64,000 nucleotides of DNA from Aureisphaera galaxeae (GTDB lineage Bacteria; Bacteroidota; Bacteroidia; Flavobacteriales; Flavobacteriaceae), in the NCBI RefSeq assembly GCF_028561275.1, contig NZ_JAQQTF010000007.1, positions 186,001 through 250,000 on the forward strand, in the 5' to 3' direction. This document shows, one piece after another, positions 1 through 64,000 of the stretch. The notes beneath the pieces are model-generated. The model saw nothing but the letters and a program-made list of their open reading frames with translations. It did no database searches and was not told the DNA's origin. The translations under genes and the position numbers were made by a program. How positions within the stretch are numbered: position 1 is the stretch's first letter; each line of letters begins with the position of its first letter.

Positions 1-250
1 ATGAGGGCATATTGTCTGCATTGGTCGTTGTGATGTTTGTCATTACGAACGAACCATCATCCTGTTGGAAGAAAATCTGAATGTTATTACTGGATACCGA
101 AACGATATCATCCAAGTGGTCTCCGTCCATATCTACCATCGTACGGCTATACGAACCGATAGTGGCAATGTTCTGTAAGGAAAAGGTAACTTCTTGCGCC
201 ATAAGGGGCAGGGCTGCTAAGAGAGCTCCTAATAAAATAGTTTTTTTCAT
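1..250 (-). CDS. Secreted FG-GAP/VCBS-repeat protein, N-terminal part only
   Basis: The reading frame starts at an ATG on the minus strand at 248-250 and runs off the left edge of the window, so only about 83 residues are visible. They begin with a classic signal peptide (MKKTILLGALLAALPLMA, then QE) and continue with a DxDGDxxDD calcium-loop motif, as in FG-GAP/VCBS integrin-like propeller blades. The mature protein is therefore likely an exported beta-propeller repeat protein. It lies 26 bp downstream of the diheme cytochrome-like lipoprotein gene on the same strand and is probably co-transcribed. The total length and any C-terminal sorting domain cannot be seen. Confidence 0.75.
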   Translation of the reverse strand, partial: MKKTILLGALLAALPLMAQEVTFSLQNIATIGSYSRTMVDMDGDHLDDIVSVSSNNIQIFFQQDDGSFVMTNITTTNADNMPS

Positions 251-276
251 GATTATTAGATTCAATAAGTGATAGG

Positions 277-1674
277 TTAATTACAAGTTTCAGTTAAGGA
301 ATTGATCCATTCCTCGATTAAAGCAACACCTTCTTCGTGTTGTATGGTTCTGCCCAATAAAGGCATTCTATATTGTTCTTCATTGGTCTCCAGCCTGAAA
401 AATAGAACGGAATCGCTCGGATCTCCAGGGGTTACAATTTTACTGTTATCATATCCCGGAATAGGAGTTTGAGGGGTGTCACAAACACCCATTAAGGTGG
501 GATCTGTGGTTTCGTCGAAAGCAAATCGGACGGCTCTGTAATTACAGTGGCCTTCATCGCTGTGGCAACTTGCACAATTAATGTCGAAATAGGAACGTAC
601 CCTTAGATCCAATGGTTGGGAAGTATCGTTGTAGTCTACAACACCATTAATGTCTGCAGGAACATTACCTTCTAAGTATCCCATATCGATCCATTTCTGG
701 ATTTGGTTCTGTGTACCATCAGAATAGGCATAATCCGAATCCAAACTCTGTGGCTTTGTACCAATAGGTGCATTTATAAAATTAGCCTTGTGGCAGGTAA
801 AGCACTGGCTGTCGGCCGGGATTCTATAGTTGGCGGATTTCTCCACACCATCCTGCAGCCATGTGATATCTACAAAACCTCCATCTCCAGAAGTATCTAA
901 ATCGGCCTCGTTCTGGGCCTCGTTCCAGATATAATCGGCGGTAATCCATCCATCCGATTTTTTAATGAGAAGACGAGTTTCAATAATTTTTGTGGTGTTT
1001 CCGGGAAGTACGTTCTCATAATAAAAGCTCTTTATAAGGACAGCACCTACAGGAAAGTCTAATAGCTCACTATCGCTTACATAGGAAGCACTTGTTCCCA
1101 TGGGCATCCAAACAAAACGCTTTTTAAGCGCATAATCGGTAAATAGGCTGCTTGTGGGTTTGTAAGGAAGTACCCCGTATACAGGTTCGTGATTGGCCAT
1201 ATTTCCATCGAAGAAATTGTAGTCGGATAGCTTTGCATAGGGCACAGCATCTAGATCCAAAACAACAGGGGAAATGGGTAGCACATTAATAGTTACCGTT
1301 TCGGTTTCACAGTTTTCACCATTTAAATCGCAAATGGTATACTGAAAGGTTACATTGCCAAAGAACGTATCGCTTGGGGTGTAACGCACAAGATCATCCT
1401 GGGTATTGGCAGGGGTGCCATTATCGAGAATGGTAGCCGAACCAGAGGTTGGGGCCGCTACACTTAAAATACCATCGGTAGGTACGTTATTGTCATTCGA
1501 AAAAATGGCAATGTCCACGGTAGCATTTTGGAACACTTCTGCTGTATCGGGTTGGGTGACGATGTTTAAAGGAACATAATCATCACCATCTCCTCCGTCA
1601 TCCTTGTTACAGCTAAAAACAAGGGCGGTAAGGGTTAATAAACCAAAGAATCGTAGGCAAATTCTTTTCATCAT
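277..1674 (-). CDS. SO2930-family diheme c-type cytochrome lipoprotein
   Basis: A 465-residue lipoprotein: signal peptide with lipobox VFSC (Cys22), an Asp-rich linker, and a region near residues 35-130 resembling an Ig/cadherin-like domain found in surface proteins ('DVTVxFxYTICD...'). The rest matches the family called SO2930/HNE_0200 diheme cytochrome, with the segment 'VPYAKLSDYNFF' and two c-type heme motifs, CFTCH at 291-295 and CASCH at 367-371. The expected location is the outer membrane or periplasm with covalently bound heme; the electron-transfer partner is unknown. The downstream propeller-repeat gene follows closely. Family assignment is by recognition of sequence patterns, not by a search. 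Confidence 0.8.
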   Translation of the reverse strand: MMKRICLRFFGLLTLTALVFSCNKDDGGDGDDYVPLNIVTQPDTAEVFQNATVDIAIFSNDNNVPTDGILSVAAPTSGSATILDNGTPANTQDDLVRYTPSDTFFGNVTFQYTICDLNGENCETETVTINVLPISPVVLDLDAVPYAKLSDYNFFDGNMANHEPVYGVLPYKPTSSLFTDYALKKRFVWMPMGTSASYVSDSELLDFPVGAVLIKSFYYENVLPGNTTKIIETRLLIKKSDGWITADYIWNEAQNEADLDTSGDGGFVDITWLQDGVEKSANYRIPADSQCFTCHKANFINAPIGTKPQSLDSDYAYSDGTQNQIQKWIDMGYLEGNVPADINGVVDYNDTSQPLDLRVRSYFDINCASCHSDEGHCNYRAVRFAFDETTDPTLMGVCDTPQTPIPGYDNSKIVTPGDPSDSVLFFRLETNEEQYRMPLLGRTIQHEEGVALIEEWINSLTETCN

Positions 1675-1699
1675 AACTCGTAAACAATTTTTTATTAAG

Positions 1700-1723
1700 G
1701 GGGGCTCTCTTTGAAGAACCCCC
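1700..1723 (-). promoter_or_regulatory. GC-rich hairpin between the DoxX and cytochrome genes
   Basis: Five G and five C bases flank a pyrimidine/purine-matched stem (about 10 bp with G-T wobbles, 4-base loop). On the minus strand it follows the DoxX gene and precedes the cytochrome start by about 25 bp. No T-run follows on either strand, so it may be a weak terminator or mRNA-stabilising stem rather than a standard intrinsic terminator. Confidence 0.35.
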
Positions 1724-1778
1724 TAAATGTACTAAAAACTTTTGTTTACAAGCCTTTACCGCGATCTTTGTGGGAATT

Positions 1779-2180
1779 TTATGAGAAAAGTGGGCGGTAA
1801 TGATCCCAGTTTTTATACATGAGATAGGCGTTTAGTACGGCTACTAAAATGGCAGGACCAATATTTGGGAGATTTACAAATGCGTGAAACAATACAATAT
1901 TTATGGAAATTGGGACCAGCATCACCAAGGCAAATGGCACCCATTTTTTAAGGACCAAAAGCAAACCTACCACGACTTCGGTAAGCCCAACCAGATGCAT
2001 AATGTATCCTTTACCAGAAACCTCTTCAGGGCCAGAATAGCGAAGGGCGTTGAATAAATGTTCCGCTTCCGGGAATCCGGTAAAATTGAAGTCCTGTAGG
2101 AACCAGAAGAATTTGTTGAAACCAAAGAGCAAGAGCATAAGCCCAAGTCCTACGCGTAGAATAATGTGAAAGATTTTCAT
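1779..2180 (-). CDS. DoxX-like small membrane protein
   Basis: A 133-residue protein with about four hydrophobic segments: residues 5-22, around 50-70, 75-95 and 100-120. The opening 'RVGLGLMLLLFGFNKFFWF' and the mid-protein 'GLTEVVVGLLLVLKKWVPFALVMLVP' are typical of DoxX/DoxD-like membrane proteins of Bacteroidetes. The biochemical role of this group is not settled. A second DoxX-like gene lies at 6552-6905. It is separated from asd upstream by about 70 bp and may be read from the same minus-strand transcript. Confidence 0.75.
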   Translation of the reverse strand: MKIFHIILRVGLGLMLLLFGFNKFFWFLQDFNFTGFPEAEHLFNALRYSGPEEVSGKGYIMHLVGLTEVVVGLLLVLKKWVPFALVMLVPISINIVLFHAFVNLPNIGPAILVAVLNAYLMYKNWDHYRPLFS

Positions 2181-2247
2181 TGTTGTTTTTTGAAATGGTT
2201 ATGCGCTTTTAGACGCGGCATTTCGAAAACACTTACACAACAGCGGT

Positions 2248-3237
2248 TTACACCAGTTCGTGATGCAATAAATATTCGGCAATCTGAATGGCATTGGTAG
2301 CGGCACCTTTCCGAAGGTTATCACTTACCACCCAAAGATTAAGGGTGTTGGGTTGTGTTTCGTCCCTGCGCAATCTACCCACAAATACCTCATCTTTTTC
2401 ATGCGCATAAATGGGCATGGGATAGGTGTTGGTGTCTGGATTGTCCTGAACTGTTACCCCAGGAGTCGCGTGTAGAATCTTACGGACTTCCTTTAGATCG
2501 AAGTCATTCCTGAACTCTACATTCACCGCTTCACTATGCCCACCCGCCGTAGGAATACGTACGGCAGTGGCCGAAACGGAAAAAGTTCTGTCGTCCAATA
2601 TTTTTTGAGGTTCTCGCGCCAATTTCATTTCTTCCTTGGTATATCCATTCTCTTCAAAAACATCGCAATGCGGAAGCGCGTTTTTGTGAATGGGATAGGG
2701 ATAGGCCATTTCCCCGCGTTGTCCAGTGATTTCATTCTCCAATTGCTTTACAGCCTTTACCCCTGTACCGGAAACCGATTGATAGGTAGAAACCACAACG
2801 CGTTTCATCTGATATTTTTTATGAAGGGGAGCCAAAGCCATCACCATTTGTATGGTAGAACAATTAGGGTTAGCTATGATCTTATCGTCTTTGGTAAGTA
2901 CGTTGGCATTAATTTCGGGAACCACAAGTTTTTTGTTGGGATCCATACGCCAAGCGGAAGAATTATCGATAACCGTTGTACCTGCTTCCGCGAACTTAGG
3001 TGCCCATTCTAAAGAAGTACTTCCCCCAGCGGAAAAAATAGCGATATCCGGTTTTGCGTCTACCGCATCCTGCATACCAATAATTTTGTGGAGTTTTCCT
3101 TTAAATAGAATTTCACGACCTACAGATCGTTGGGAAGCAACGGGTAGCATTTCCTTGATCGGGAAATGCCGCTCTTCCAATAATTTCAACATTACACTGC
3201 CTACCATCCCGGTGGCACCTATTACAGCTACTCTCAT
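2248..3237 (-). CDS. asd: Aspartate-semialdehyde dehydrogenase
   Basis: Converts L-aspartyl-4-phosphate to aspartate semialdehyde with NADPH, the branch point to lysine/diaminopimelate, threonine and methionine. The N-terminal Rossmann motif GATGMVG, the active-site Cys in NPNCST (residue 133 counted from the upstream TTG at 3258, 126 from the start chosen here) and the C-terminal 'GGHSE' region are all present. I chose the ATG at 3237 because a perfect -7 element (TACATTTG, 3263 down to 3256) overlaps the upstream in-frame starts at 3258 and 3255, so they would lie at or before the transcription start. The resulting 329-residue length fits the family. Confidence 0.95.
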   Translation of the reverse strand: MRVAVIGATGMVGSVMLKLLEERHFPIKEMLPVASQRSVGREILFKGKLHKIIGMQDAVDAKPDIAIFSAGGSTSLEWAPKFAEAGTTVIDNSSAWRMDPNKKLVVPEINANVLTKDDKIIANPNCSTIQMVMALAPLHKKYQMKRVVVSTYQSVSGTGVKAVKQLENEITGQRGEMAYPYPIHKNALPHCDVFEENGYTKEEMKLAREPQKILDDRTFSVSATAVRIPTAGGHSEAVNVEFRNDFDLKEVRKILHATPGVTVQDNPDTNTYPMPIYAHEKDEVFVGRLRRDETQPNTLNLWVVSDNLRKGAATNAIQIAEYLLHHELV

Positions 3238-3255
3238 TTCAGGTCTGTTTTCCAT

Positions 3256-3263
3256 CAAATGTA
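3256..3263 (-). promoter_or_regulatory. -7 promoter element of asd
   Basis: TACATTTG read on the minus strand matches the Bacteroidetes TAnnTTTG element. It places the asd transcript start near 3250 and supports the ATG at 3237. No well-spaced TTG upstream element is obvious. Confidence 0.55.
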
Positions 3264-3306
3264 AATGTTTATGAAATTGGCCTGTAAAATTACAACGAAA
3301 AAAAAG

Positions 3307-3332
3307 ACCATCCTGTCGAAAAACAGGATGGT
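3307..3332 (-). terminator. Intrinsic terminator of mscL
   Basis: A perfect 10-bp inverted repeat (ACCATCCTGT / ACAGGATGGT) with a 6-base loop. On the minus strand it is followed by eight T residues interrupted by one leading C, immediately downstream of mscL and upstream of the asd promoter. Confidence 0.85.
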
Positions 3333-3369
3333 TTTGTTAAAATGTATAGTGTAGCGGTCGCTTTGTGTC

Positions 3370-3777
3370 TTATTTCTTTAATGCATCACGGATTTCCGTA
3401 AGCAAATCAATCTCAGACGGTCCTGGGTCTGGAGCTGGAGCTTCCTCTTTCTTCTTCTTTGTTTTGTTGTATGCCTTAACGATCATGAACAACACAAATC
3501 CAACAATGACTAAATTGATGAGCGCGTTTACCCATTTACCCCATAAAATAGCATTTTCTGGAGTGGTTACCGTACCGTCTTCAGCGACTACGGCATCGGA
3601 TAGAACAACTTTCAATTCCGAAAAGTCCATTCCTCCGGTAAAATGTCCGATAACAGGCATCATAATGTCATTGGTAAATCCTGAAACAACGCCACCTATA
3701 GCTCCGGCTAAAATAACGGCCACGGCTAGATCGATGACATTACCCGTCATGATAAATTCTTTGAATTCTTTAAGCAT
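3370..3777 (-). CDS. mscL: Large-conductance mechanosensitive channel MscL
   Basis: A 135-residue homopentameric inner-membrane channel that opens on hypo-osmotic shock. The N-terminal amphipathic helix 'MLKEFKEFIMTGNVIDLAVAV', the pore-lining TM1 with the small-residue pattern AVILAGAIGGVV and the 'NDIMMPVIG' loop are diagnostic. A second TM ('WVNALINLVIVGFVLFMIVKAYN') and a charged cytoplasmic helix follow. I started at the ATG at 3777; an upstream in-frame start at 3825 would add 16 residues that do not resemble MscL. The gene has its own terminator downstream. Confidence 0.95.
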   Translation of the reverse strand: MLKEFKEFIMTGNVIDLAVAVILAGAIGGVVSGFTNDIMMPVIGHFTGGMDFSELKVVLSDAVVAEDGTVTTPENAILWGKWVNALINLVIVGFVLFMIVKAYNKTKKKKEEAPAPDPGPSEIDLLTEIRDALKK

Positions 3778-3856
3778 TTCTGATTGGTTTTGAGGGTTAA
3801 TAACTCCCAAATTACACAAAAGCAATAGCTTTCACAAAAAACTGTAAGAATTATCC

Positions 3857-4969
3857 TTAGGGTTTTCGACAAACAACCCGCTTTACTCTTTGAGAGATAG
3901 CTGTTAATAATTCATAGGAAATACTGCCCATACTTTCGGCCAATTGCGAGGCAGTCTGATCGGCTCCCACAACGATTACCTCATCGCCTTCCTTACACTC
4001 TATTCCCGTGATATCGACCATGAGCATATCCATACAAACGTTTCCAATAATAGGTGCTTTTTGTCCATGAACCAGTACCGATCCGACACCATTTCCTAAT
4101 TTTCGGGAGATGCCATCCGCATGGCCAATAGGAATGGTAGCTGTCTTGGCGTAGTGCGTTGCCGTAAAGGCGCGATTGTAACCCACGGTTTCCCCAGGCT
4201 CTATCATATGTATTTGAGAGATGATACTTTTTAAGCGAGCCACAGGCTTTAGTTTGGCATCATATTCTTCAGTATTACCATAGCCATAAAGTCCAATGCC
4301 TGTGCGGACCATATCGAATTGTGCTTCGGGGTAATTAAGAATGGCCGAAGTGTTGCTTTGGTGTAGCATAGGAGCGTATCCAAGTCGTTCGGTCATATCG
4401 GCTGCGATCTTTTTGAAATTTTCAATCTGGCCCAAGGTGAATTCCTTCTCGCCCATATCTTCGCTGGCCGCCAAGTGAGAGAATAGGGATTTCACTTTAA
4501 TTGAAGTGGTTTCATTCAATCGTTCTTCGATCCAAGAAGTGTCACTTTCCCAGAAGCCCAAACGGTTCAATCCTGTATTGAATTTTATATGAACGGGATA
4601 GTCCTTCTGCTTTTTTTCTTCAGCAACAGCCACAAATGATCGGAATATACGTGCGCTGTACAGGGCAGGTTCCAGACAGCGATCTATTAAGATTTCAAAA
4701 TTGATGGGTTGCGGATGCAATACCAATATGGGTTGTGTAATCCCCGCATCACGCAAGGCTAACCCTTCCTTTACATAGGCTACGGCAAAATAATCGACCC
4801 CCAGGTTTACCAATTCCTTGGCCACTTCGGAAGCATCACTACCGTAACCAAAGGCTTTAACCACTCCCATGACCTTGGTATCGGATTGTAAGTGGGAAGT
4901 AAGGTAGTTGTAGTTGTGCGCAAGTGCGTCCAGATGAATTTCGAGAACGGTTTCTTGGGTCTTACTCAT
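3857..4969 (-). CDS. alr: Alanine racemase
   Basis: A PLP-dependent racemase making D-alanine for peptidoglycan. Lys38 in VVKAFGYGS is the PLP-binding lysine. The second catalytic tyrosine is in TVGYNRAF and the conserved CMDMLMVD segment follows. Its 370-residue length is normal for the fold-type III enzyme. It sits 15 bp downstream of tdk on the same strand, so the two are probably co-transcribed. The start 'MSKTQETVLEIHLDALAHNY' fits the family N-terminus. Confidence 0.95.
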   Translation of the reverse strand: MSKTQETVLEIHLDALAHNYNYLTSHLQSDTKVMGVVKAFGYGSDASEVAKELVNLGVDYFAVAYVKEGLALRDAGITQPILVLHPQPINFEILIDRCLEPALYSARIFRSFVAVAEEKKQKDYPVHIKFNTGLNRLGFWESDTSWIEERLNETTSIKVKSLFSHLAASEDMGEKEFTLGQIENFKKIAADMTERLGYAPMLHQSNTSAILNYPEAQFDMVRTGIGLYGYGNTEEYDAKLKPVARLKSIISQIHMIEPGETVGYNRAFTATHYAKTATIPIGHADGISRKLGNGVGSVLVHGQKAPIIGNVCMDMLMVDITGIECKEGDEVIVVGADQTASQLAESMGSISYELLTAISQRVKRVVCRKP

Positions 4970-4984
4970 AAAAGGGAAAGGGTC

Positions 4985-5626
4985 TTATTGGGCTCTTTTT
5001 TTAGGTGTCACCTGTTCGGGATCCTTCACATCCATTTTTCGAACTTTTTCACGCAATTGTGCTTTGTAAAAGGCAGCGCGGCTCAGTGGCTCGTATTCGT
5101 CGGTTTCACCCAATAGCACAAGGTCATCACTTTTTGCTTTTCGGTAGCTGTAGTTGGCAAGATTCCCGGTTCTAGTACATACGGCGTGTACCTTGGTAAC
5201 ATATTCTGCGGTGGCCATTAATGCAGGCATCGGCCCAAATGGATTGCCTTTGTAGTCCATATCCAACCCCGCAACGATGACACGCAGCCCTTGATTGGCA
5301 AGGTCGTTACACACTTTTACGATTTCGTCATCAAAAAATTGAGCCTCGTCTATACCTACGACGTCGCAACCATCGGCCAAAATGGGAATATTGGCTGCCG
5401 CAGGAACGGGCGTAGAGCGTATTTCGTTACTATCGTGAGAGACTACCTTGTCATCGTCGTAGCGAACATCGACAGCAGGCTTAAAAATTTCCACCTTTTG
5501 TCGGGCAAATTGTGCCCGTTTCAGTCTACGGATGAGTTCTTCTGTTTTTCCCGAAAACATCGAGCCACAAATCACTTCAATCCACCCAAATTGCTCTTTT
5601 TGGTTTACAGTATTTTCGAGAAACAT
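4985..5626 (-). CDS. tdk: Thymidine kinase
   Basis: Phosphorylates thymidine in pyrimidine salvage. The P-loop [15 protein letters not shown] (type II, TK1-like), the Walker B-like '[10 protein letters not shown]', and the thymidine-binding lasso region '[21 protein letters not shown]' are seen. Length is 213 residues. Not all four zinc-binding cysteines of the E. coli enzyme are evident, as in some family members. It is the first gene of a probable tdk-alr unit, divergent from the gene at 5727. Confidence 0.95.
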
Positions 5627-5726
5627 AACTTACTTTCAGAATAAAACGTAAAACTTTGACGTTTACGTAAAGGATGCGTAAATTTAACAAAACAAAAAAT
5701 AGGAAGGCACTTTAATTGGAAAAGTT

Positions 5727-6527
5727 ATGAAGAAGAAACTTCGGTCACAGATAAAGGATTTAGCCACACAGATCCTTTCCGAAAATTCCGAAAACAATAC
5801 TCGAAAAATGAAACAACTGGCACGGGAGCTTTTCGAGAAGCTCACAGTGTTGGAGTATGTGGAAGTTCAGTTGTTAGGCGATGTGGATGAAGAGGCAGAA
5901 GAGCAGTCTTTGGACTCCAAGAGCTACCGTGAGAACAATTGGTTTAAAGAACCAGAGCCAGTTCCACAGCCAGAGCACAAAGAAGAGTTGGTAGAACCCG
6001 CCATAGAAAAGATCAAGGATATCGTGGCACAAATGCCCGAAGAGACCCAAAGTGTAGATGCGCTTTTGGAGGAAGTCCTTCCCAAAAAGGAATTCAATAA
6101 AAATGATTTGGAAGAGTTTGCTTCTTCCTATCAGGAAATGCCGGTTTTTGAACGTAAGGAAGAAAACAATGTGGCTACCGAGGTAAAGCTTACCATAGAA
6201 ACCACAACGGAAGAAGAACCTGAGCCGGAGATGGAGTTAGAGGAAAAGGTGACTGCGAACGATGTAGAACGTCCCAAATCTATTAACGATGCGGTTGGCA
6301 AAGGCCTTCAGATTGGACTGAATGATCGTTTGGCCTTCGTGAAACACCTTTTCGATGGTAAAAGCGAAGACTATACCCGAGTACTATCACAAATAAGTAC
6401 GTTTGGTACATTCGAAGAGGCCGAAACCTTCATCAAAGGAAAAGTAAAACCCGATTACAATTATTGGCTCCATAAGGACGATGTTTCCAAACGTTTTATG
6501 AAGATCGTGGAGCAGAGCTTCAATTAA
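5727..6527 (+). CDS. Conserved acidic hypothetical protein
   Basis: A 266-residue soluble protein without signal peptide. It has a basic helical N-terminus (about residues 1-50), a long low-complexity acidic middle rich in Glu and Pro (about 65-180) and a globular C-terminal block 'SINDAVGKGLQIGLNDRLAFVKHLFDGKSEDYTRVLSQI' to the end. The C-terminal block reads as the conserved part and the acidic stretch as a linker. I do not recognise a named family. It is followed after 24 bp by a DoxX-like gene and then rsmI on the same strand. Confidence 0.7.
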   Translation: MKKKLRSQIKDLATQILSENSENNTRKMKQLARELFEKLTVLEYVEVQLLGDVDEEAEEQSLDSKSYRENNWFKEPEPVPQPEHKEELVEPAIEKIKDIVAQMPEETQSVDALLEEVLPKKEFNKNDLEEFASSYQEMPVFERKEENNVATEVKLTIETTTEEEPEPEMELEEKVTANDVERPKSINDAVGKGLQIGLNDRLAFVKHLFDGKSEDYTRVLSQISTFGTFEEAETFIKGKVKPDYNYWLHKDDVSKRFMKIVEQSFN

Positions 6528-6551
6528 TTGAAATCTACATAACCAACCCAA

Positions 6552-6905
6552 ATGAAACTGCAAAAGACCATTTATTGGATTGCAACAGTGCTGCTTTGTG
6601 GCGTCATGTTGTATTCCGCATCCATGTATTTCACCAAGACCGAAATGGTGAAGGGATTTTACGAACGTTTAGGATATCCAACTTATTTGGTAATACCTCT
6701 TGCCGTTGCTAAAGTTCTGGGAGTCATTATGGTCTTGTGGCGAAAAAGCAAATGGCTAACCGAATGGGCGTATGCAGGATTCTTCTTCGATCTTGTATTG
6801 GCTTTTTTTGCACATTACGTCTTGGGCGATGATGTCACCTTTACGCTTGCTGCCGTTGTCTTTTTATTGCTTTCCTATTTCTTCGGAAAGGAGGTCCGAC
6901 ACTAA
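6552..6905 (+). CDS. DoxX family membrane protein
   Basis: A 117-residue protein with four predicted membrane segments: about 7-26, 44-62, 70-88 and 94-112. The motif 'YLVIPLAVAKVLGVIMVLWRK' resembles the central part of DoxX-like proteins. Function unknown. Its stop codon is 3 bp before the rsmI start, so the two are almost certainly translated from one message. It is more distant from the DoxX-like protein at 1779-2180 than two copies of a recent duplication would be. Confidence 0.75.
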   Translation: MKLQKTIYWIATVLLCGVMLYSASMYFTKTEMVKGFYERLGYPTYLVIPLAVAKVLGVIMVLWRKSKWLTEWAYAGFFFDLVLAFFAHYVLGDDVTFTLAAVVFLLLSYFFGKEVRH

Positions 6906-6908
6906 CGC

Positions 6909-7577
6909 ATGGGAAAATTATATCTGGTACCTACGCCCATTGGGAATTTGAAGGACATGACCTTTCGTGCCGTTGAGGTGCTGAAGGAAGTAGATTTCAT
7001 CTTGGCCGAAGATACCCGGACCAGTGGAAAGCTACTGAAGCATTTTGAAATTGCTACCCCTATGCATTCCCACCACATGCACAACGAACATAAAACCGTG
7101 CACGGCATTGTAGATCGTATTATGAGAGGCGAATCCGTAGCGCTTATTAGCGATGCTGGGACTCCAGCTATTAGTGATCCGGGGTTTTTGTTAACGCGTG
7201 CCTGTGTAGAAGCCGAAATTGAAGTGGATTGTTTGCCCGGCGCCACTGCTTTCGTACCTGCATTGGTGAATAGTGGGCTCCCCAACGACCGATTTGTTTT
7301 TGAAGGATTCCTTCCCGTGAAGAAAGGACGACAAACCCGATTGCAACTGTTGGCCGAGGAAACCCGTACTATGATCTTTTACGAATCCCCACATAAATTA
7401 TTGAAGACCCTTTCCCATTTTTCGGAATACTTCGGAGCCGATCGAAAGGTGTCGGTATCTCGAGAACTCACCAAACTGCACGAAGAAACCATTCGCGGAT
7501 CGATCACCGAAGTGATGGCTCATTTTGAAAAGAAAGCGCCGAAAGGGGAATTGGTTATTATAGTAGCGGGAAAATAG
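6909..7577 (+). CDS. rsmI: 16S rRNA (cytidine-1402 2'-O)-methyltransferase RsmI
   Basis: An SAM-dependent methyltransferase of the tetrapyrrole-methylase fold that modifies C1402 in the ribosomal P site. The N-terminal VPTPIGNLKDMTFRAVEVL, the AEDTRTS motif, 'ALISDAGTPAISDPG' and 'PGATAFVPALVNSGLP' are all typical. At 222 residues it is shorter than the E. coli protein (about 286): it ends after the catalytic fold, lacking the extra C-terminal part. Confidence 0.95.
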   Translation: MGKLYLVPTPIGNLKDMTFRAVEVLKEVDFILAEDTRTSGKLLKHFEIATPMHSHHMHNEHKTVHGIVDRIMRGESVALISDAGTPAISDPGFLLTRACVEAEIEVDCLPGATAFVPALVNSGLPNDRFVFEGFLPVKKGRQTRLQLLAEETRTMIFYESPHKLLKTLSHFSEYFGADRKVSVSRELTKLHEETIRGSITEVMAHFEKKAPKGELVIIVAGK

Positions 7578-7589
7578 TCCGATGTTCCA

Positions 7590-8063
7590 TTAAGCCCGTT
7601 CCACCTTACAATTAAAACAGCCCGGTCCTGCATTGTGTACATGAATGTAGTCGATCTCAGTATTGGAGAACAGTTCTTTTATGGCTTCCGAAATGGTTGC
7701 TCCCTCCACGGTCAAAGCTCCTTCCATATCACCAGACGAATTGTATCCTCTTACGGAAAGGGTTCGATGCTCCAGCATTTTCGGAATTTCATTTACTCTT
7801 AAATGTGACTCCCTAGCATTTTTTCTCACAAAGACAGGGCCTTTGCTTCGATAAGCAGAGGTGGCTGCATGGTGATCGTAGGAAAATAGAATGACCTCTT
7901 CGCCTATTTCGGCATCCTGTAAACTTACACGACAGGGAAAGCCTGGGTTGTGGGTTACTTTTTGCCGCGTGGCATGCATTTTTGCCAAGGCAGCATCGTC
8001 CAGTTCGAAGAGATGGGCTATGTTTTCTTTGGAAATGGGAATGATTTTGAAATCGGTTTTCAT
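7590..8063 (-). CDS. DUF1203 family protein
   Basis: A 157-residue soluble protein. 'NPGFPCRVSLQDAEIGEEVILF' and the C-terminal 'YIHVHNAGPGCFNCKVER' are hallmarks of the DUF1203 family, whose function is unknown. It ends 12 bp from the convergent rsmI gene. The upstream Ada-like gene lies on the same strand with a 72-bp gap. Confidence 0.85.
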   Translation of the reverse strand: MKTDFKIIPISKENIAHLFELDDAALAKMHATRQKVTHNPGFPCRVSLQDAEIGEEVILFSYDHHAATSAYRSKGPVFVRKNARESHLRVNEIPKMLEHRTLSVRGYNSSGDMEGALTVEGATISEAIKELFSNTEIDYIHVHNAGPGCFNCKVERA

Positions 8064-8135
8064 GGTATCTGTTTTTTAGTATTTGATACCAAGATAGAGC
8101 ACGTATTGCTCCCAGGAAACCCGATTCTTGCTCAG

Positions 8136-8978
8136 TTAGATGGATACACGTGCCGCTTCCCATCCCACAATGGCTGCCTTTCTTGGACTTCCCCAACGAT
8201 ATTGACCCAGATCGCCTGTAGCACGAATGACTCTATGGCAAGGAATGAGATAAGCGATAGGGTTTTTACCAATGGCTGTTCCCACAGCACGGGTTGCTCC
8301 GGGAGAGTCCATTTGGGCTGCCACAGTGCCGTAGCTGGAGAGTTTTCCCTCAGGAATTTTTAAGAGCGACTCCCACACCTTGAGTTGAAATTCGGTTCCT
8401 TTCAAGTGTAGTTTTATTTCTGAAAGGGAGGTTTTCCCTTTGGAAAATATAGCAAGTCCGTTTTCAATATGTGGATGCCTTTCGGCATGGAACGTGGCCA
8501 TAGGGAATAGGGCTTTCAAACGTATCAATTCTTCTTTTTCGTCTTGGAAGAACGACAAATGACAAATTCCTTTATCGGTAGCTGCGACCATGGCCTTGCC
8601 AAAGGGAGTTTGTTTTACGGTATGGTATATGGAAAGCAGTCTGCCTCCATTTTTATACTCCCCCGGGGTCATTCCTTCAATGGAAACAAACAAATCGTGC
8701 AAACGACCTGTACCGGACAACCCAGTTTCAAAAGAGGCGTCCATAATGGTACTGGTTCCATCGTCTAAAATGGATTTGGCGTGCTCGAGACTTAGGTATT
8801 GCAAGAATTTCTTTGGGGAAACCCCGGCCCAATCCTTAAAGGTTCTCTGAAAATGATAGGGACTAAGATGTACCTGATCGGCAATTTCAGCTAGGCTCGG
8901 CTGTTTCTTGAAATTATCCTGAATAAAGGTTATGGCCTTCGCAATTCGGTCGTAATCCAATGACTTTTGAGTTTCCAT
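8136..8978 (-). CDS. AraC-type regulator / O6-methylguanine-DNA methyltransferase fusion (Ada-like)
   Basis: A 280-residue fusion. Residues 1-115 form an AraC double helix-turn-helix ('SLAEIADQVHLSPYHFQRTFK'). Residues about 190-275 are the suicide alkyltransferase with the acceptor Cys247 in PCHRV. Compared with E. coli Ada it lacks the N-terminal zinc/methylphosphotriester domain, so it cannot sense phosphotriester damage in the E. coli way. Likely roles are repair of O6-alkylguanine and DNA-damage-linked transcription control. It is divergent from a uracil-DNA glycosylase-like gene. The intervening region contains direct repeats that could be its own binding sites. Confidence 0.9.
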   Translation of the reverse strand: METQKSLDYDRIAKAITFIQDNFKKQPSLAEIADQVHLSPYHFQRTFKDWAGVSPKKFLQYLSLEHAKSILDDGTSTIMDASFETGLSGTGRLHDLFVSIEGMTPGEYKNGGRLLSIYHTVKQTPFGKAMVAATDKGICHLSFFQDEKEELIRLKALFPMATFHAERHPHIENGLAIFSKGKTSLSEIKLHLKGTEFQLKVWESLLKIPEGKLSSYGTVAAQMDSPGATRAVGTAIGKNPIAYLIPCHRVIRATGDLGQYRWGSPRKAAIVGWEAARVSI

Positions 8979-8979
8979 G

Positions 8980-9008
8980 TGTCAATTTTTCATAAAAGTA
9001 TGTCAATT
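8980..9008. promoter_or_regulatory. Direct-repeat operator candidate between Ada-like and UDG-like genes
   Basis: TGTCAATT occurs at 8980-8987 and again at 9001-9008, 21 bp apart, i.e. on the same helix face. On the minus strand a TACTTTTA -7-like element (9000 to 8993) lies between them, so a regulator bound to the repeats would overlap the promoter of the Ada-like gene. Confidence 0.4.
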
Positions 9009-9063
9009 CCACCCATACCAAAACCCGTTTGTTGCTGAATTACTATTTTCGTTATTCCTACCT

Positions 9064-9636
9064 ATGGAATCATTACTTTCAGACATAAAGAATTGCACCA
9101 TTTGCGAAAAGCATCTTCCTCTAGGTCCTCGGCCCGTAGTAACAGGTCATCCGCAGTCGAAAATTATCATTATTGGACAAGCACCAGGGACCAAGGTTCA
9201 TGCTTCGGGTATTCCGTGGGATGATGCCAGCGGTAAAGAATTACGAAGATGGCTGGATGTAACGCCTGAAGTTTTTTATGACATTTCAAAATTTGCGATT
9301 GTTCCCATGGGGTTTTGTTATCCAGGCAAAGGGAAAAGCGGGGATTTACCCCCAAGACACGAATGCGCTCCGCAGTGGCACGACTCATTGCTTTCGCAAA
9401 TGCCCAAGGTTGAACTTGTCCTGCTTATTGGGATGTATTCGCAAAAGTATTATTTGAAAGAAACGGCCAAACGCACCTTAACGGAAACCGTTCAGAATTA
9501 TGAGGAATATCTTCCCAAATTCCTTCCCTTGCCACATCCCTCGCCCAGAAACCGAATTTGGATGAAACGAAATGACTGGTTCGAAGCTGAGGTGATTCCT
9601 GTACTTAGGGAAAAAGTGTCGGGTTTATTGCATTAA
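9064..9636 (+). CDS. Uracil-DNA glycosylase family protein
   Basis: A 190-residue member of the uracil-DNA glycosylase superfamily (COG1573-like). It opens with a CxxC (CTICEK). Motif 1 is 'IIGQAPGTKVHASGIPWDD' and the final motif is LPHPSPRN. The water-activating and uracil-binding residues are not those of family 4 exactly, so substrate is uncertain. I chose the ATG at 9064. The upstream in-frame ATG at 8977 lies within the divergent promoter region, and a TATTTTCG -7-like element at 9044-9051 sits just before 9064. It shares a damage-repair neighbourhood with the Ada-like gene. Confidence 0.85.
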   Translation: MESLLSDIKNCTICEKHLPLGPRPVVTGHPQSKIIIIGQAPGTKVHASGIPWDDASGKELRRWLDVTPEVFYDISKFAIVPMGFCYPGKGKSGDLPPRHECAPQWHDSLLSQMPKVELVLLIGMYSQKYYLKETAKRTLTETVQNYEEYLPKFLPLPHPSPRNRIWMKRNDWFEAEVIPVLREKVSGLLH

Positions 9637-9638
9637 AA

Positions 9639-9661
9639 AACGCCCCGAAATTCGAGACGTT
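9639..9661 (-). terminator. Intrinsic terminator downstream of the AhpD-like gene
   Basis: An 11-bp inverted repeat that pairs fully on the minus-strand RNA (with two G-U wobbles) and is followed there by a run of six T. It lies in the convergent gap between the UDG-like and AhpD-like genes. Confidence 0.75.
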
Positions 9662-9683
9662 TGTATTCTATTTTGAAAGGGTT

Positions 9684-10274
9684 TTACACGTGCTTTCCTT
9701 TGTTCCAGCCATGTTTTCCCAGATATTGTTCTCCACTTTCTACGGCGCCGTCTTCTATGGAGGTTCCCATAGAGTCGTTCCAGCGATTCAGGTAACCAAA
9801 CAAGGAAATAACCCCTAACATTTCTACAATTTCACCTTCATCCCAATGTTCGTAAAGGCGTTTCTTAATGTCCTCATCCACTTGATTGGGAACTAATGAC
9901 GCAGCAAGGGAAAAATCGAGTGCTGCTCGCTCGGCTTCACTAAAGGCGGGGTGGGTTCTGTATTCCCAAATATTATCCAATTGTTCCTGTTCTGCCCCAT
10001 AGCGTTCGGCAGCACGAATGGCATGGGCTTGACAATAGCGACAACCCGTTGAGTTACTACTTACCCAAGCGATCATTCGTTTTAAGGCAGAGGTAACACG
10101 GCCTTCATTGGCCATTACGGCTTTGTTCAAATTGATAAAGGCTTTGCTAATCGCGGGTCTGCGTTGCATGGTAAGCACACTGTTGGGACAAAAACCGAGG
10201 GTTTCGTTAAAAAACTCTGCTAGTTGTTTGGTTTCCGGATCGTGATCTGCGGAAAGGGGTGTTACTAAAGGCAT
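9684..10274 (-). CDS. AhpD-like carboxymuconolactone decarboxylase family protein
   Basis: A 196-residue all-helical protein with the CxxC peroxidatic motif and distal His in 'STGCRYCQAHAIRAAERYG', as in alkylhydroperoxidase-like and peroxidase-related proteins. 'WVSSNSTGCRYCQAH' matches that group well. A role in peroxide or alkylhydroperoxide reduction is likely, but the reductant is unknown. I chose the ATG at 10274 (MPLVTPLSADHD); the in-frame start at 10319 adds 15 residues with no family resemblance. Confidence 0.85.
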   Translation of the reverse strand: MPLVTPLSADHDPETKQLAEFFNETLGFCPNSVLTMQRRPAISKAFINLNKAVMANEGRVTSALKRMIAWVSSNSTGCRYCQAHAIRAAERYGAEQEQLDNIWEYRTHPAFSEAERAALDFSLAASLVPNQVDEDIKKRLYEHWDEGEIVEMLGVISLFGYLNRWNDSMGTSIEDGAVESGEQYLGKHGWNKGKHV

Positions 10275-10358
10275 AGGTCTGTATTTTCGTTTAAGCGCAT
10301 CGAAAATACAACTTCCCAATGGAAAATTGGGCGTTTGAAAAAAGTAAATGACCTACGG

Positions 10359-11864
10359 TTATTCCTTAATGAATTTGAAGGTAGTGTTTTCAGTCTTCAG
10401 AAAGTAGATTCCACTTTGCGCGTTTCTAATGTCTATGGACGAATCGGAAGGCGTTAATATCCCTTCCTGCACAATTTTGCCAGATATATCTACTACTGTA
10501 TAAGCAATATTCTGCGAAAGACCGGATTCAACCTGAAGTGTATAAATTCCCGAGGAAGGATTGGGGAATAAAGTAGCTTTTTGAAGTGGAAAATCGGCAA
10601 TATCTAAAGGGTCATTGTTGTAGCGGGCCCAGATGAAATCCAATTCGTTTGTAAACCACCATGTATAACCGAAGGCCAAGAGCTTACCGTCTTCTTGCAT
10701 AAGGGCATCACCCATTTCAAACTGTTCTGAAACGCTTCCGCCATCACCAAAGGAAATATCGACATTACCATTGGGGTTGAGACGAGCAAAGGTGGATGTC
10801 CCAACTTCTGGGCCTCCTAAATTCCCTGCCAATACCACTTTCCCATTGGTTTGAATAATGATCTCATCGGGTATCAAACCGAGAAAGTCCACTTCGGCTG
10901 TACCCATGTACCCATAGGTTTGATCCAATTCTCCGTTTTCCAAATAACGGGAAACGAAAGTGGGATTGTAAAAGATATCCCCATTATCATTGGCATAGGC
11001 GACCCATAATCTTCCTTCCGCATCCAATTGGATGGTCCCTTCTGTAAAGTCTTCGTTCGTATCTACCACCAAGGTTCCATTTTCCGCAAAGGAAGCATCC
11101 AGTATTCCATTAGGAAGATACTTTAGAACCTGAGTTTGTTGAGGATCCGGAGATATCCCGACCATCCTTAGGCTGACAAATAGGTTTCCAGAGGAATCAA
11201 TGATTGCCTCCAGCGGCCAGACATTGGCAGCATTAAAATCGGTGATTACAACACCATTATTTCCGTAAGAAGGATCTAGTATACCTTCTGCATCGTATTT
11301 GGTAATTAAAATACTCGGACCTGTAGTTGGCTCAGAGGTGTATCCGACAACAAAGATGGAATTGTTTGAAGCAACCATTCCAGTAAAATAATCTTGATCA
11401 TTAACGTCAATAAACGCGTGTCCAGAATCACCAAAAGAAGTATCTAAAGTGCCGTTTGACATAAACCTGGAAACGACGAGGTCGGAATTTGGCGAGCCTA
11501 CATGTCCAGAGGTAACAATTTTACCATCATCCTGTATGAAAACGTCAATGTATCGATTAATACCTCCGGTCCCAAAATCTATGAGGGCATACCCATCTAC
11601 TCCAAATGAGGTATCCAATGTACCATCAGTGTTTAACTTTAGAACAGAATTGAGTGTTTCCGTTCCCGTATATAAATTGCCAACGGCGATAATGTTCTGA
11701 TTTTCCGTAAGTGCTATTCCCCCAGAACGAGCATTAGTGTCAACATCCACCAGTTCGGCAATGCCAGCATCTCCAAAAGAAACATCCAAGGTTCCATCTT
11801 GAGCGAATAGCCACCCTGTGGAAAGGAAGAACAGGAAAAAAGAAATGGTATAGTTAGATTTCAT
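10359..11864 (-). CDS. T9SS-exported delta-60 repeat protein
   Basis: A 501-residue secreted protein: signal peptide (MKSNYTISFFLFFLSTGWLFAQ), about seven repeats with 'DGTLDxSFGxxG' spaced by roughly 55-60 residues (delta-60/DUF5122 beta-propeller repeats), and a C-terminal T9SS type A sorting domain beginning LFPNPSSGIYTLQVE and ending FKFIKE. It is exported across the outer membrane and then cleaved or anchored. I chose the ATG at 11864 because it gives a clean signal peptide. The in-frame start at 11993 would place a GC-rich hairpin inside the coding region. Confidence 0.9.
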   Translation of the reverse strand: MKSNYTISFFLFFLSTGWLFAQDGTLDVSFGDAGIAELVDVDTNARSGGIALTENQNIIAVGNLYTGTETLNSVLKLNTDGTLDTSFGVDGYALIDFGTGGINRYIDVFIQDDGKIVTSGHVGSPNSDLVVSRFMSNGTLDTSFGDSGHAFIDVNDQDYFTGMVASNNSIFVVGYTSEPTTGPSILITKYDAEGILDPSYGNNGVVITDFNAANVWPLEAIIDSSGNLFVSLRMVGISPDPQQTQVLKYLPNGILDASFAENGTLVVDTNEDFTEGTIQLDAEGRLWVAYANDNGDIFYNPTFVSRYLENGELDQTYGYMGTAEVDFLGLIPDEIIIQTNGKVVLAGNLGGPEVGTSTFARLNPNGNVDISFGDGGSVSEQFEMGDALMQEDGKLLAFGYTWWFTNELDFIWARYNNDPLDIADFPLQKATLFPNPSSGIYTLQVESGLSQNIAYTVVDISGKIVQEGILTPSDSSIDIRNAQSGIYFLKTENTTFKFIKE

Positions 11865-11947
11865 AGCGTTTGTTGCCAAACAATATAATTCAATTTTGAA
11901 GGAATCCCTAAAAATCAGGGTCGCCATACATGAATCCACACCATAAA

Positions 11948-11981
11948 AAAGCCGCGGTGAATTGCGGTTCATCGCGGCTTT
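11948..11981 (-). terminator. Terminator-like hairpin with no gene upstream
   Basis: A perfect 9-bp inverted repeat (AAAGCCGCG / CGCGGCTTT) followed on the minus strand by six T in total. No minus-strand gene lies between it and recJ, so it would end a short leader or small RNA, or act as an attenuator for the delta-60 protein gene located 84 bp downstream. Confidence 0.55.
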
Positions 11982-12131
11982 GGCTAAAATCAACTAAACT
12001 TAACTATCTAAAAAAATTACTCTATTACTGGTTTTGTACAGTATTTATGGTGCTAAAGTAGGACGGTTTGAAAGAATAATTTCAATGTTATAAACTGATA
12101 ATCAATAAATTAAAAGCATGTTTTTTGTCAG

Positions 12132-12183
12132 GGAAAATACACAAAGACGTAAGGTGTTTTCCTTAAGGGTGAAAATCCCTTTT
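12132..12183 (+). promoter_or_regulatory. Two-hairpin leader before recJ
   Basis: Hairpin 1: a 9-bp stem, GGAAAATAC (12132-12140) with GTGTTTTCC (12154-12162), including one wobble. Hairpin 2: AAGGG/CCCTT (12165-12169 with 12177-12181) followed by two more T. The TTTTC of hairpin 1 could instead pair with GAAAA (12071+100, i.e. 12171-12175), so the two structures are mutually exclusive, as in an attenuator. The terminator arm is weak. Confidence 0.35.
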
Positions 12184-12230
12184 GAAATAGCTTTCAATTC
12201 TTGTAATTTGTAAGTTAAATGGAATGGCAT

Positions 12231-13922
12231 ATGCGTTGGAATTTGAAACCGAAGCCTTCTGCCGAGAAGGTTAAAAAACTAGCAACCGAACTTACTATAG
12301 ATCCTATTCTCGCTTCCCTTTTGGTACAACGGGGTATTGAAACCTTCGAAGCGGCAAAAAAATTCTTCCGGCCTTCTTTGGAAGATTTACACGATCCTTT
12401 CCTTATGAAGGACATGCAAAAGGCAGTAGATCGTATTGAAAAAGCACTACAGTCGGGAGAAAATATCATGGTGTATGGAGATTATGATGTAGATGGCACC
12501 ACCAGTGTGGCTCTGGTATCCTCTTTTCTAAAAACACTTTCACCCAACATCGCTACCTATATTCCAGATCGATATAAAGAAGGGTATGGAGTTTCCTATC
12601 AAGGAATCGATTTTGCCGACGACAATGGTTTCAGTCTGATCATCGCTTTGGATTGCGGTGTGAAGGCCATTGAAAAAGTAGCCTACGCAGCCGAAAAGGG
12701 AATTGACTTTATCATTTGCGATCACCACCGTCCTGGGGATGAACTTCCCAGTGCTGTGGCCGTTTTGGATCCCAAAAGGGAAGATTGTTTCTATCCCTAC
12801 AAAGAACTGTGTGGCTGTGGCGTTGGATTTAAGTTGGTGCAGGCATTGTCCTCTGGAATTGGATGGACCATCGATGATCTCGTACCATATCTGGATTTGG
12901 TAGCTACAGCTATTGGTGCGGACATCGTTCCCATTACTGGTGAGAACAGAATCTTGGCCTATAATGGACTGCAGGTAATTAATAAAGCCCCGCGTATCGG
13001 ATTTCAGGCCATCCTTAAACAGGTAAAAAAACAAAAGCTCACCATTACCGATGTGGTATTTATCATCGCTCCCCGAATCAATGCAGCGGGACGTATGAAG
13101 CACGGAAACCATGCGGTGACTTTGCTTACGGAAACGGATATAAATCAGGCGGCCTTGTGGGCAGCTGAAATTGAACAGTACAACGCCGATCGAAGGGAAG
13201 CTGACAAAAGGATTACGAAGGAGGCTTTGCAGCAGATTGAGGAGCTGAAAGAGAAAGAACGGTACACTACGGTAGTGTATCGAGAAGATTGGCACAAAGG
13301 GGTTATAGGCATAGTAGCTTCACGACTTACGGAAACCTATTATCGCCCTACGTTGGTCTTTACGAAAAGCGGGGATATGTTAGCGGGTTCGGCCCGTTCG
13401 GTAAAGGGGTTCGATGTGTACAAAGCCCTAGAGCAATGTGGCGAACATATTGAACAGTTTGGAGGACATAAATATGCTGCCGGACTTACCCTAAAGGAAA
13501 AGGATTATGAAGGATTCAAAAAGACTTTCGAAGAAGTGGTTCGTGCTACGATAGATCCCAAGCTTTTGGATCCCGAATTGATCATAGATTCCGAAATTAA
13601 TTTTGGGGACATTAATCCGAAATTTTATCGCATTATAAAGCAATTGGCTCCTTTTGGACCCGAAAATAGAACCCCAATTTTTATGAGCACGCATGTTTGT
13701 GATACAGGTCATGGAAAAAAGGTAGGTGAAGACGGGGATCATTTACGATTGGTGATGCAACAGGGCAATTCGGCCTCCCTCACGGGAATTGGCTTTGGTT
13801 TGGGGCATAAAAGTGACGTCGCCTGTACGGGTGCCCCCTTTAAAGTTGCCTACACCGTCGATGAAAACGAGTGGCAGGGAACGGTGAGTCTTCAATTGAA
13901 ATTGAAGGATATAAAAAGCTGA
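12231..13922 (+). CDS. recJ: Single-stranded-DNA-specific exonuclease RecJ
   Basis: A 5'-3' exonuclease on single-stranded DNA in recombination and mismatch repair. DHH-phosphoesterase motifs are clear: YGDYDVDGTTS, 'ALDCGVKA', ICDHHRPG and the DHHA1 motif FGGHKYAAGLTL, followed by the OB-fold region to the C-terminus. Length is 563 residues, normal for Bacteroidetes RecJ. I prefer the ATG at 12231 (MRWNLKPKP), the usual family start; an ATG four codons upstream at 12219 is possible. The leader contains possible attenuator hairpins. Confidence 0.95.
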   Translation: MRWNLKPKPSAEKVKKLATELTIDPILASLLVQRGIETFEAAKKFFRPSLEDLHDPFLMKDMQKAVDRIEKALQSGENIMVYGDYDVDGTTSVALVSSFLKTLSPNIATYIPDRYKEGYGVSYQGIDFADDNGFSLIIALDCGVKAIEKVAYAAEKGIDFIICDHHRPGDELPSAVAVLDPKREDCFYPYKELCGCGVGFKLVQALSSGIGWTIDDLVPYLDLVATAIGADIVPITGENRILAYNGLQVINKAPRIGFQAILKQVKKQKLTITDVVFIIAPRINAAGRMKHGNHAVTLLTETDINQAALWAAEIEQYNADRREADKRITKEALQQIEELKEKERYTTVVYREDWHKGVIGIVASRLTETYYRPTLVFTKSGDMLAGSARSVKGFDVYKALEQCGEHIEQFGGHKYAAGLTLKEKDYEGFKKTFEEVVRATIDPKLLDPELIIDSEINFGDINPKFYRIIKQLAPFGPENRTPIFMSTHVCDTGHGKKVGEDGDHLRLVMQQGNSASLTGIGFGLGHKSDVACTGAPFKVAYTVDENEWQGTVSLQLKLKDIKS

Positions 13923-13927
13923 ATTTA

Positions 13928-13950
13928 TTATTTAGATTAATTCTAAATAA
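13928..13950. promoter_or_regulatory. Perfect 23-bp palindromic operator (metalloregulator-like)
   Basis: TTATTTAGA (13928-13936) and TCTAAATAA (13942-13950) form a perfect 9-5-9 inverted repeat. It ends one base before the -7 element TATCTTTG (13952-13959). A protein bound here would block RNA polymerase, so a repressor is likely. AT-rich 9-5-9 palindromes of this kind resemble Fur or DtxR/IdeR-type operators; that assignment is inference. Confidence 0.7.
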
Positions 13951-13951
13951 A

Positions 13952-13959
13952 TATCTTTG
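13952..13959 (+). promoter_or_regulatory. -7 promoter element of the operator-controlled gene
   Basis: TATCTTTG matches TAnnTTTG exactly. The transcript would begin around 13965, giving a very short leader before the ATG at 13972 and explaining why no longer start is credible. Confidence 0.65.
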
Positions 13960-13971
13960 TGGGAAAGAACG

Positions 13972-14331
13972 ATGCCCATGCAAGACATAGTGCCCATATA
14001 CAAAAACACCTTCGGATTCGGCTTTTATTGGATAAAGGAAGGTACTGTACTGCAAGATGCCGTGCAGATAATTTTTCGCGATATGGGGTTTTATCTTAAA
14101 AAGGGCGAGATCGTTTATTTCTCCAAGCTTTTGGAACAGGCCAAAGCCCGCTCGCAATGCCCACTTTCCTGCAAATCACCTTGCTGTCGTTCTGTGCTCT
14201 TAAAAACCCCTTCGCAGCATGTGGATTTGGCCATGAGCCGTCAGGAATTGAAATTATTGGACGATCTTTTAAAGGGCGTCCTATTTCACTTAGAACTTCG
14301 CGAATATGTGGAGAAGTTATCCGCAAACTAG
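13972..14331 (+). CDS. Small cysteine-containing protein under a palindromic operator
   Basis: A 119-residue soluble protein with no signal peptide or membrane segment. The centre contains a cysteine cluster, CPLSCKSPCC (about residues 58-67), which could bind metal. The N-terminal part is beta-rich ('NTFGFGFYWIKEGTVLQDAVQIIF') and the C-terminus helical ('RQELKLLDDLLKGVLFHLELREYVEKL'). I do not recognise the family. The operator overlapping its promoter suggests a role in metal homeostasis or iron response; this is inference from the site alone. The start is ATG 13972 or 13978. Confidence 0.7.
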   Translation: MPMQDIVPIYKNTFGFGFYWIKEGTVLQDAVQIIFRDMGFYLKKGEIVYFSKLLEQAKARSQCPLSCKSPCCRSVLLKTPSQHVDLAMSRQELKLLDDLLKGVLFHLELREYVEKLSAN

Positions 14332-14386
14332 TCCTTAGGTTACTATTTGTTGTAAAGGTTTCTTATTTTTATGGAAACTAACCGCG

Positions 14387-14998
14387 ATGAAACAAATCAT
14401 TATTTTTTTGTTGCTCGTCATCATTGGGATCATGGGCTACAATGTGTATTCCAAATACAAACGCTTTTCTTTAACTGAATATGGATATAAGACACCCCAG
14501 AATTTGGATCTAAGCAATGCCGATCAAGGTACCTTGTTGAATTACCATGAAGCGATAGAAGCGGTGAATGGATACGTCATTACCCAATGGAGCTCGAATA
14601 AGATCGATGTTCGGAATCCTAAAAAAGATAATGAAGCCACCAAAGCAGCCGTGGCAGAATACCGAAAAAAGCTAGCGGCTGTCTCCTACTACGAAACTCT
14701 GCTTCGCAACCCTAAAAAGGAGCCCGAAAAGAAGCCTCTTACCGAAGCAGAACTCAAAAAACAGCTCATTCTAAAGTCTTTTTACGCAAACCCCAAAGCC
14801 AATGAATTACGATTGGGAGAGCAGAATGCGTTGGTGTATGAGATTCAAAGATTACTTATAGAAAAAGGCGATTCCATTCGGCACGACGGGCTTTTTAGAA
14901 CAGAAACCTTCAACGCACTTCGTAGTTTCGAGGAAAAGAGCGGACTGTTTCCCGATGGGAAATTGGATGCCATAACATTGGACTATCTTCTGCGTTAG
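14387..14998 (+). CDS. Membrane-anchored peptidoglycan-binding-domain protein
   Basis: A 203-residue protein with one N-terminal membrane anchor (residues 2-18), a helical charged middle (about 75-130) and a C-terminal PGB1-like three-helix module: 'NALVYEIQRLLIEKGDSIRHDGLFRTETFNALRSFEEKSGLFPDGKLDAITLDYLL' has the typical '...DGxFGxxTxxAVxxFQ...GL...G..D..TL..L' spacing. It probably sits in the inner membrane facing the peptidoglycan. The next gene starts 7 bp downstream. Confidence 0.75.
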   Translation: MKQIIIFLLLVIIGIMGYNVYSKYKRFSLTEYGYKTPQNLDLSNADQGTLLNYHEAIEAVNGYVITQWSSNKIDVRNPKKDNEATKAAVAEYRKKLAAVSYYETLLRNPKKEPEKKPLTEAELKKQLILKSFYANPKANELRLGEQNALVYEIQRLLIEKGDSIRHDGLFRTETFNALRSFEEKSGLFPDGKLDAITLDYLLR

Positions 14999-15004
14999 AA
15001 GATT

Positions 15005-15751
15005 ATGATCCATAGCAGATTCTGTGCTGTTGTTTTTGCAATTTTGAGTTGTTGTTTTAACTCTCTGGCTCAAGATTGCGAAGAATTTCAAAGGCACCTT
15101 CAATCCATAGATACTACCTTCTTTCCAGGACGGAGTCAAACTAATTGGGATTCCATAGTAAATGCAAACCGGGCATTTGTAGACTATACGATTGAAAAGC
15201 TTCTTGATAAACCTTCCGACAGTTGCTTTATTTCGAATAGAAATCTACTGAGAAAACTTAAGGACGTTCATTGCGATGACCAAAAGACAGTCATTCAGGA
15301 TACCCTTACCAAAGGCGAAGCAATCAAAGTTATGCTGATAGCTGGCAAGTTTGATCCAAACAAGCATTCCATAAAAATAAACAAGGAGTCTTCCTTTTTT
15401 GAAAGCGTAGATGGAGCTTTTCCTTTTGGCGGACAGTACGGAGGTATAGAAGTTAAAATTGAGCAAATCCGAATAACCATTGACGGGAAACCCCTTCAAA
15501 TTCCTAAAAAGTCCTACGGAAATTTATACAATCCATCTTTATGCGGGCATACTTCGTTTGTAAGGAGCATAGAAGTTTATGAATCTTTGAGCGGAGACTA
15601 TATTTACCTCTACATTTTTGGTGGAAATGCGGCGAGTACATATTTCGCAAAGCTCATTTTCGATAAGACACAATTCCTCACAAAAATAGTAAGCGATTAC
15701 TATCCTATGAGTATACATGGTTCCTTTAGAGCCGACTTCATTGGCTATTGA
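15005..15751 (+). CDS. Secreted hypothetical protein
   Basis: A 248-residue protein with a signal peptide (MIHSRFCAVVFAILSCCFNSLAQ) and no further membrane segment. The mature part carries six or so cysteines spread through the chain. No catalytic motif or known repeat is visible. It follows the peptidoglycan-binding-domain gene by 7 bp and may act in the same envelope compartment, but there is no direct evidence. Confidence 0.65.
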   Translation: MIHSRFCAVVFAILSCCFNSLAQDCEEFQRHLQSIDTTFFPGRSQTNWDSIVNANRAFVDYTIEKLLDKPSDSCFISNRNLLRKLKDVHCDDQKTVIQDTLTKGEAIKVMLIAGKFDPNKHSIKINKESSFFESVDGAFPFGGQYGGIEVKIEQIRITIDGKPLQIPKKSYGNLYNPSLCGHTSFVRSIEVYESLSGDYIYLYIFGGNAASTYFAKLIFDKTQFLTKIVSDYYPMSIHGSFRADFIGY

Positions 15752-15757
15752 AATGCT

Positions 15758-16600
15758 TTAACTTATAAAATCTGAAATGATTTGGGCAATTTCATCTGGA
15801 TTTTCCTCCTGAATGAAATGCTTGGCTTCCAAAAGGTGTATGTTTGTTTCAGCAATGTTGAGGTCTTTCTTAACTCTTTCCTTCTGCCGTTCCCACAATA
15901 AGAAGGAATCGTGTTTTCCCCAAATGACAGCAACGGGAATGTTCAATCCCTTAAGCACTTCACTGAAATCGGGCAATTTGTTACAGGTCTGGGTAAAGAA
16001 ATAGTACATGGCCCGTGTCTTGCCTTCCTTCAACGGAACTTTATACCCAACTTCGTCTTCCTTGGTGAGGTTGTTTTCAACCAAACCACTATTAAAAAGA
16101 CCCTTTATCATCGTACCAGTAGTGATGCCATTTCTATAGCTCCACATCGCCATTTTTGCCAAAAGTCCTTTTTCGAATCGGATGGGTGGAGAAAATCCTT
16201 CCTCGTAAATGAGGGTGTTGAGAATGACCAATTTTGAGACGCTCTCAGGAGCCCTTCGAAGCATTTCCCAGGTCCACAATCCGCCTGCATCATGCATAAC
16301 ATGCGTCCAGTTCTTAATTCCCAAGGCATCCATAAGCGCCAAGATTCGTTCGGCATGTTTTTTTTCAGAATAGATTTCGTATCCCTTTGGGGAATCACTA
16401 TTTCCAAATCCTAACATATCGGGAACTATGACTCGGTGATTTTCGGAAAGGGAATCGATCATATGCCGATACAGCCACCCCGAGGTAGGTACTCCATGCA
16501 ATAACAGTATGACCTCGCCTTCTCCATTATCTATATAAGCAAGATCTCCATCTGCCGTGGTAAACTTTTGCTGTGCTTGCCTAAATTGAGAATAGTTCAT
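15758..16600 (-). CDS. Alpha/beta hydrolase, haloalkane-dehalogenase-like
   Basis: A 280-residue alpha/beta hydrolase. The oxyanion motif is LLHGVPTSGWLYRH. The nucleophile elbow is VMHDAGG, with Asp in place of Ser, as in haloalkane dehalogenases and epoxide hydrolases. The acid region is IWGKHDSF and the catalytic His is in 'EAKHFIQEENPDEI'. The Asp nucleophile supports dehalogenase/epoxide hydrolase over esterase; substrate unknown. It is 14 bp downstream of lpxH on the same strand. The plus-strand gene at 15005 converges on it with a 6-bp gap. Confidence 0.85.
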   Translation of the reverse strand: MNYSQFRQAQQKFTTADGDLAYIDNGEGEVILLLHGVPTSGWLYRHMIDSLSENHRVIVPDMLGFGNSDSPKGYEIYSEKKHAERILALMDALGIKNWTHVMHDAGGLWTWEMLRRAPESVSKLVILNTLIYEEGFSPPIRFEKGLLAKMAMWSYRNGITTGTMIKGLFNSGLVENNLTKEDEVGYKVPLKEGKTRAMYYFFTQTCNKLPDFSEVLKGLNIPVAVIWGKHDSFLLWERQKERVKKDLNIAETNIHLLEAKHFIQEENPDEIAQIISDFIS

Positions 16601-16614
16601 TGTAAGTAGGAAGG

Positions 16615-17367
16615 CTAGTACTCCTTCAATTCAAACTTTTCACCATCGAAAACGCCATAAGTAAAATGTGTGATCCAGTCACCCAGATTAAAATAGGTCG
16701 AATTTTCACCCACTTGTATTTCCATAGGTAAGTGGCGATGGCCAAAAACAAAATAGTCATAGTGCTTGTCCTGAAGCTTACGTTTGGCGTATTGTGCCAG
16801 CCATTCGTTCTCTTCTCCCAAGAACTTCTTGTCCTCATCGCCTGAGATCAGCTTGTTTTTTACAGACATATACTGCGCTATGCGCATGCCCCATTCTGGA
16901 TGTAACCAGCGAAACAACCAATTGAAAACAGGATTGGTGAAGATTTTCTTCATACGTTTGTAGCCTTTGTCTCCTGGACCTTTTCCATCGCCATGGCCAA
17001 TAAGGAAGTGCTTATCATTAAAGGTAAACTCCTTTACATCGCGGTAGGTAGGGATTTTCAATTCGTCCTCGAAATAGGTGCGCATCCATAGGTCATGATT
17101 ACCCACAAAGAAGTGGATAGGGATGCCTCGATCGGATAATTCAGCCAATTTTCCCAGAACGCGCACAAATCCTTTGGGGACTACAGTTTTGTACTCGAAC
17201 CAAAAATCGAAAAGGTCTCCCAATAGGAAAATGGCAGCGGCATCTTCTTTCACTTCGTCCAACCAGCGAACAAACTTCAATTCCCTGGGCCTACTGGCTT
17301 CCATGGTAGGAGCCCCTAAGTGATTGTCGCTCGAGAAGTAAATTTTTTTACCCTTGGGAATTTGCAT
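16615..17367 (-). CDS. lpxH: UDP-2,3-diacylglucosamine diphosphatase LpxH
   Basis: A calcineurin-like metallophosphoesterase that makes lipid X in lipid A biosynthesis. Metal-ligand motifs are in order: FSSDNHLG, LLGDLFDFWFEY, FVGNHDLW, LIGHGDGKGPGDKGYK and FGHRHLP. The DLFDFWFEY segment is typical of LpxH in Bacteroidetes. Length 250 residues. It precedes the dehalogenase-like gene and follows queD by 61 bp. Confidence 0.92.
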   Translation of the reverse strand: MQIPKGKKIYFSSDNHLGAPTMEASRPRELKFVRWLDEVKEDAAAIFLLGDLFDFWFEYKTVVPKGFVRVLGKLAELSDRGIPIHFFVGNHDLWMRTYFEDELKIPTYRDVKEFTFNDKHFLIGHGDGKGPGDKGYKRMKKIFTNPVFNWLFRWLHPEWGMRIAQYMSVKNKLISGDEDKKFLGEENEWLAQYAKRKLQDKHYDYFVFGHRHLPMEIQVGENSTYFNLGDWITHFTYGVFDGEKFELKEY

Positions 17368-17428
17368 TGGATAAAGATAAGGAAAAGAGTTTTCGGGCTA
17401 ACGCCCTTTATGGGGTTTCCGAAGGAGA

Positions 17429-17878
17429 TTAGTTATCGCTCGCAAACCACTCCGCAAAGCTCGTTTCGGTTTCCTGTAGTTTTAGCGAGTGCAGGGTGAT
17501 CCCAGCTGGCAATCGTTTTTTGATTTTATCGGCAAAGTCCAAAACCATCATTTCGCTGGTGGGTTGATAATCTACCAATAATACGTTATGATCACGATCG
17601 CTTAATTCTTTAGCCAATTCTACGTGTGGGGTGTTTTTGTTGAAAACCGTGGCATGATCGAATACATCGACGATCTCTTCCTTCACTATTTTCTTGAGAT
17701 CCCCAAAATCGATTACCATCCCGAATTTTACATGGTTGTTATCCGAAATGGGCTGTCCGATAACGGTAACCGATAGTTTATAGCTATGGCCGTGTACATT
17801 TCTGCATTTCCCATCATAACCATAGAGGGCATGACCGGTTTCGAAAGAGAACATTTTGGTGATTCTTATTTGCGCCAT
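17429..17878 (-). CDS. queD: 6-carboxy-5,6,7,8-tetrahydropterin synthase QueD
   Basis: A 149-residue 6-pyruvoyl-tetrahydropterin synthase family enzyme acting in queuosine (preQ0) biosynthesis. Zinc ligands are His in FETGHALYG and the VHGHSY pair. The downstream 'CRNVHGHSYKLSV' and 'VMVLDF-ADKIKKRL' segments fit. QueD is the most likely bacterial role; a pterin-synthesis role is the alternative. The start lies 2 bp after the stop of a 43-residue membrane protein gene, suggesting translational coupling. Confidence 0.88.
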   Translation of the reverse strand: MAQIRITKMFSFETGHALYGYDGKCRNVHGHSYKLSVTVIGQPISDNNHVKFGMVIDFGDLKKIVKEEIVDVFDHATVFNKNTPHVELAKELSDRDHNVLLVDYQPTSEMMVLDFADKIKKRLPAGITLHSLKLQETETSFAEWFASDN

Positions 17879-17880
17879 TT

Positions 17881-18012
17881 TTATTGCTTCTTTTTGGAAG
17901 AGGTTCTATGATATTTTCGGGCTTTCATCTTATTGTAAAGAACTACTATTACCACAAACAATCCGAGGACCATAAAAAGTCCGTTTCCACTTAAAAAATT
18001 AAGTATATCCAT
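17881..18012 (-). CDS. 43-residue single-pass membrane protein upstream of queD
   Basis: A short frame (ATG at 18010-18012, TAA at 17881-17883) encodes MDILNFLSGNGLFMVLGLFV and onward: a single hydrophobic helix (about 11-28) followed by a strongly basic tail ending KMKARKYHRTSSKKKQ. Its TAA is separated from the queD ATG by 2 bp. The start lies in the divergent promoter region shared with the sensor kinase. Basic-tailed one-pass micro-proteins are common, so function is open. Confidence 0.6.
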   Translation of the reverse strand: MDILNFLSGNGLFMVLGLFVVIVVLYNKMKARKYHRTSSKKKQ

Positions 18013-18045
18013 AATCGTAAAATACTGGGCATAAAAATACCACTA

Positions 18046-18074
18046 TTTTAGAAACTCAAACGGGCATTTCGGAA
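18046..18074 (+). promoter_or_regulatory. LytTR-type tandem operator, copy 1 (kinase gene)
   Basis: TTTTAGAA (18046-18053), 13 bp, then TTTCGGAA (18067-18074): imperfect direct repeats with a 21-bp period, the geometry expected for two LytTR domains. The -7 element TAGCTTTG follows 30 bp later (18105-18112). Copies 2 and 3 are at 21799 and 21967. Confidence 0.7.
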
Positions 18075-18079
18075 GTTGA

Positions 18080-21046
18080 ATGAATCCTCCTACCTCAAAA
18101 ATTGTAGCTTTGGTAAAATTTGGTCAGTTGTTGCGATTTTCCATAATCCTACTTTCTTTTTTATGCTTCGGAACCCTAGTCGCTCAGGAGCCCAGTGCCA
18201 TACACCTTACCGAAAAGGACGGCCTTCCCGATATTGAGTTCTACGATATGTTACCCGATCGCCAAGGGTTTATTTGGTTGGCGGCAGACAAGGGGTTGTT
18301 TCGATATGATGGAAAGACCTTCAAAAATTATTCGAACCCCGAAAAACGGGGACTTTCCGTTTTCAACCTAGTGGAGGACCCAAAGGGTCGTATTTGGTGT
18401 AAGAATATTTCAGGACAGATCTTCTACATCGAAAATGATGAACTGATCACTTTCATGGACTTGGAATTGAGCCTGTTGGGAGAGGCGTTTAATATCAACA
18501 TTCTCAACAATCAGCTCTATCTTTTTTTGAGGGATAAAGCGCTTATTGTCGATATTGAAACCAAGGACATTTTAGAAGTGGAATTTGACAAGCATGATGT
18601 AATTGGCAACGGGTTTGTTTTTAAGGGAGCTGTGTATAATATATACAATGATCAACTTTTGGAGTTTCACCCGGATGGTACAGCAAATTCCTTATTTAGT
18701 GTGGAGGAACTTGCCATTCCCGATCTACAATACCGTTTTTTCCTATTTCAGAACCAGCTTTTTATGTTGACCAAAGTGGACGGACGGAACCACTTGTATA
18801 TGGTAGATACCAGGGCACCGTCCATGAAGGAAATCGAGTTGCCCTCCGAGCTTTGGAGCCCAACATTGGTAAGGTTTGTAGGTGAAGGGAATACATTGTG
18901 GGTAGCTACTTCTTCTGGAGCGTTTCAATATGCTTTTTCACAGGAAAAATTCATTTTCAAAAACCACTTTCTGAAGGATAAGTTCGTAACCAAATTTTTG
19001 ATAGACCGTAATGGGAACTCTTGGTTTACCACGCTGGACGATGGTATATACGTATTGCCCAACATTCATGTAAAGCGCTACGAATTACCTGAAGAGTTGA
19101 ATCATATTTCCGCATTGAACAAGGTTTCGGAAGATGAATTTATCTTTGGCACTTTCAGCGGCAGGGCAGGACGCTATCGGATCATGGATCAGGAGTATGA
19201 TTTGTTCCCTAGGGATTTCGGAAGGGTGTCGGGAGTCTTCTACCATCGAGATTTGGAAACAAATTTCATTAGCCCGGATGGTGCTAGAAAAGGGTATGGC
19301 ATCTCCGATGCTGGAGAGGATGAAATGAACTTTTTGGTGAATGTAAAGGATTTTGCCATTGTGGAAGAAACCTCTTTTATGGTAGCACAATCGGGAAAGG
19401 CTATTATAGTGGATGAAGCGAAAAAAGGAACGTCTTCACATATGGAATTACTGGACTCCAAACGCTCTTATTCTTGTTATTACGATCGGCAAAAAAAAGA
19501 CTATTACGTAAGCTATGCCGATGCTCTGGTCCGACACGATTCTTTGCTTAATTCGCACCCTATTTTACATAATAATAGGTCCATTTTCGCTCTGGACATT
19601 ACCCAAACTGAAGACGGGATTATCTGGGTAACTACTTTCAATAATGGAATTTTGGGCATCGTAAACGATGAGGTTTTTGCTGTTTATAATACCGAAAATG
19701 GATTGGTGTCTAATCAAACCTCGAAAATACAGAATGAAGGTAATTTTCTTTGGGTGGCTACGGACTATGGCATCCAAAGAATTGATACTGAAACCGAAAC
19801 TGTGAGAACACTTACGCGACAGGATGGGATTCCTTCCTATAAAATTTCGGGAATAGCGGTATTGAAGGACAGAATCGTATTTGGTAGTAATCTCGGCATT
19901 TTTGAAGTGGATAGGAAACGAGCTTTTCGCCAACGTCCTCCCCCAAAAGTGTATTTTAAAAGTATAACCATTGCAAAGGAAGCACGTGAAATCCAAGAGG
20001 ATTATCATCTAACGTATGACCAAAACAATATCCGTTTCGATTTCCACGCCAATGGCTTCAATACGAACGAGAATATCGTTTATGAATACCGATTGTTGGG
20101 AGGAAACGAAAGTTGGACCTCCTTGGAAATGGGAGTTGACTTTGCTGAATTTGGAAGTCTCTCCAACGGCCAATATACGTTCGAGGTTCGGGCCAAAAAT
20201 GCCTTTGCCGAACAGGTATCGAAAGTACAACGGGTTTCCTTCAGCATTGCCTCCCCCTTTTGGGAGCGTTGGTGGTTTGTAGTGGGTTGTATTTCTCTGT
20301 TGCTGCTGTTCGTGATATTGTACTTCAATAAGCTTCAAAAGCGAAAGGAACGGGATAAAAACCTTGAGGTGAACCAATTGCAGTTGGAGAATCAGCTTAC
20401 CTCTTTAAAGTTGGAAAATTTGCGTTCGCAAATGAATCCACATTTCATTTTTAATGCGCTTAATTCCATTCAGGAATATATTGTACTCAACCAAAAACAA
20501 TTGGCCAGCGACTATTTGGGAAAATTTGCCGATCTGGTGCGCACCTACTTAAAGCACAGCGGTAAAGGAACGATTACACTTCAAGAAGAAATCGATTGTT
20601 TGGAAATGTACTTGGAGCTGGAACAAATGCGATTTGAGGACAAATTGAAATATAGCATCAGCAAAAGTCAGGATCTTTTCCCAGAAGAAATCCAAATTCC
20701 TACCATGCTTATACAACCATACGTGGAGAATTCATTAAAGCACGGATTGTTGCACAAAAAGGACAATTGTTTGCTCACGGTTTCTTTCAAATTTGCGGAT
20801 GATTTCAGAAATATTATTTGTGAAGTAGAAGACAACGGCATAGGAAGGGAACGCGCCATGGAGTATCTTAAAAAAAGAAAGAAAAACCATGAATCTTTTG
20901 CTACTAAAGCCAATGACGACCGCCTAGAACTATTGAATTACGAAAAGAAGAAAAAAATCGGGGTAGTGATCGAAGATTTGTACGATACGGAAGAAAACCC
21001 ATCAGGAACCAAAGTTACCATCACCATACCCTGTACAAAAGAATAA
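18080..21046 (+). CDS. Propeller-domain LytS-type sensor histidine kinase
   Basis: Signal peptide, then a large periplasmic sensor of two-component-regulator propeller repeats ('GLPDIEFYDMLPDRQGFIWLAADKGLFRYDGKTF'), a Y_Y_Y domain ('YRLLGGNESWTSLEMG...LSNGQYTFEVRAKNAF') near 660-720, one TM ('WWFVVGCISLLLLFVILYF') and a His_kinase/HATPase domain with the phospho-acceptor His788 in RSQMNPHFIFNALNSIQ. It signals to the LytTR regulator that starts 4 bp downstream. The start is doubtful: the -7 element TAGCTTTG at 18105-18112 lies inside the frame. A TTG at 18128 or 18131 would give a cleaner signal peptide, MLRFSIILLSFLCFGTLVAQ. Confidence 0.92.
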   Translation: MNPPTSKIVALVKFGQLLRFSIILLSFLCFGTLVAQEPSAIHLTEKDGLPDIEFYDMLPDRQGFIWLAADKGLFRYDGKTFKNYSNPEKRGLSVFNLVEDPKGRIWCKNISGQIFYIENDELITFMDLELSLLGEAFNINILNNQLYLFLRDKALIVDIETKDILEVEFDKHDVIGNGFVFKGAVYNIYNDQLLEFHPDGTANSLFSVEELAIPDLQYRFFLFQNQLFMLTKVDGRNHLYMVDTRAPSMKEIELPSELWSPTLVRFVGEGNTLWVATSSGAFQYAFSQEKFIFKNHFLKDKFVTKFLIDRNGNSWFTTLDDGIYVLPNIHVKRYELPEELNHISALNKVSEDEFIFGTFSGRAGRYRIMDQEYDLFPRDFGRVSGVFYHRDLETNFISPDGARKGYGISDAGEDEMNFLVNVKDFAIVEETSFMVAQSGKAIIVDEAKKGTSSHMELLDSKRSYSCYYDRQKKDYYVSYADALVRHDSLLNSHPILHNNRSIFALDITQTEDGIIWVTTFNNGILGIVNDEVFAVYNTENGLVSNQTSKIQNEGNFLWVATDYGIQRIDTETETVRTLTRQDGIPSYKISGIAVLKDRIVFGSNLGIFEVDRKRAFRQRPPPKVYFKSITIAKEAREIQEDYHLTYDQNNIRFDFHANGFNTNENIVYEYRLLGGNESWTSLEMGVDFAEFGSLSNGQYTFEVRAKNAFAEQVSKVQRVSFSIASPFWERWWFVVGCISLLLLFVILYFNKLQKRKERDKNLEVNQLQLENQLTSLKLENLRSQMNPHFIFNALNSIQEYIVLNQKQLASDYLGKFADLVRTYLKHSGKGTITLQEEIDCLEMYLELEQMRFEDKLKYSISKSQDLFPEEIQIPTMLIQPYVENSLKHGLLHKKDNCLLTVSFKFADDFRNIICEVEDNGIGRERAMEYLKKRKKNHESFATKANDDRLELLNYEKKKKIGVVIEDLYDTEENPSGTKVTITIPCTKE
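18105..18112 (+). promoter_or_regulatory. -7 promoter element of the kinase/regulator operon
   Basis: TAGCTTTG is an exact TAnnTTTG match placed 30 bp after the copy-1 tandem operator, similar to the two other copies (31 and 33 bp). It lies inside the longest reading frame of the kinase. Confidence 0.55.
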
Positions 21047-21049
21047 GAT

Positions 21050-21796
21050 ATGAAGGCAATCATTATAGATGACGAACCCAAAGCCCGGAAATTGCTTCAA
21101 GTACTCTTGGAAGAAAATTGTCCTGCGGTAGACGATATTTACCAAGCTGGGGATTTGTTGGCAGGGGTAGAATGCATTAAACAGGAGCGACCCCAAATCG
21201 TGTTTCTAGATATTGAAATGCCCCAGCATTCGGGATTGGAAATCGTGGATTTCTTGGATCGTGAGGAACTCAATTTCGAAATTATTTTTACGACAGCCTA
21301 TAGCGAATACGCCATACAGGCCTTCGAGCTTTCGGCCGTAGACTACATCCTGAAACCGCTTCGTCCTAGCAAAGTAGTCGATGCCGTGGAAAAGGCGATG
21401 GCTTCCTTGGGAAAATCGCAAGTGCATGTAAAACTGGAAGAGCTCAAGGCCATACTTTCCTCTTCGCAGTTCAAGAAGATTGCTTTACCCGTGGCAGAAG
21501 GCATCCGCTTTGTGGAATTTGATAAGATCATCATGTTAGAGGCCAATGGTATGTATACTAAGATAAGCATGATCGATGAGGAAATACTCATTAGCAAGCC
21601 CTTGAAGCATTTTGTGGAATTGCTTCAGAAAGCACCTACCTTTTATAAACCGCATCGTTCCTATCTCATCAATTTGGCGTTTATTAAGCAATATGTAAAA
21701 AGTGATGGCGGATATATCCTTATGGATAACGATAGGGCCGTCTCCATTTCCAAGGATAAAAAGGACGAGTTTTTGAGTATCGTCCAGAGTTTATGA
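21050..21796 (+). CDS. LytTR-family response regulator
   Basis: A 248-residue regulator: receiver domain with acidic pocket 'IIDDEP', phospho-acceptor Asp54 in VFLDIEMPQ, Thr in 'TTAYSEYA' and Lys in 'DYILKPLRP'. The C-terminal half is a LytTR DNA-binding domain ('VEFDKIIMLEANGMYTKI...KPHRSYLINLAFIKQY'). It is 4 bp from the kinase and surely co-transcribed. The three 21-bp-period direct repeats around it are good candidates for its binding sites, including autoregulation. Confidence 0.95.
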   Translation: MKAIIIDDEPKARKLLQVLLEENCPAVDDIYQAGDLLAGVECIKQERPQIVFLDIEMPQHSGLEIVDFLDREELNFEIIFTTAYSEYAIQAFELSAVDYILKPLRPSKVVDAVEKAMASLGKSQVHVKLEELKAILSSSQFKKIALPVAEGIRFVEFDKIIMLEANGMYTKISMIDEEILISKPLKHFVELLQKAPTFYKPHRSYLINLAFIKQYVKSDGGYILMDNDRAVSISKDKKDEFLSIVQSL

Positions 21797-21798
21797 CC

Positions 21799-21827
21799 GT
21801 TTAGAAGTCGAAAAGCGCATTTCAGAA
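21799..21827 (+). promoter_or_regulatory. LytTR-type tandem operator, copy 2 (behind the regulator)
   Basis: GTTTAGAA (21799-21806), 13 bp, TTTCAGAA (21820-21827). It starts 3 bp after the regulator stop codon. A TAGTTTTA -7-like element follows at 21859-21866, and a terminator at 21917-21948, with no gene between. Confidence 0.65.
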
Positions 21828-21870
21828 ATCGCGATGAGTTTTTGGGAGGGGAATCATTTAGTTTTACCCT

Positions 21871-21948
21871 GCCTAATGAAACGGAGTACTAACTGACCAA
21901 GTTTATTTTTCAAGGTAAGACTGTCAAAATTTTTGGCAGTCTTTTTTT
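21871..21948 (+). ncRNA. Candidate small RNA between two LytTR operators
   Basis: If transcription starts a few bases after TAGTTTTA (21859-21866), a transcript of about 75-80 nt would run to the terminator at 21917-21948. It contains only a six-codon frame starting at the ATG near 21877-21883. Alternatively it is just the 3' end of the kinase/regulator message. Confidence 0.35.
21917..21948 (+). terminator. Intrinsic terminator after the LytTR regulator
   Basis: AAGACTGTCAAAA (21917-21929) pairs with TTTTGGCAGTCTT (21931-21943), with the inner A-T part probably open as loop, followed by a T-run to 21948. Confidence 0.85.
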
Positions 21949-21966
21949 ATTCCCCATATCCCATTC

Positions 21967-21995
21967 TTTTAGAAATTCAAAACGGGGATTCAGAA
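21967..21995 (+). promoter_or_regulatory. LytTR-type tandem operator, copy 3 (secreted-protein operon)
   Basis: TTTTAGAA (21967-21974), 13 bp, ATTCAGAA (21988-21995), 21-bp period. A CATATTTG -7-like element follows at 22029-22036, 33 bp after the site, and the operon starts at 22059. A 13-bp palindrome TTTCTGTCAGAAA lies just downstream at 21997-22009. Confidence 0.7.
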
Positions 21996-22058
21996 ATTTC
22001 TGTCAGAAAAAAGAAACAACTCAATTCATATTTGCATCAGCATTAACGACCAGCAATT

Positions 22059-23408
22059 ATGAAAAAATCAATCCTCTTTTTACTTCTAGCCATGTGCTTC
22101 GGAATAGCAAAAGCACAACAAAACCAAAACGAAATCCTACAACAATATGCTTCTGGAAAGTATGCTGTCTATAAAGTAAACGCCAAGAAAAAATTCGAAA
22201 AAGTAAAGAAAACTTGGCCATTGGAAATATCCAGTGAAGGAGGACAGGCTTCCAAGGTGTTGGTAAAGCGCTCTGGGATTTTAGATGAAAACTTTGAAGT
22301 AGACGTACCCGGATATCCCGCCTATTTCGGTTATAAAAATTATAGGCTCACCTTTCTGAAAAACTACGCTGCCTATTACGAATGGAATGGGAAGCAACAG
22401 GCAAAGGTGAAGTACATATTCGTAAAAGAAGGAGGTTCTTTCGGGAAGAGCTTTACCGATACCAATACGGAAATTGCTAGTTATGCAAAGGCCATTTTTG
22501 CCAACCAATCTTCGGCCAGAGCCGATGTGAAAAAGGAAAAGAAGGCCTTGGCCGAAGCTGAGCGACAAGCAAACTCCTTAGAAGGGAAATCGGTAGCAAA
22601 GATTGAAGTGGAGTGGATCAATCCGCCACAAAAGATCTCTCATTTCAGCAAATCCATTGACTTCGGAATTGTAGCAACCCTAAAAGATGGGTCGCAACTT
22701 AAAACCCCAAATCTGGGAGGAAAATTACCATGGAGCGATTTCGAATTTTCCAACGTGGGATGTAGCAATACTACAGAGCGAGTAAATGTAGAAGAGGATG
22801 CTTCTAAGATTCCGAACGATAAAGTGGTCGTACGGGCTACTTCTAGGTATCATCCCTCCCTCAAGGCCCAGAAGAGCTTGGCGACCACGAATGATATTTC
22901 CATCCAGGTGAGCAGGAATGGGTTTTATGGGGCCGACCGTGCAAGAGCGACGGGAATGGCTACCGTGGGAGCCAGTCAGCGAGGTGGAAATGGCCATAGT
23001 CTTACCGTAAAAGTGAAGGGCGGCAAGAACAAGCAGACGGGTATGCCCATGAACAAAATTCAAATTTATGATGAGAGTGAGCGTAAAGTAATCGCTCGAT
23101 ACAAACTATCGCCTGCTACCCAACTCATTCTTAATGTGAACGGAGGAAAAGGACAATGGGGAAGCGATGGTTCCAGCGCCAGTTTCCCGAATGGTGATGA
23201 CGGCGGAAATGGTGGAAATGGCGGTACTATCACCATCCTGAAAGATCCCTCGGTCACCTCTATGAACATTACCGTGAATAACAAAGGTGGTGCTGGTGGT
23301 GCTGGTGGAAAGCGATACAATGTAAATGGAACATCTGGTAGCACCGGAAGAAGCGGTAGTACTGGTAGCAACACTACCAAAACACAATCTGTAACACTTG
23401 ATTTTTAA
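22059..23408 (+). CDS. Secreted glycine-rich protein, first gene of a LytTR-controlled operon
   Basis: A 449-residue protein: signal peptide (MKKSILFLLLAMCFGIAKAQ), a basic N-terminal third, a Lys/Glu/Ala helical stretch (about 155-180), and a C-terminal low-complexity region (about 345-440) of GG, GN and GS repeats such as 'GGNGGNGGT' and 'GGAGGAGG'. The glycine-rich part recalls collagen- or glycine-loop-type surface proteins. No T9SS sorting domain is visible. It is not a member of a family I recognise. The copy-3 operator lies 64 bp upstream and the next secreted protein gene starts 25 bp downstream. Confidence 0.75.
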   Translation: MKKSILFLLLAMCFGIAKAQQNQNEILQQYASGKYAVYKVNAKKKFEKVKKTWPLEISSEGGQASKVLVKRSGILDENFEVDVPGYPAYFGYKNYRLTFLKNYAAYYEWNGKQQAKVKYIFVKEGGSFGKSFTDTNTEIASYAKAIFANQSSARADVKKEKKALAEAERQANSLEGKSVAKIEVEWINPPQKISHFSKSIDFGIVATLKDGSQLKTPNLGGKLPWSDFEFSNVGCSNTTERVNVEEDASKIPNDKVVVRATSRYHPSLKAQKSLATTNDISIQVSRNGFYGADRARATGMATVGASQRGGNGHSLTVKVKGGKNKQTGMPMNKIQIYDESERKVIARYKLSPATQLILNVNGGKGQWGSDGSSASFPNGDDGGNGGNGGTITILKDPSVTSMNITVNNKGGAGGAGGKRYNVNGTSGSTGRSGSTGSNTTKTQSVTLDF

Positions 23409-23433
23409 CTATAGAACCAATTTAAATTTTAGT

Positions 23434-24660
23434 ATGATGAGAAAACAAACAATAATCACGGCACTTTTAAGTCTGTTCCTAATCATAGGGATTAGCAACA
23501 CGGCCGAAGCACAATTCGGGAAGAAAGCCAAACAGGCCTTAGGATTGGGTAAAAAAGGCAAGAAGAAGAAGAAAGGAAAAGGCGGAGGATCTGCCAAATT
23601 TTCGGACTTCAACAATGAAGCTGATGAAATGGGCGTAACCGGACAATACTTCGAATTGAAAGATGGGAAAGCCTATGGATTCCGATTCGTAAAGGAAGCC
23701 GATGGAAAAATGGTGAACCAGTTGCACTATTTCGAATCCAAGGGAGATCCTGCCCTAAAAATGGCCATGAAAGAAAGCTACTATAACAAGTACCAGGTGA
23801 AATTGTTCTTTGAATGGATGAGCGCTAGTTCTTCAGGATATATAGAATTGATTGAGGTAGACCCAGGGGTATTGGCCCAGATAAAGAGTGACCGTAGCCT
23901 GAACCGCTATGAAGATCCTGTGCCATTGGATGCCGAGCGTACCGTGATCAATGTGTATGCAAAAGACAAAGCAGCTTTCGATACATGGGATATTGAAACG
24001 GCTCAAGCCAAAGTAGATATGGTGGTAGGAACCTTGAAAGGAGCGCAAGGCGAGAAGATTAAGAAGAAGTTGATGCGTTTCGAGGTGTACAAAAACTACA
24101 AAGGGAAGATCGCTTTTGCCAAAGGAACTAACTACTTGCGTAACCAGAAGGACAATCAGCCTATCGAGAAGCCAGAAAACTTCATTACCAAAAGAGAATT
24201 GGGGTCTACGGTAGCATTTAAACCTTATTTCGAGCAGCCATTGGAGCAGAGCCACCCAGGTGCATGGTTCAATATTACGTATGAAATGGCGGGTGTAAAA
24301 ACCGATAGAGAGGCCTTGCGTAAGTCCAGTTCTACTTTTGCGAAGAACATTCCGCAGATCGACAAAGACAAAGATAAGTTCTACTTCTGGTATCCTAAGG
24401 TGACCATTAACACCTCTAATAATGTGGCCGATTACGCCTTCTTGGAGTTGTTGCGTTTGGCTCAAGATAAACTGCAAGCGGGTCAGACCTATGATCTAAA
24501 AGTGACGGTTTGGGCTCATAAGGACGGAGAAAACCTAGATCCAGTGGCACAGGGGACCATTCAGTTGGAGTATACCGCCGAAGCCAATGGAACACAAAAA
24601 TTATTATTCGACCCCGTAGACGGTTGGGTAACCAAAATAGAAGATGTTTTAGATGAGTAA
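23434..24660 (+). CDS. Secreted protein with lysine-rich N-terminus, second gene of the operon
   Basis: A 408-residue protein: signal peptide ('QTIITALLSLFLIIGISNTAEA'), then a very basic Gly/Lys stretch ('GLGKKGKKKKKGKGGG', mature residues about 10-30) and a globular remainder rich in Lys, Asp and aromatic residues with a long central domain. No recognised family, no sorting domain. The start is ATG 23434 (tandem ATG at 23437). It is followed by a strong terminator. Co-expression with the glycine-rich protein suggests a joint envelope structure or matrix; inference only. Confidence 0.72.
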   Translation: MMRKQTIITALLSLFLIIGISNTAEAQFGKKAKQALGLGKKGKKKKKGKGGGSAKFSDFNNEADEMGVTGQYFELKDGKAYGFRFVKEADGKMVNQLHYFESKGDPALKMAMKESYYNKYQVKLFFEWMSASSSGYIELIEVDPGVLAQIKSDRSLNRYEDPVPLDAERTVINVYAKDKAAFDTWDIETAQAKVDMVVGTLKGAQGEKIKKKLMRFEVYKNYKGKIAFAKGTNYLRNQKDNQPIEKPENFITKRELGSTVAFKPYFEQPLEQSHPGAWFNITYEMAGVKTDREALRKSSSTFAKNIPQIDKDKDKFYFWYPKVTINTSNNVADYAFLELLRLAQDKLQAGQTYDLKVTVWAHKDGENLDPVAQGTIQLEYTAEANGTQKLLFDPVDGWVTKIEDVLDE

Positions 24661-24706
24661 TACGTTGGTGTTAGGATTGTCTTAGACTTATACAATCCGT
24701 TTGGTC

Positions 24707-24742
24707 GGCCAGGTTGTTGAGGAGCAGCCTGGCCTTTATTTT
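24707..24742 (+). terminator. Intrinsic terminator of the secreted-protein operon
   Basis: GGCCAGGTTG (24707-24716) pairs with CAGCCTGGCC (24725-24734) over 10 bp with one wobble, followed by TTTATTTT. It overlaps the 3' end of the convergent MATE gene by 7 bp. Confidence 0.85.
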
Positions 24743-26073
24743 ACCAGCACATAGTATTTTCTCCAGTACTTAATGATCAAGGCCAGGGCGCGGTAAGCCA
24801 CCCAAACGATCATAGCGAGCCAAATGCCGTAGAGCTCCCAATCTAAATATTTGGTTACGTATAAAACGGGTACGAAACCAAATAACGTAGCTCCCAGAAG
24901 AACGTTTCGCAAATACCCCATTTCTCCCAATCCCTTAAAAATGGCATCCAATGTAAATGCTAGAGAACAGAAAGGAAGACTTATAATGACCATGTAAAAA
25001 ATATCTTTGAACAAGGAAATGACCTTGGCATCATCGTTAAAGAATCCACCGATATAATCATAACCCGCTACTCCCAATAGCATGAGCAACAAAGCGACTA
25101 CTAGGTTATAGGCATTCACCCGTTTGGTCACGGTCCAAAGGGCTTTAAAGTTTTGTTCTCCCAGAAGTTTACCTCCCAGAATATTTCCTGCAGCGCCATA
25201 GCCATCGATAAAGAAGGCGGCGAATATCCAGACATTATAGGCAATTACATGGGCTGCGATGTATTCTTTTCCTAAATCTGTCGCCTCTCGGGTTGCTAGA
25301 ATAAGTGCTGCATTCAATGCAATGGATCGCAAAATAAGATTCGCACTCATTACAATGAGACGATGTATTTCTGGATGAATATCCCGTTTCAGCCGAAGCG
25401 AGACATCTGTTTTTTTCAATAGTAAAATCAAGGAAAGCAATGCCATGATTGCCTGTGAAACAAGACTGGCCCAAGCCGCTCCAATTACATTCATGGGTTC
25501 GATAACATCGGGAATACCGTAGACAAGGGCAAAGTCCAAAATCACGTTGATTCCGGCACCGATGGCCGCAATGATCATGGGCCAAAATGTATTCTGAAGT
25601 CCCCGGAACAAGCCAAAAACGGCAAAGGTGAACAGGGTTAATGGGAACCCCCAAACCCGTATGTTATAATAGTCTACGCTGAGGTCCAAGATCATCCCCT
25701 TTGCATTAAAGAGAATGAAGATTTCTTCCACAAAGAAATAAGTGGAAAAGAGTACGATGATGCTCAACGCAATATTGTAGAAAATTGCTTGTGCGGGAAA
25801 CCGTTTCAATTGTTCAATTTTCCCGGCACCCAGATTTTGAGCAACGATTGCGGCAATGGCACTTCGGGTTTGCGCCAAAATCCAAATGAGCGCAGATAAA
25901 AACGACCCCACGATCCCTACAGCAGCCAAGGACTCCGTTCCGTATTCGGGAATATTCCCAACAATAGCAGTGTCCGTAATAGACAGCACAGGCTCTGCTA
26001 CACCTGCAATAATAGCGGGTATGGCCAGCTGTTGGATTCGGGAAAAAGAGATATTGGTTTCTGAAGATTTCAA
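24736..26073 (-). CDS. MATE family efflux transporter (DinF/NorM type)
   Basis: A 445-residue multidrug/toxin extrusion protein with about 12 membrane segments in two bundles. The N-terminal 'QLAIPAIIAGVAEPVLSITDTAIVGN' is typical of the MATE family, and a similar pattern appears in the second half. Cation-coupled export is the family role; the substrate cannot be told. It reads convergently with the secreted-protein operon and divergently from the T9SS cargo gene. Confidence 0.92.
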   Translation of the reverse strand: MKSSETNISFSRIQQLAIPAIIAGVAEPVLSITDTAIVGNIPEYGTESLAAVGIVGSFLSALIWILAQTRSAIAAIVAQNLGAGKIEQLKRFPAQAIFYNIALSIIVLFSTYFFVEEIFILFNAKGMILDLSVDYYNIRVWGFPLTLFTFAVFGLFRGLQNTFWPMIIAAIGAGINVILDFALVYGIPDVIEPMNVIGAAWASLVSQAIMALLSLILLLKKTDVSLRLKRDIHPEIHRLIVMSANLILRSIALNAALILATREATDLGKEYIAAHVIAYNVWIFAAFFIDGYGAAGNILGGKLLGEQNFKALWTVTKRVNAYNLVVALLLMLLGVAGYDYIGGFFNDDAKVISLFKDIFYMVIISLPFCSLAFTLDAIFKGLGEMGYLRNVLLGATLFGFVPVLYVTKYLDWELYGIWLAMIVWVAYRALALIIKYWRKYYVLVK

Positions 26074-26165
26074 GTCGCAAAATTACTTGAAAACTTTGGG
26101 AGAATACAATATATTGAAGGTCAAATATTTCAGCAGCTTTAAATTCATTATCTTTAGTTGTTGCT

Positions 26166-27899
26166 ATGATCTTGAGAAGAATTTTTAACCTCCTGTTCTT
26201 TTTCTCCCACTCGCTTTTTTTGGCGCAAGAGTGCCCAGATTTATTGGATCCAACCGATGGCGCGGTAGATGTTCCGGTGACCACTTCCATAAGTTGGGAA
26301 AGTGTCGTTGGGGTTTCCGGTTACCGAATTTCCTTGGGGACATCCCCAGGCGGTTTTGAAATTGTGAACAACCAGAACGTGGGAAATGCTACTACATTTA
26401 CACCTCCTTTGGGACTGCCCGAATCTACCGAGGTTTTTGTGACCATTACCCTATTCTTCTTTAATCAGGATGATATAGAATGCCCTAGCCAGTCATTTCG
26501 TACCGAAGATGTTACCTCCATCCCTGTATGTACAGAGCTTACGAGTCCACAGGATGGCGATGTGGATGTACCCAGAACTACAAATCTCTTCTGGAGTTAT
26601 GCTCCCTTAGCAACAGGATATCGCATTAGGATAGGAACCTCTCCTGGGGCAGGGGATATTGTGAACAACCAAGATGTAGGGAATGTACTGAGTTTTAATC
26701 CTCCTGGGGATTTACCCATTGGAGTTCCTATATATGTACAGATTACTCCATACAATGAGAATGGAAATGCAACGGGTTGTCCAGAGGAAAGTTTTATTAC
26801 TGCAGATTTGGGAGACCCTCCGGGATGTACCCAGCTTATTAGCCCATTGGATGGAGCCACGAATGTAGAACTCTCCCCTTTGTTGGAATGGGAACCCGTT
26901 CCTGGAGCCACGGGATATATAGTTTATTTGGGACGAACTCCTTTCGAAAATGACGTGTTGGACGGTACCATCTTCTTTACCAATGCGACTTTCGTATTGA
27001 ATTTTGAAGCCAACAATACCTATTTCATCCGCATTATTCCTTTCAATAAAGCGGGTCCGGCTCAGGGTTGTGCGCAGGAATCATTCGCGACTATTCTAGG
27101 ATGTGGCCCATTCATAGACGATGATACAGGGGAAATTATCTATCTGAACCCCGAAATCGATTTTCCGGATCAGATAAGCATTTGCGAAAATGAACTTCCC
27201 ACTAGAATTACCACTACCGATGAAGCAGATGGATTCCGATGGTATCAGATTGGCCCTTCGGGAAATGAAACGCTCATATCGGAAGCACCCTCGGTAAATA
27301 TTTCAGAAACGGGGACCTACATTTATGAGGCGTATACGGTAGTAAATCAGGACGGGGTAATCGTAGAGTGTCCTACTTCCAAAGAGTTTACGGTAGTTTC
27401 CTCTTCTACTGCGCGTATCGATGATATTGATATTGAATTGGTGGGACAACGATTTAATATCACGGTTTTGGCTTCTGGGATCGGGGATTATGAATATTCC
27501 CTCTTGGACAGCGTGGGCGGTTATTCGGACAACAATACCTTCACAAACCTTGAGGCAGGAACCTACACCGTGTATGTGCGCGACAAGAATGGATGCGGGG
27601 TGGTAGAAGAAACTTTTGAATTGCGATTACGACCTCCCGGATTCCCACAGTTCTTTACACCCAACGGAGATGGTTTCAACGATCTTTGGCAGTACATTCC
27701 TCCCAAAGAAAACCCACTGAATATTCGGTATATCTTCATTTATGACCGAATGGGGAAGCTGATGATTATTATTAAACCCGATAGTGAAGGATGGAATGGC
27801 ATGTATCGCGGCAATCCCCTACCTTCTTCAGAATATTGGTACCGCGCCCAGCTTTGGGATGGCACCCAAATTCGCGGTCATTTCTCCCTTATAAGATAA
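26166..27899 (+). CDS. T9SS type B sorted surface protein with fibronectin-like repeats
   Basis: A 577-residue exported protein: signal peptide (MILRRIFNLLFFFSHSLFLA), three about 100-residue repeats each opening with a Cys and 'L..P.DGAxDV...SISWE...GVxGYRISLGTSPG' (FN3-like), a fourth irregular block with 'GCGPFIDDDTGE', and a C-terminal gliding-motility-associated T9SS domain starting FFTPNGDGFNDLWQ and ending GHFSLIR. Type B cargo is usually cell-surface or released. Its 3' end overlaps the convergent GNAT gene by 11 bp. Confidence 0.92.
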   Translation: MILRRIFNLLFFFSHSLFLAQECPDLLDPTDGAVDVPVTTSISWESVVGVSGYRISLGTSPGGFEIVNNQNVGNATTFTPPLGLPESTEVFVTITLFFFNQDDIECPSQSFRTEDVTSIPVCTELTSPQDGDVDVPRTTNLFWSYAPLATGYRIRIGTSPGAGDIVNNQDVGNVLSFNPPGDLPIGVPIYVQITPYNENGNATGCPEESFITADLGDPPGCTQLISPLDGATNVELSPLLEWEPVPGATGYIVYLGRTPFENDVLDGTIFFTNATFVLNFEANNTYFIRIIPFNKAGPAQGCAQESFATILGCGPFIDDDTGEIIYLNPEIDFPDQISICENELPTRITTTDEADGFRWYQIGPSGNETLISEAPSVNISETGTYIYEAYTVVNQDGVIVECPTSKEFTVVSSSTARIDDIDIELVGQRFNITVLASGIGDYEYSLLDSVGGYSDNNTFTNLEAGTYTVYVRDKNGCGVVEETFELRLRPPGFPQFFTPNGDGFNDLWQYIPPKENPLNIRYIFIYDRMGKLMIIIKPDSEGWNGMYRGNPLPSSEYWYRAQLWDGTQIRGHFSLIR

Positions 27900-28392
27900 G
27901 CTCGTAGCAATAGAAAGGATCTTCACTTTGCTTAGGGAAATAAATATCTCCTAGGCGTTCGTATCCTCTTTTTTCATAGAAACGCTGGTTCCTAGGATTT
28001 TTACTGAAGGTATCCAGGCGAACCGATACGCCGTGATTCTTTCGGATTTCACTTTCGGCAAAATCCATCATTTTTTTGGCCAATCCCTGATGCTGAAAGT
28101 CTGGGTGAATGGCCAATCTATGGATGTAATAGTTATTACCGTCTGGCGTGAGCCAATCGATCGATTCGTATTCTTCGTCTTTTAGGGTAGAAATGACAAT
28201 GGTTCCCATGATCGTATTTTCTTCATTGGTAAGGACATAAAGCTCTTCCCTTTCTATATCTTTAATGAAAGCTTTGGGGTTGGGGTAGTGCTCGTTCCAC
28301 TGATAAATACCGTTGGCTATCATTTTGGCACCACAGGCGCGGGTCATGACCATAATTTCTTCGATTTGGGAAAGTTTCCCCTTTTGTATCAT
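27889..28392 (-). CDS. GNAT family N-acetyltransferase
   Basis: A 167-residue acetyltransferase with the acetyl-CoA-binding motif 'IHRLAIHPDFQHQGLAKKMMDFAE' and the C-terminal 'NPRNQRFYEKRGYERLGD'. The substrate (amine or protein N-terminus) is not evident. Tail-to-tail overlap of 11 bp with the T9SS cargo gene. Confidence 0.9.
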   Translation of the reverse strand: MIQKGKLSQIEEIMVMTRACGAKMIANGIYQWNEHYPNPKAFIKDIEREELYVLTNEENTIMGTIVISTLKDEEYESIDWLTPDGNNYYIHRLAIHPDFQHQGLAKKMMDFAESEIRKNHGVSVRLDTFSKNPRNQRFYEKRGYERLGDIYFPKQSEDPFYCYELIL

Positions 28393-28462
28393 AATAATGC
28401 GCTAATTTTGCAACAGATTTAAAGATACTATTTCTTTACCTTGTAATCTTAAAGTAGCAGTG

Positions 28463-29254
28463 ATGAAAAATATTTTGGTTCCCGTAGGTTCTTCAGAAAG
28501 TGCAGTAGGTACATTGCAGTATGCCATCGATTTGGCCGAAACCGTAGGCGCCTACGTGTATGTGTTGTCTGTTTTTCAGGAGTTTTCTAAAGTAGGGGGC
28601 CTTACCAAGGTGAATACCATTATTAAGGAAGACACCGAAAACTTATTGGAAGAAGTTCTTTCTAAAGTGGATCATAAAAACGTTACTGTGATTTCCCATC
28701 CCATAAAGGGAAGCGTGTTGGATATTGTGGAGCGATTCAATAAGCACGTTGAGATTGATTTAATGGTGCTGTCGCCAAGAAGCAATTCTATAAATGAGGA
28801 GTTGTATTTAGGGAAAACCTCTGGTAAGTTGGTTAAGGATACCAACATTCCGGCACTCATTGTACCAGAAGGAACTGTATTTCAAGCCCCTTCTAAGGTA
28901 TTGATGGCCTTTAAGAATGGAAACTTCCCGAAGAAAAAGATGTTGGAGCCCCTACGCAATTTCATAAAGCATTTCGATACCAAGGTGAGTCTGTTGCATG
29001 TAGAGACTCCCGAAACCGATGAAAAGATGCGCAAAGTAAGTGGGAAGCTTCAGAAAATATCCGATTCGTATACACAATCTACCAATGTTACTACCTTTCA
29101 GGCCGTGTTGGAGCATTTTCAGTCGCATAATCCGGATATGATCTGTGTGGTACGACGCAGAAGAGGATTCTTCAAAAAGCTTTGGGAAAAGGATACGGTA
29201 CTTAAAAGGGAATTCTACACTACCAAGCCTTTATTGGTGCTAAGTGTCCAGTAG
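28463..29254 (+). CDS. Universal stress protein (tandem UspA-like)
   Basis: A 263-residue protein with two UspA-like halves, starting 'MKNILVPVGSSESAVGTLQYAIDLAETVGAYVYVLSV'. An LVPxGSSE start and 'MVLSPRSNSINEELYLGKTSGKLVKDTNIPALIVPEG' replace the usual ATP-loop G-2x-G-9x-G(S/T), which is not clearly present. A paralogue follows at 29366. I start at the ATG at 28463, one codon after an in-frame GTG at 28460. Confidence 0.88.
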   Translation: MKNILVPVGSSESAVGTLQYAIDLAETVGAYVYVLSVFQEFSKVGGLTKVNTIIKEDTENLLEEVLSKVDHKNVTVISHPIKGSVLDIVERFNKHVEIDLMVLSPRSNSINEELYLGKTSGKLVKDTNIPALIVPEGTVFQAPSKVLMAFKNGNFPKKKMLEPLRNFIKHFDTKVSLLHVETPETDEKMRKVSGKLQKISDSYTQSTNVTTFQAVLEHFQSHNPDMICVVRRRRGFFKKLWEKDTVLKREFYTTKPLLVLSVQ

Positions 29255-29301
29255 TAAGTTTTTTACGCCCCATTTTGGTTGAGGATTTTTCAGAAAATTC
29301 G

Positions 29302-29309
29302 TACTTTTG
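29302..29309 (+). promoter_or_regulatory. Promoter of the second universal stress gene
   Basis: TACTTTTG (exact TAnnTTTG) with a TTG at 29279-29281, 20 bp upstream. The paralogue can therefore be transcribed independently of the first. Confidence 0.6.
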
Positions 29310-29365
29310 CACCTGATTTTTGAAAAATTCACAACTATCGGTTAAAAAACTACTTTTACTTCAAA

Positions 29366-30124
29366 ATGAAAAACATTCTCGTTCCTGTTGGCTCTGTTGA
29401 AAATGGAGTGAACAATTTGCGTTATGCCGTTAACTTTGCCAGTTTTACCCAAGCCAGGGTATATGTTACTTGCATTAAGACGGACGAAAATACCGAAGCC
29501 GTACTTCGGGAGGTATTAAACAGTGTAGATACCAAAGATGTTCAGGTGGTATCCAAGCGAATTTCAGGTGATATTTTTGAAGGGATTGCTTCGCTTTCCC
29601 GTGTCTTGAACATCGATTTTATGATTCTTTCCCCACAGAGTGTGGATATTAATGATGAGGTATATTTGGGAAAAGTAACTGGGAAAATCGTTCGTCAGAC
29701 AGAAATCCCTTTAATGATCGTTCCAAAGGACTATTTGTTCCGAAGGTTCGACAGTATCCTATTTGCATTTAAGAATGCCCCTATTGTGTCCGATGAAACT
29801 TCGGATACGCTAGAATCATTCTTAGAGATTTTTCACTCCAAACTTCACTTACTGCAAGTCGTTACGCCGGATACGGCTAATAATTTTAGGACTTTAAGCG
29901 AACCGGTGGCAAAGTTGAATGGGGAGTTAAGAACTACGGAGAACGCTACGGTTTTTGAAGGGATTGTAGAGCATTTCAATGCGATAGATCCTGAGATGCT
30001 TTGTATCCTGAGAAGAAAGGAAAAGATGAGCTTTTTCAGGAAGTTGTGGGGCACCCACAATGAGATTTTGAAGAAAGATTTCCATACATCGAAACCTTTA
30101 TTGATTTTAAAGGAACGGGAATAA
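29366..30124 (+). CDS. Universal stress protein, paralogue
   Basis: A 252-residue tandem UspA-like protein, paralogous to the preceding gene: both share 'MKNILVPVGS', the 'LSPxSxxINxExYLGKxxGKxVxxTxIPxxIVP' block and the ending 'KxFxTxKPLLxLxxxxx'. It has its own promoter 57 bp upstream of the start. Confidence 0.88.
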   Translation: MKNILVPVGSVENGVNNLRYAVNFASFTQARVYVTCIKTDENTEAVLREVLNSVDTKDVQVVSKRISGDIFEGIASLSRVLNIDFMILSPQSVDINDEVYLGKVTGKIVRQTEIPLMIVPKDYLFRRFDSILFAFKNAPIVSDETSDTLESFLEIFHSKLHLLQVVTPDTANNFRTLSEPVAKLNGELRTTENATVFEGIVEHFNAIDPEMLCILRRKEKMSFFRKLWGTHNEILKKDFHTSKPLLILKERE

Positions 30125-30178
30125 GAAAATTTCTTATTTTCGCAGTCCGATCTGATGTTCCCGTAACAGGGAATTCAT

Positions 30179-30252
30179 GGGGATGTAGCTCAGCTGGCTA
30201 GAGCGCTTGACTGGCAGTCAAGAGGTCGTGGGTTCGAGTCCCATCTTCTCCA
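30179..30252 (+). tRNA. tRNA-Ala (anticodon GGC)
   Basis: A 74-nt cloverleaf. The acceptor stem begins GGGGATG, pairing with 30245-30251 and including the G3-U70 wobble that marks alanine tRNA; position 6-67 is a U-U mismatch. The anticodon stem is CTTGA/TCAAG with loop CTGGCAG, giving GGC. The TTCGAGT T-loop is standard. The CCA end is not encoded. A TATTTTCG -7-like element lies at 30135-30142. Confidence 0.95.
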
Positions 30253-30303
30253 CATCAAGCACTAAATCCATTTGTGAAAGCAAATGGATTTTTTATTTCC
30301 AAG
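30239..30303 (+). repeat. 65-bp direct repeat, copy 1 (tRNA 3' end plus terminator)
   Basis: Starts in the T-loop of tRNA-Ala and continues through its terminator. An identical 65-bp copy lies at 30414-30478, 175 bp downstream. Confidence 0.9.
30264..30298 (+). terminator. Intrinsic terminator of tRNA-Ala
   Basis: AAATCCATTTG (30264-30274) pairs with CAAATGGATTT (30281-30291) over 11 bp with a 6-base loop, followed by a T-rich tract. The second copy is at 30439-30473. Confidence 0.85.
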
Positions 30304-30413
30304 GCTTGGAAGCTTGCTTTCAAAAGCCACAGGAAATAAAAAAAGGTTCTTGCCGTCAGGCGAGGGATTTAGTATTTGCAGTAGTGCGTGAATGTTGGGC
30401 CCAGCGGAGCAAA

Positions 30414-30478
30414 TCCCATCTTCTCCACATCAAGCACTAAATCCATTTGTGAAAGCAAATGGATTTTTTATTTCCAAG
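30414..30478 (+). repeat. 65-bp direct repeat, copy 2
   Basis: Identical to 30239-30303 over 65 bp, so it repeats the last 14 bases of tRNA-Ala and its terminator without the rest of the tRNA. It resembles an attachment-site duplication or a partial tRNA-unit duplication. Confidence 0.85.
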
Positions 30479-30760
30479 CGAGGGGTAATTGTGGTCCGCT
30501 CCCGAAGTAATCCGCTTTTCGTGTTTCTAAAACCTTAGTCAATTTACGATTGGCCACGATAATTCTAACCTTCTTATCAACGCTTATCAGAAATATATTT
30601 TGAGCATGTTTTTGAAGGCAGTTCGTGGAAAATAGCATGCAACTTCCTCATTATGAGGTAAAAATACCAGAAAACCCATAGAAAAAACGGTATTTTTCCT
30701 CTTGTAGGCCCCTTGCCCTCCTTCTAATTTCGTCATGATTAATAATTAAACCATCAAATT

Positions 30761-31393
30761 ATGAGAACAATTGTAAAAATGTTTTCTCTTGCACTTTGTT
30801 TTGCCCTTCTGGCATTTACTAATGAAGGTAAAGAAGTAGTGACTGGAGAAAACGAAGCGGGGAAAAGACACAAAGAACTTATTGTGAAATCACTCCGAGG
30901 ACAGCACAAAGGGGATTATTCGAAAGTTTCTTTTCAGGAAATTACCACTAAAGTGGCTATGGATTGGATGAAAAAAAATGGACGCAAAAAGTGCAATGCA
31001 GTCAACAAATCGAATAAAAATGTGCTAAAAAAGATTAGCAAAAAAGGACAATTAAAGGGCTATCTTATCAAGGGGATTTCAAAAGGTAAGATCACGGAAG
31101 CCTTATTGGTCTACAATCAAACGGGTTTTCAGATTGAGAAGGCCGATTTCAGCTATTGGGTAGTTACCAATGGAGATGCCATGGCTTATGGTGACGACGA
31201 CGATGATGACGATGATGAAGAACCAGAAGAATGTCCCACTACTTCGGAGACCAGTATGTATGGCTATGCTGCAGATTATACAACCTCGGCACCTTTCCCA
31301 CCAGAGGATTACGGCAGCGGAGGTGCGTGCCCTTGTATGGCAGAGAGTGTCCCCGATGGTGAAGGCGGAGGGAACTGCGCAGAACAATGCTAA
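30761..31393 (+). CDS. Secreted Asp-rich, Cys-tailed hypothetical protein
   Basis: A 210-residue protein: N-terminal hydrophobic signal ('MFSLALCFALLAFT'), basic central part (residues 40-110, rich in Lys), a run of eight Asp followed by two Glu, and a C-terminal tail with six cysteines among Tyr, Ser, Gly and Pro ('GGACPCMAESVPD...GGNCAEQC'). The Asp run suggests calcium or cation binding. No family is recognised. Its upstream region has a palindrome and a hairpin that may bind a regulator or affect mRNA stability. Confidence 0.65.
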   Translation: MRTIVKMFSLALCFALLAFTNEGKEVVTGENEAGKRHKELIVKSLRGQHKGDYSKVSFQEITTKVAMDWMKKNGRKKCNAVNKSNKNVLKKISKKGQLKGYLIKGISKGKITEALLVYNQTGFQIEKADFSYWVVTNGDAMAYGDDDDDDDDEEPEECPTTSETSMYGYAADYTTSAPFPPEDYGSGGACPCMAESVPDGEGGGNCAEQC

Positions 31394-31419
31394 ATGCCCT
31401 TTCCTAACCAGAAACAAAA

Positions 31420-31443
31420 AAAGCCCTGCATTCGCAGGGCTTT
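31420..31443. terminator. Bidirectional intrinsic terminator
   Basis: AAAGCCCTGC (31420-31429) and GCAGGGCTTT (31434-31443) form a perfect 10-bp stem with a 4-base loop between two converging genes. A-runs on one side serve as T-runs for the minus-strand M36 gene. Confidence 0.9.
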
Positions 31444-31463
31444 CCATTTTATAAGGATTAAGA

Positions 31464-34400
31464 TTATCTCTTAATAATTTGCTTCACAGCACTCGAATTC
31501 TCCGAATCGATTCGAGCAAAGTACAAGCCGGCAGCCAACGCATCTATAGAGAAGTTGATTCGCGTAGTTGCATTTCGCATGTCGATGGTCTGAATCGTTC
31601 TTCCATTCACATCGGTAATGGTAATGGAAGTCAATACCTCAGTACTGTTGTTTACCAAAGTAAGTTCTCCAGAAGTTGGATTCGGGAACAATACCAACTG
31701 ATTGCTCAAGGTCGTATCGTTCAAGCCCAATACTTCATCTACCACAACATCAAAAGTACAAGTACTTGTATTTCCAGCATCATCGGTAGCGGTAATGGTA
31801 ACTACAGTGGTTCCTACCCCTACATCGGTTCCTGCGGCTGGATCCTGACTTAGTGCAGGAGCTGCAGTACAGTTATCGGTTGCACTTGCACTTCCGGTAT
31901 AATCGGGAAGCGTGTAAAGCTCACCTGGGTTAACAGTTACAGTCACATCTGCCGGACACGTCACAGTAGGATCTTCATCATCGGTTACCGTCACGGTCTG
32001 AGTACAGGTTGCTGTATTTCCAGCAGCATCGGTTACCGTCCAAGTTACGGTAGTATCTCCCACTGGGAAGGTACTTGGTGCATCGTTCGAGGTCGTTTCG
32101 CCTGTACAGTTGTCACTCGTAGTTGGACTTCCAAGACTTACTCCAGTTGCCTCACAAGATCCTGCATCTGCACTTACTGTTACATCTCCAGGACAAGCGA
32201 TGGTTGGATCTTCATCATCGGTTACGGTTACCGTTTGTGTACAGGTAGCTGTATTTCCTGCGGCATCGGTTACCGTCCAAGTTACTGTGGTATCTCCAAT
32301 TGGGAAAGTACTTGGCGCATCGTTGGTTACTGTTTCGCCCGTACAGTTATCACTAGCTGTTGGTGTTCCTAAGTTCACCCCAGAAGCAGTACATGATCCA
32401 GTATCTGTACCTACGGTAACATTCCCTGGACAAGAGATGGTTGGATCCTCATCTTCGGTTACTGTTACGGTTTGAGTACAAGTGGCAGTGTTTCCAGCTG
32501 CATCCGTTACCGTCCAAGTTACTGTCGTATCTCCTACCGGGAAGGAACTAGGTGCGTCATTACTGGTGGTTTCTCCAGAACAGTTGTCACTTGTTATTGG
32601 ACTTCCCAGACTCACTCCGGTAGCCTCACAAGAACCTGTATCGACACTTACGGAAATATTTCCTGGGCAGTTTATGGTTGGTGCTTGTGCATCGGCCGTT
32701 ATTACAGCTTCTCCGCGGGCACCCAGACAACCGTCTATGCCAAGATCGATGTCCGCATTGGCAGTTCCATAATCGGCTGTGGTACATACATCAGCCCAAT
32801 TGGTAGCATCATCATCGTCTCCAATTCTTCGGAAAGAATCATTACAATTCTGGGTAAGGCTGGCCCCTACTCCTGTCCAATCCAGATCGGCAGCAGTGAT
32901 ATTGAATCCACTAATGTTCACATTGAAAGTAGCAATTTCTGCGGCACTGAAATTCCAGAATACAGAATCTACTACATTACCGGTATCATCGAGGATGATG
33001 ATCCATCCGGTACCTGTATTGTCCCAGAAAAGGTTACTTCCCCAGTATTGGGCAGAACCAGAACTGTCGTCCCACCATTCAACCGAATCGGCGCCCATGG
33101 CACCCAAGGTGATGACTACTGGATTTACCACATTAATATTACTATATGGGGTTTCACTTACCGCTACGGAATACCCTGTATAATCAGCTGCCTGACCTAC
33201 ATTTTGAATTTCGAAACGGTCTGGAGTTTCTAAGGTAATTTCAGAAATCTTAAGTTGAGATAATGGTCCAGGAGGTTGTTCCTGTGCCCAAACACTCGTA
33301 GCGCCTGAAGGCGTAAAGGTATAATCTTCACCTTCGAACAAGAAGTTTCCTCCAATTTCGGCATCGTACCAACGGATTACGTTCAATGGATCATTAGGTG
33401 TAGCCGATACAGTTACCGAATCTCCGATACAAATATCCGATGCACCCGTAGTAGCTGGCGCTCCTGGGATTCCTATAACTTCGATGGTATCCGTAGCTGA
33501 AGAGGCTACGGAACAAGGACCCGCAGGCACATCATAGGTAATGGTATGAACTCCCACTCCTGCAGCGGCAGGATCGAAAGAATACGTAGATCCGTTACCA
33601 TCATCGGTAACACCGGGTCCACTATATACTCCTCCACTTGGAGTACCACCACTTAGTCCAGTAAGTACACCTTCATTTTCACAAACATCATCTGGAGCAG
33701 TGAATGAAGCCACACCTGAAGGTGTATCGAAGGCTTCGGTTCCATCACTTCTACTAGATGAAGATCCTTGGATGGCACTTACTCCTAATCCACGACGGGC
33801 AAAAGCATCCCAAATGGCACACTCGTTGGCTCCTCCGTAAAGGGCTACGTCTGCTGCTAAAATAGCGTCACGTCCGTCTACAAATCCTGGGCTACACGTC
33901 TGTAATTTCATCGCCTCGGTTACCAAGGCAAATGTCTGTACGTTTCCGGCATCTAGGTTTACATCACCGGTAAAGTTGTAAATGTCTGGATCCCATCCGT
34001 GATCACCAATGAGTTCCCAGGTAAGTTCCCATAGCATGGTACACCATACAGAACCTAATCCGTGAGGAACAGTAGCGGTTTTAATATCATCATACGTTTG
34101 TGGGTTTACGGCAAAATCGGTGCTATAAGGGAAGGGTCTAATACCAGGACCACCCGCACCCTGATCGAACAAGTATGTTCCCACACCACGCGGGTCGGTT
34201 GCAGTGTCTCCTGGTTCAATGGTCATGACGGCACCATACCAGTCACTCCATCCTTCTCCCATTTGCTCGGTATTACTTAAACATCCAGAGTTTCCAGGAC
34301 CTCCGGTAAGGCGGTTGGAAATTCCATGTCCGTATTCGTGTACAATTACAAGGTTATCGAAATCCCCATCCTTGTCTCCACAAACATACATCTGCATTCT

Positions 34401-35633
34401 TGGCAAACTTCCATCGGCTGGGGTAAAGAAATTGGCATTACAAGTACCAGAACCATCCTGTGCTTCGGCACGAACCCAATCATTTCCTATTCCGCCGTTT
34501 CCGTAGTTATTGTCTTGGAAATTACCCGCTGGTTCATCGAAACCATACAAATACAAGACATCATGAATGATGTTGGTCCAATAGAATAGGTTGGTTAATG
34601 CAGCATCTTCGTATTGGTTTGTGGCGCTGTAGTTCTGGTCGAATGGGAAACCTGTAAATTCCAAGGTAGCGCCTCCATCGGCTCGGTACCCTGCATTGTC
34701 TCCATCTTCATAAGTATCTGTATTGTTTCCAATGGTCAAGGTGGACTCTGCTCCAGGCGAACCGTTGGTGTCGTGCCACCCAAACGGTGATGCTGTTGGG
34801 TGCGCTGGGGTCACTTCTATAGTTCTAACCCCATAATAAGGACTTTCTATAGGCATGGCAAAAACTTCGTAACTATCTATCGATAGATTGGCTTCCCTAG
34901 CCGCCTTGTTTTTGGCCATTAATTCGTCATAATTTGGTATATCGTAAAGGTTGCGGTGGTAGTTCAGTTCTTCGTGTACCGAATGATCGTGGTCGAAATT
35001 ACAGCTGGTTCCCCAGTTTACTTGATCGATCACAGCTCCGGTAGTAGCATCTACTCGAACGCTCCACCAGTTTTCCTGTGCAACTTCTTCTATGGAAATA
35101 TCCCATGCCAACACCACATCTCCGTTTTGGTTTTGTTGGTATACCAATTTTGCGGGAATCGGGCTTAAGGAAATACCTCCTGTGGAAAGCATTAATTCTT
35201 GGCCTGCAGCTCGTGACTCGAGCACCGAAATCCCTTCAGAAATGGAATAGTTGAAGTGCCCTGCTGCTCTTTGTACCGCTTGTGCGGCGGTTAGCGAAGG
35301 ACTGGTTGCCCCTGCTGCCTTGTTGGCTGCATTGGGAATAAATTTGTTATTGGACTTCAATAACTGCCCATTGGGCATGATGTGCACACTGGATTGGGAT
35401 CCGTAAATTTCGATCCCATTCAGTAGTTGGCGGTAATACACGTGGTGTACGCCTGTGGTTCGGCTCGTGTGCTGGTCGGTAATTACCCATTGCGAATCTT
35501 GGGTGGTCAATTCATTACTTTCCAGTAGTTGGTGAATTTGCTCATTGATGGTTTTTGTTACCTCTTGTGAATGCACTTTGGGAGAAAGCAACACAAGTAG
35601 CCCAACAAGCAAAGGCAAGGTGAATTTTTTCAT
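31464..35633 (-). CDS. Large T9SS-exported M36 (fungalysin-type) metalloprotease with HYR domains
   Basis: A 1389-residue protein: signal peptide (MKKFTLPLLVGLLVLLSPKVHS), FTP/PepSY-like propeptide (to about 210), and an M36 catalytic domain with the zinc motif HEYGH at 432-436 followed by GISNRL. A linker with Ig-like 'CEN' segments and a lamin-tail-like domain ('KISEITLETPDRFEIQNVG') comes next, then four HYR modules (three nearly identical, one divergent). The C-terminal T9SS type A domain starts LFPNPTSGELTLV. Likely an extracellular or surface protease with adhesive modules. Its promoter is TTG (35704-35706), 17 bp, TAGATTTG (35686-35679). Confidence 0.93.
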   Translation of the reverse strand: MKKFTLPLLVGLLVLLSPKVHSQEVTKTINEQIHQLLESNELTTQDSQWVITDQHTSRTTGVHHVYYRQLLNGIEIYGSQSSVHIMPNGQLLKSNNKFIPNAANKAAGATSPSLTAAQAVQRAAGHFNYSISEGISVLESRAAGQELMLSTGGISLSPIPAKLVYQQNQNGDVVLAWDISIEEVAQENWWSVRVDATTGAVIDQVNWGTSCNFDHDHSVHEELNYHRNLYDIPNYDELMAKNKAAREANLSIDSYEVFAMPIESPYYGVRTIEVTPAHPTASPFGWHDTNGSPGAESTLTIGNNTDTYEDGDNAGYRADGGATLEFTGFPFDQNYSATNQYEDAALTNLFYWTNIIHDVLYLYGFDEPAGNFQDNNYGNGGIGNDWVRAEAQDGSGTCNANFFTPADGSLPRMQMYVCGDKDGDFDNLVIVHEYGHGISNRLTGGPGNSGCLSNTEQMGEGWSDWYGAVMTIEPGDTATDPRGVGTYLFDQGAGGPGIRPFPYSTDFAVNPQTYDDIKTATVPHGLGSVWCTMLWELTWELIGDHGWDPDIYNFTGDVNLDAGNVQTFALVTEAMKLQTCSPGFVDGRDAILAADVALYGGANECAIWDAFARRGLGVSAIQGSSSSRSDGTEAFDTPSGVASFTAPDDVCENEGVLTGLSGGTPSGGVYSGPGVTDDGNGSTYSFDPAAAGVGVHTITYDVPAGPCSVASSATDTIEVIGIPGAPATTGASDICIGDSVTVSATPNDPLNVIRWYDAEIGGNFLFEGEDYTFTPSGATSVWAQEQPPGPLSQLKISEITLETPDRFEIQNVGQAADYTGYSVAVSETPYSNINVVNPVVITLGAMGADSVEWWDDSSGSAQYWGSNLFWDNTGTGWIIILDDTGNVVDSVFWNFSAAEIATFNVNISGFNITAADLDWTGVGASLTQNCNDSFRRIGDDDDATNWADVCTTADYGTANADIDLGIDGCLGARGEAVITADAQAPTINCPGNISVSVDTGSCEATGVSLGSPITSDNCSGETTSNDAPSSFPVGDTTVTWTVTDAAGNTATCTQTVTVTEDEDPTISCPGNVTVGTDTGSCTASGVNLGTPTASDNCTGETVTNDAPSTFPIGDTTVTWTVTDAAGNTATCTQTVTVTDDEDPTIACPGDVTVSADAGSCEATGVSLGSPTTSDNCTGETTSNDAPSTFPVGDTTVTWTVTDAAGNTATCTQTVTVTDDEDPTVTCPADVTVTVNPGELYTLPDYTGSASATDNCTAAPALSQDPAAGTDVGVGTTVVTITATDDAGNTSTCTFDVVVDEVLGLNDTTLSNQLVLFPNPTSGELTLVNNSTEVLTSITITDVNGRTIQTIDMRNATTRINFSIDALAAGLYFARIDSENSSAVKQIIKR
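31981..32692 (-). repeat. Three 237-bp tandem repeats encoding HYR modules
   Basis: The same sequence block begins at 31981, 32218 and 32455: a period of exactly 237 bp (79 residues). It encodes 'DPTISCPGNVTVxxDTGSC...GDTTVTWTVTDAAGNTATCTQ'. The near-identity at DNA level implies recent duplication or gene conversion. A fourth, diverged HYR module follows toward the C-terminus. Confidence 0.9.
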
Positions 35634-36083
35634 GTGTAGTGATTTGGTTTAAAATTTAGTTTTAGGGCTAGGGGTTCACAAATCTATTAAACCTATAGGG
35701 AATCAACAAACGAAAATTGCATTATATGCTTGTTTTCTAGGCAGTTTTCCCTATTATAGAGGGCTCATTTACAATAAAATAACATCTAATCACCCTACCT
35801 GAGGAAGGTTTTCATGCCCATTTTTCGAGCTTATGAGATATCTTGTTCATGATTTTGGGTCTTTCCTTCCTTTATTTCTTGGTTTTGTTCCATTTAATCC
35901 AAAACTCTAGAGGTTTTATTGTCCCTTTGAATAAAATTACTTGCTCAGTTAAATACGAATTGGAAGAGTAAGTCAAAGTAATTTTTAAACAGGAAGAAAT
36001 GGATCCATTCTAGAACTGTTTACTATCGATTATTTGAATCATTACAGACTTTTTAAAACAGTATTAATTTAAAACCAATAATT
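35634..36083. other. 450-bp divergent intergenic region
   Basis: Holds the M36 promoter (TAGATTTG at 35686-35679 on the minus strand, TTG at 35704-35706). Nearer the plus-strand gene, ACTGTTT (36015-36021) and AAACAGT (36056-36062) form an imperfectly centred inverted repeat. No gene or clear RNA is seen. Confidence 0.5.
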
Positions 36084-36551
36084 ATGGAAACCACAGATCA
36101 ACTTTTTACAGTTACCGAGCCGCCTGGGAATAGAATAACAGAAATTCAATTTTCACCGCTATTGGTAGGAGGAAATGAAGTTATCATCCATGCTCCCTCG
36201 CCCGTAAATCGGGATTCTCTTTTTGCACCTAGTAATCAGGAATGCAAGCGTGATAAACACGATGAGTTGAAACTACAATGTACTACACTCGTTTTAATAA
36301 ATGAGGACACGGCCATAGACCATGGCAGCCCCCTAAGTGTTTTCTTTGACGAAAGCGTGAGACCTCCGGCAATTTATATAGCGTATGACAGTCCGCAAGA
36401 ACCATCGGAAGACTTTCAAATATATGAGGTCCAGTTTACGATCGATAATTTTTCACTTGCGCACCTCTCGGTAGAGACCTTTTTATTCAATGGCGATCCT
36501 GTAACCTCTAGGGGAACAGAAACCACAGTTCAGAATAGCGATGGCTCTTAG
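36084..36551 (+). CDS. Small hypothetical protein, no signal peptide
   Basis: A 155-residue, acidic, beta-rich protein without signal peptide or membrane segment. Two cysteines occur in 'SNQECKRDKHDELKLQCTT'. No family is recognised. It has its own terminator and is separated from the following kinase by a promoter, so it is probably monocistronic. The hydrophilic composition and Pro-rich start may mark a secreted or surface-associated product exported by a non-classical route, but this is not shown. Confidence 0.6.
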   Translation: METTDQLFTVTEPPGNRITEIQFSPLLVGGNEVIIHAPSPVNRDSLFAPSNQECKRDKHDELKLQCTTLVLINEDTAIDHGSPLSVFFDESVRPPAIYIAYDSPQEPSEDFQIYEVQFTIDNFSLAHLSVETFLFNGDPVTSRGTETTVQNSDGS

Positions 36552-36588
36552 CTAGCATACCTGTAGACTCACAAGTAGTAAAATGAAT

Positions 36589-36617
36589 GCAGAGGTTAAT
36601 AGGCCTCTGCTTTTTTT
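36589..36617 (+). terminator. Intrinsic terminator
   Basis: GCAGAGG (36589-36595) pairs with CCTCTGC (36604-36610), followed by seven T. Confidence 0.88.
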
Positions 36618-36623
36618 CTATTC

Positions 36624-36631
36624 TAAATTTG
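36624..36631 (+). promoter_or_regulatory. -7 promoter element of the second kinase operon
   Basis: TAAATTTG is an exact TAnnTTTG match 28 bp before the kinase start. Confidence 0.55.
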
Positions 36632-36659
36632 GCTAAATTGCTACTAAATTAACAAGCGT

Positions 36660-38405
36660 ATGAAGTTTTTTATAACAGTGCCGCTTGTTTCCCTATTTTT
36701 TATTTTCCCCACACTACTTTTTTCTCAGTTAAAAACTGGAACCTCGGTTTTTGAAACAGAGCTGAAAAATAAGAGTGATAAATTTAGTGACGAGACGTAT
36801 TTTCATCGGGCACGATTCTTCTTCTTGAATAAGGAATGGGATTCTACTTTGGTGTATTCGGACAAACATTTGAGTACGTCATCGGAAAATACCGAACTAA
36901 AAGACTATTCCCATTTTTTTCGGGGATACAGTTTTAAACAGAAAAAATTATTCAATGAGTCCTATAAGGAGTTTGCCTCAATTTCTGAGTCTTTCCGCTT
37001 TCGGGATTTTGTTACGCTCAATTTGGGGGAGATCGCTTTGGAACAAAAAGAATTTAAAAAAGCAATTCAATTATTTGAGGTAATAGAATCGCTGGACACC
37101 TACAAACTCTTTGGCATAAGAAATAGTGCGATAGCGCATAATCTAGGAATCTGTTATTTGCATTTAGAGGAATTCGATGCATCAGAATCCTATCTCATTA
37201 AAAGCGCGAAAAAGCAGGAGTCGGAAGGGGATACGTTGCTTATTATAGGAGCCTACGGTGACATTGCCAATCTGTATTACGTTCAGTATAAGGACGATTT
37301 GGCGATTCCCTATTTTAAAAAGGCATACGAATTATCTAAAAAAGTAAAGGACTTCGAACCAAAACGAAGAACAGCCCTTAACATGGCCGTGGTAGAAGAA
37401 AACCGAAAAGACTTTAAGGCAGCATTGGTCTATAGGAAGGAATTCGAAAAATGGAAGGATTCTTTAAACGATCAGAATAAAATATGGGAAGTAGCCGCTT
37501 TGGAAAAACAATTTGCAGTAAGACAAAAACAGAAAGAAGTGAGTTTATTGCAAGCCGAAAACAAGATAAAAATAGCCGAAAGGAACGGACTATTTTATTC
37601 GGCGGTTGTTCTGTTATTATTACTGGTTACCGGCATCTTTTTTTATAAGGAGAAAACAAAAGCCAATAAAATAATCACAGCGCAAAAGGAAGACTTGGAT
37701 GAACTAAATGCTACGAAGGACAAACTGTTTTCTGTTGTGAGTCATGATCTACGTTCGTCGGTAAGTGCCTTAAAAAAGAGCAACACGGTATTATTAGATC
37801 ACCTAGAAGCAAAGAACCTGGAAAGATTGGATCATGATTTGCAAACGAATAATGCCATTGTGAACGGAGCTTATCGATTGTTGGACAACCTGTTGCATTG
37901 GGCACTACTACAAACCAAGCAATCCTATTTTGAGATTGCCCCCCTTCGGCTTTATCCCCTTGTAGAACAAATGGTGTACAACTATAAGCCTTTAATGATT
38001 GAAAAGAACATACGCTTTGAGAATAAAGTTTCGAAGAAGGACAGGGTCCTTGCAGATCAGGAATCTTTAAAACTTGTTTTAAGAAATGTACTGGACAACG
38101 CAATAAAATTTTCCAATACCAATGGATTAATTCAAGTATTTACTGCAAATACGTATGAAGGCTATGTAGATTTAGTAATTGAAGATACAGGGTCGGGAAT
38201 GAGTGAAGAGACAAGATTGGCCTTGTTAAAGGATACTGCCGTACTCCCAAAAAGGAAGCACAAGGATGCAAAGGGTACGGGGCTTGGTTTACAACTCTGT
38301 AAGTCTGTGATTCGAAAAAATAATGGGAAATTCAATATAGAAAGTAAACCTGGGCATGGTACAAAGATTATTGTGTCTTTACCTAAAACAGAAAAAAATG
38401 ACTAA
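36660..38405 (+). CDS. TPR-sensor histidine kinase
   Basis: A 581-residue kinase: signal/anchor N-terminus, a TPR region (about 40-270) in the periplasm or cytosol, a coiled segment, one TM ('GLFYSAVVLLLLLVTGIFFY', about 305-325) and a HisKA/HATPase catalytic part with His362 in SVVSHDLRSSVSAL, N-box 'LVLRNVLDNAIKFSN', G1 DTGSGMSEE and G2 GTGLGLQLCKSVI. TPR-containing kinases are common in Bacteroidetes. The partner regulator overlaps its 3' end by 8 bp. Confidence 0.92.
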   Translation: MKFFITVPLVSLFFIFPTLLFSQLKTGTSVFETELKNKSDKFSDETYFHRARFFFLNKEWDSTLVYSDKHLSTSSENTELKDYSHFFRGYSFKQKKLFNESYKEFASISESFRFRDFVTLNLGEIALEQKEFKKAIQLFEVIESLDTYKLFGIRNSAIAHNLGICYLHLEEFDASESYLIKSAKKQESEGDTLLIIGAYGDIANLYYVQYKDDLAIPYFKKAYELSKKVKDFEPKRRTALNMAVVEENRKDFKAALVYRKEFEKWKDSLNDQNKIWEVAALEKQFAVRQKQKEVSLLQAENKIKIAERNGLFYSAVVLLLLLVTGIFFYKEKTKANKIITAQKEDLDELNATKDKLFSVVSHDLRSSVSALKKSNTVLLDHLEAKNLERLDHDLQTNNAIVNGAYRLLDNLLHWALLQTKQSYFEIAPLRLYPLVEQMVYNYKPLMIEKNIRFENKVSKKDRVLADQESLKLVLRNVLDNAIKFSNTNGLIQVFTANTYEGYVDLVIEDTGSGMSEETRLALLKDTAVLPKRKHKDAKGTGLGLQLCKSVIRKNNGKFNIESKPGHGTKIIVSLPKTEKND

Positions 38406-39144
38406 CGTAAATGTACTTGTTGTAGAAGATGTCCCGTCGGAAAGCAGTTCTTTGGTCAAAATGCTTTTGGAGAATAACTATGAAGTCGTTGGGGTGGCGC
38501 GAAATTTTAAGGATGCAATGACCTTATTCTACAATTCGAAAGTAGATGTAGTCATTATCGATATTTTTTTAAACGGGGTTCCGGATGGGATTTCTTTCGC
38601 CGAGGCTATCAATATTACCCCGAACGCATCAAAACCCTTTGTGTTTTTAACCAGTTCCACAGACCGTAAAATATTCGAAAGGGCAAAACTCACCCAGCCC
38701 TTTAGCTATTTAATAAAGCCCTTTAACGAATTGGAGATTTTGTACGCTATCGAAATGGCCATAGAACGGTTTTACGAACAAAATGAGGTGTTTTTGGGTG
38801 AAGAAGAGAATACAGTCATAAGCACCGAATACTTATTTATAAAAAAGGGCAAGTCTTTAAAGAAGGTACTTCTAAACGAAATCATTTATATAGAAGTGGA
38901 AGAAAAGTACTGCAATATTGTGACCGAAAGGGAAAAATTTGTCATTCTAATATCACTTACTAAAATGTTAAAGATGTTAGATGATAGGATTTTCTGTAGA
39001 ACGCACAGAAACTTCATTGTGAATACCCATAAAATTCTGGAGATAGTGCCCGCAGACAACCTTATTTTGTTATCGGGAAATCATAAAGTTACGCTTAGCC
39101 ATAAATACAAAGAAATCCTGAAAAAGGTCCGAACCTTAAAATAG
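38398..39144 (+). CDS. LytTR-family response regulator, second copy
   Basis: A 248-residue regulator: receiver with 'VVEDVPSESS', Asp55 in VVIIDIFLNG, and Lys in 'YLIKPFNELE'; a LytTR domain with 'IKKGKSLKKVLLNEIIYIEVEEKYCNI' and 'RTHRNFIVN'. I start at the ATG at 38398, overlapping the kinase stop by 8 bp; an upstream in-frame ATG at 38356 lies inside the kinase. A HisKA kinase paired with a LytTR regulator is less usual than the LytS pairing at 18-21 kb. Confidence 0.92.
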   Translation: MTNVNVLVVEDVPSESSSLVKMLLENNYEVVGVARNFKDAMTLFYNSKVDVVIIDIFLNGVPDGISFAEAINITPNASKPFVFLTSSTDRKIFERAKLTQPFSYLIKPFNELEILYAIEMAIERFYEQNEVFLGEEENTVISTEYLFIKKGKSLKKVLLNEIIYIEVEEKYCNIVTEREKFVILISLTKMLKMLDDRIFCRTHRNFIVNTHKILEIVPADNLILLSGNHKVTLSHKYKEILKKVRTLK

Positions 39145-39529
39145 AGGGGCATTATCGATATTTCTACTAGCGCACCTACCACAGAAATAATCTTTCTACC
39201 CTTTAGCTAGCTCTTGGCATATGAGCTAAGATTTATTTTCTTCATTCTCTCCACTTCGTGGCTAAAAACCACTGTTTCATTCCATTTTTTTCCTGTAAGC
39301 AATTGTGCATCAATACTTTTATATAAGAAATAATAGCTAGCAAATTACTTTCAACTTTCGTTTTACGTAATGTATTCAAGGCCATAAACCCTACTGTGTT
39401 TACAGGATGAATATAATATAGGTGCATTGAAACATTACTAAAAGCAGTACAAAGTGAAGCAGAGATCACTCTAAAAAACGTGGCTAAACCCTCATGGCCA
39501 AATAACAAGGGTACCAAAAACAAAATATT
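39145..39529. other. 385-bp intergenic region after the second LytTR regulator
   Basis: Contains a hairpin with arms TAGCTC (39208-39213) and GAGCTA (39223-39228) followed by ATTTATTTTC, a plausible terminator for the kinase/regulator unit. The rest shows no gene I would support and no clear -7 element before the gene at 39530. Confidence 0.45.
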
Positions 39530-40177
39530 ATGTCAATAGCAACTCAAGCTCAGGTAAAGGATATGTTTATGAATGTTCCTCCGGTAGAGGTACCTGCAAA
39601 CGAAACATCTCAAACAAATGTTGCCACAGAAGGGTACAATGTAATTACCATTACGCCAAATGGAAACTACTCGGTACAAGCTCAGCTTCTATACGGGTCC
39701 GATTCAAAGACACAGAATGTTCCTGCGGGATCTCCTGTGGTGTACCCAATTGTACAACAATTTGGGAATAATGTGATTCAGGTGAATAACCTAAATACTC
39801 AGCAGGACACAGCTTTGCTTTCTGGCTGGTACGCATTAAGTACAAGCCCTAATGAAAAGCTGGTGAATACACCCACAACGGTTAAACAATACCAATCTAT
39901 TGGTGCACAAACTACTTCTAGTATACAAACGTTGACCTTGGAGGCACGCTCTACGGCTGCCACCTTGGCAATTTTAATTATTGGAGGTAATAAGCCGGTT
40001 CCCGTCTTTTTGAACACGAACAAGGGGAATCTTCCTCCAGCATGGCAAAATTTGGACAATGCAGTTTTCGAGACGGGAAATACATACCAGATGTCTCAAA
40101 ATTTCTTCGGACAAACGATGTTTATTGTTAATGTTTCATTAACCAAAGGGGCAACATTCGATGCTCGTATTCAGTAA
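39530..40177 (+). CDS. Hypothetical protein A of a homologous pair
   Basis: A 215-residue soluble protein with no signal peptide. It is homologous by eye to the next gene: its 'VPAGSPVVY...NNLNTQQDTALLSGWYALSTSP...VKQYQSI' lines up without gaps over about 57 residues with 'LPPGTPISY...TNLGYYGDSKVLIACFSPSVP...KRYESV', and 'PVFLNT...LPPAWQNLDN' with 'PIALNT...MPNFYHQIEN'. No known family is recognised. The stop overlaps the start of the next gene by 17 bp. Confidence 0.68.
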   Translation: MSIATQAQVKDMFMNVPPVEVPANETSQTNVATEGYNVITITPNGNYSVQAQLLYGSDSKTQNVPAGSPVVYPIVQQFGNNVIQVNNLNTQQDTALLSGWYALSTSPNEKLVNTPTTVKQYQSIGAQTTSSIQTLTLEARSTAATLAILIIGGNKPVPVFLNTNKGNLPPAWQNLDNAVFETGNTYQMSQNFFGQTMFIVNVSLTKGATFDARIQ

Positions 40178-40877
40178 ACTTCAAATAAGGCCCTATTATC
40201 CAACGCGCATAATAGGGCTTTTCTTTTTATTATTCATTTTTGGTTTCGGTAAGCACCTCATTTATTTTAATCGTGATACGACAAGTCTCACTAAGGGAGA
40301 ATATGCTTATGTAAATCAACCCAAGCGCGGACCCTTACTTTGGAGCGTTGAAGTGCTCAACAATTATGGGCAAGAAATATCCTTAGTAACCCCCACTTGG
40401 GATACTGTACTTAAATTACCCCCGGGTACGCCCATATCCTATTCATTTTGGAAAAACTATAAACAAGGCTATCAGCAAATCACAAATTTGGGATACTATG
40501 GAGATAGCAAAGTTCTCATTGCTTGTTTTTCTCCCTCGGTTCCTGCGAAAAAGACCATTGTTGAAGGGGGTAGCGTCAAATTGAAAAGATACGAGTCTGT
40601 AGAATACATTTCAAAAGGGATATCTACGGTTAGATTGTCCAGCTACAGCAATAATAACCTTTTAATTTATGGTTTTTTCGGAACCGACTCTATCCTCCCC
40701 ATTGCCCTCAACACTTCAAAAGATCACATGCCAAATTTTTATCACCAGATTGAAAACTTAAAAGTGGTAGGAGGCAACAGATGTGATTTTAGGGCGAAAT
40801 GGGATTCAAAAAAATTGTTCTTCGTATTCATTCCATATGTACAGGACAGCATCTTGGTAGAGTTCTTTCCTGGATAA
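40161..40877 (+). CDS. Membrane-anchored hypothetical protein B of a homologous pair
   Basis: A 238-residue protein with one N-terminal membrane anchor ('RIIGLFFLLFIFGFGKHLIYF', about 17-37), then a domain homologous to the preceding gene's product. The frame starts inside the upstream gene (17-bp overlap), implying translational coupling. The pair looks like an anchored and a soluble version of one fold. Function unknown; nothing in the sequence shows an enzyme motif. Confidence 0.68.
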   Translation: MLVFSKLQIRPYYPTRIIGLFFLLFIFGFGKHLIYFNRDTTSLTKGEYAYVNQPKRGPLLWSVEVLNNYGQEISLVTPTWDTVLKLPPGTPISYSFWKNYKQGYQQITNLGYYGDSKVLIACFSPSVPAKKTIVEGGSVKLKRYESVEYISKGISTVRLSSYSNNNLLIYGFFGTDSILPIALNTSKDHMPNFYHQIENLKVVGGNRCDFRAKWDSKKLFFVFIPYVQDSILVEFFPG

Positions 40878-41126
40878 ATATTTCGGCATAACAGTTCAGT
40901 CTTTTATTGATGAAACTTACTTTTCCTCGCCTATATAACTCAGTAAGGCTTTTGTTTTGAAATGATGGTAATAGGCGTTTCATGGAGTGAAATGAGTAGC
41001 TCGTGTATCTCATTCTGTGCATGTTATAATTAAATACTACATTTAGCCCTCCCCACTGGATAATTGACATGATCGCTGGTCAAGCATCCCCAAATTTGCT
41101 GTGTCATTCTATAAGAACTCCTCAAC

Positions 41127-42608
41127 ATGTCAAAATCTGAAGAAGCAGACCTCTACATACTGGTAAAAGGGCTAAAACCAAAGCGATTCAATTCCTTTAA
41201 ACGCAGCCTTAACGATGCTCACCTCAGCAATAAGGAAATCAAACTGAAGCTTTTGGAAGCGCTCAAAAAACGATCTTTTAATAAAGTTAAGTTCCTTGAG
41301 AAAAATCATCTAGAGCCAAAAAAGTACAACGCCATTAAGTATGAGCTATTTCAGGAATTATTGGACCATCTTAAAGTTACAGACGATCCTTTTTCTGACG
41401 TGGCCCTTCAGAATGAGGTGGTAGAGCTCGAAGTCCTACTCAAAAACGGACTCTATGTAAAAGCGAAGCGGAAGCTGGATAAGATCAAGAAAATCGGCAG
41501 GGAAAAGTGCGATTTCAATGTATGTTGCCAGGCCCAAAGGAAAGCGTTGGAATACCGCCTTTTCAATTATGGAAAAGGGAAGAACAATTTTAAGGAAGCC
41601 ACTATAGAGTTGAAAGAATTGTTGGAATTATCCTTTAATCTAGAGTCCTATAAGTTGTTGTCTAACGAGGTGGTCGAACTACATTATCAGTTCTTGGACA
41701 AGCGGATCAAAAACCGAAAGCCTTTATTAGAATTTAAGGATCACGAATTGTTGAAGGGGAACAAAAAACCGAAGTCGGTCTTAGCGGTCTACTACTATTA
41801 TCGGGCAAAATCCTTGGCGCATTTGGGGGACAATGATTTTCAGGAATGCAAAAGATACTCATTGCTGGCCTATGAGCATTTAAGTGATTACCCTTCTCCT
41901 TATAGAAATGATTACCTGCTTCAGATACGAGCGTTGAACAATTATCTGGATTCCAGCATGAATCTTTCAGAAACCCTTCCTTTTGAAGAGACCTTTCCTA
42001 AAATTGAGGCCTTGGCTACGCAATATGTGGGAAAAATCGATTCGTACACAGATGCAATGACATTTCAATTCATGGCAAGTCTTAAATTGAACTATGTATG
42101 GTTGAAAAAGGATGTGGATGCTTTTATCTCTGAGTTCCCGAAGTTGCAGGAATTGTACAATACCTATGACGAACTGTTAAGTCCTAATATTCGCCTTGAG
42201 ATCTTATTAGGATTTGCGCGAATGCATTTTCTCATGGGAGATTTAAGCAAAGCTAATTCCTTTTGCGTGGCCATATCCGACGAAAAATCCAATCCTACTT
42301 CTCTTTTCATTTCTTGCGGAAACATTCTCAGAGTAATGATCAATCACGATATGGGGAATCATTACCTAATCCCGCATCTTATAAGTACCAGTAAATACTT
42401 CCTGAAAAACAAAGAGCGCCTCTTTACATTGGAGCGATCCATTTTAAATGGACTGCATAAAATTAAACCCTATTATTCCGATGCCGAGAAGTCGAAACTC
42501 TTCCAAGAGTTGTATGCCGAAATAGATGGTCTCCTATTGGAAGTGGAAGATGCAACGCTGAATGAAAAAATCGGTATACTGGACTGGCTGCAATCGAAAA
42601 CTTCTTGA
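41127..42608 (+). CDS. Helical-repeat hypothetical protein
   Basis: A 493-residue, largely alpha-helical, charged protein with no signal peptide. Its N-terminal part ('MSKSEEADLYILVKGLKPKRFNSFKRSL') is basic and helical; the rest shows TPR-like helix pairs ('KSVLAVYYYYRAKSLAHLGDNDFQECKRYSLLAYEHLSDYP'). It resembles cytosolic TPR proteins of Bacteroidetes with no fixed role. A CAAATTTG -7-like element lies at 41091-41098. Confidence 0.72.
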   Translation: MSKSEEADLYILVKGLKPKRFNSFKRSLNDAHLSNKEIKLKLLEALKKRSFNKVKFLEKNHLEPKKYNAIKYELFQELLDHLKVTDDPFSDVALQNEVVELEVLLKNGLYVKAKRKLDKIKKIGREKCDFNVCCQAQRKALEYRLFNYGKGKNNFKEATIELKELLELSFNLESYKLLSNEVVELHYQFLDKRIKNRKPLLEFKDHELLKGNKKPKSVLAVYYYYRAKSLAHLGDNDFQECKRYSLLAYEHLSDYPSPYRNDYLLQIRALNNYLDSSMNLSETLPFEETFPKIEALATQYVGKIDSYTDAMTFQFMASLKLNYVWLKKDVDAFISEFPKLQELYNTYDELLSPNIRLEILLGFARMHFLMGDLSKANSFCVAISDEKSNPTSLFISCGNILRVMINHDMGNHYLIPHLISTSKYFLKNKERLFTLERSILNGLHKIKPYYSDAEKSKLFQELYAEIDGLLLEVEDATLNEKIGILDWLQSKTS

Positions 42609-42871
42609 TCATAACCTTCAGAAAAGGACAATATTGCGGTAATACCTAATTCCTAATTACTTACTAAAACAGTTCTGTTATACTCTGAAATAATATAAAA
42701 ATCAGAATTTCCCCTCATTTTTTCATTTTCATAAAAGATTGATTTTCAAATATTTAAAACTTAAACTTGTTTTAAAAACACCTGAATTATTCAAAATATC
42801 CGATTGAATATTTATTTCCTTTTGAAGCAAATACTGATGAGTTTTGGAAAAAATTAACTCAAATTTTAAAT

Positions 42872-43834
42872 ATGATGAAACATTCAAAAGGAAAGACTAG
42901 AAAATCTTTAACGGTTAGGTTAATAGCACTAAGTTGTCTTCTCGTATCCTTCTATGCTTGCGAAAAAGAAGGGGGAGCAGAAGACATTGAAGTGCAAGAG
43001 TCTGCAAACTCCACTGTAAACAGTAATGAGGTGGAGCTTACCCATGATCAGATTTTTAAGTTGGCCGCAAATTCTATTGTGCCGTCCAGCAAGATAGTTC
43101 AGGAAGTAGAAGGCAATTTCTTCGGAAGGGACCTGTCTGGTATTTTAATAGACGATCAATTTGTTTCCTACCGTCAACTTAAGGAGTGGGACAGCCATTC
43201 TGAGGAAGATCATGACTCTCGTTTGCGTATTACCAAAAGTCGGGTTTCTTTCCCCTCTTTTGGAAAAAGAACTTTGGTATACGGACTTCCTTACAATGGA
43301 ACCGATGCCCTTAGTTGGAAACAGATCAATGCTGCGATTACTGCCATTCAGCGTTACGACGCGTTGAATACCGCGAAACTAAATTTCCAATTTTTCATTG
43401 GAAGTGGTAGTCAAATCATGAACGGCCTTAATAATGGAACCCTTGACGCGGTGATCTTTAATGACGATGACAACAATTTCGTGGGGGGTGCCGACGGAAG
43501 GGCGCTATTCCCAAGTAACGGAAATCCCGGATTCCTGATCGGACTTAATGACATTACCGATACCTATTCTCAACAGAATATTACGGTGTTAATTCAACAT
43601 GAAATGGGGCATACCATTGGTTTGGCCCATGGCGATTATTTGACCCGCGTAAGCTGTAATGATGGGTTGAGCGATATCGATCCAAATATCATAGAAATCA
43701 TTCCGGGCACAGGAGGAAATAACGGAAACTTTACCAATACCGTTATGAGAGCGTGTGGTTTCTTTGCCTTTAACGACTTTAGATTCGAAGACCGTCGATC
43801 TATTCAAAATGCCTATAACGGACAGAGTTTCTAA
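42872..43834 (+). CDS. M57/M10-like zinc metalloprotease lipoprotein
   Basis: A 320-residue lipoprotein: the lipobox Cys follows 'LVSFYAC', then an acidic Ser/Glu linker and a metzincin-type zinc motif HEMGHTIGLAH (His243, His247, His253 counted from ATG 42872). The 'dual-action HEIGH' (M57) group of Bacteroidetes has this pattern. A tandem ATG at 42875 is an alternative start. Likely an outer-membrane protease facing outside. Confidence 0.88.
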   Translation: MMKHSKGKTRKSLTVRLIALSCLLVSFYACEKEGGAEDIEVQESANSTVNSNEVELTHDQIFKLAANSIVPSSKIVQEVEGNFFGRDLSGILIDDQFVSYRQLKEWDSHSEEDHDSRLRITKSRVSFPSFGKRTLVYGLPYNGTDALSWKQINAAITAIQRYDALNTAKLNFQFFIGSGSQIMNGLNNGTLDAVIFNDDDNNFVGGADGRALFPSNGNPGFLIGLNDITDTYSQQNITVLIQHEMGHTIGLAHGDYLTRVSCNDGLSDIDPNIIEIIPGTGGNNGNFTNTVMRACGFFAFNDFRFEDRRSIQNAYNGQSF

Positions 43835-43879
43835 TAGTAGTAAGGTAGGCACGAACTACTATTTTTGAGATTAATCTGG

Positions 43880-43906
43880 AACCCGGGCGAAAGTCCGGGT
43901 TTTTTG
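43880..43906 (+). terminator. Intrinsic terminator of the M57-like gene
   Basis: AACCCGG (43880-43886) pairs with CCGGGTT (43895-43901), 8-base loop, then a T-run. Confidence 0.88.
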
Positions 43907-43924
43907 TTGCTAAAAACCAAACAC

Positions 43925-43936
43925 TGACTTCCGTCA
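43925..43936 (+). promoter_or_regulatory. FNR-like box upstream of the hemN operon
   Basis: TGAC-TTCC-GTCA, centre 43930.5. The -7 element TAGTTTTG (43960-43967) ends 36.5 bp after the centre, so the box sits near -41.5 of the expected transcript start, the class II activator position. The same geometry recurs at 52087 and 54577. Confidence 0.8.
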
Positions 43937-43959
43937 TATTTTAGGCCATTCGCTTCCTC

Positions 43960-43967
43960 TAGTTTTG
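43960..43967 (+). promoter_or_regulatory. -7 element of the hemN operon
   Basis: TAGTTTTG, an exact TAnnTTTG match, 26 bp before the first start codon. Confidence 0.75.
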
Positions 43968-43992
43968 ACCCATCATTAAAAATCAAAAACAG

Positions 43993-44280
43993 ATGAAAGC
44001 ATTTTACAACAAACTGAGCAGTGATTGGAACGAGAACTTTATGCTGTATGCGGCATTATCCATTATTGCATCAACTTGTTTAGGTTCCATGGCTGTGATG
44101 GCAATTTTCACCCATGGCAATACATTGTTCCAGATGCTACAGATTTTCCTTGTAGTTGCTGTATGCAATGCCTTGTTGGCTTCCATACTTTCGGTACAGA
44201 AGCCTAAGGTGGTTTTAAATCTGCTCATTGTAAGTTTAGGGGTTTGTGCCCTTCTTGCTGCCCTTAACTTTTTATTCTAA
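43993..44280 (+). CDS. Small membrane protein in the FNR-controlled hemN operon
   Basis: A 95-residue protein with three predicted membrane segments: about 18-37, 45-63 and 73-93. No recognised family. It is the first gene after an FNR-like box and its stop is 8 bp before hemN, so it is co-expressed with hemN under oxygen limitation. A role in heme or copper handling or in oxidase assembly is suggested by context only. Confidence 0.72.
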   Translation: MKAFYNKLSSDWNENFMLYAALSIIASTCLGSMAVMAIFTHGNTLFQMLQIFLVVAVCNALLASILSVQKPKVVLNLLIVSLGVCALLAALNFLF

Positions 44281-44288
44281 TAAAAAAT

Positions 44289-45650
44289 ATGTGCACACTG
44301 GTATCTAAATACAATGTTCCAGGGCCAAGGTATACGAGCTATCCCACCGTTCCCTATTGGGATCCCGACACCTTTTCGTTGTTGGGTTGGAAGGGAACCA
44401 TTACGGAAAGTTTTAACCAAAGCAAGGACCGGGAAGGAATCAGTTTGTACATTCATTTACCGTTTTGCGAAAGCATGTGCACCTTTTGCGGATGCAACAA
44501 GCGCATTACTAAAAATCACGAAGTAGAGGTTCCCTATCTTAGGGCTGTAATTCGAGAATTGCAATTGTATGTGGATCTATTGCGAGAGAGACCACTTGTT
44601 AGTCAGTTGCATTTGGGCGGGGGAACCCCTACTTTTTTCTCACCCGATCATCTGGATCGACTCCTAAGCGGAATTTTTAGCGTTGCCAAAAAGGCCGTGG
44701 ATTTCGATGGGAGTTTCGAAGGTCATCCCAACAATACCAAGCGGGAACATTTGCAGGTATTGGCTTCGCATGGTTTTACCCGTGTGTGTTATGGGGTTCA
44801 GGATTATAATGAAAGGGTGCAGAGAGCCATTCATAGAATTCAGCCCTTTATCAATGTAGAACGGGCGACCACCATGGCTCGGGAAGAAGGGTATGTCTCG
44901 GTAGGACATGATATTATTTATGGACTTCCTTTTCAGACACAAGAGGATGTGATAAGCACCATTGAGAAGACCATTCTATTACGACCCGATCGCATTGCCT
45001 TTTACAGTTATGCCCATGTACCATGGATTAAGGGAAACGGACAACGGGGTTTTAAAGAAACCGATCTCCCGAGTGCGGAGCAAAAACGGCTTCAATACGA
45101 AACGGGAAAAGATCTACTACTCAAAGCCGGTTATGTAGAAATTGGGATGGATCACTTCGCATTACCCACGGATGATCTGTACCTATCACAGCAACAAGGG
45201 AAACTACATCGTAACTTTATGGGATATGCAACCAATCCCACCCAATTAATGCTGGGTCTTGGCGTTTCGGCCATTAGCGATAGCTGGTATGGCTTTGCTC
45301 AGAACGTGAAAAGTGTAGAGGAATACCAGGAGATGGTCAATAATGGTATTTTACCGGTGTATCGAGGCCACTTGCTTACGGAAGAAGACTTGATGGTAAG
45401 AAAGCATATTCTCAATATTATGTGCCGTTTCGAAACCTATTGGGAAGATACATCCCTTTATTTTGAAGAAATTCCACAAGTGATTACAAAACTTTCCGAA
45501 TTGGAAAAAGATGGCTTGGTCTTATTACTTCCCAATGGCATTCGTATTACTGAAAAAGGGCGAGTATTCGTCCGAAATATTTGCCTGCCTTTCGATTTAC
45601 GCCTACAACGCAAAAAACCAGGGACCCAACTATTTTCCATGACGGTATAG
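44289..45650 (+). CDS. hemN: Oxygen-independent coproporphyrinogen III oxidase
   Basis: A radical-SAM enzyme for anaerobic heme synthesis. The cluster motif is C60-E-S-M-C64-T-F-C67 within PFCESMCTFCGC; C69 matches the extra Cys of HemN. 'HLGGGTPTFFSPDHLDRLL' and 'YGVQDYNERVQRAIHRIQ' follow. Length 453 residues matches the true HemN group rather than the HemW-like group. It supplies heme while the cbb3 oxidase is made, and the FNR-like box upstream fits this. Confidence 0.94.
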   Translation: MCTLVSKYNVPGPRYTSYPTVPYWDPDTFSLLGWKGTITESFNQSKDREGISLYIHLPFCESMCTFCGCNKRITKNHEVEVPYLRAVIRELQLYVDLLRERPLVSQLHLGGGTPTFFSPDHLDRLLSGIFSVAKKAVDFDGSFEGHPNNTKREHLQVLASHGFTRVCYGVQDYNERVQRAIHRIQPFINVERATTMAREEGYVSVGHDIIYGLPFQTQEDVISTIEKTILLRPDRIAFYSYAHVPWIKGNGQRGFKETDLPSAEQKRLQYETGKDLLLKAGYVEIGMDHFALPTDDLYLSQQQGKLHRNFMGYATNPTQLMLGLGVSAISDSWYGFAQNVKSVEEYQEMVNNGILPVYRGHLLTEEDLMVRKHILNIMCRFETYWEDTSLYFEEIPQVITKLSELEKDGLVLLLPNGIRITEKGRVFVRNICLPFDLRLQRKKPGTQLFSMTV

Positions 45651-45681
45651 CTAAGCCCCCGTTAGTTTGGAGGGATATTCA

Positions 45682-45840
45682 TTATTCGGTTTCCTCGGCT
45701 TCCGATTTCTTCGCTTTCTTTTTACTTTTCATCATACCCAGTACGATGAATACCATGACAAATACGACTACGGCAAAAACTCCGATAAGTACGGACCCCA
45801 TGCCCCAATCTACCCATGGTAATGTGATAAGTGTTTCCAT
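45682..45840 (-). CDS. 52-residue membrane protein at the end of the cbb3 cluster
   Basis: An ATG at 45838-45840 and TAA at 45682-45684 encode METLITLPWVDWGMGSVLIG and on: one hydrophobic helix (about 15-36) and a basic then acidic tail (KSKKKAKKSEAEETE). It lies 40 bp after the SafE-like gene and on the same strand as the cco genes. Small one-pass proteins are frequent around cbb3 clusters; a specific role cannot be assigned. Confidence 0.62.
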   Translation of the reverse strand: METLITLPWVDWGMGSVLIGVFAVVVFVMVFIVLGMMKSKKKAKKSEAEETE

Positions 45841-45880
45841 GATTATTTCTTTTTTAAGCCCTGCTAAAAAAGCAGGTGTG

Positions 45881-46588
45881 TTAATGACAATTATTTTCTG
45901 TGCCCACCTGTTCTAGGGCCACCAATTCTGAAGGGGAAACGAAGGGAATATCCCATCCCATCCCTCGAAGAATGAACAAAACTCCGATGGCCACGACAGC
46001 GACAGGAATCCATTTCACAATCCTTTTTTTGGCCTTCACACTCAGGAAATTGCCCAAATAGACAGCTGTGGTCATAAGGGGGATGGTTCCTATTCCAAAC
46101 AAGACCATGTACAGACCTCCTTTCCAAGCATTTCCTAACGCTAATGCTCCAAAAATGGCCATGTATACCAGTCCGCAAGGCAGCAAACCATTCAGAAAAC
46201 CCAGGGTGAAAAAGGTACTTGGATTTTTCCTTTTCAATCTAGTGCCCAATTCGCTTTTTATTTTTCCCACGAATCGATACATGGGTTTCGAAAGATTGTA
46301 TTTATTGAAGGTTTTGGCGGGAAGGAGTATTACAGCGATCATCAAAATTCCGATCGCGATAGAAACCTGTTGCTGAAACCCAAACCATTCAAGATTGCTA
46401 CCCACCCAGCCAATGGCCAAGCCCAAAAGGGAATACGTGAGGAGTCTACCGGAGTGATAGCTAAGAATCTGAAAGAATCGTTTCGTAGGATTCTTTCGAT
46501 CTATAGGCAATAGAAAAGCAATCGGCCCACACATGCCCACGCAATGAAAGCTTCCCAACAGACCAAATATGAGGGCCGAATACCACAT
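45881..46588 (-). CDS. SafE/TauE-like membrane protein of the cbb3 cluster
   Basis: A 235-residue multi-pass protein (about 6 membrane segments). 'LGSFHCVGMCGPIAFLL' near the start and 'GFLNGLLPCGLVYMAIFGAL' in the middle form paired Cys-containing repeats, as in cytochrome-biogenesis-associated transporters (DsbD/CcdA-like) and sulfite-exporter-family proteins next to cco genes. Likely role: copper, sulfur or redox handling for oxidase assembly. The start ATG overlaps the ccoH stop by 1 bp (TAATG). Confidence 0.85.
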   Translation of the reverse strand: MWYSALIFGLLGSFHCVGMCGPIAFLLPIDRKNPTKRFFQILSYHSGRLLTYSLLGLAIGWVGSNLEWFGFQQQVSIAIGILMIAVILLPAKTFNKYNLSKPMYRFVGKIKSELGTRLKRKNPSTFFTLGFLNGLLPCGLVYMAIFGALALGNAWKGGLYMVLFGIGTIPLMTTAVYLGNFLSVKAKKRIVKWIPVAVVAIGVLFILRGMGWDIPFVSPSELVALEQVGTENNCH

Positions 46589-47034
46589 TAATACGTAATT
46601 TTTTGTTTGTACAGGTAATCCTTTCCTTGATACTTCCAATCGATGGTGATGTTCCAACGACCGTCCACCAAAAATTTGTCAGGTATGAGCAAATTGGATG
46701 AAGATAGAACTAATGGAAATTCTATATCCAGTTTCTGGTTGGACGGTCGATATAGGAACACCGTTCCTTGTACCTTACTTGGTTCTACTTCTGAAGGAAA
46801 TGTAATCTTCCACCCCTCAGTTACACGTTCACCCTTCATCACCTCATCGAATTCCTGAAGGTTGCTTTCCGCATCAATCTCCTGTTGGTATACCATTTCC
46901 TTGGCGTAGTAAGCCTCGGTTACCAAGTCGTGATCGAATTTCTTTTGGGTGGTCATAGTAATGACGAAGTAGAGGATAAATCCTATAAAAGCCATCATTC
47001 CCAAGACGATTCCCGTTCCCCAATTCCATTTCAT
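46588..47034 (-). CDS. ccoH: FixH/CcoH-like cbb3 oxidase assembly protein
   Basis: A 148-residue protein with one N-terminal membrane segment ('GIVLGMMAFIGFILYFVITMTTQ') and a periplasmic beta-rich domain ('KITFPSEVEPSKVQGTVFLYRPSNQKLD'), the FixH pattern. It helps assembly or stability of the cbb3 oxidase. It follows ccoG by 31 bp and overlaps the SafE-like gene. Confidence 0.85.
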   Translation of the reverse strand: MKWNWGTGIVLGMMAFIGFILYFVITMTTQKKFDHDLVTEAYYAKEMVYQQEIDAESNLQEFDEVMKGERVTEGWKITFPSEVEPSKVQGTVFLYRPSNQKLDIEFPLVLSSSNLLIPDKFLVDGRWNITIDWKYQGKDYLYKQKITY

Positions 47035-47065
47035 GATCTATTGTTTTTTGTCGAATTCATTTTCT

Positions 47066-48487
47066 TTATCGGTAACTCCTTGGCCCTAAAAAGGCCGTTG
47101 TCGTAGTTTCTATTAAGTCGTCTCCACTGTAAACGCCAATTTCCAATCGGTCCTTGTCACCACTAAGGGCGGCAGCGTTCACTTCAATAAATAATGTTCC
47201 TTCGGCCAAATCCTGCTTCGGAATGGAGAACTGTTCATGGGAAACGACAGTAATCGTGCCTTTGTGAGATAGTAATTTGAAGGTAACATCCTCAATATCC
47301 AAGGTCGTTTTGTTCACCAGCTTGTAGGTGTAGACATTGCTAATGATATTCCCTTCTTTATGTTCGTACAATTGCCCGGGTAACCTAAGGATATTAGCCT
47401 CTACATCATTCCGAAGGAATGACATTCCGATTAATACGGCTACAAGGATTCCCAAAACGACGCTGTATCCTTTTAATCTCGGGGTGAATCGAAACTTTGC
47501 TTTTTTCTCAATATTTTCTTCACTGGCGTAACGGATAAGTCCTTTGGGAAGGCCAACGTGATCCATCATTTTGTCACAGGCGTCAATGCAAGCGGTACAA
47601 TTCACACATTCCAATTGGGTTCCGTTCCTAATATCAATCCCAGTTGGGCATACATGCACGCATTGAAAGCAATCGATACAATCTCCCTTGCCTGTTTCGG
47701 GTCTATTTTCATTCTTTTTGAATTTTGCTCGGCCTTTTTCCTTTTCACCCCGTTTATGGTCGTAAGCCACAACAATACTTTTGGTGTCAAGAAGGACTCC
47801 CTGCAATCTTCCGTAGGGGCATGCGATAATACAGACCTGTTCCCGGAACCAGGCAAATACGAAAAAGAATACTCCTGTAAAAATGAGCAGGGAAACGAAG
47901 GTGCTTAGATGATGCTGAGGTCCATTGGTGATGTACTTTAGCAGCTGATCGCTCCCTATGAGATAGGCCAAGAATACATTGGCAATGAGAAAGGAAATGA
48001 TAAAGAAAATGGACCATTTAAGGGTTCTTTTCCGGATCTTTACGGCATTCCAAGGCATTTTGGAAAGGCGAATCTGTTTCCCACGGTCCCCATCGATCCA
48101 ATATTCGATCCTTCGGAAAACCATTTCCATAAAAATGGTTTGTGGACAGACCCAGCCACAGAACAAACGCCCGAACGCTACGGTAAAAAAGACTACAAAA
48201 ATAACACCGATGATCATCATGATCACGAATAGGTGGAAGTCCTGCGGCCAAAAGGGTTGTCCGAATATATTGAAACGGCGTTCCAGAACATTGAACATAA
48301 GGAACTGGTTGCCGCCTATTTTTAGGAAGGGGGAAACGAACAAAATGGCTAGTAGCACATAGCTTACAATTTTTCGCCATTCGTAATATTTTCCCTCCGG
48401 TTTTTTTGGAAATACCCATGCCCGTTTCCCTTCCGCGGTAACGGTGCTTATGCTATCCCTGAATATTTCGCCTTCCGGTGTTTCCAA
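47066..48487 (-). CDS. ccoG: cbb3 oxidase accessory ferredoxin-like protein CcoG
   Basis: A 473-residue inner-membrane protein with about six membrane segments and two 4Fe-4S motifs in 'CIDCFQCVHVCPTGIDIRNG' and 'ECVNCTACIDACDKMM', then an Ig-like C-terminal domain ('LDIEDVTFKLLSHKGTITVV'). CcoG (FixG) is required for copper delivery during cbb3 assembly. It starts 1 bp after the ccoP stop. Confidence 0.93.
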   Translation of the reverse strand: METPEGEIFRDSISTVTAEGKRAWVFPKKPEGKYYEWRKIVSYVLLAILFVSPFLKIGGNQFLMFNVLERRFNIFGQPFWPQDFHLFVIMMIIGVIFVVFFTVAFGRLFCGWVCPQTIFMEMVFRRIEYWIDGDRGKQIRLSKMPWNAVKIRKRTLKWSIFFIISFLIANVFLAYLIGSDQLLKYITNGPQHHLSTFVSLLIFTGVFFFVFAWFREQVCIIACPYGRLQGVLLDTKSIVVAYDHKRGEKEKGRAKFKKNENRPETGKGDCIDCFQCVHVCPTGIDIRNGTQLECVNCTACIDACDKMMDHVGLPKGLIRYASEENIEKKAKFRFTPRLKGYSVVLGILVAVLIGMSFLRNDVEANILRLPGQLYEHKEGNIISNVYTYKLVNKTTLDIEDVTFKLLSHKGTITVVSHEQFSIPKQDLAEGTLFIEVNAAALSGDKDRLEIGVYSGDDLIETTTTAFLGPRSYR

Positions 48488-48488
48488 T

Positions 48489-49430
48489 TTAGTTTGAGGT
48501 TTCTACAGTAGTTGAATCGGTCACTTTTTCGGGAATCTCCTCTACGGGAGCTTCGGGATCTACCCAAATCTCTCCTTCGGCAGCCTTGGGTTCTGCTGGG
48601 GTCGTTCCTTGCAAAGTCAATAAATAACTAGCGACTTGGGCAATTTGCGAAGGTTTCAATTCGCTTTTCCAAGCCACCATTCCTTTTCCGTCACGTCCTC
48701 CTTCAGAAATGGTATTGAACACATTTTTAATACCGCCACCAAGAATCCAATACTCATCGGTAAGGTTAGGGCCGATTCCGCCACCACCATCGGCTTTGTG
48801 GCAGGCTACACAGCTTTCATTAAAAATGTTCTTTCCAGCTGTGAGATCGCCAGCTTCGGTGAGTAGTGTTACTGTATTTACATCGACCAAATCCTTGGCA
48901 GTTTTCTTCCATTCTTCAATTTCGGCTTGGGCAATGGCCACTTCGGTTTCATACTCTTCGGCCTGTGTATAGTCATTGAAAATGTGGAAACGCACCATAT
49001 AGACGACCCCAAAAATGATGGTAGCGTAAAAACCATACAGCCACCACGGTGGTAATCGGTTATCAAGCTCTTTGATTCCGTCGTAATTGTGATCTAAAAT
49101 GATCTCATGCTCTTCTTCTAATGGTTTACTCCCTAATAGTTTTTTATAGGTTTCCCTAAACCATTTAAAGCGGTTGGCATCTGCCAATTGTCTTTGCTCT
49201 TCATACCTTTTTTGGGCATCTGCATCCAAGCTTTTATATAGGATTGCCTGTAAGGCTCCGATACAAATCTCGGCCACAATCATTAGCAGCCCCAATAAAC
49301 CGATGACACCCCAGAACATAAGGTTAGTGAAGGCTTTCAAAGGCGCCTCAGGGGACAAGATGAACATTAGGAATACAGCCGCGATAGCGACAAAAAGGAA
49401 TACTCTTAAATAGGAGGCTGTTGTTCTCAT
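48489..49430 (-). CDS. ccoP: cbb3-type cytochrome c oxidase subunit CcoP (monoheme)
   Basis: A 313-residue protein with two N-terminal membrane segments, a third near 125-145, and one c-type heme site CVACH at 207-211, with axial Met probably in 'KGMVAWKS'. Only one CxxCH is present, unlike the diheme CcoP of Proteobacteria; a single-heme form is known in Bacteroidetes. The charged C-terminal tail is Pro/Glu rich. It overlaps ccoQ by 4 bp. Confidence 0.92.
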   Translation of the reverse strand: MRTTASYLRVFLFVAIAAVFLMFILSPEAPLKAFTNLMFWGVIGLLGLLMIVAEICIGALQAILYKSLDADAQKRYEEQRQLADANRFKWFRETYKKLLGSKPLEEEHEIILDHNYDGIKELDNRLPPWWLYGFYATIIFGVVYMVRFHIFNDYTQAEEYETEVAIAQAEIEEWKKTAKDLVDVNTVTLLTEAGDLTAGKNIFNESCVACHKADGGGGIGPNLTDEYWILGGGIKNVFNTISEGGRDGKGMVAWKSELKPSQIAQVASYLLTLQGTTPAEPKAAEGEIWVDPEAPVEEIPEKVTDSTTVETSN

Positions 49431-49618
49431 AAGGTGTTATTATTTGAAATGGAGTCATCCAAAGGAAGATTACTAACTTCTTTTATGTGTTGTTTTTTGG
49501 CAGTGAAAACCCACCAAAAAAGAGCGGCAAAAAAGATGAAAAATATGAGTAGGGAGATAATAGGGTAGACTTCGACCCCGTCGATCTGCTCCAAATTCTG
49601 TTTTACGAACTTTAACAT
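49427..49618 (-). CDS. ccoQ: cbb3 oxidase subunit CcoQ
   Basis: A 63-residue single-pass protein ('VYPIISLLIFFIFFAALFWWVFTAKKQHI'), the FixQ/CcoQ pattern of a hydrophobic helix with aromatic end followed by basic residues. Position between ccoNO and ccoP fits. It overlaps ccoP by 4 bp. Confidence 0.88.
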   Translation of the reverse strand: MLKFVKQNLEQIDGVEVYPIISLLIFFIFFAALFWWVFTAKKQHIKEVSNLPLDDSISNNNTL

Positions 49619-49621
49619 GGT

Positions 49622-51826
49622 TTATTGGTTTAGTTGTGCTGTGGTTTCTTCTGGCGCTTTCACTTTTATATCGGTTCCCAAGCGTTGTAAATAGGCGATC
49701 AAGGCCACCACTTCGCGATTGCGCATTTCAACAAAGTCTTCACCATTTTCTTGAGCATATTTCTTATCGGCTTCATAGGTTTTGGCAAAGTCAGGGTCAG
49801 AATAAAGATTCTGTTCAATCTGTGTTCCCTGCTCGGCCATCCATTCTTGTGCACGTTCTATATCCTCCAATGTATAAGGCACACCTAAGGATTGCATCAC
49901 CCTCATTTTGGCTTCGGTCTTGCTCTTGTCAAGTTCATTTTTAATGAGCCACTTATAGGATGGCATAATGGAACCAGAGGAGGTACTTTGTGGATCATAG
50001 AAGTGATTCAAGTGCCAATTATCACTGTATTTTCCACCAATCCGCAGGAGGTCGGGACCTGTTCTTTTACTTCCCCAGAGGAAGGGGTGATCGTACACAA
50101 ATTCTCCCGCCTTGGCGTATTCACCATACCTTTCCACCTCACTTCGGAAGGGTCGTACCATTTGTGAATGACAGGCATTACAACTTTCCCGTATGTACAG
50201 GTCACGTCCCTCTAGTTCGAGGGGTGTATAAGGTTTCACGCTCGTTATGGTAGGGACATAATCATCTACCATAAGCGATGGAATGATCTGTACCATACCC
50301 CCAATAAGGATGGCGATGGTAGCATAGATGGTCAACTTCACGGGGCGTCTTTCCAACCAAGTATGATATCCTTCCTTAACGGTTCGTTTCTTGGTGACAC
50401 GTTGCAGCGGAGCTGCTTCGGCCAATTCGTCCGTCACTTTTTGCCCAGCCCTAGCTGTTTTATAAAGGTTGTATACTCCAATGATAGCTCCTACAATAAA
50501 GAGGCTACCACCAATGGCACGCATCCAGTACATAGGAATGATTTCGCTTACAGTTTCTAGGAAATTACCGTAGGTAAGGGTACCATCCGGATTGAATTGC
50601 TTCCACATAGAAGCCTGTACAAATCCAGCCACGTACATGGGTAAAGCATAAAGAATGATTCCTAAGGTTCCAACCCAGAAGTGGGTATTGGCGAGTTTGG
50701 TGGACCATAGCCTGGTTTTAAACAATTTGGGAACCAACCAATAGGCCATACCAAAGGTGAGGAATCCATTCCAAGCCAGAGCTCCTACATGCACGTGGGC
50801 AATCACCCAATCGCTAAAGTGGGCGATGGCATTTACGTTTTTAAGTGATAACATGGGTCCTTCGAAGGTGGCCATACCATATCCGGTAATGGCGACAACC
50901 ATGAATTTTAAAACGGGATCGGTACGGACCTTATCCCAGGCCCCTCTCAAGGTGAGCAATCCATTGATCATCCCTCCCCAGGAAGGAGCGATGAGCATAA
51001 CCGAAAAGGCCACCCCAAGGTTTTGGGCCCAATCGGGAAGGGAAGAGTACAATAAATGGTGGGGACCCGCCCAGATATAAATAAATATCAAGGACCAGAA
51101 GTGCACTATGGAAAGGCGATATGAATAAATGGGTCGGTTCGCCGCCTTGGGTACGAAGTAGTACATTAATCCAAGGAAAGGTGTCGTAAGGAAAAATGCC
51201 ACCGCATTATGCCCGTACCACCATTGTACTAAGGCGTCCTGTACACCTGCATACACCGAGTAGCTCTTTAGGGCACTTACAGGGATCTCGATACTGTTTA
51301 CAATGTGCAATACCGCGACCGTTACAAAGGTGGCCAGATAGAACCAAATGGCTACATAAAGGTGCCTTTGCCTTCTTTTAAGAATGGTACCGACGAGGTT
51401 AGCCCCGAAGGCAACCCAAACCAAGGCAATGGCAATATCGAAAGGCCATTCCAATTCGGCGTATTCCTTGGAGGTGGTATAACCTAACGGCAGTGTAATG
51501 GCGGCACCGACGATGATGAGCTGCCAACCCCAGAAATTGAAATTGCTCAGCCAATCCTTCCACATTCGGGCTTTCAAAAGGCGCTGCGTTGAGTAATAAA
51601 CACCAGCAAAAATGGCATTCCCTACAAAGGCAAAGATGACCGCATTGGTGTGTAAGGGTCGCAAGCGGCCAAAGCTTAACCAGGAAATGCCATCGGTTAG
51701 GTTGGGGAATAAAAACATGAAGGCCAATAACAAGCCTACACTCATCCCAATAATGCCCCAAAACATAGTGGCTACTATAAATTTTCGGACAACTTTATTG
51801 TCGTAGTAAAACTGTTGTACTTCCAT
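49622..51826 (-). CDS. ccoNO: Fused cbb3 oxidase subunits I and II (CcoNO)
   Basis: A 734-residue fusion. Residues about 1-470 are CcoN with twelve membrane segments and the conserved histidines for heme b, heme b3 and CuB ('PLHTNAVIFAFVGNAIFAGVYYS', 'WYGHNAVAFFLTTPF', 'GAWDKV...'). The C-terminal part is CcoO with one c-type heme site CNACH at 549-553 in 'RESCNACHSQMVRPFRSE'. The fusion of the two is typical of Bacteroidetes. It reduces O2 at low concentration. ccoS lies directly upstream (6 bp gap). Confidence 0.95.
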   Translation of the reverse strand: MEVQQFYYDNKVVRKFIVATMFWGIIGMSVGLLLAFMFLFPNLTDGISWLSFGRLRPLHTNAVIFAFVGNAIFAGVYYSTQRLLKARMWKDWLSNFNFWGWQLIIVGAAITLPLGYTTSKEYAELEWPFDIAIALVWVAFGANLVGTILKRRQRHLYVAIWFYLATFVTVAVLHIVNSIEIPVSALKSYSVYAGVQDALVQWWYGHNAVAFFLTTPFLGLMYYFVPKAANRPIYSYRLSIVHFWSLIFIYIWAGPHHLLYSSLPDWAQNLGVAFSVMLIAPSWGGMINGLLTLRGAWDKVRTDPVLKFMVVAITGYGMATFEGPMLSLKNVNAIAHFSDWVIAHVHVGALAWNGFLTFGMAYWLVPKLFKTRLWSTKLANTHFWVGTLGIILYALPMYVAGFVQASMWKQFNPDGTLTYGNFLETVSEIIPMYWMRAIGGSLFIVGAIIGVYNLYKTARAGQKVTDELAEAAPLQRVTKKRTVKEGYHTWLERRPVKLTIYATIAILIGGMVQIIPSLMVDDYVPTITSVKPYTPLELEGRDLYIRESCNACHSQMVRPFRSEVERYGEYAKAGEFVYDHPFLWGSKRTGPDLLRIGGKYSDNWHLNHFYDPQSTSSGSIMPSYKWLIKNELDKSKTEAKMRVMQSLGVPYTLEDIERAQEWMAEQGTQIEQNLYSDPDFAKTYEADKKYAQENGEDFVEMRNREVVALIAYLQRLGTDIKVKAPEETTAQLNQ

Positions 51827-51832
51827 TGATAT

Positions 51833-52036
51833 TTACGATTGTTCTTTTAATGATTGGTTTTGTTGTTTATTCTTGGTTTCAAGATTTTCGGGGGTTACTT
51901 CATCGTCAAACAACATGCGGATGGAGGGAGTATAGGTATCGTCATACTGCCCCTTTTTCACCGAAATAATAAAGGCGACAAAGAAGACTAAAGCGACGAT
52001 AACGCTAATTGCTAAAAGCATATAAATGATACTCAT
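51833..52036 (-). CDS. ccoS: cbb3 oxidase assembly protein CcoS
   Basis: A 67-residue single-pass protein with a TM ('IIYMLLAISVIVALVFFVAFIISV') and the CcoS-type motif 'GQYDDTYTPSIRMLFDDE'. CcoS is needed for cofactor insertion in cbb3 oxidase. First gene after the promoter at 52056-52063. Confidence 0.88.
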   Translation of the reverse strand: MSIIYMLLAISVIVALVFFVAFIISVKKGQYDDTYTPSIRMLFDDEVTPENLETKNKQQNQSLKEQS

Positions 52037-52055
52037 ACCTACCTGAAATACGGCG

Positions 52056-52063
52056 TAAAACTA
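52056..52063 (-). promoter_or_regulatory. -7 element of the ccoS-NO-Q-P-G-H operon
   Basis: TAGTTTTA on the minus strand (TAnnTTTA variant), 19 bp before the ccoS start and ending 36.5 bp from the centre of the FNR-like box at 52087-52098. Confidence 0.7.
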
Positions 52064-52086
52064 GGTGGGAATCCCTTGAAAAAAGA

Positions 52087-52098
52087 TGACATTTGTCA
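52087..52098 (-). promoter_or_regulatory. FNR-like box of the ccoS-NO-Q-P-G-H operon
   Basis: On the plus strand it reads TGAC-ATTT-GTCA, centre 52092.5. It lies between ccoI and ccoS, so the downstream oxidase genes have their own oxygen-responsive promoter. Confidence 0.8.
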
Positions 52099-52115
52099 GC
52101 TTTGGTGAAATAGTT

Positions 52116-54518
52116 CTAACAGTCTGGATGTGAATTCAATTTTTTACCCAAGAAATAGGTGAAAACGGTTGTAAACACTACGATGCTTATCGAACTCAAA
52201 GGCATTAAAATGGCAGCTACGACGGGCTTTAAATATCCTGTAATAGCAAAGCCTAACCCAATAAGGTTGTAGAGCAATGAAAAGAGAAAAGCGTATTTAA
52301 TTACACGCACTCCTTTTTGGGAAAGTGAAAGGAATTCGGGGATTTGCCGAAAGCGATCTGCATCCAGAATTCCATCGCAAGCAGGGGAGAATACGTTTAC
52401 ATTTTCTGAAAGGGCAATACCTACATCACTTTGCGCCAGGGCTCCTGCATCATTAAGGCCGTCCCCTATCATCATCACCTTTTTCCCTTGTTGTTGAAGT
52501 GAGGTAATGAATGTCAATTTATTTTCGGGTTTCTGATTGAAATAGAACCGGGTTTGCTCAGGAAGTAAGGATTCCAGATGTTCCTTTTCACTATCATTAT
52601 CTCCCGAAAGCACGATTAGCTTGTATTGCGGATCTAAGGATGAAAAAAGTTGTTCCACTCCTTCCCGGTAATCGTTGTAGAAGGTATAGTACCCTTTGTA
52701 TTGATCTTGGGTGCTTATATGAACTGTAGTTCGATTTATAGAACCATTCGTTAAGGTGTCATTATTGCCAAAACTTTCAGATACGAATGCATGGGAGCCT
52801 GCTCTTATATGTCGATTTTGATAGGAGCCTTCAATCCCATGCCCAACGGTTTCAGAATACTCGTCCAAAGTACTTATTCCGTTCTTCTTCAGAAGCTCAT
52901 ACAAGGAACGACTCAAAGGGTGATTGGAGGCACGCAAAGTTCCAGCAAGCAACTTTTGTTCTTCTTCCGATAGCGCTGTCCCTTCATAGGTAATGACATT
53001 TTTTTGTGCCTTGGTAAGCGTCCCTGTTTTGTCGAATACAATAGTATTTAATTGAGCCATTTGCTCAATGATACTGCTGTTTTTTAGATATAATTTATGC
53101 CTTCCGAAGATGCGCAGTAGATTCCCCAAGGTAAAAGGAGCGGCTAACGCAATTGCACAAGGACAGGCTATGATAAGAACGGCTGTGAAAACATTGAGGG
53201 CCATGGAGGGATCATAAAAGAACCAAAAGGTGCCAGCTGCCAACGCTATGAGAAGAATGGTAACCGTAAAATACTTGCTAATGCCATCGGTGAGGGTTTC
53301 GAATCGGCAGGTATTTTTTTGTTGAAAGACCTCGTTGGACCACAATTGAGTGAGATAACTTTGCTCCACAGATTTTATGACCTCTAATTCGATGATACCC
53401 GATTGCTGCCTTCCTCCTGCGAATAACTTATCTCCAGAAACTTTGGCCACTGGATCCGCTTCTCCCGTAACAAAGCTGTAATCGATTAGGGCATCTCCTT
53501 TCATGAGAATACCGTCTACAGGAATCAACTCTTCATTTCTAATGAGGATGCGATCCCCAGGTTGAAGTTCGCTTACGGGAGTCTGTTTTTCGCGACCACC
53601 TTTCAAATGGGTAACTGCTACTGGGAAATAGGACTTGTAGTCACGTTCAAACGACAGGAAGGCGTAGGTTTTTTGCTGAAAGAATTTCCCCAACAACAGG
53701 AAGAAAACCAGCCCCGTAAGACTATCGAAAAACCCAGTTCCGATATCTAAAGCAATTTCGAATGTGGATCGGATGAAAAGTACGGTAATTCCAATAGCAA
53801 TGGGAACATCTATGTTCAGGATTTTTGATCGCAATCCTTTGATCGCTGATATAAAGTAATCCTTGGCCGAGTAGAACACCACGGGAAGGGAGAACGCGAA
53901 CATCAACCATCGGAAGATGTGCTTAAAACGCTCCAGCCAAAATTCATTCACTTCGAAATACTCGGGGAAGGAGAGGAACATAATATTTCCAAAAGCAAAA
54001 CCTGCAATACCCAGTTTGTAGATCAAACTACGATCTACCTTTCGTTGTTTTTGGGTGGTATCTTCCAAGGAAATATAGGGTTCATAACCAATATTGGATA
54101 GCAGTCGAACCAATTTGTAGACCCCAAAGTTTTCTTCAGAAAAGGTAATGCGTACTTTTTTCTTCGGAAAATTGACTTGGGCGGCTTTAATAGCCGGATG
54201 TAACTTTCCCAAATGTTCCAGTACCCAAATACAGGAACTACAATGAATGGACGGAATGTACAATTCAATCACCTGTATGCCATCCTCATTAAAGTCCAGA
54301 AGTTTATTCGCAATTTCTGGATTCTGTAGAAAGTCGAATTTATGTTCGATTCGGGAAGGGGACGTACCGGGATTTTGTTCTAGATCGTAGTAGTAGGAAA
54401 GATCGTTTTCGTTCAGAATTTCATAAACGGTTTTACAACCATTACAACAGAATGCTTTATCCTGAAAATGAATAGTGTCCGTTGTGCATGCATCCCCACA
54501 GTGGAAACAGGTCGACAT
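52116..54518 (-). CDS. ccoI: CcoI copper-type P1B ATPase
   Basis: An 800-residue heavy-metal P-type ATPase for copper delivery to cbb3 oxidase. The N-terminus has a Cys-rich metal-binding region ('CFHCGDACTTDTI...CCNGC') and an HMA-like 'SIHCSSC'. Then come eight TM segments, the channel motif ACPCAIALAAP and phosphorylation Asp496 in DKTGTLTK, and GDGLNDA later. The Cys-rich N-terminal part with FixI-like layout and the position next to ccoS support CcoI over a general copper exporter. Confidence 0.93.
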   Translation of the reverse strand: MSTCFHCGDACTTDTIHFQDKAFCCNGCKTVYEILNENDLSYYYDLEQNPGTSPSRIEHKFDFLQNPEIANKLLDFNEDGIQVIELYIPSIHCSSCIWVLEHLGKLHPAIKAAQVNFPKKKVRITFSEENFGVYKLVRLLSNIGYEPYISLEDTTQKQRKVDRSLIYKLGIAGFAFGNIMFLSFPEYFEVNEFWLERFKHIFRWLMFAFSLPVVFYSAKDYFISAIKGLRSKILNIDVPIAIGITVLFIRSTFEIALDIGTGFFDSLTGLVFFLLLGKFFQQKTYAFLSFERDYKSYFPVAVTHLKGGREKQTPVSELQPGDRILIRNEELIPVDGILMKGDALIDYSFVTGEADPVAKVSGDKLFAGGRQQSGIIELEVIKSVEQSYLTQLWSNEVFQQKNTCRFETLTDGISKYFTVTILLIALAAGTFWFFYDPSMALNVFTAVLIIACPCAIALAAPFTLGNLLRIFGRHKLYLKNSSIIEQMAQLNTIVFDKTGTLTKAQKNVITYEGTALSEEEQKLLAGTLRASNHPLSRSLYELLKKNGISTLDEYSETVGHGIEGSYQNRHIRAGSHAFVSESFGNNDTLTNGSINRTTVHISTQDQYKGYYTFYNDYREGVEQLFSSLDPQYKLIVLSGDNDSEKEHLESLLPEQTRFYFNQKPENKLTFITSLQQQGKKVMMIGDGLNDAGALAQSDVGIALSENVNVFSPACDGILDADRFRQIPEFLSLSQKGVRVIKYAFLFSLLYNLIGLGFAITGYLKPVVAAILMPLSSISIVVFTTVFTYFLGKKLNSHPDC

Positions 54519-54545
54519 AATAATCCAATTTGCTTATACCTCGTG

Positions 54546-54553
54546 CAAAGGTG
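54546..54553 (-). promoter_or_regulatory. -7 element of ccoI
   Basis: CACCTTTG on the minus strand (first base deviates from TAnnTTTG), 28 bp before the ccoI start, ending 36.5 bp from the FNR-like box centre. Confidence 0.6.
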
Positions 54554-54574
54554 GAGTATACGTCTAAGGGAAAC

Positions 54575-54590
54575 CATGACAATGGTCATG
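54575..54590 (-). promoter_or_regulatory. FNR-like box of ccoI
   Basis: CATGAC-AATG-GTCATG, a perfect 6-4-6 palindrome whose core is TGAC-N4-GTCA, centre 54582.5. It starts 2 bp before the gspF-like stop codon region on the downstream side, in the short gap between the two operons. Confidence 0.82.
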
Positions 54591-54591
54591 T

Positions 54592-55722
54592 TTAGCCAAT
54601 CAAACTGCTTAGTTTGAACATAGGCAAATACATAGCGATAAGGATCACAGCCACAATAATACCTACGATTAGGGTGAGCATGAAGTTGAAGACGGTGGTC
54701 ATCATTTGCCCTTTGTACTTAATCTCGGCAGCGTATTGGTCGTAGAGCTTTTGGAAGATATACTCTGTTTGGTTGGTTTCTTCGGCCACCTTCAATAAAG
54801 CAATCATCTTCTTGTCGTAAAAAGGGTGTTTGGCAAAGCTATCATTCAGTTTGGATCCTTGAATGAGATCTTTTTCAATAGTATGTAATGTCTTTTCCAA
54901 CGGATAGAAGCGAATCATTTCCCTAACCAGAGCGATGCCATTCACTACCGGAATTTTGGCATTGGTCAATAGAGCCATGGCTTGAGTGAATTGGATGAGG
55001 TATACCTTTCGGAAATAGTTGCCCAAAGTGGGGATTTTCAATTGAAACTTCCCAATAAGGCGATAGTACCATTCTGTAGTCGAAGCCCATTTTACCAATA
55101 AAATGAGCCCACCTATGACCAGTAGGATAACAAGTCCATTGCCCGTAACCAATGTGGAAACCTTCACAATTTGTTGGGTAAGCCAAGGCAGTTCTACCTG
55201 GTTTTGTTTAAAGATGTCCACAAACATAGGTACGACATAACGAAGCATGAAAAACACTACCACAACGGCCAGAATTAAAACGATTACCGGGTAGGATAGG
55301 GAAGATACCAATTGCCTGCGCAGTTCATTCTTGCGATTGAAGTATTCCCGTAAGTCGTCTACGATCTTCGGGAGTTGCCCGGTACGTTCTCCAATCTTTA
55401 TGGCTTGGTATTCGTAGGAGGAGAAGTTCGAATTCTTTTCCAAAGCATCGTACAAGGAACTTCCGGCTACAATTTCGTTAGAGATTTCTTGAATGAGACT
55501 CTGGTCTTTTTTCTTCCGTTGCATGTCCGAAATGAGATCCAAGGCGGTTTTCAAGTTCACTCCAGAATTCAGCAAAACACTCAACTCGGCATAAAAATCC
55601 TCCTTGGCACGATGGGACATCCCTTTGCCAAAAAGTGTAATTTCCCGATTCATGAAGCTCACTTTTTCCTCTTTGGAGGTGCTTCGATTTTGGTCTGCTA
55701 TGTTCTCTAATTTAATTCCCAT
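54592..55722 (-). CDS. GspF/PilC-family inner-membrane platform protein
   Basis: A 376-residue protein with the type II secretion/type IV pilus platform organisation: two homologous halves, each with a 'SGxxxxxAL/ALxLIxx...' helix bundle, and three membrane segments (about 145-165, 190-215, 345-370). The halves align around 'LNSGVNLKTALDLISDMQRKKKDQSLIQEI' and 'LTNAKIPVVNGIALVREMIRFYPLEKTL'. It is the last gene of the seven-gene operon and overlaps the upstream gene by 11 bp. Confidence 0.9.
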   Translation of the reverse strand: MGIKLENIADQNRSTSKEEKVSFMNREITLFGKGMSHRAKEDFYAELSVLLNSGVNLKTALDLISDMQRKKKDQSLIQEISNEIVAGSSLYDALEKNSNFSSYEYQAIKIGERTGQLPKIVDDLREYFNRKNELRRQLVSSLSYPVIVLILAVVVVFFMLRYVVPMFVDIFKQNQVELPWLTQQIVKVSTLVTGNGLVILLVIGGLILLVKWASTTEWYYRLIGKFQLKIPTLGNYFRKVYLIQFTQAMALLTNAKIPVVNGIALVREMIRFYPLEKTLHTIEKDLIQGSKLNDSFAKHPFYDKKMIALLKVAEETNQTEYIFQKLYDQYAAEIKYKGQMMTTVFNFMLTLIVGIIVAVILIAMYLPMFKLSSLIG

Positions 55723-56188
55723 TCGTTGTCATATATCTAGCGGCGTCTATTTCTTGGTAAAGAAACAAAAAGGATTTTTTTTCTTCCGGGCCCCATTCCA
55801 TTTTCAAGGCATCGATATTTCCCTTGGTCACTTCCGTTCCCTGCCAAAAATATTTCGGTGCTATTCCCTGCGAAAGTACCGTATCGGTCTGTCGAAGTAA
55901 TACCTGCTCCGAAAATGTGTAGGAAATGGAGTCTATGGGGTTTTTCATTTTCAAGGTGCGTTCTATCGGATCATAAGAAATATCATGATATCTATGAAAG
56001 TCTACAGTCATTTGCTGTTCTAATAGTTCTATTTGGGTACTCGAACTATAGTTATTCTGAATGGCAACAATATTCCGGCTAATCAACCCCATAACGGTAT
56101 ACCCAATGCCTATGACTACCGTAGATAGGGTCATGGCCACCATGAGTTCGGTGAGGGTGAAAGCAGGTATTTTAGCGAATCGTTTCAT
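55712..56188 (-). CDS. Pseudopilin-like protein with FTLTEL motif (GspJ/PilW-like)
   Basis: A 158-residue protein. The N-terminal sequence AFTLTELMVAMTLSTVV is a prepilin signal with Glu5, but with Ala rather than Gly at -1. The helix is followed by a beta-rich domain. It most resembles a minor pseudopilin such as GspJ. It overlaps the gene downstream by 11 bp and the gene upstream by 17 bp. Confidence 0.8.
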   Translation of the reverse strand: MKRFAKIPAFTLTELMVAMTLSTVVIGIGYTVMGLISRNIVAIQNNYSSSTQIELLEQQMTVDFHRYHDISYDPIERTLKMKNPIDSISYTFSEQVLLRQTDTVLSQGIAPKYFWQGTEVTKGNIDALKMEWGPEEKKSFLFLYQEIDAARYMTTNGN

Positions 56189-56498
56189 GGATCAGTCGTT
56201 GGGTTTCCTTTTTGGAAGGTTTATGTACGGCTTCCAGAATAAAAACCCCTTCTTGTTTTTCTATGGCGATATCCCATTGTTCGTTGTCCTCGTAATAGGG
56301 AACCGCTATTTTTTGATGTTTGGTGAGATAGGTTAGTTCCTTCAATCGGTTCTGAAATTCGGAATCATTGCCTTTTACCACTCCTTTAAATACATTGTTC
56401 AGACTAAGACTGGCAATAGTGAATACCGTAACGATAATGGCAGAAGCTGCCAAAATCTCTACAATGGTTGCTGCTTTTATTTTTTTCAATAAAGCCAT
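56172..56498 (-). CDS. Small pseudopilin-like protein
   Basis: A 108-residue protein with prepilin-like N-terminus: 'KIKAATIVEILAASAIIVTVF', i.e. -1 Ala and Glu at +5, then one hydrophobic helix and a short hydrophilic domain. It may be a GspI-like minor pseudopilin. It overlaps both neighbours (17 and 13 bp). Confidence 0.75.
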   Translation of the reverse strand: MALLKKIKAATIVEILAASAIIVTVFTIASLSLNNVFKGVVKGNDSEFQNRLKELTYLTKHQKIAVPYYEDNEQWDIAIEKQEGVFILEAVHKPSKKETQRLIHETIR

Positions 56499-57739
56499 TT
56501 CACTACTCCTTTCTTTTTATTTTGAAATGGCAATCCGCAAAACACATTCGGCAGGTCGTTGCCCAGTAATTTACCGTTGTAAATATGATTGATATAGCGT
56601 GAACCGAATTCGTTGGTTACAAAACGCTGGGTATAAGCATTACCCATTACAGTGCCCGCAAGACCTAAATTTCCTTTTACATAAATGCTTCCTTGTACAA
56701 AGGTATCCTCGCTGATGTACACATTGGTGTTCGAATGATTTTCAAAAGTCTTTGGAAGATAAATAATATTGCCGTGTACTTCACTGTTCTTCGAAATGTA
56801 GAGCGGTTCCTTTCCTTTCGGAATCGGGGCATCTTCCAATTCCTTGGTATTTAAAATTACCAATGAACTCGGATATTGCAATAGTACATTTTCATTAACT
56901 TTTATGGACTCACTCGCTAGGAAATGGGCATTACCCTTAAAGCCTCTTTCTATGGTGATTTTTGGTGCTATGAGCACTACGTCTGTTAATTTGGCAAGAC
57001 GGGAAACCACGATTTCGGTTTCACTTTTTAATATGATATTCCCTATGCATTCTTGAACCAAATACAAGGTGCTGGGTTCATAGATGACTAAGGAAGGTTC
57101 CTGAAAGGATTGGGTGTTTTTTTCCTTTAGTGTCCCCATAAATTCTGAAAGTACAGGCCCTGGCCTCAGCAATTGTTCTGTATGGGTTCTCCATTGCGAA
57201 TCTAATTCTGGTAAGGATCCATTGCTCCGCCGAATGGGACCTCGCACCAATTCCTTCCCATTGTAATAGTGGCCCGAAATGACTCCAGCTTTAATGCCCT
57301 TGTCCGAGATATAGGCGGCTCCTTCAATTTTTGTATCTCCCACAACGACTAGCGGAAGTTGGGGATCGGCAACATGCAGAGCCGTTCTCGGCTCTTCTAC
57401 GGTACTACCCACCAAAGCCATTTGGGAAAAGGATTTACTCTTACTACGGGATGTGCTGGATCGTGTTAGGAATCCACCCCAATGACCTTTTTTCAATATA
57501 GTGGTATGGTCTTCCTGCTCCAAAACGATGGAATCTTTTATTTGGGTATTGGATTGCAAGGATTGCTCCATCCCGGCATGGGCATGGGAAATAGTCTCTA
57601 GAAATAGTTGGGATTGGATACCAAAAAACTGATGGGTATGGGTGAGGGTGATGAAGGAACCTAAAAGCAAGGCTAATATGACAGACACCAGAATGGCAAA
57701 CTGTAGGGCCGAAGCTTTTATTTTTTTGAAACGCATCAC
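56486..57739 (-). CDS. Large pseudopilin-like protein (GspK/PilX-like) with repeat-type domain
   Basis: A 417-residue protein. The N-terminus 'KASALQFAILVSVILALLLGS' has a hydrophobic helix and -1 Ala but no Glu5, as in GspK-type minor pseudopilins. The remainder (about 120-400) is beta-rich with repeated 'I...A.I.I..GF.GNAHF..SESI' elements reminiscent of beta-helix or bactofilin-like folding. It overlaps the downstream gene by 13 bp and the upstream gene by 4 bp. Confidence 0.72.
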   Translation of the reverse strand: MMRFKKIKASALQFAILVSVILALLLGSFITLTHTHQFFGIQSQLFLETISHAHAGMEQSLQSNTQIKDSIVLEQEDHTTILKKGHWGGFLTRSSTSRSKSKSFSQMALVGSTVEEPRTALHVADPQLPLVVVGDTKIEGAAYISDKGIKAGVISGHYYNGKELVRGPIRRSNGSLPELDSQWRTHTEQLLRPGPVLSEFMGTLKEKNTQSFQEPSLVIYEPSTLYLVQECIGNIILKSETEIVVSRLAKLTDVVLIAPKITIERGFKGNAHFLASESIKVNENVLLQYPSSLVILNTKELEDAPIPKGKEPLYISKNSEVHGNIIYLPKTFENHSNTNVYISEDTFVQGSIYVKGNLGLAGTVMGNAYTQRFVTNEFGSRYINHIYNGKLLGNDLPNVFCGLPFQNKKKGVVKWLY

Positions 57740-58200
57740 ATTATCGAAAATTCTTGGGTCTGACCTTCGAAACGCAGGGTGATTTTCTCTTTATTTCCCC
57801 GGATCACTTTTACATTTTCCAACGTTTCCCCAGACCGGATCAACTGCTGTTGACCGTTAATACTAATGATGAAGACCTTGTCACTGGAACCCCCATCTGC
57901 TACCAGCCCCAAATACTGAATAGTGGGCCAAGCGATATCTTTTTTGGGTGCTGAAGAGGTAGCTCCGGAAGTTTTTTTGCGCTTCTTTTTATATACCGTT
58001 CCTAAGAAAGGATCGCTTTCTACGGCCAGCAACGAGAATTCTTCCTTCGGTTTAATGTCGGGCGCCTTAAAACTTCCAATCTGTGTTTGGGCTACCGGAT
58101 TGCTATCATCCGAAAAAGCATCTACCATTTTATAAATAAGAAGTGCCCAGATGGCTACTACCAAGGGAAGTAAAATCCGTATGTTCTTTTTGTTTTTCAA
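57736..58200 (-). CDS. GspC/PilP-like inner-membrane-anchored protein
   Basis: A 154-residue protein with an N-terminal membrane anchor (about 8-28), a Lys/Ser/Pro-rich linker, and a C-terminal beta-rich domain ('IQYLGLVADGGSSDKVFIISINGQQQLIRSGETLENVKVI...ITLRFEGQTQEFSIM') like the homology region of GspC or PilP, which links to the secretin in other systems. The partner secretin is not in the window. Confidence 0.7.
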   Translation of the reverse strand: MKNKKNIRILLPLVVAIWALLIYKMVDAFSDDSNPVAQTQIGSFKAPDIKPKEEFSLLAVESDPFLGTVYKKKRKKTSGATSSAPKKDIAWPTIQYLGLVADGGSSDKVFIISINGQQQLIRSGETLENVKVIRGNKEKITLRFEGQTQEFSIM

Positions 58201-58205
58201 AAGAC

Positions 58206-59138
58206 TTATTGATTTACAGTAAAACTGAATACACTGCTTCCGGTGCTTTGGTTTCCGGCTTCATCGAACGCCTGAACTTGCCAGTAATAGGTATTATTGT
58301 CCAAGGTGGCATCGTAGGGAGCGCTAGCTTGATCTTTCAACACCAAATCGGTAAGGGTTTCATCACGATATACATAAATACTATCGGTTTCTACACTTCC
58401 CGAAATGGGCGTTCGGGTCCATTCAAAAGACACTTGCCCTGTAGTTAGTACCGCTTCATCAGCCGGGGCTGTTAAGGAAGGAGTATTGGGTGCGGTAAGA
58501 TCTATTAAAATATCCCTTGCTGAATACAGGGTGTTTTCGGTACCATTTTCGGCACGCACTTGCCAAGTGTTTTCTCCTTCAGCGAAAGTAACATCCAACA
58601 GGGTGCTACTCGTAGTTTGTTCATCTACTACGGAACCATTTTGCAACAGCTGAATGCGATACAGGGTAGCTCCATCTACCACTTGCCATTGCAAGGTTTG
58701 TGTGGCACTATTCACTGCAAGATTATTGGCGGGATCAGTAAGGATCACCGTATTATCTGGAAAATTTTGCACAGGGACCACCTGAAATGCTGCGGTGGTG
58801 TAGGCTGTTTCGTAATTGCTGTTCAAGGCTTTCACCCGCCATTCGTAGGTGCCAATATTCAAAGCTACTTCGCTCGAAGTGACCGTGTCCTGCGTATTGG
58901 CCAACAGTTGGGCAGGATTTTCGAAATTGGGTGTAGCGATTTGAAATTCATAAGATGTGGCATCTTCTACCGCGCTCCAATCGAAAAATACGGTATTGGT
59001 AGCGACTTCGCTATTGTTTGAAGGAGCTATAAGAGTGACGGTCCGATTACTAATGTCGGTTTCTATCAACAATCCGCCTTCCTCATCACATGCAGCTACC
59101 GTTGCTATAATGGCTATGTAAAAAAATAATCTCTTCAT
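58206..59138 (-). CDS. Lipoprotein with fibronectin-like domains in the pseudopilus operon
   Basis: A 310-residue lipoprotein (lipobox VAAC; Cys17). It carries three roughly 90-residue repeats, each opening with 'LIAPSNNSEVATNTVFFDWSAVEDATSYEFQIA' or 'LTDPANNLAVNSATQTLQWQVVDGATLYRIQL' and a third near 'LTAPADEAVLTTGQVSFEWTRT'. These are FN3/SusE-like. Its start overlaps the preceding gene's stop by 1 bp (TAATG) and a 5-bp gap precedes the GspC-like gene. It is probably surface or periplasmic. Confidence 0.78.
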   Translation of the reverse strand: MKRLFFYIAIIATVAACDEEGGLLIETDISNRTVTLIAPSNNSEVATNTVFFDWSAVEDATSYEFQIATPNFENPAQLLANTQDTVTSSEVALNIGTYEWRVKALNSNYETAYTTAAFQVVPVQNFPDNTVILTDPANNLAVNSATQTLQWQVVDGATLYRIQLLQNGSVVDEQTTSSTLLDVTFAEGENTWQVRAENGTENTLYSARDILIDLTAPNTPSLTAPADEAVLTTGQVSFEWTRTPISGSVETDSIYVYRDETLTDLVLKDQASAPYDATLDNNTYYWQVQAFDEAGNQSTGSSVFSFTVNQ

Positions 59139-59821
59139 TAAAATCTAATCTCCGTTTTACGTTCTGCTCTCTTGGCCGATTTATATTGATCCTCCCCGCA
59201 GCTCCGGCCTTGCTCAACCAAATCCATAATACGCACCTTATAGCCATTGGAAGTTCCCCAACAAAAATGAGAAGCTTCGTAGGCAATGATATTTCCTTGA
59301 CTGAATTCGATGGTCTCGGAAACTTTATTTCCATTTCTAACCTCTATGGAGAGGGTCTTTTGTTTGTTTTGGACTAAGTAGACTTCTTCGGCAGAAGCTA
59401 TACTTCTTCGTTGGTTATCCGGTAAATCTAAAGTGACTTCTGTAACTACTCCAAAATCATTTCCCCCTTTTAGGTAACGTACCATTTCCTTGTCTTTGTT
59501 CAGCATATCTACTAGGGAGATTTTATCAAGGATTTCTAGGGAAACAAGCAGGCTGTCCTTTTTGGAGTTAGGAAGTGAATCTTTTTTGGTAAAGATTTTC
59601 CGCTTTTCAACTTTTTGAAGGGATGCTACCAATCGCAAGGGTTTTTCCAAATCGACCACTGTTTTGGAATTGGAAATGGTCTGCAGGGCATAGTTTTTAT
59701 AGATGCCCAAGGTCCCTAATTCGGGATATTGGGTTTCGGTAATGGTTTTGTGGGTAATTTGGCTGCATGCGCTTAGTAAAAGTGCTCCCCCAACAACATA
59801 TAATAGCTTTCGTACGGTCAT
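59138..59821 (-). CDS. Lipoprotein of unknown function, first gene of the pseudopilus operon
   Basis: A 227-residue lipoprotein: signal with lipobox LSAC (Cys19). The mature part is mixed alpha/beta with many charged residues and no recognised domain. It is the first gene after the TATCTTTG promoter element and overlaps the next gene by 1 bp, so it belongs to the operon. A role in outer-membrane assembly of the pseudopilus machinery is inference only. Confidence 0.68.
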   Translation of the reverse strand: MTVRKLLYVVGGALLLSACSQITHKTITETQYPELGTLGIYKNYALQTISNSKTVVDLEKPLRLVASLQKVEKRKIFTKKDSLPNSKKDSLLVSLEILDKISLVDMLNKDKEMVRYLKGGNDFGVVTEVTLDLPDNQRRSIASAEEVYLVQNKQKTLSIEVRNGNKVSETIEFSQGNIIAYEASHFCWGTSNGYKVRIMDLVEQGRSCGEDQYKSAKRAERKTEIRF

Positions 59822-60191
59822 ATTTCAATATCTATAATCAAAGATAGGATTCTTATGGCAATGGAGCAGGTTTTAACCTAATGTTATTATTTGCCCGATT
59901 TGTTACCCAAGTTAAACTCTAAATTTACGTTAAGTAAGTATCATTTTTAAATTCTAATTGTCGAGGAAAATTAAATGCGGTCTGTTTTATTGAAAGAATT
60001 TTTTTCACATAAAGAAGTGAGATTTCAAGTACCCCAATATTAACTATTAATTTGCGGCACTTGCAATAATACATCCTTTGAGTAGAATGAGATCGAAGAG
60101 CTGTTCAGGGAGTTTCCAAAATAATATTATGAATATACAAACTGATATCATCTGCTCAATTAAAGGCTGTATATGGCAAGAATGTTCTCCG
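59822..60191. other. 370-bp intergenic region between the pseudopilus operon and the RHS locus
   Basis: AT-rich. Apart from the pseudopilus operon promoter at 59839-59846, no gene or structured element is supported. Short plus-strand frames near 60150-60240 look gene-like in places but are not convincing. Confidence 0.45.
59839..59846 (-). promoter_or_regulatory. -7 element of the pseudopilus operon
   Basis: TATCTTTG on the minus strand, an exact TAnnTTTG match, 18 bp before the first start codon. Confidence 0.6.
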
Positions 60192-60578
60192 TTATGAACG
60201 GCTAGGGAAATTATTAACCAACTCTAAGGAATCATCATACAATTCATATTTATCTTTATGAAAAAGACTACCAGAAATTTTTAAAATCAACCAAAAAATC
60301 TGATTGTCAATCTCTATTTTGTAGAAAAAAACCATGTAAGGGTCATAAATAATAGGTTTCCAAGGAAAGATTCTATTATATAACGGATAAAACTTTGCTT
60401 CTTTAAATGGTGTAGACGAATAATCGACTTTAAAATATTGAATCTCCGATGAATTTTTATCAAAGTAACTAGAAATTAGATTAACTGGAAAATTACTAGT
60501 ACCCGACAACAAATATTTCGTTATTAAAAAATACAATATAACCCCTATGAATAAGAACAACAGTATTAGCATATACAT
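60192..60578 (-). CDS. AT-rich small membrane-anchored protein after the RHS gene (possible immunity protein)
   Basis: A 128-residue protein with one N-terminal membrane anchor (residues 2-20) and a Lys/Phe/Tyr/Ile-rich remainder. The sequence is visibly more AT-rich than neighbouring genes. It starts 9 bp after the stop of the RHS gene. In polymorphic toxin systems the gene directly downstream of an RHS toxin is often the cognate immunity protein; here that is inference only, as no family is recognised. Confidence 0.55.
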   Translation of the reverse strand: MYMLILLFLFIGVILYFLITKYLLSGTSNFPVNLISSYFDKNSSEIQYFKVDYSSTPFKEAKFYPLYNRIFPWKPIIYDPYMVFFYKIEIDNQIFWLILKISGSLFHKDKYELYDDSLELVNNFPSRS

Positions 60579-60587
60579 ACAATTTAA

Positions 60588-63500
60588 TCAAAACTTCCAT
60601 TCATAGTCCAATTTATAGTTTATACCTAGAGTAGCACCGAAGAAAAACCTTGCTCCGACATCTTCTCCTATGTCAATTGAAAACTTTACTCCTTTTTTGC
60701 TTACGTCATAACCATGTAAATCTACTATCGCTGCCCCAACTGATACATCTCTCGAGGTGACAGTTTCTGTTAAACCAGCCTTTTCTTCTTGTTGTATGTA
60801 ACCTATATTAAAAACACCCGCTTCAATTGTTCCACCGGTGGATGTTGTGCCAACAGGGCTTCCTATCTCATATACATCATCATTATAAAACCAACCTTTA
60901 TCAGTAGCTTTGTACGGAGACATATTTAAAAGAGGTAATATAATATTTGGCCCTTGGGGGTGATCATAATTTTTAGCATAACCAGCTTCAAAGGAAAATA
61001 AATTAAGAGCATTCCAACTAGCTTCGCCTCCAACAATACCAGCATCCAATCCGTGGTTAACTACTCCAAAATCAACATTACCATATACACTCAACGATTC
61101 TCGTGTTGTAATTTTTCCCAACCCACCATATCCAAAATTTCTAAATTCTGATTCTCCAATATTATAACCATCGGTCAAATTACCGGTAGTTTTTCCAATT
61201 TCAGCAGCCCAAATCCATTGGTCCCTTTCATTTTTAAAGATCTCACCTCCATTAAAAACTTTACGCCACCAAGCTCGTATTCTTCCAAAAAGCCCTCCAT
61301 CTGGATCAATCCCATTAATCGGATCGTTACCCATTCCTAAATATGGACTATGATACTGCCCATACGGATCAATGGTTAACCATCTTCCAAGTCTGCCGTC
61401 CCAAAGCCTCAACTCAAAGGCCTCCATTCCGGTTTCTAGATCCTTTTCCTGCCCCTGGAAGGCATAACGATATTGTCCCTCTTGATTACGATCAGGCATC
61501 GGCATTCCAAAGGGGTAATAATCTTTGTAGGCTAACATGACCGGGGTATTTGTTGTGGTAATATCAGTTACTCGAACATCATCCAAATAGTAATTATTCT
61601 GAGAAGCTTCGAAGATGGTGCCTAATCGAAAGGTGAGGGTAGCTGTTCCCGTTGCCTGAGCATTATAGGTAACTATTACCTCTTCATTTTGATCTACAGT
61701 CCCAAAAGGTCCTATTGTTCCCCACCCACCGGGTTCGTAAACGATATAATTAAGCTCATTTGGAGTTTCGTCTAAATTTACTTTAAATCGAATACCATAC
61801 GTACTACCGTTGGTTACTGGAAAACCAATAGATACTTCATTGTCATTGTCATCGGTAACTTCAGCTTTTAACTGTTCGTTGGAGATAGATAAGTTTACGT
61901 TTGCACTACTTGTCCACCCGGATGGCACTGAAATTCCAGAAAAATCTTCATTCAATATCACTGTGGCATTCACGTCACGTTGTATTACAGCTCGTACATT
62001 TCCCAAATGATCATTGAGTTCGTATTTCATCAAATCATATTCATCCATAACTCCCAATCGCGAGGTTCCATACACAGGGTATTCCACGGATTGTGATGTC
62101 GTTTTACCACCTGTGGTGTTGGGTAGATAGTATATGGCAATCGGTCGTCCTCTAGCATCCCTTACGTAAAAGGTTTGCGGGCTCGTGCCAGAATTTAAGG
62201 TTAATCGCTTTTCCACGCGATGCCCCCTATCGTTATAGAAGAATTCTACCTTTTCATTATTACCGCTTTCCGTTGAGAAAGCGGACTTTACCAATCCTGA
62301 ATTCCAATAATCATATCCAAGATCATCTTGGGCATTCGAAATTAATTGACCAATAGCGCTATAGGTGTAATTATTAGCTCCTTGCGTCTTAATATCGCCA
62401 GCATCCCCGGTATCATTAAAGGCGGAATCTGTTACATGATCCAATTGATTGGTATTGGAATCATACGAATAGGTGAGCGCATCCATGGCATTGTTCCCAT
62501 TATTTGTGAACATATTGCGAAACAAAGTAGTAATGTTGCCATTGGCATCATACGTTATGGATGGCACATTGTAATCTCCTTGGGAGTTAGGCGTGAACAG
62601 ATTGTTACTAAAGGACCCATAGGCAGCGGAACTTAACCATCTATTCTGATTGTACTCATATAGGTAACCACTGATAGGTGTTCCAGGCGGGTTTATGCCT
62701 TGAGATTGCCAACGAATTCCTTTAATATTGCCATCGTATCTGTTCGTGCCCGCGGCGGTATAATTAATAGCACTACCTCCTCTTGTATAGTCCCGTGCAT
62801 GATATTCCAGAATCATCCCAAAAGCATCGTTCTGATCTTCTCCTGGGTCGTAGGTGTCGGAAAGTGATGGGTGGTTTATTGCTTTTAATTGTCCTTCCAA
62901 AGTATAGACATAGTCCATGCCTTGAAGTCCTTCGGCTAGTAAAACCCTTTTTAATTCACCCGTTTCGTAGTAAGTATAACGGGCGTGTTCTGTAAAGTGG
63001 ATGTTATCGCTAGAAGTCTCCACCAAAACCAATTGGCCAAGATTGCTATAAGAATATCTATGTGCAAATAACTCTTGTGCGTCGTCTCTTTGATAAATCA
63101 CTTTGGAAATCTGTCCGGAAATCTGGTCATATTCATAATCTAATGTCTTTGCTCCAAGATTAGTAATATTTTGTATCATCCATTCCACGCGACCATAGAT
63201 ATCGTAGCTATACCAGGTTTTATTGGTTGTTGGGTTCTCTGTATAGGTCTGTGATACGTTTCCTGAAAGGAATCGCTGAATCCGGGATCCGTATTGCATA
63301 GGATCGGTAGAAAACCCGAGGGCTTGAAGCCCTGAATGATCGTGTTTATCATATACGGTAAATATTTGTTCAAAGCAATTGACCGAATTAACGGAATAGG
63401 TATCCACTGGAGGTGGAGGTGTCGAACTCCCTTCCGTTTGAATCTCCAATCCAGATACTGTGGCTCCTTGATCATAGAGGGTGCCGTCTATTACAAAATC

Positions 63501-64000
63501 TGCGGTCCCCACACCACCTTGATCAGGAACTTGGAAAAAAGATTGTCCGTTTTTCAAGAACCGAAGCACCTGGTTGGTACGTTCTATGGCAAAGGTGTCA
63601 CCTGTGGTATGGGTGGTTACATCCCGAACAATTGAAGCACCATCACTAACAATATTGATGCTATTATCACTTTTTATGTACAAAGCAAGATCTATGGTTT
63701 GGTAACTTTCATCTTCATCCATTAACGATATCCCAACCACTCCTAGGGTGTTGGTTGTAAACTGGAAGGGGATATTAAAATCGCCGGTACCCGTGCTTTC
63801 TAAAGAAGCGAAGCCTGAATTGGACCAATTGGCGGTTCCTGTTTTAGTAACAGACCCTGACCCAGTTGTCAAGCTACTACCGACATTAAAGGTTGGAATT
63901 GTAGTACCTGAAGAGTTAAAATAGGGCAGGTCTTCTTGGCACACCCCACTTTCGATGGGGCGACCTCTTTCATCATAATTGGTATATGAAAATTCACCGT
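60588..64000 (-). CDS. RHS-repeat protein with variable C-terminal tip (5' end outside window)
   Basis: The frame stays open from 63944 to the right edge without a stop, and the extra residues there (SYTNYDERGRPIESG) are RHS-repeat sequence, so the gene starts outside. About 1136 residues are visible: a beta-sandwich/concanavalin-like insert, YD-type RHS repeats ('YDIYGRVEWMIQNITN', 'YSYSNLGQLVLVET'), then the RHS core ending in 'DGRLGRWLTIDPYGQYHSPYLGMGNDPINGIDPDGG'. The last about 230 residues are a tip domain with alternating beta-strand pattern that I do not recognise. This layout is typical of polymorphic toxins and cell-surface RHS proteins. Confidence 0.9.
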   Translation of the reverse strand, partial: GEFSYTNYDERGRPIESGVCQEDLPYFNSSGTTIPTFNVGSSLTTGSGSVTKTGTANWSNSGFASLESTGTGDFNIPFQFTTNTLGVVGISLMDEDESYQTIDLALYIKSDNSINIVSDGASIVRDVTTHTTGDTFAIERTNQVLRFLKNGQSFFQVPDQGGVGTADFVIDGTLYDQGATVSGLEIQTEGSSTPPPPVDTYSVNSVNCFEQIFTVYDKHDHSGLQALGFSTDPMQYGSRIQRFLSGNVSQTYTENPTTNKTWYSYDIYGRVEWMIQNITNLGAKTLDYEYDQISGQISKVIYQRDDAQELFAHRYSYSNLGQLVLVETSSDNIHFTEHARYTYYETGELKRVLLAEGLQGMDYVYTLEGQLKAINHPSLSDTYDPGEDQNDAFGMILEYHARDYTRGGSAINYTAAGTNRYDGNIKGIRWQSQGINPPGTPISGYLYEYNQNRWLSSAAYGSFSNNLFTPNSQGDYNVPSITYDANGNITTLFRNMFTNNGNNAMDALTYSYDSNTNQLDHVTDSAFNDTGDAGDIKTQGANNYTYSAIGQLISNAQDDLGYDYWNSGLVKSAFSTESGNNEKVEFFYNDRGHRVEKRLTLNSGTSPQTFYVRDARGRPIAIYYLPNTTGGKTTSQSVEYPVYGTSRLGVMDEYDLMKYELNDHLGNVRAVIQRDVNATVILNEDFSGISVPSGWTSSANVNLSISNEQLKAEVTDDNDNEVSIGFPVTNGSTYGIRFKVNLDETPNELNYIVYEPGGWGTIGPFGTVDQNEEVIVTYNAQATGTATLTFRLGTIFEASQNNYYLDDVRVTDITTTNTPVMLAYKDYYPFGMPMPDRNQEGQYRYAFQGQEKDLETGMEAFELRLWDGRLGRWLTIDPYGQYHSPYLGMGNDPINGIDPDGGLFGRIRAWWRKVFNGGEIFKNERDQWIWAAEIGKTTGNLTDGYNIGESEFRNFGYGGLGKITTRESLSVYGNVDFGVVNHGLDAGIVGGEASWNALNLFSFEAGYAKNYDHPQGPNIILPLLNMSPYKATDKGWFYNDDVYEIGSPVGTTSTGGTIEAGVFNIGYIQQEEKAGLTETVTSRDVSVGAAIVDLHGYDVSKKGVKFSIDIGEDVGARFFFGATLGINYKLDYEWKF

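Follow-up and report, generated by a model that had tools for sequence, protein, structure and literature searches.

The window analysed here, a stretch of 64,000 nucleotides, very likely contains a self-contained two-component circuit. Judged from its sequence and that of its relatives, a LytTR response regulator would activate both its own operon and an adjacent operon for two putative secreted proteins, T1 and T2, and a middle operator would be left over from a further target gene, S. The strongest evidence comes from two relatives in which the operator word is replaced together with the regulator: there are two regulators, two words, one promoter frame, and one target operon.

Organization of the module and its promoters

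The features of the module, all on the forward strand, are as follows.

18047..18077, + strand: operator 1, kinase promoter, TTTAGAAACT-N11-TTCGGAAGTT (leave-one-genome-out matrix p=0.001, the floor)
18105..18112, + strand: −7 box TAGCTTTG of the kinase promoter (6/6 to TAnnTTTG; 27 nt after the operator)
18080..21046, + strand: histidine kinase with Reg_prop, Y_Y_Y, and His_kinase (longest ORF)
21050..21796, + strand: response regulator with a LytTR domain
21800..21830, + strand: operator 2, orphan; in relatives, the promoter of the small secreted-protein gene S
21859..21866, + strand: −7 box TAGTTTTA, 3′ of operator 2 (5/6; 28 nt after the operator)
21867..21916, + strand: promoter–terminator interval, the site of gene S in relatives
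21917..21950, + strand: intrinsic terminator, a 12-bp stem (21917-21943) and a T run
21968..21998, + strand: operator 3, target operon promoter
22027..22034, + strand: −7 box CATATTTG, target operon (5/6; 28 nt after the operator)
22059..23408, + strand: target T1, 449 aa
23437..24660, + strand: target T2, 407 aa
24707..24744, + strand: intrinsic-terminator-like stem and T-rich tail, 3′ of T2

The three direct repeats described in an earlier note on this DNA were all found where it placed them, with 0 mismatches to its pattern. The operator is better written as TTYAGAARYT-N11-TTYAGAARYT with a period of 21 bp, since the half-sites extend to about 10 bp; with the 11 bp between them, the whole operator spans 31 bp. 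These dimensions (10 bp and 11 bp) and the location upstream of a promoter are those of LytTR-type repeats, which have units of 9-11 bp with 11-13 bp between them. A −7-like element, which the earlier note had seen after each repeat, was indeed present 27, 28, and 28 nt past the 31-bp operators, and matched the Bacteroidota sigma-A consensus TAnnTTTG, as given in the accessible text of PMC9723704, at 6/6 positions in site 1 and 5/6 in sites 2 and 3. For 24 operators from 10 genomes, the best −7 box within 5-59 nt of the operator lay at 27 or 28 nt, alone in 21 cases and tied in two (the G204 and G925 kinase sites); at G928 T1, a 4-of-6 box lay at 28 nt and a 5-of-6 box at 8 nt.

Specificity of the operator in the genome

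Allowing up to two mismatches, the pattern of the earlier note matched four times in the window against a mean of 0.84 in shuffled sequences, and since 2 of 100 shuffles also reached four matches, the window alone is modest evidence. We then used a fuller pattern to which the conserved AAA and G of the spacer were added. In the 4.59-Mb genome, which encodes 40 LytTR domains, it had three matches at ≤2 mismatches, all in the module, and the reversed-pattern control had none. A later consensus, written differently, gave three extra genome matches at ≤3 mismatches, each with 3; these are noise, as the control gave five.

The fuller pattern at ≤2 mismatches was widespread in a family survey, with at least one match in 176 of the 199 genomes, many of which were also matched by the reversed control, so that the pattern alone is not diagnostic; its position and the −7 box are. 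In the 10 genomes with T1–T2 or the kinase–regulator pair, 22 of 28 consensus matches at ≤2 mismatches, and 13 of 14 at ≤1 mismatch, adjoined module genes or a regulator copy. The lone exception at ≤1 mismatch sits within a coding sequence that we take to be Obg-like.

Conservation of the operator with the module

T1 was found in eight named loci, one on contig G060, and a kinase core, a LytTR regulator, and T2 adjoined it in 8/8, the regulator of L064 being a different one. Two loci, L036 and L065, share one contig, judging by equal length and identical matches, and were counted once; their T1 is split in frame and was excluded from the T1 alignment. A same-genus contig (G204) carries the kinase, the regulator, and gene S and breaks off early in the following gene, which we take to be T1 given its position and signal-peptide-like start; G956 holds one further module. 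The orthologous regulator was present in ten modules, the window's included, at 58-80% identity to the window's.

Relatives that keep these genes also keep the repeats at the target operon, and mostly at the kinase, as the earlier note's reading would predict. The operator preceded T1 in 10/10 modules (a count that includes G204, whose T1 is cut by the contig end) and the kinase in 7/9 modules with a covered kinase start, the G923 contig beginning inside the kinase. The kinase sites were those of G000, G204, G921, G922, G924, and G928, plus G925 by synteny only; the G924 site is weak and lies 372 bp 5′ of the first ATG in an ORF call whose real start is uncertain. All five modules having S carried an operator before it. 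A leave-one-genome-out matrix detected the site at 22/26 promoters with the lowest p value that 1000 dinucleotide shuffles allow (p=0.001), and missed the kinase and regulator of G926 and the kinase and T1 of G927. These matrices are not fully independent because G921 and G922 are near relatives; they left out G956 and the G925 kinase site, and G924 T1 was entered one base out of register.

Autoregulation is not universal, since the matrix found the operator upstream of neither the kinase nor the regulator in G926, and in G956 it was found at T1 only and not before the kinase. A related kinase–regulator pair in G156 (L039) had neither the operator nor a repeat behind the regulator; the one 2-mismatch match of the fuller pattern in G156 lay away from this pair. 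The module is rare in the sampled genomes: T1 occurred in 2/199 family genomes, its own included, and T2 in 1/395 order and 1/395 phylum genomes, its own both times, as well as in 4/196 genomes of the family of G927.

The operator word is replaced together with the regulator

In two modules with another regulator, the T1 promoter carries a replacement word, CGAATANTCAT, in three copies at 21-bp steps and 28 nt from the −7 box. One is L064 of Reichenbachiella faecimaris (G927), whose regulator is 32% identical to that of the window. No copy of the operator was found in this genome, where a genome-wide search gave only three 3-mismatch matches against four in controls. The T1 promoter there carries CGAATAGTCAT and CGAATACTCAT instead, with a 21-bp step between them, a weaker third copy 21 bp further upstream and a −7 box, TAGTTTCG, 28 nt behind the repeats (p=0.0015-0.002, mononucleotide shuffles). 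No copy of this word was found before the G927 kinase; a further site, with 2 mismatches, precedes an operon that begins with a gene for a protein with a signal-peptide-like N terminus. At ≤3 mismatches, the word had two 3-mismatch matches in G000, and the reversed control had one each in G927 and G926.

The other module, in G936, encodes T1 and T2 that are 31% and 29% identical to the window's. The preceding regulator, known from its last 25 residues only, is 72% identical to that of G927 over these residues. The G936 T1 promoter has three copies of the G927 word, each agreeing at 7/10 positions, at 21-bp steps and 28 nt before TAGTTTTG (p=0.0004, mononucleotide shuffles).

Since the word was replaced together with the regulator, albeit in n=2 genomes, the regulator at 21050 is most likely the owner of the operator in the window. 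The earlier note's attribution to this regulator thus gains support from orthologue conservation and from co-replacement, and its interpretation of the repeats as a LytTR-type dimer site, common to the kinase–regulator operon and the neighbouring secreted-protein operon, is supported as well.

Kinase, regulator, and target proteins

The kinase has a PF06580 His_kinase core (3.4e-24), the catalytic core of LytS-type kinases. Besides this core, only Reg_prop and Y_Y_Y matched (E≤0.001), and no family match to a LytS-type membrane sensor was obtained; the LytS label of the earlier note therefore does not fit the sensor, a Reg_prop/Y_Y_Y propeller. Since the −7 box of operator 1 falls inside the ORF that begins at ATG 18080, the true start is probably TTG 18128 or 18131, just 5′ of a signal-peptide-like stretch. 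In the relative L038, an in-frame ATG is located 3′ of the −7 box.

The window and G204 kinases are of the propeller type, with about 990 residues. The L058 kinase, the one relative scanned with Pfam, has TPR repeats, and the other module kinases are shorter with differing N termini, two of them being cut or of unsure start. In a tree of kinase cores, the window grouped with the module kinases (91/82 for the eight module rows; 98/96 on adding the G156 kinase), and the G927 core fell outside this group on a long branch of unsure placement. Because the sensors differ while the window core groups with the module kinases, it seems that the sensor input (TPR or propeller) was swapped while the output was retained.

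The regulator is a LytTR-type response regulator with PF00072 (1e-21) and PF04397 (4.1e-15), both above cut-off; its LytTR domain gave two weak matches in the PDB (3.5e-4 and 0.18). By eye, both T1 and T2 have signal-peptide-like N termini, and T1 has a Gly-rich C-terminal part. No Pfam or NCBIfam family was found for T2, nor for T1 at E≤0.001. The T1 structure model (mean pLDDT 72, pTM 0.43) had no PDB match at E≤0.001, and the Gly-rich part of T1 gave a profile match to Obg-type GTPases (1.3e-4) that possibly reflects composition only. The T2 structure model had a pLDDT of 50.5, and the T2 profile had no PDB match up to E=1.

The middle operator and gene S

In four relatives (G204, G921, G923, and G924), S has as its promoter the site that immediately follows the regulator gene; it encodes 105-106 residues with a signal-peptide-like start, and a terminator-like stretch separates it from the T1 operator. 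In G922, S is placed after an extra gene of 1291 residues with a Por_Secre_tail, which lies behind the regulator and has its own operator copy. On alignment, the window kept the operator and the terminator region and missed the S gene, the aligner putting the −7 box with the distal block; the remaining interval holds a 6-codon ATG...TGA at 21876-21896. S from G204 had no match up to E=10 in the whole genome, in a search without a positive control there. Since the flanks of S are kept, the gene is missing, and the genome has no S match, operator 2 is apparently a relic promoter of S, lost here. The earlier note's proposal of autoregulation plus a dedicated target operon is supported for the kinase and T1–T2 sites, but no gene that operator 2 could serve is evident in this genome.

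It is unlikely that the middle site instead yields a small RNA, some 80 nt long, with a function of its own, or acts as a spare site titrating the regulator, even though its operator, −7 box, and terminator are all intact and the predicted 81-nt transcript has a folding energy of −21.1 kcal/mol, its main stem being the terminator. On both sides of the gap, the sequence aligns with the S promoter and the S terminator of relatives, and S itself is all that is absent; Rfam had no match over 17800-24760; and G925 and G928 showed no second site, the space there being too short for S. A relic of the S promoter remains our preferred reading of operator 2.

Proposed circuit and alternatives

In the circuit that we propose, the kinase would sense an envelope or extracellular cue through its propeller and phosphorylate the LytTR regulator. 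The two half-sites, spaced by 21 bp or two helical turns, would be occupied by two regulator molecules, and the bound regulator would recruit RNA polymerase to the −7 box that follows after 27-28 nt. This would put the operator at about −71 to −40, an activator position. The regulator would thereby activate its own kinase–regulator operon, giving positive feedback, and the adjacent T1–T2 operon, whose products are predicted to be secreted. The middle operator may once have driven S as a third target, and its promoter would now read only into the terminator.

A chance origin of the repeats in A+T-rich DNA has a negligible probability: the loose two-mismatch pattern does occur about once per window in shuffles and the fuller one is widespread in the family, but conservation refutes this explanation, with a fixed position and a near-fixed −7 spacing across 10 genomes. 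It is very improbable that the operator is bound, and the region controlled, by any of the 39 remaining LytTR domains or by a factor of another kind. Candidates abound, one more LytTR domain being encoded within the window itself at 38857-39126, but all genome matches at ≤2 mismatches lie in the module, and among 12 modules the site accompanies the orthologous regulator in 10 and a different word accompanies a different regulator in 2. We also consider it highly unlikely that binding represses the regulator's own operon and T1–T2. Promoter geometry does not fix the sign of regulation, but some 40 bp separate the operator from the expected start, and it does not overlap the −7 box, and the known LytTR repeats just upstream of promoters act in activation in the accessible text of PMC6193735 and PMC4847170. 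Activation by the regulator at 21050 thus remains the reading that we favour.

Repeats behind other LytTR genes

The module bears on how tens of paralogous LytTR regulators in one cell keep separate targets. We scanned 300 bp past the stop of the 40 LytTR genes for 20-22-bp repeats with a −7 box, using 1000 and 300 mononucleotide shuffles and, as controls, 87 other ORF ends from the same loci, some of which are probably not genes. At p≤0.01, 7/40 LytTR genes (the module and six others) scored versus 0/87 controls; at p≤0.05, the counts were 8/40 versus 5/87. Two of the six others are doubtful: L119 lies in a longer repeated stretch with its box at 18 nt, and the L099 repeats are 220 bp away with a poor box. 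The words differ from gene to gene, with CCGTTTACTGC twice at L103, CCATTGATCAC/CCATTCATCAC at L107, and ACGCYTATC three times at 21 bp at L130, and in these three cases an ORF with a hydrophobic N terminus is next after the repeats. Blanks in a promoter scan of the other LytTR operons are uninformative because that scan missed the known kinase site.

Finding such repeats 3′ of further LytTR genes hints that the scheme may be general. We give an even chance to the idea that private operator words keep flavobacterial and cytophagal genomes, where these encode dozens of LytTR regulators, free of cross-talk, that the words share one fixed frame with repeats of 20-21 bp and a −7 box about 26-32 nt away, that they often lie immediately 3′ of the regulator gene and before a target gene, and that regulator and word are swapped as cassettes while targets and promoter geometry are kept. 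The module offers natural variants of regulator and word, paired on the same target operon and promoter frame, and more candidate words are available in the window's genome, so that recognition might be deduced from sequence and checked by swapping. Two separate exchanges would have occurred on a kept circuit, one of the sensor (TPR or propeller) and one of the regulator–operator pair.

Comparison with known systems

The sensor of YpdA in Escherichia coli is of the LytS membrane type, unlike the propeller or TPR sensors of the module. Otherwise, YpdA/YpdB resembles the module in combining a LytS/LytTR-type kinase and regulator with a 21-bp direct repeat: the repeat at yhjX, GGCATTTCAT, has a period of 21 bp in the oligonucleotide described in the accessible text of PMC4847170. 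Operators 1 and 2 have the GCATTTC of the YpdB repeat in their second half, and operator 3 is without it. The module further differs in its conserved half-site TTYAGAARYT, its Bacteroidota −7 box, and its putative secreted-protein targets, yhjX being described in the part of the literature accessible to us as a putative transporter.

HdrRM and BrsRM of Streptococcus mutans, each a LytTR regulator with a membrane inhibitor protein, show positive autoregulation via two direct repeats that immediately precede the promoter and in most cases lie 12 bp apart (accessible text of PMC6193735). Unlike these, the module has a kinase and a receiver domain; it is thus not a LytTR regulatory system (LRS), which has a membrane inhibitor and no two-component pair. 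The nearest precedent found in the phylum, within the portions of the sources at hand, is the LRS-like operons of Bacteroides thetaiotaomicron and B. ovatus, in which 11-bp direct repeats 11 bp apart precede a TATCTTTG −7 box (PMC6193735). They share the phylum and the repeat grammar with the module but, as far as that text goes, differ in their 22-bp period, their 34 nt from repeat to −7 box, and their word, and they encode a membrane protein and a membrane-bound LytTR regulator rather than a two-component pair. Our literature search on LytTR in Bacteroidetes/Flavobacterium, autoregulation, and paralogue specificity, whose scope excluded most subscription papers, turned up no title dealing with the module or with private words. 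LytTR direct repeats upstream of promoters with autoregulation are already established in the accessible text of PMC6193735 and PMC4847170 (gamma-proteobacterial comparison in PMC5552118); what is new here is a module with an informative co-replacement of regulator and operator word.

Repeats downstream of LytTR genes

For each LytTR gene of the A. galaxeae genome, the 300 bp that follow the stop codon were searched for repeats. At p ≤ 0.01, they were found behind 7 of the 40 LytTR genes, the window module included, and behind none of the 87 control ORF ends. Three LytTR loci on contigs C2 and C12 (L103, L107, and L130) carry 20–21-bp repeats of their own together with a −7 box, located at most 300 bp past the LytTR stop codon and preceding an adjoining gene that encodes a hydrophobic N terminus. 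The window contains a second LytTR domain (L118, 38857–39126), 17 kb further downstream, for which the downstream scan gave no match below p = 0.3.

Variation of the module in relatives

The G922 module includes a 1291-residue protein with InlB-like repeats and a Por_Secre_tail domain (L059, 3230–7196), which has an operator copy of its own. G925 has the regulator gene a second time, close to an end of contig C188 (L091), and 78 bp separate the end of this gene from an operator copy downstream.

The Gly-rich C-terminal part of the first target gene product, T1 (window 22059–23408), displayed a profile match to the Obg-type GTPase MTG2 (1.3e-4), which perhaps reflects composition alone. In another relative, T1 (L036, 7564–8903) is split in frame, representing either an assembly error or decay.

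The sensors appear to have been exchanged on related kinase cores: the window kinase (18080–21046) has a propeller sensor, and a similar kinase is present in the same-genus genome G204, whereas the kinase of the related module L058 (4762–6621) has a TPR sensor.
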